Assembly (NCBI GenBank): GCA_017848205.1
Contig: JAGDDO010000296.1
Span: 1-5,425, forward strand
Direction of reading: 5' to 3'
Origin: Oscillospiraceae bacterium
GTDB lineage: Bacteria; Bacillota_A; Clostridia; Oscillospirales; Ruminococcaceae
DNA: 5,425 bases
Of this stretch, positions 1 through 5,425 are shown piece by piece. The position numbers and the translations under genes were made by a program. How positions within the stretch are numbered: position 1 is the stretch's first letter; every line of letters starts with the position of its first letter. Under the pieces are notes generated by a model. The model worked only from the letters and a program-made list of their open reading frames with translations. It ran no database searches and was not told the origin of the DNA.

Positions 1-1
1 C

Positions 2-313
2 TCAGACTACGATACAACTGTTCACTTCATCACTGAAGAAGAACTTATAAAGAACCACAGCGGAATCCCGCACGGCGGTTTCGTTATCCGCACAGGTACA
101 ACTGGTGAAAATAACCAGACAAAGCACACTGTAGAATTCAGCCTCAAGCTCGGTTCAAACCCTGAATTCACATCAAGCGTTCTTTGTGCATTTGCAAGAG
201 CTGCTTACAGACTCAACGCTGAAGGCGTAAGCGGATGCAAGACTATATTTGATATTGCTCCTGCATATCTCTGCAAGCAGAATCCTGATGAACTCAGATC
301 ACATTTACTTTAA
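2..313 (+). CDS. ddh: meso-diaminopimelate D-dehydrogenase, C-terminal part (5' end outside window)
   Basis: An open frame enters from the left edge and ends at TAA 311-313, giving 103 residues of C-terminus. The stretch HGGFVIRTG (visible residues 24-32), followed by HTVEFSLKLGSNPEFTSSV (42-60), an ARAAYRL helix and the ending PDELRSHLL, matches the C-terminal substrate-binding and dimerisation region of diaminopimelate dehydrogenase. By family knowledge, this cytoplasmic NADP-dependent enzyme makes meso-diaminopimelate from tetrahydrodipicolinate in one step, feeding lysine and peptidoglycan synthesis. The N-terminal Rossmann domain and the start lie outside the window. An intrinsic terminator follows about 60 nt downstream, so it is probably the last gene of its transcript. 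It converges on the minus-strand operon and appears unrelated to it. The identification is from motif memory and is strong. Confidence 0.92.
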   Translation, partial: SDYDTTVHFITEEELIKNHSGIPHGGFVIRTGTTGENNQTKHTVEFSLKLGSNPEFTSSVLCAFARAAYRLNAEGVSGCKTIFDIAPAYLCKQNPDELRSHLL

Positions 314-374
314 TTTTTAGTTTTCTGTAAACTGATCAGATAAGTTAATTACTGATAACTGAAAAACATAAATG

Positions 375-412
375 ATCCGGTACGTAAAAAAATTATGCGT
401 ACCGGATTTTTT
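375..412 (+). terminator. Rho-independent terminator of ddh
   Basis: A perfect 10-bp stem, ATCCGGTACG (375-384) pairing with CGTACCGGAT (398-407), has a 13-nt A-rich loop and runs straight into a T tract (407-412). It sits 61 nt after the ddh stop on the same strand. This is a textbook intrinsic terminator for rightward transcription. Confidence 0.9.
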
Positions 413-450
413 GCATTTATCCGGCGGAGAGGGTCTTTTAATCTCTCTAT

Positions 451-484
451 GTTATTTCGCAAAAGGACACTTTTGCGAAATAAC
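451..484. repeat. Perfect 15-bp inverted repeat (hairpin)
   Basis: GTTATTTCGCAAAAG (451-465) and its exact reverse complement (470-484) are separated by the 4-nt loop GACA. Neither side is followed by a T run, so it does not look like a standard intrinsic terminator in either direction. It lies between the 3' ends of two convergent transcripts. It could stabilise a 3' end, act as a backup transcription barrier, bind a protein, or be a copy of a dispersed palindromic repeat. Function unknown; the structure itself is certain. Confidence 0.8.
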
Positions 485-512
485 AGAAGGGGTAAAACAG
501 AAAGAATACTAG

Positions 513-551
513 AAAGCCGGTATACCGCATATCACGGTAAAACCGGCCTTT
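513..551 (-). terminator. Probable terminator of the ketosynthase-thioesterase operon
   Basis: The outer stem pairs 513-521 (AAAGCCGGT) with 542-551, with one bulged base at 548. An inner stem pairs TACCG (523-527) with CGGTA (535-539) around a 7-nt loop. Read on the minus strand, the stem ends in CCGGC followed by TTTCTAGTATTCTTTCT, which is pyrimidine-rich but not a clean T run. It lies about 105 nt beyond the thioesterase stop and is the first strong hairpin after the operon, so termination is the likeliest role. The imperfect tail lowers confidence. Confidence 0.5.
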
Positions 552-656
552 AACAATCTTTATATTATATAGTTCTCATCTTACTGATGATCACAAATCT
601 CATTTTTTCTTTACGCATACAGTTTATAATGAATTATAATGAAATTCCAGCAGATT

Positions 657-1382
657 TCAGGATAATTTCAGTAAAGTTCTGTTTATATATTCACAGAGCT
701 GTTCTTTGTTATCCGGAATATTAAAATAAAAATGATCTCCGTTAAATGCAAGAGATTCAAATCTGCCGGTCGTACAGTTACGCCACTGATTAATATCTTC
801 ACCGGCATAGATTCTGTCGCCGCGGCCGTAACATACTGTAATGTCAGTATCGATCTCAGGCTTATCGAATTTAGGATGATAGTTATCAGCCATTAAAACG
901 TCATCTCTGAGTATCGGCAGAAGCATATCAAGCATTTCTTTGTTTTCAGAAATCGATACCGGAAGTCCGCCGTATACTGAAAAAGTTCTTATAAATTCCT
1001 CGTCAGAAAGATTTGAAGCACCTGTTATGGTAAATTCCATTTCTGACTGAGGCGCCGGTCTACTGGAAAAAAACGCATGTACAGGGGAAGGGAGTCCGCA
1101 TTTTTTTATTATCTTAATTGTTTCATAAGATATTATAGCTCCGAGACTGTGGCCGAAAAAAGCATAGTTTCCATTTTCAAAGATCTCTTTGTTCTTTATA
1201 AAAACATCTCCTGCGCATTTTACTGCGTCAGTAAATCTTGGTTCGGAAAGTCTGCTTCCACGTCCGGCTATCTCGATCGGAACCACCTTTATAGACGGAT
1301 CAAGAAACTTTTTAAAGCTTGAATAACTTCTTGCTGAGCTGCCTGCATGCGCAAAGAAACACAGCTTTATCTCATTATGCAT
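657..1382 (-). CDS. Type II thioesterase (alpha/beta hydrolase of PKS/NRPS type)
   Basis: This 241-residue protein has the usual length and layout of the GrsT/SrfAD-type external thioesterases. The N-terminal strand CFFAHAGSSARSY (8-20) and the IAGRGSRLSEP block (39-48 region) are typical of the family. The nucleophile elbow is GHSLG with Ser79, and the other triad members are probably Asp189 (in YGRGDRIY) and His217 (in FNGDHFYF), so the enzyme looks intact. The family hydrolyses acyl groups from phosphopantetheine arms of carrier proteins in the cytoplasm, either to clear misprimed carriers or to release product. No signal peptide or membrane segment is seen. The ATG (1380-1382) overlaps the end of the ACP gene by 8 nt and has only a weak AAAGGCG-like ribosome site, which suggests translational coupling. 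Its natural partner is therefore probably that ACP. As the only releasing enzyme in the operon it may be the off-loader rather than a pure editor (inference). Confidence 0.9.
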   Translation of the reverse strand: MHNEIKLCFFAHAGSSARSYSSFKKFLDPSIKVVPIEIAGRGSRLSEPRFTDAVKCAGDVFIKNKEIFENGNYAFFGHSLGAIISYETIKIIKKCGLPSPVHAFFSSRPAPQSEMEFTITGASNLSDEEFIRTFSVYGGLPVSISENKEMLDMLLPILRDDVLMADNYHPKFDKPEIDTDITVCYGRGDRIYAGEDINQWRNCTTGRFESLAFNGDHFYFNIPDNKEQLCEYINRTLLKLS

Positions 1383-1623
1383 TTTTTACGCCTTTTTCAT
1401 TGAGAATATCATACATGTCGCCAACTTTAGCTACAACTGCTACTGAAGAAAGTGCAACTGTAAGTCCGAAAGTTTCAGTAAGCTGTGTACCAAGTCCGAA
1501 TACACCGAGTGAGTCAAGACAAAGATCTTCGTAAATGTCAGTTTCCTTAGTGATCTCTGAAGCGTCAACTCCAACGTAATCTGAAACTTCCTTTACAAAT
1601 TCATCCCAAGAAATGTTGTTCAT
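1375..1623 (-). CDS. Stand-alone acyl carrier protein
   Basis: This is an acidic protein of 82 residues, the normal size for a discrete carrier protein. The phosphopantetheine site is in DLCLDSLG (33-40), with Ser38 as the attachment residue, preceded by a helix-I region (WDEFVKEVSDYVG) and followed by helix II/III sequence (GLGTQLTETFGL and the VGDMYDIL end). It must be activated by a phosphopantetheinyl transferase that is not encoded in the window. It would carry the acyl chain between the ligase, the ketosynthase and the thioesterase. A strong AAGGAG site at 1633-1638 supports the ATG at 1621-1623. The gene is set off from the ligase by 69 nt containing an inverted repeat, unlike the tight spacing elsewhere in the operon, and overlaps the thioesterase start by 8 nt. 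It is unlikely to be the housekeeping AcpP, because the Ser-site sequence is divergent (AcpP usually has a DSLDxVEL-like motif) and because of its operon setting. Peptidyl carrier use cannot be excluded. Confidence 0.9.
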   Translation of the reverse strand: MNNISWDEFVKEVSDYVGVDASEITKETDIYEDLCLDSLGVFGLGTQLTETFGLTVALSSVAVVAKVGDMYDILNEKGVKNA

Positions 1624-1632
1624 AATAATTTA

Positions 1633-1638
1633 CTCCTT
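1633..1638 (-). promoter_or_regulatory. Strong ribosome binding site of the ACP gene
   Basis: On the minus strand AAGGAG (within ATAAGGAGT) lies 9 nt before the ACP ATG. It is a near-perfect anti-16S match, stronger than the coupled thioesterase site, and fits a need for more ACP than enzyme. It fixes the ACP start. Confidence 0.75.
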
Positions 1639-1650
1639 ATAATGTTTGAT

Positions 1651-1687
1651 ACTGACACTCATAAGATTTTATCATCTGAGTGTCAGT
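1651..1687 (-). repeat. Perfect 11-bp inverted repeat between ligase and ACP genes
   Basis: ACTGACACTCA (1651-1661) is exactly complementary to TGAGTGTCAGT (1677-1687), with a 15-nt loop. It starts 5 nt after the ligase stop codon and ends 27 nt before the ACP start, just upstream of the ACP ribosome site. On the coding strand it is followed by ATCAAACATT rather than a T run, so it is not a standard terminator. A role as an mRNA processing or stability element separating the ACP-thioesterase segment, or as a protein-binding site, is possible but inferred only from position. Confidence 0.75.
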
Positions 1688-1692
1688 TTGAA

Positions 1693-3255
1693 TTACTTGT
1701 TATTCTGTTCTCTGAGGTACTTGAACTGAACCTTGCCGACATCCTTAGGGATCTCTTCAACTACGATGACCTTGTCAGGAACCTTGTATGCAGAGAGCTT
1801 TCCTTCGAAGAACTTAGCTATCTCCCCTCTTGTTATTTTCTGGTTATCTACAGTCTGAATATAAGCGATGATCTGCTGACCTATTACCGGGTGAAGATCG
1901 TCAGTTACAGCAGCTGCTTCGATCTTTTCATGTGTAAGGAGGCATGCTTCAACTTCTTCAGCGTGTACGAGATTACCGCCGCGCTTGATAATTCTCTTGC
2001 TTCTTCCGGCAAATCTTACTTTACCGTCCGGAATACGCTTAACGAGGTCACCGGTGAAGAACCAGCGTCTGCCTTCTGAATCAGTCTTAATCTTTTCAGC
2101 TGAAAGTTCCGGATTACCGTAGTAGTCAGGAATAACTGCCGTTGTGTAAATAACGAGTTCGCCCACTTCTTCTTCAGCTTCAATATTATTTCCGTTTGCG
2201 TCAGCAACGATAAAGTCTGTGAAAGGAAGCTTTCTGAAATCGCTCGGGTCTGTTCCCCTGTCCTTGTCGGAATCCCATACTACCATTGTAGCTGTTTCTG
2301 ATGATCCGATAACGTTGATAACTCTGATGCCGAGTTTATCAACGAATGTGTCAGCAATTTCCTTAGGAAGTACTTCACCTGCAAAATAGCAGGCCTTTAC
2401 GCTTGAAAGATCATACTTGTCGAAGTCAGGAGTAGAAAGAAGTACCTTCGCAAGTGTTGATGTGAGCTGGATAACTGTTACCTTGTATTTCTGAACTGTT
2501 TCAAGGAATGTTGCAGCGTTGAACTGCGGCTGATACATAACAGTACCGCCGTTTACTGTAGTCTGAAGGCCCATTCCGAAACCGCCCTGATGATAGAGTG
2601 TCATACCGAGCATCATAACTTCATTTTCGCTGAAGCCAAGATAAGCACCCATATCCACAGCTGCCTGATAGAAACCGTAGTAAGGGATGGAAAGCATTTT
2701 AGGTGTACCTGTGCTACCTGATGTGCACGCAAGATTCATTACGTGGTTTTCTTCCGGAACATATATTTCTGAATAATCATCAGTATATTTACTGAAGAAA
2801 ACTGATGATGAAATGAATTTATCAGAATTTTCAGAATCTGCGTTTTCACCGAAGAATACTACACGTTCAACTGTGAGCTTATCAGGTTCAACTTTCTTAA
2901 CTGCATCTTTTATGTTGTTTGTCTTGTACTTTTCAGCTGCAAAGCAGATCTTTACCTTTGTTGCAGGAATGAGTCGTGAAAGTTCCATTACACCGCTCTG
3001 AGGATCGATCGGTACAGGCTGTGCACCAATTCTTACAGCAGACCAGAATACAATGTACCAGTCAATGCTGTTCGGCATTATAATACCAACCTTATCATCT
3101 TTGCTGATACCGAGGTTTCTCATTCCTGAACTCATTACAGCTGTTCTGTCAAGAAAATCACTGTATGTGAGTTCGTTGTCATCGATACGAAGAAGTACCT
3201 TGTCAGGTGTCTTCGCAGCGTATTCAACATATTTGCTAAAAAAGTTTTCTTTCAT
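1693..3255 (-). CDS. AMP-forming acyl/aryl acid ligase (ANL superfamily, acyl-CoA synthetase-like)
   Basis: This 520-residue protein has full ANL-superfamily architecture. The phosphate-binding loop TSGSTGTPK is at 178-186, the aromatic/acyl pocket region YHQGGFGMGL at 221-230, and the ATP motif GSSET at 317-321. TGD is at 401-403, the hinge GRSKRIIKRGG at 417-427, and a C-terminal catalytic Lys candidate, Lys508, in PKDVGKVQ. The family makes an acyl-AMP from a free carboxylic acid and ATP, then passes the acyl group to CoA or to a carrier-protein thiol. With an ACP gene next in the operon, loading that ACP is the likely job (inference). The pocket motif resembles acyl-CoA synthetases and aryl-acid ligases more than amino-acid adenylation domains, and there is no fused carrier or condensation domain. 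The substrate cannot be read from sequence. The protein is cytoplasmic with no membrane segment. The start ATG has an AGGAAGG-like site about 8 nt upstream and lies 17 nt after the MIF-like gene. Confidence 0.9.
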   Translation of the reverse strand: MKENFFSKYVEYAAKTPDKVLLRIDDNELTYSDFLDRTAVMSSGMRNLGISKDDKVGIIMPNSIDWYIVFWSAVRIGAQPVPIDPQSGVMELSRLIPATKVKICFAAEKYKTNNIKDAVKKVEPDKLTVERVVFFGENADSENSDKFISSSVFFSKYTDDYSEIYVPEENHVMNLACTSGSTGTPKMLSIPYYGFYQAAVDMGAYLGFSENEVMMLGMTLYHQGGFGMGLQTTVNGGTVMYQPQFNAATFLETVQKYKVTVIQLTSTLAKVLLSTPDFDKYDLSSVKACYFAGEVLPKEIADTFVDKLGIRVINVIGSSETATMVVWDSDKDRGTDPSDFRKLPFTDFIVADANGNNIEAEEEVGELVIYTTAVIPDYYGNPELSAEKIKTDSEGRRWFFTGDLVKRIPDGKVRFAGRSKRIIKRGGNLVHAEEVEACLLTHEKIEAAAVTDDLHPVIGQQIIAYIQTVDNQKITRGEIAKFFEGKLSAYKVPDKVIVVEEIPKDVGKVQFKYLREQNNK

Positions 3256-3272
3256 TTAAACTGCCTTCCTTA

Positions 3273-3626
3273 TTATTCTGTATATCGCCAGGCGCCCTCG
3301 CGCGTCATTTCAGTAAACTGCATGTAGACCCTGTAAGGATCGACTGAAGTAAACTTTCTGAACAGTGCAAGAGCTCTGTCAGCAAAATCCTTTAAAAAAG
3401 CGCTTTTTTCTTCAGGTGAAGCAAAGTCCTTTAAATATCTGAACTCTGCAAAAACAACTGTGTCATCTGAATTGTTCATGAACATATACTCCTCAGAAAG
3501 CATAGTCATAACAGCCGGTAAAGGCTTCTCAAGAATAACCGAAAGTTCTGAAGCGACGCTTTTTAAAAATTCTGTTTTCTCTTCCGGTGTGAATTTATAA
3601 TTTGTTTTAATCTGACAAATTGGCAT
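3273..3626 (-). CDS. MIF-like protein (tautomerase superfamily)
   Basis: This 117-residue protein is almost exactly the length of macrophage migration inhibitory factor (about 115). It begins MPICQIKTN, so removal of Met would expose the Pro that is the catalytic base of the tautomerase superfamily. Lys34 in EKPLP aligns with the conserved active-site Lys of MIF. The C-terminal block DPYRVYMQFTEM (96-107), with a Trp at 113, matches the MIF signature DRVYINYYDM. The active-site Tyr (Tyr101) is kept, but the usual Asn two residues on is Gln103, and the CxxC redox motif of animal MIF is absent. Known members are trimeric and interconvert keto and enol forms, for example of phenylpyruvate. The gene is 15 nt after the ketosynthase and 17 nt before the ligase, with a GGAGA site (3633-3637), so it is firmly in the operon. 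A role on a beta-keto or enol intermediate is inferred. No signal peptide is present. Family assignment is strong; function is open. Confidence 0.82.
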   Translation of the reverse strand: MPICQIKTNYKFTPEEKTEFLKSVASELSVILEKPLPAVMTMLSEEYMFMNNSDDTVVFAEFRYLKDFASPEEKSAFLKDFADRALALFRKFTSVDPYRVYMQFTEMTREGAWRYTE

Positions 3627-3641
3627 TTTATATCTCCGTAA

Positions 3642-4850
3642 TTATTTTTCGAAGACGAGAGAAACGTTCTGTCCGCCGAATCCGTATGAATTTGACATTG
3701 CAGTGTTTATCTCTCTCTTCTTTGCTGTATTTGGTGTATAGTCAAGATCGAGTTCCGGATCAGGCACATCATAGTGAATAGTCGGAGGCACAATGTTCTC
3801 ATTAAGTGCCTTGATTGTAACAATCCCTTCGATTACGCTTCCTGCAGCAAGAGTATGTCCTATAGCAGACTTTGTTGATGATACAGAAAGTTCATATGCA
3901 TGCTTTCCGAAAAGATTTTTGATAGCCGTTGTTTCGTACTTGTCGTTGAGATAAGTAGATGTTCCGTGAGCGTTTATATAGTCTACACTGTCAGGTGAAA
4001 CGCCGGCTTTTTTGAGTGCTCTTTCCATAACGATTCTCATACCTTCACCGTCTTCAAGAGGAGCAGTCATGTTTGAAGATTCACTGTAGCAGGCATAGCC
4101 TGAGAGCTTTGCATGAACCTTTGCGTTTCTCTTCTTAGCTGAAGTTTCTGATTCAAGTACTACCGTACCTGCACCTTCACCAAATATAAATCCGTCACGG
4201 TTCTTTGTAAACGGACGTGACGCAGTTTCAGGATCCGGATTTGCTGACATTGCTAGGATCTGGTTAAAGCCGCTTATATTGTCGTGTGTAACATAGTTGG
4301 AAACTCCGCCGGCAATAACCATATCATAAACTCCTGTTTCGATAAGCTGAGCGCCGAGTGCAATAGCATAACCTGAACTTGCGCAGGCGCATGAAAGATT
4401 GAAGCTTGCACCGTGAAAACCAAACTTTTCAGAAATAAGTGAAGGAGCTGAACTTGGCATTGATTTAAGAATGATGTTTGTCATCTTTTCACGTTCAGCA
4501 TCCTCAAAGCCGGCATCTGCAATACCATAAATAACTGCAACTCTGTCTTTGTCATAATTTTCAAGATCGATGCCGCAGTCTTCTATAGCTTCTACTGCAG
4601 TAGCCAGAACAAGTCGTTGTGGACCTGTTACAGTGTTTAACTGTCTTCTTGTCCAGTACTTCTTGCATACAGATTCAAAACCTTCACTGTTTTTAATTTC
4701 AGCTGCAACAGTAGAGTCATGATTTTCTGTTGAAATACGTTCAATTTTACCGAAGCCGCTTTTACCTGCTAAAAGGTTATCCCAGAGCTCACCTACACTG
4801 TCCCCTAATGAGCAAACGGCCCCCATGCCTGTGATTACAACTTTTTCCAT
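3642..4850 (-). CDS. Stand-alone beta-ketoacyl-ACP synthase, KAS II (FabF)-like
   Basis: This 402-residue protein has a complete thiolase-fold ketosynthase, close to the 410-odd residues of FabF. The N-terminus VVITGMGAVCSLG is typical. The nucleophile is Cys156 in SCACASSG (153-160), and the two catalytic histidines are His295 (NAHGTST) and His332 (GHTLAAG), with Lys327 in STKSAIGH. The spacings match FabF, so it should be a condensing enzyme and not a chain-length factor. It joins an acyl group held on the Cys with malonyl-ACP to give a beta-ketoacyl-ACP in the cytoplasm. Two features differ from housekeeping FabF: a second Cys two residues before the nucleophile, and GFGGQN (390-395) where GFGGTN is usual. 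It is first in the operon, with a strong GGAGGGAG site (4857-4864) fixing the start. The neighbouring ligase, dedicated ACP and thioesterase point to a specialised pathway rather than bulk fatty-acid synthesis. The absence of fabD/fabG/acpP neighbours agrees. Confidence 0.93.
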   Translation of the reverse strand: MEKVVITGMGAVCSLGDSVGELWDNLLAGKSGFGKIERISTENHDSTVAAEIKNSEGFESVCKKYWTRRQLNTVTGPQRLVLATAVEAIEDCGIDLENYDKDRVAVIYGIADAGFEDAEREKMTNIILKSMPSSAPSLISEKFGFHGASFNLSCACASSGYAIALGAQLIETGVYDMVIAGGVSNYVTHDNISGFNQILAMSANPDPETASRPFTKNRDGFIFGEGAGTVVLESETSAKKRNAKVHAKLSGYACYSESSNMTAPLEDGEGMRIVMERALKKAGVSPDSVDYINAHGTSTYLNDKYETTAIKNLFGKHAYELSVSSTKSAIGHTLAAGSVIEGIVTIKALNENIVPPTIHYDVPDPELDLDYTPNTAKKREINTAMSNSYGFGGQNVSLVFEK

Positions 4851-4856
4851 TTGTTA

Positions 4857-4864
4857 CTCCCTCC
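4857..4864 (-). promoter_or_regulatory. Strong ribosome binding site of the ketosynthase gene
   Basis: On the minus strand GGAGGGAG lies 6 nt before the ATG at 4848-4850. It is the strongest ribosome site of the operon and fixes the ketosynthase start at the first gene. Confidence 0.75.
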
Positions 4865-4962
4865 GAATTTCAATAATTAATTTATTTACCCATCTTATTT
4901 ACAATACAATTCTAATTTTCTAAAACACATAATCATTTATACTAAGGAAACAATGATTTAAC
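4865..4962 (-). promoter_or_regulatory. AT-rich leader, likely operon promoter region
   Basis: This AT-rich stretch directly precedes the ketosynthase gene and is the only sizeable gap upstream of the operon, so the promoter probably lies here. The best -10-like hexamer is TATAAA on the minus strand (4936-4941), but no convincing -35 is found 16-18 nt before it. TTGTAT (4904-4909) has only poor -10 partners. An 8-bp direct repeat (TTATTTAC on the plus strand, 4882-4889 and 4895-4902, 13-nt period) could be an operator. All are weak calls. Confidence 0.35.
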
Positions 4963-5026
4963 CGGAAATCCGGCAAAGCCGGATTTCCGCAGGTGGGATT
5001 TGCGGGGCTTCGCCCCGGAGCCCCAC
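4963..5026. repeat. Paired GC-rich palindromes (REP-like)
   Basis: There are two adjacent hairpins. CGGAAATCCGGC (4963-4974) pairs perfectly with 4978-4989 around an AAA loop. GTGGG (4993-4997) pairs with CCCAC (5022-5026), enclosing an inner stem CGGGGC/GCCCCG (5003-5008 with 5012-5017) around TTC. G+C is much higher than in the flanks. Read on the minus strand, downstream of the 5046 gene, no T run follows either stem. On the plus strand ATTTTTA follows 4 nt after the second. It could end transcription of the upstream gene, insulating the operon, or be a dispersed REP-like or MITE-like element. The GGGGCTTCGCCCC core is the sort of palindrome found repeated between genes in many bacteria (from memory, not checked). 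Confidence 0.6.
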
Positions 5027-5045
5027 GCTGATTTTTATATACTTA

Positions 5046-5425
5046 TTACTTAAGGAGTCTTTCAGCGATGAAGTCTGAAGCTATATGCTTTACCCAGTGG
5101 AACTGTTCACCTACAGGCATTGCATGCATGATAGTTTCTTCTGAAACATATGCAGGCTTTTCGTCGATCTCAAGACCTTCCTTGTATCCTGTTGCTCTGT
5201 CAAGCATTGAAAGTGACGCGTTTCTGTCCATCCAGTTGTCATCTCCGCTGTATACAAGAAGGAAATCACAGTCAACTGTGCCTTCTTCGAGAAGCTTCAT
5301 TTCATTAAAGAACTTCTGATCATCATTCGTACCATACTGTAATACAGCCCACTTACCGTGCTTCATCCAGATCGGTATAGAATCTGTGTCAGCAATACTC
5401 ATGAAGAGAGGGAAAAGGCTTACAC
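5046..5425 (-). CDS. Unidentified protein, possible alpha/beta-hydrolase C-terminus (5' end outside window)
   Basis: The frame is open from the right edge to TAA (5046-5048), giving at least 125 residues. The Met at 5400-5402 is internal or only a possible start, because the frame continues upstream (VSLFPLF) with no stop and there is no good ribosome site. A hydrophobic strand followed by an acidic turn, CDFLLVYSGDDNW (residues 45-57 from that Met), and a late HW in VGEQFHWVKH (97-106), resemble the Asp and His ends of alpha/beta hydrolases. YGTNDDQKFFNEM recalls family S37-type peptidases. These resemblances are weak and I do not assign a function. The gene lies 195 nt upstream of the ketosynthase on the same strand, beyond a GC-rich palindrome, so it is probably a separate transcript but read-through is possible. 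Confidence 0.6.
   Translation of the reverse strand, partial: VSLFPLFMSIADTDSIPIWMKHGKWAVLQYGTNDDQKFFNEMKLLEEGTVDCDFLLVYSGDDNWMDRNASLSMLDRATGYKEGLEIDEKPAYVSEETIMHAMPVGEQFHWVKHIASDFIAERLLK

Follow-up and report, generated by a model that had tools for sequence, protein, structure and literature searches.

Gene content of the window and of the full cluster in relatives

The window, the whole 5,425-nucleotide stretch of Oscillospiraceae DNA analysed here, carries five complete genes on the minus strand. They encode a KAS II/FabF-like ketosynthase (KS, 3642..4850) with intact Cys-His-His and Lys, a MIF-type tautomerase (3273..3626) with Pro-1 (P2), Lys (K34) and Tyr (Y101), an AMP-forming acyl/aryl acid ligase (1693..3255) with TSGSTG and GK[IV]QFK motifs, an acyl carrier protein (ACP2, 1375..1623) with a DSL serine and a type II thioesterase of the alpha/beta hydrolase type (TE, 657..1382; PF00975, E 4e-29) with a GxSxG motif. 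The genes are separated by gaps of 15, 17 and 69 nt and one 8-nt overlap, confirming the description of strand, spacing and intact motifs in an earlier note on this DNA. Positions 5046..5423, also on the minus strand, encode the C-terminal 125 residues of an AntI/FrsA-like Cys hydrolase whose gene continues past the window. This stretch matches the end of a hydrolase gene (379 aa, L001:5464-6603) in a locus of the same species, L001, which is 98.2% identical to the window DNA throughout. The 195-nt gap between hydrolase and KS on the same strand (4851..5045) is AT-rich and contains two strong hairpins, the predicted fold of the whole gap being -55.7 kcal/mol. A similar gap of 173 nt separates hydrolase and KS in L001, while the corresponding gap in L002 is 44 nt long and lacks hairpins. 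The hairpin gap possibly represents a terminator, a repeat or an extra promoter.

L001 holds eight further co-directional genes upstream of the five found in the window, thirteen in all. The first four of the eight encode a FabD-like acyltransferase (AT), a second ACP (ACP1), an enoyl-CoA hydratase (ECHa) and a hotdog thioesterase, and the last four a degenerate crotonase (ORF5), a second hydratase (ECHc), a 3-hydroxyacyl-CoA dehydrogenase (HCDH) and the AntI/FrsA-like hydrolase. The window is therefore cut from a larger cluster of which its five genes form the 3' part; the full cluster is known from relatives, the window itself showing just the end of the hydrolase gene. What the earlier note described as a minimal five-gene operon is a truncation, and its statement that acyltransferase and ketoreductase are absent does not hold for the cluster, which has both the FabD-like AT and HCDH. 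Malonyl transfer, proposed there to be borrowed from primary metabolism, has its own cluster-encoded candidate in this AT. The reported lack of a phosphopantetheinyl transferase and a condensation domain still stands, as neither was matched among the scanned window and L001 proteins.

Across related loci the gene order is AT, ACP1, ECHa, hotdog TE, crotonase-derived ORF5, ECHc, HCDH, KS, MIF, hydrolase, ligase, ACP2 and TE, with the hydrolase placed between HCDH and KS in the lineage of the window. The stretch from the tautomerase to the final thioesterase is complete in 57 of 64 loci and interrupted by contig ends in the remaining 7. AT (55/64 loci) and HCDH (62/64) lie upstream on the same strand, and all thirteen genes are visible in 46 loci. 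Copies counted across loci include close relatives, and L067 and L068, whose contigs equal those of L032 and L064 in length, were not counted as loci additional to these. The most distant locus (L065, MIF 33% identical) has all thirteen genes with the order kept. ECHc and HCDH form one ORF in L003 and L004, with the hydratase first; this is the sole fusion among otherwise separate ORFs with two free ACPs. In L035, ECHc is seen as fragments only. The flanks diverge: sorting them by a single, roughly chosen ORF per locus gives 23 groups upstream (47 loci) and 23 downstream (48 loci), the largest comprising 18 loci on each side. Conserved order within divergent flanks bears out the earlier proposal of a dedicated unit. 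A second ligase downstream of TE was considered as a core gene and rejected because L065 and genome G900 have one kind (46%) and L010 and L022 another. G900 carries a hydrolase-ligase-ligase-ACP-TE subset without KS, AT, HCDH or ECH, so the second half of the cluster may have its own function.

Family kinship and catalytic residues of the cluster enzymes

The catalytic residues checked across the cluster are invariant or nearly so. The KS Cys, both His and Lys are unchanged in 62 copies, and each of the 46 complete loci has a single KS match, with no second, Cys-less KS that could represent a chain-length factor. The window KS shares 37-40% identity with five non-cluster KSs from the genomes checked for further KS genes, falls below the NCBI fabF equivalog cut-off (401.6 vs 493.75 bits) and lies barely above that of the wider FabF subfamily PRK07314 (388.2 vs 387 bits); its thiolase match is marginal only. 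In a KS tree the cluster KSs are found on one side of a branch supported at 97/98, opposite six FabF-like KSs, with the FabF side itself poorly supported (45/15) and the lone type I PKS row (L086) bad, at a branch length of 5.6. At least one further KS is present in 6/6 genomes and a separate ACP, counted when above the acyl_carrier cut-off, in 5/5. In these genomes the cluster KS and ACP are thus not the sole housekeeping FabF and AcpP, an option the earlier note had raised. AT scores under both the Pfam cut-off (27.9 vs 32.7 bits) and the FabD equivalog cut-off.

The cluster tautomerase possesses the MIF fold and an N-terminal proline, and P2, K34 and Y101 are unchanged in 65/65 copies. Ligase copies have a mean column identity of 77% (20 aligned) and retain TSGSTG and GK[IV]QFK in all 58 uncut copies. 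Ligase family matches are scattered over aryl and fatty acid ligases; the ligase product could also be a CoA thioester rather than a loaded ACP. DS[LM] is found in 57/57 uncut copies of ACP2 and GxSxG in 56/56 uncut copies of the final TE. The hotdog protein matches thioesterase families, including an acyl-ACP thioesterase C-terminal model.

The cluster reductase belongs to the 3HCDH family (PF02737) and the dehydratases are crotonases (PF00378). HCDH and the two enoyl-CoA hydratases have intact active-site residues, the HCDH Asn being changed in 1 of 61 copies. Enzymes of such families usually act on CoA, not ACP, thioesters. No enoyl reductase is seen in the cluster.

The L001 hydrolase scores above the PF06500 cut-off, and AntI is the best match to the hydrolase profile among solved structures (E 8e-20, positions 46-352 of 377). 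Cys occupies the nucleophile position in 63/63 cluster copies, and a Cys-bearing motif is found in 205 of 220 hydrolase homologues, the other 15 not fitting the pattern. AntI and Ayg1 have Ser at this position, Ser245 in AntI (PMC11165489). Among the 391 genomes of a class-level sample, a strong hydrolase match occurs in the centre genome G004 only, with weak matches in G568 and G756, both without the cluster. In the family of G858, a genome with two GH48 genes, which may be the Acetivibrio family, the hydrolase search was blank in 12/14 genomes, the exceptions being G735 (weak, E 4e-7) and G900 (strong), and the surroundings of the G900 gene are not cex-like. Pseudobacteroides matches (P0235, P0236) gave a lead towards kinship with CexE, which we do not claim; among the best 120 of 151 matches to P0235 no row is named Acetivibrio, most rows carrying no names.

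Proposed pathway, known systems and alternatives

Taken together, the cluster probably represents a dissociated line of polyketide or fatty-acid type with a free acid as starter, its own acyltransferase and reduction and dehydration of beta-oxidation type. The following scheme is inferred as regards all substrates, the sequence of its steps, how many rounds it runs and what it makes. The ligase would adenylate a free carboxylic acid and load it on ACP2, while AT would place malonyl on ACP1, and KS would condense the ACP2-bound acyl group with malonyl-ACP1. The beta-keto group would be reduced by HCDH, with an S-hydroxy product expected as in reversed beta-oxidation, and dehydrated by the crotonases, HCDH and crotonases behaving as a split FadB. 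Since no enoyl reductase is seen, double bonds would remain after repeated rounds. The tautomerase may act on an intermediate by shifting a keto-enol or double-bond proton. The AntI/Ayg1-family hydrolase, with its Cys-His-Asp residues, may trim, release or cyclise the chain, and the two thioesterases may edit or unload. The product would be an unsaturated acyl or polyketide compound; with AT, ACP1, HCDH and two enoyl-CoA hydratases with intact active sites in the cluster, the short beta-keto or enol product of the earlier note is an improbable end point.

Aromatic type II PKSs use a ketosynthase with a paired chain-length factor. The cluster lacks this pair and shares with such systems discrete enzymes and free ACP, on which the enzymes probably act. 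The Photorhabdus anthraquinone (ant) type II PKS is likewise dissociated with ACP-bound chains, and its AntI is kin of the cluster hydrolase; however, the ant system and fungal Ayg1 hydrolases use a Ser nucleophile instead of the invariant Cys, and the cluster differs from the ant system in its single KS without chain-length factor and its beta-oxidation-type reductive enzymes. Aryl polyene clusters encode an SDR-type ketoreductase, hotdog dehydratase(s) and a KS pair. The cluster resembles them in having discrete ligase, ACP, KS, reductase, dehydratase and thioesterase genes, but it has one KS, HCDH and crotonases in place of those three features and adds the tautomerase and AntI-like hydrolase. 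ECHc adjoining HCDH recalls FadB/FadJ, as does their fusion in two loci; the cluster pair is, however, accompanied by two ACPs, AT and KS and so probably works in the synthetic direction on ACP. Pro-1, Lys and Tyr have functional roles in the MIF/tautomerase superfamily, and the cluster member shares them and the fold but sits with a ketosynthase. The cex/faf clusters for celluxanthene and flavoaffinin, from Acetivibrio thermocellus and other cellulolytic clostridia, are similar in their AMP-dependent synthetase, free ACP, alpha/beta-hydrolase and cellulolytic anaerobe hosts (PMC12144888, PMC11839114). In contrast, cex encodes CexF, an iterative type I PKS, together with two KASIII and a PPTase (PMC12144888), none of which is among the thirteen genes; this comparison is one of gene lists. 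Text searches for MIF-ketosynthase pairing returned just a dinoflagellate genomics review, and no paper on this cluster was found in a literature search covering the main texts of open papers. Obligate anaerobes have yielded few known natural products of polyketide type (preprint PMC11839114). The cluster, found repeatedly in gut Ruminococcus and its close relatives, brings together a ketosynthase line, reductive enzymes of beta-oxidation type, a tautomerase of MIF type and a hydrolase that has Cys where its polyketide-trimming relatives have Ser.

The beta-oxidation kinship of ECH and HCDH, including their FadB-like fusion, also fits a catabolic or fermentative pathway in which the ligase activates an acid, ECH, HCDH and the condensing enzyme degrade it and thioesterases release the products. 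We consider this unlikely given two ACPs, a FabD-like AT, a condensing enzyme with KS-type Cys-His-His-Lys and a marginal thiolase match, and no acyl-CoA dehydrogenase match among the scanned window and L001 proteins. FabF- and FabD-like parts, dedicated ACPs and a hotdog TE matching an acyl-ACP thioesterase model would equally suit the synthesis of an unusual acyl chain for ruminococcal membrane or surface lipids. The MIF gene is, however, patchily distributed (50/125 genomes of the genus that includes R. flavefaciens ATCC 19208, 4/29 of the one that includes R. albus AR67), a structural lipid would not be expected to need a free-acid ligase, a tautomerase and an AntI-like hydrolase, and no glycerolipid acyltransferase was matched among the same scanned proteins, making this option similarly improbable.

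A pathway of ligase, ACP, KS, MIF and TE alone, leading to a short beta-keto or enol product with all else supplied by primary metabolism, agrees with the adjacency, shared direction and intact motifs of the five genes. The hairpin gaps of the window and L001 would allow the five their own transcript there, and the part-set of G900 (hydrolase, two ligases, ACP2, TE) stands alone. Same-species L001 nevertheless has all thirteen genes, and AT and HCDH lie upstream on the same strand at the frequencies given above; we therefore regard this pathway as very unlikely.

A candidate source of a ruminococcal yellow pigment

As a special case of the dissociated acyl line, the product might be a conjugated (aryl) polyene made from an activated aromatic acid and representing the yellow pigment of cellulolytic ruminococci, a rather doubtful reading. 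R. flavefaciens reportedly has a yellow pigment, one isolation study describes such a pigment in cellulose-grown R. albus and R. flavefaciens, and pigmentation reportedly runs roughly parallel with cellulolytic ability (PMC9785684). A 2025 celluxanthene paper sought the source of the R. flavefaciens pigment and found no cex cluster in strain DSM 25089 (PMC12144888). Tentatively, the cellulose-associated pigment of R. flavefaciens and kin could be a conjugated polyene on an aromatic acid obtained from the rumen (phenylacetic or 3-phenylpropanoic acid are our guesses), made by a dissociated line with FadB-like reductive enzymes, for which the cluster is a concrete candidate source. It would then be a yellow affinity substance that arose a second time, independently of the celluxanthenes.

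Polyene-type logic and the missing enoyl reductase are consistent with this, as is co-occurrence with GH48. In a family-level sample, 15/396 genomes passed a MIF threshold of E 0.001; with two weak matches (G187, G259; E about 1e-4) set aside, GH48 is present in 13/13 strong-MIF genomes versus 53/396 overall. G187 and G259 have neither cluster nor GH48, and including both gives 13/15. The cluster was read in seven of the 13 (G001, G002, G004, G243, G283, G306, G492) and MIF only in the other six. Among the genomes of the R. albus AR67 genus, GH48 occurs in 4/4 with MIF versus 7/29 overall, a count not independent of the family sample, which overlaps this genus. Against the pigment reading, kinship confounds the family-level link, and within the genus of ATCC 19208 GH48 is unlinked to MIF (46/50 with versus 66/75 without; p 0.56), a link there having been tried and rejected. 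R. flavefaciens ATCC 19208 and FD-1 also have separate large KS genes, no evidence pins the ligase acid as aromatic, and R. flavefaciens and R. albus proteome and transcript papers, when searched for pigment and polyketide terms, showed no mention of such a pathway. GH48 is found in 18/391 class-sample genomes, including G756, which lacks the cluster, and G004, the one genome of the sample with a strong hydrolase match, so the cluster is no general trait of GH48-bearing clostridia. R. albus requires 3-phenylpropanoic acid for growth on cellulose, a need on which the pigment reading, if true, might bear.

Extent and conservation of the gene cluster

The cluster is real and conserved, bigger than the earlier note reported and chemically unusual. 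The note had described a minimal five-gene operon encoding a ketosynthase (KS), a MIF-type tautomerase (MIF), an AMP ligase, an acyl carrier protein (ACP2) and a thioesterase (TE). Re-examination of the window confirms the note's five ORFs in both spacing and family assignment; the MIF-like protein gave the weakest Pfam match of the five and is MIF-type by profile and structure model. The unit itself is larger and is truncated by the window. L001, a locus assigned to the window's species on its DNA identity (98.2% across the whole window), has eight further same-strand genes upstream encoding a FabD-like acyltransferase (AT), an ACP (ACP1), an enoyl-CoA hydratase (ECHa), a 4HBT-type thioesterase (HBT), a 194-aa protein without family (ORF5), a second enoyl-CoA hydratase (ECHc), a 3-hydroxyacyl-CoA dehydrogenase (HCDH) and an FrsA-like hydrolase, whose gene has its 3' end inside the window at 5046. 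The L001 acyltransferase is slightly below the Pfam cut-off (27.9 vs. 32.7 bits) and matches the FabD model with an E value of 3e-31, yet under the equivalog cut-off. The end of a diaminopimelate dehydrogenase gene, convergent with the cluster, occupies window 2-313 (plus strand), and an inverted repeat that is terminator-like by eye lies between the two at ca. 510-552.

Searching a species-genome collection with a MIF alignment (two peptide patterns) identified 64 loci in records named Ruminococcus, Oscillospiraceae and, once, Bacillota. Counting carriers alone, 20 of the 64 are in R. flavefaciens-named records, including nine isolates (FD-1, YAD2003, SAb67, ND2009, Y1, YL228, ATCC 19208, MA2007 and 007c), and two R. 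albus isolates (AR67 and KH2T6) possess a locus. With gene matches accepted above a bit score of 35, thirteen separate gene matches are present in 46/64 loci and the exact order AT-ACP1-ECHa-HBT-ORF5-ECHc-HCDH-KS-MIF-hydrolase-ligase-ACP2-TE in 42/64. L001 and L002 contain the same thirteen genes, but there the hydrolase gene separates HCDH from KS; L013 and L015 combine the standard order with an additional ligase-like match elsewhere. The MIF-to-TE stretch is found in 57/64 loci; in the other seven (L004, L012, L017, L029, L035, L040 and L042) the contig ends in or just past the hydrolase or ligase gene. Six loci apparently lacking ECHc or ORF5 were re-examined by tblastn: two (L003:4955-6760 and L004:306-2099) have ECHc and HCDH fused in a single ORF with the hydratase leading, the FadB arrangement, ORF5 is present in L012, L026 and L033, and L035 yielded mere ECHc fragments and no ORF5. 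Genes are tightly packed in the 46 full loci (median gap 1 nt; at most 60 nt in 95% of 552 gaps). The most distant cluster, L065 (MIF 33%, ligase 61%), retains all thirteen genes in order. Taking one roughly picked flank ORF per locus, upstream flanks fall into 23 groups over 47 loci and downstream flanks into 23 groups over 48 loci, the largest group being 18 on each side. Gene order is thus conserved despite divergent flanks, the test of a unit proposed in the earlier note. Among the papers listed by a literature search, no description of the thirteen-gene cluster was seen.

Cluster-bearing genomes encode further KS and ACP proteins. Two to seven KS matches, the cluster KS included, were found per genome (6/6 genomes), and one non-cluster ACP exceeds the acyl_carrier cut-off in 5/5 genomes while both cluster ACPs score well below it. 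The possibility that the cluster KS and ACP are the sole housekeeping FabF and AcpP is therefore rejected for these genomes. The window KS is 37-40% identical to five non-cluster KSs of those genomes, and in a KS tree the cluster KSs form one side of a branch opposite six FabF-like KSs (support 97/98), with the FabF side weakly supported and the one other row in the tree, a type I PKS, bad.

Proposed pathway and the cluster hydrolase

A dissociated assembly line is the best-supported account from the gene parts. The ligase and ACP2 would activate and load an acid, AT and ACP1 would load malonyl groups and KS would carry out condensation. HCDH and ECH, resembling a split FadB, may catalyze reduction and dehydration, with MIF as a putative tautomerase. 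The hydrolase is a candidate for trimming, release or cyclization, and the two thioesterases for editing.

The top match of the hydrolase profile among solved structures is AntI of Photorhabdus, followed by dihydroxy-pseudo-oxynicotine hydrolase and Ayg1-type proteins. AntI and Ayg1 are described as trimming polyketides destined to be pigments, with Ser245 at the nucleophile position of AntI (PMC11165489). In contrast, the cluster hydrolase has a cysteine at this position in 63/63 cluster copies, as do 205 of 220 fetched homologues, the other 15 being outside the motif pattern. Beyond Ruminococcus, the matches listed include [Clostridium] polysaccharolyticum, Pseudobacteroides cellulosolvens and Chloroflexota, Spirochaetales, Fibrobacterales and Polyangiaceae records. 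In the genome G900 the order is hydrolase-ligase-second ligase-ACP2-TE, and other cluster genes were unmatched in the 17 kb preceding this set and the 15 kb following it. Because G900 has the hydrolase-to-TE set without the other cluster genes, the cluster seems, judging from this one genome, to consist of two modules, one for chain building (AT to MIF) and one for acid activation and release (hydrolase to TE). The second AMP ligase beside ACP2 and TE also occurs in L065 (L065:4275-5855 and G900:C8:20340-21938, L076/L077; 46% alike) and was not seen in most Ruminococcus clusters; L010 and L022 carry a different kind of additional ligase after TE.

In the window's lineage, the hydrolase gene has been relocated to the site of the hydrolase-KS gap. 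This gap (window 4851-5045) contains two strong hairpins, one of GGGGCGAAGCCCC type and one of AAATCCGGCTTTGCCGGATTT type, read in gene direction. Similar hairpins are present in the L001 gap and absent from the 44-nt gap of L002.

Relation to GH48 and a possible link to yellow pigment

In a family sample of 396 genomes, a GH48 glycoside hydrolase gene accompanies 13/13 strong MIF matches compared to 53/396 genomes overall (Fisher p 1e-12; this and the following p values were computed without kinship correction, and kinship accounts for part of the link). Two weak MIF matches, without GH48, were left out of the 13. The cluster itself was read in seven of these genomes (G001, G002, G004, G243, G283, G306 and G492, corresponding to L001, L002, L052, L066, L068, L067 and L065, respectively) and the other six were identified by the MIF gene alone. 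Among genomes of the genus to which R. albus AR67 belongs, a set overlapping with the family sample, 4/29 contain MIF, so the distribution of the cluster does not strictly follow genus lines; GH48 is found in 4/4 carriers and 7/29 genomes overall (p 0.0015). For the genus that includes R. flavefaciens ATCC 19208, MIF was found in 50/125 and GH48 in 112/125 genomes, with no association between them (GH48 in 46/50 with and 66/75 without MIF, p 0.56).

The cluster is a possible, though unlikely, source of the yellow pigment of R. flavefaciens. ATCC 19208, taken here as DSM 25089 under another collection number, possesses a cluster of the thirteen-gene type (L052). It also encodes a separate 2348-aa KS-condensation-methyltransferase-adenylation-PCP-thioesterase hybrid (L087:2192-9238), accompanied by a separate acyltransferase and an ABC transporter, and other possible colour sources therefore exist. 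Literature accounts describe yellow pigment in R. flavefaciens, especially on cellulose, and one isolation study mentions it for isolates of R. albus as well as of R. flavefaciens. A review describes the intensity of pigmentation among cellulolytic ruminococci as a rough correlate of cellulolytic ability (PMC9785684). In C. thermocellum the yellow affinity substance is celluxanthene, a product of the cex cluster described as an aryl polyene incorporating phenylacetate, and for R. flavefaciens DSM 25089 the same authors report neither a cex-like cluster nor celluxanthenes in culture (PMC12144888; preprint PMC11839114). In R. flavefaciens FD-1, an ORF of 2490 aa shows a KS match (L086:7274-14746), and more KS matches lie on the same contig.
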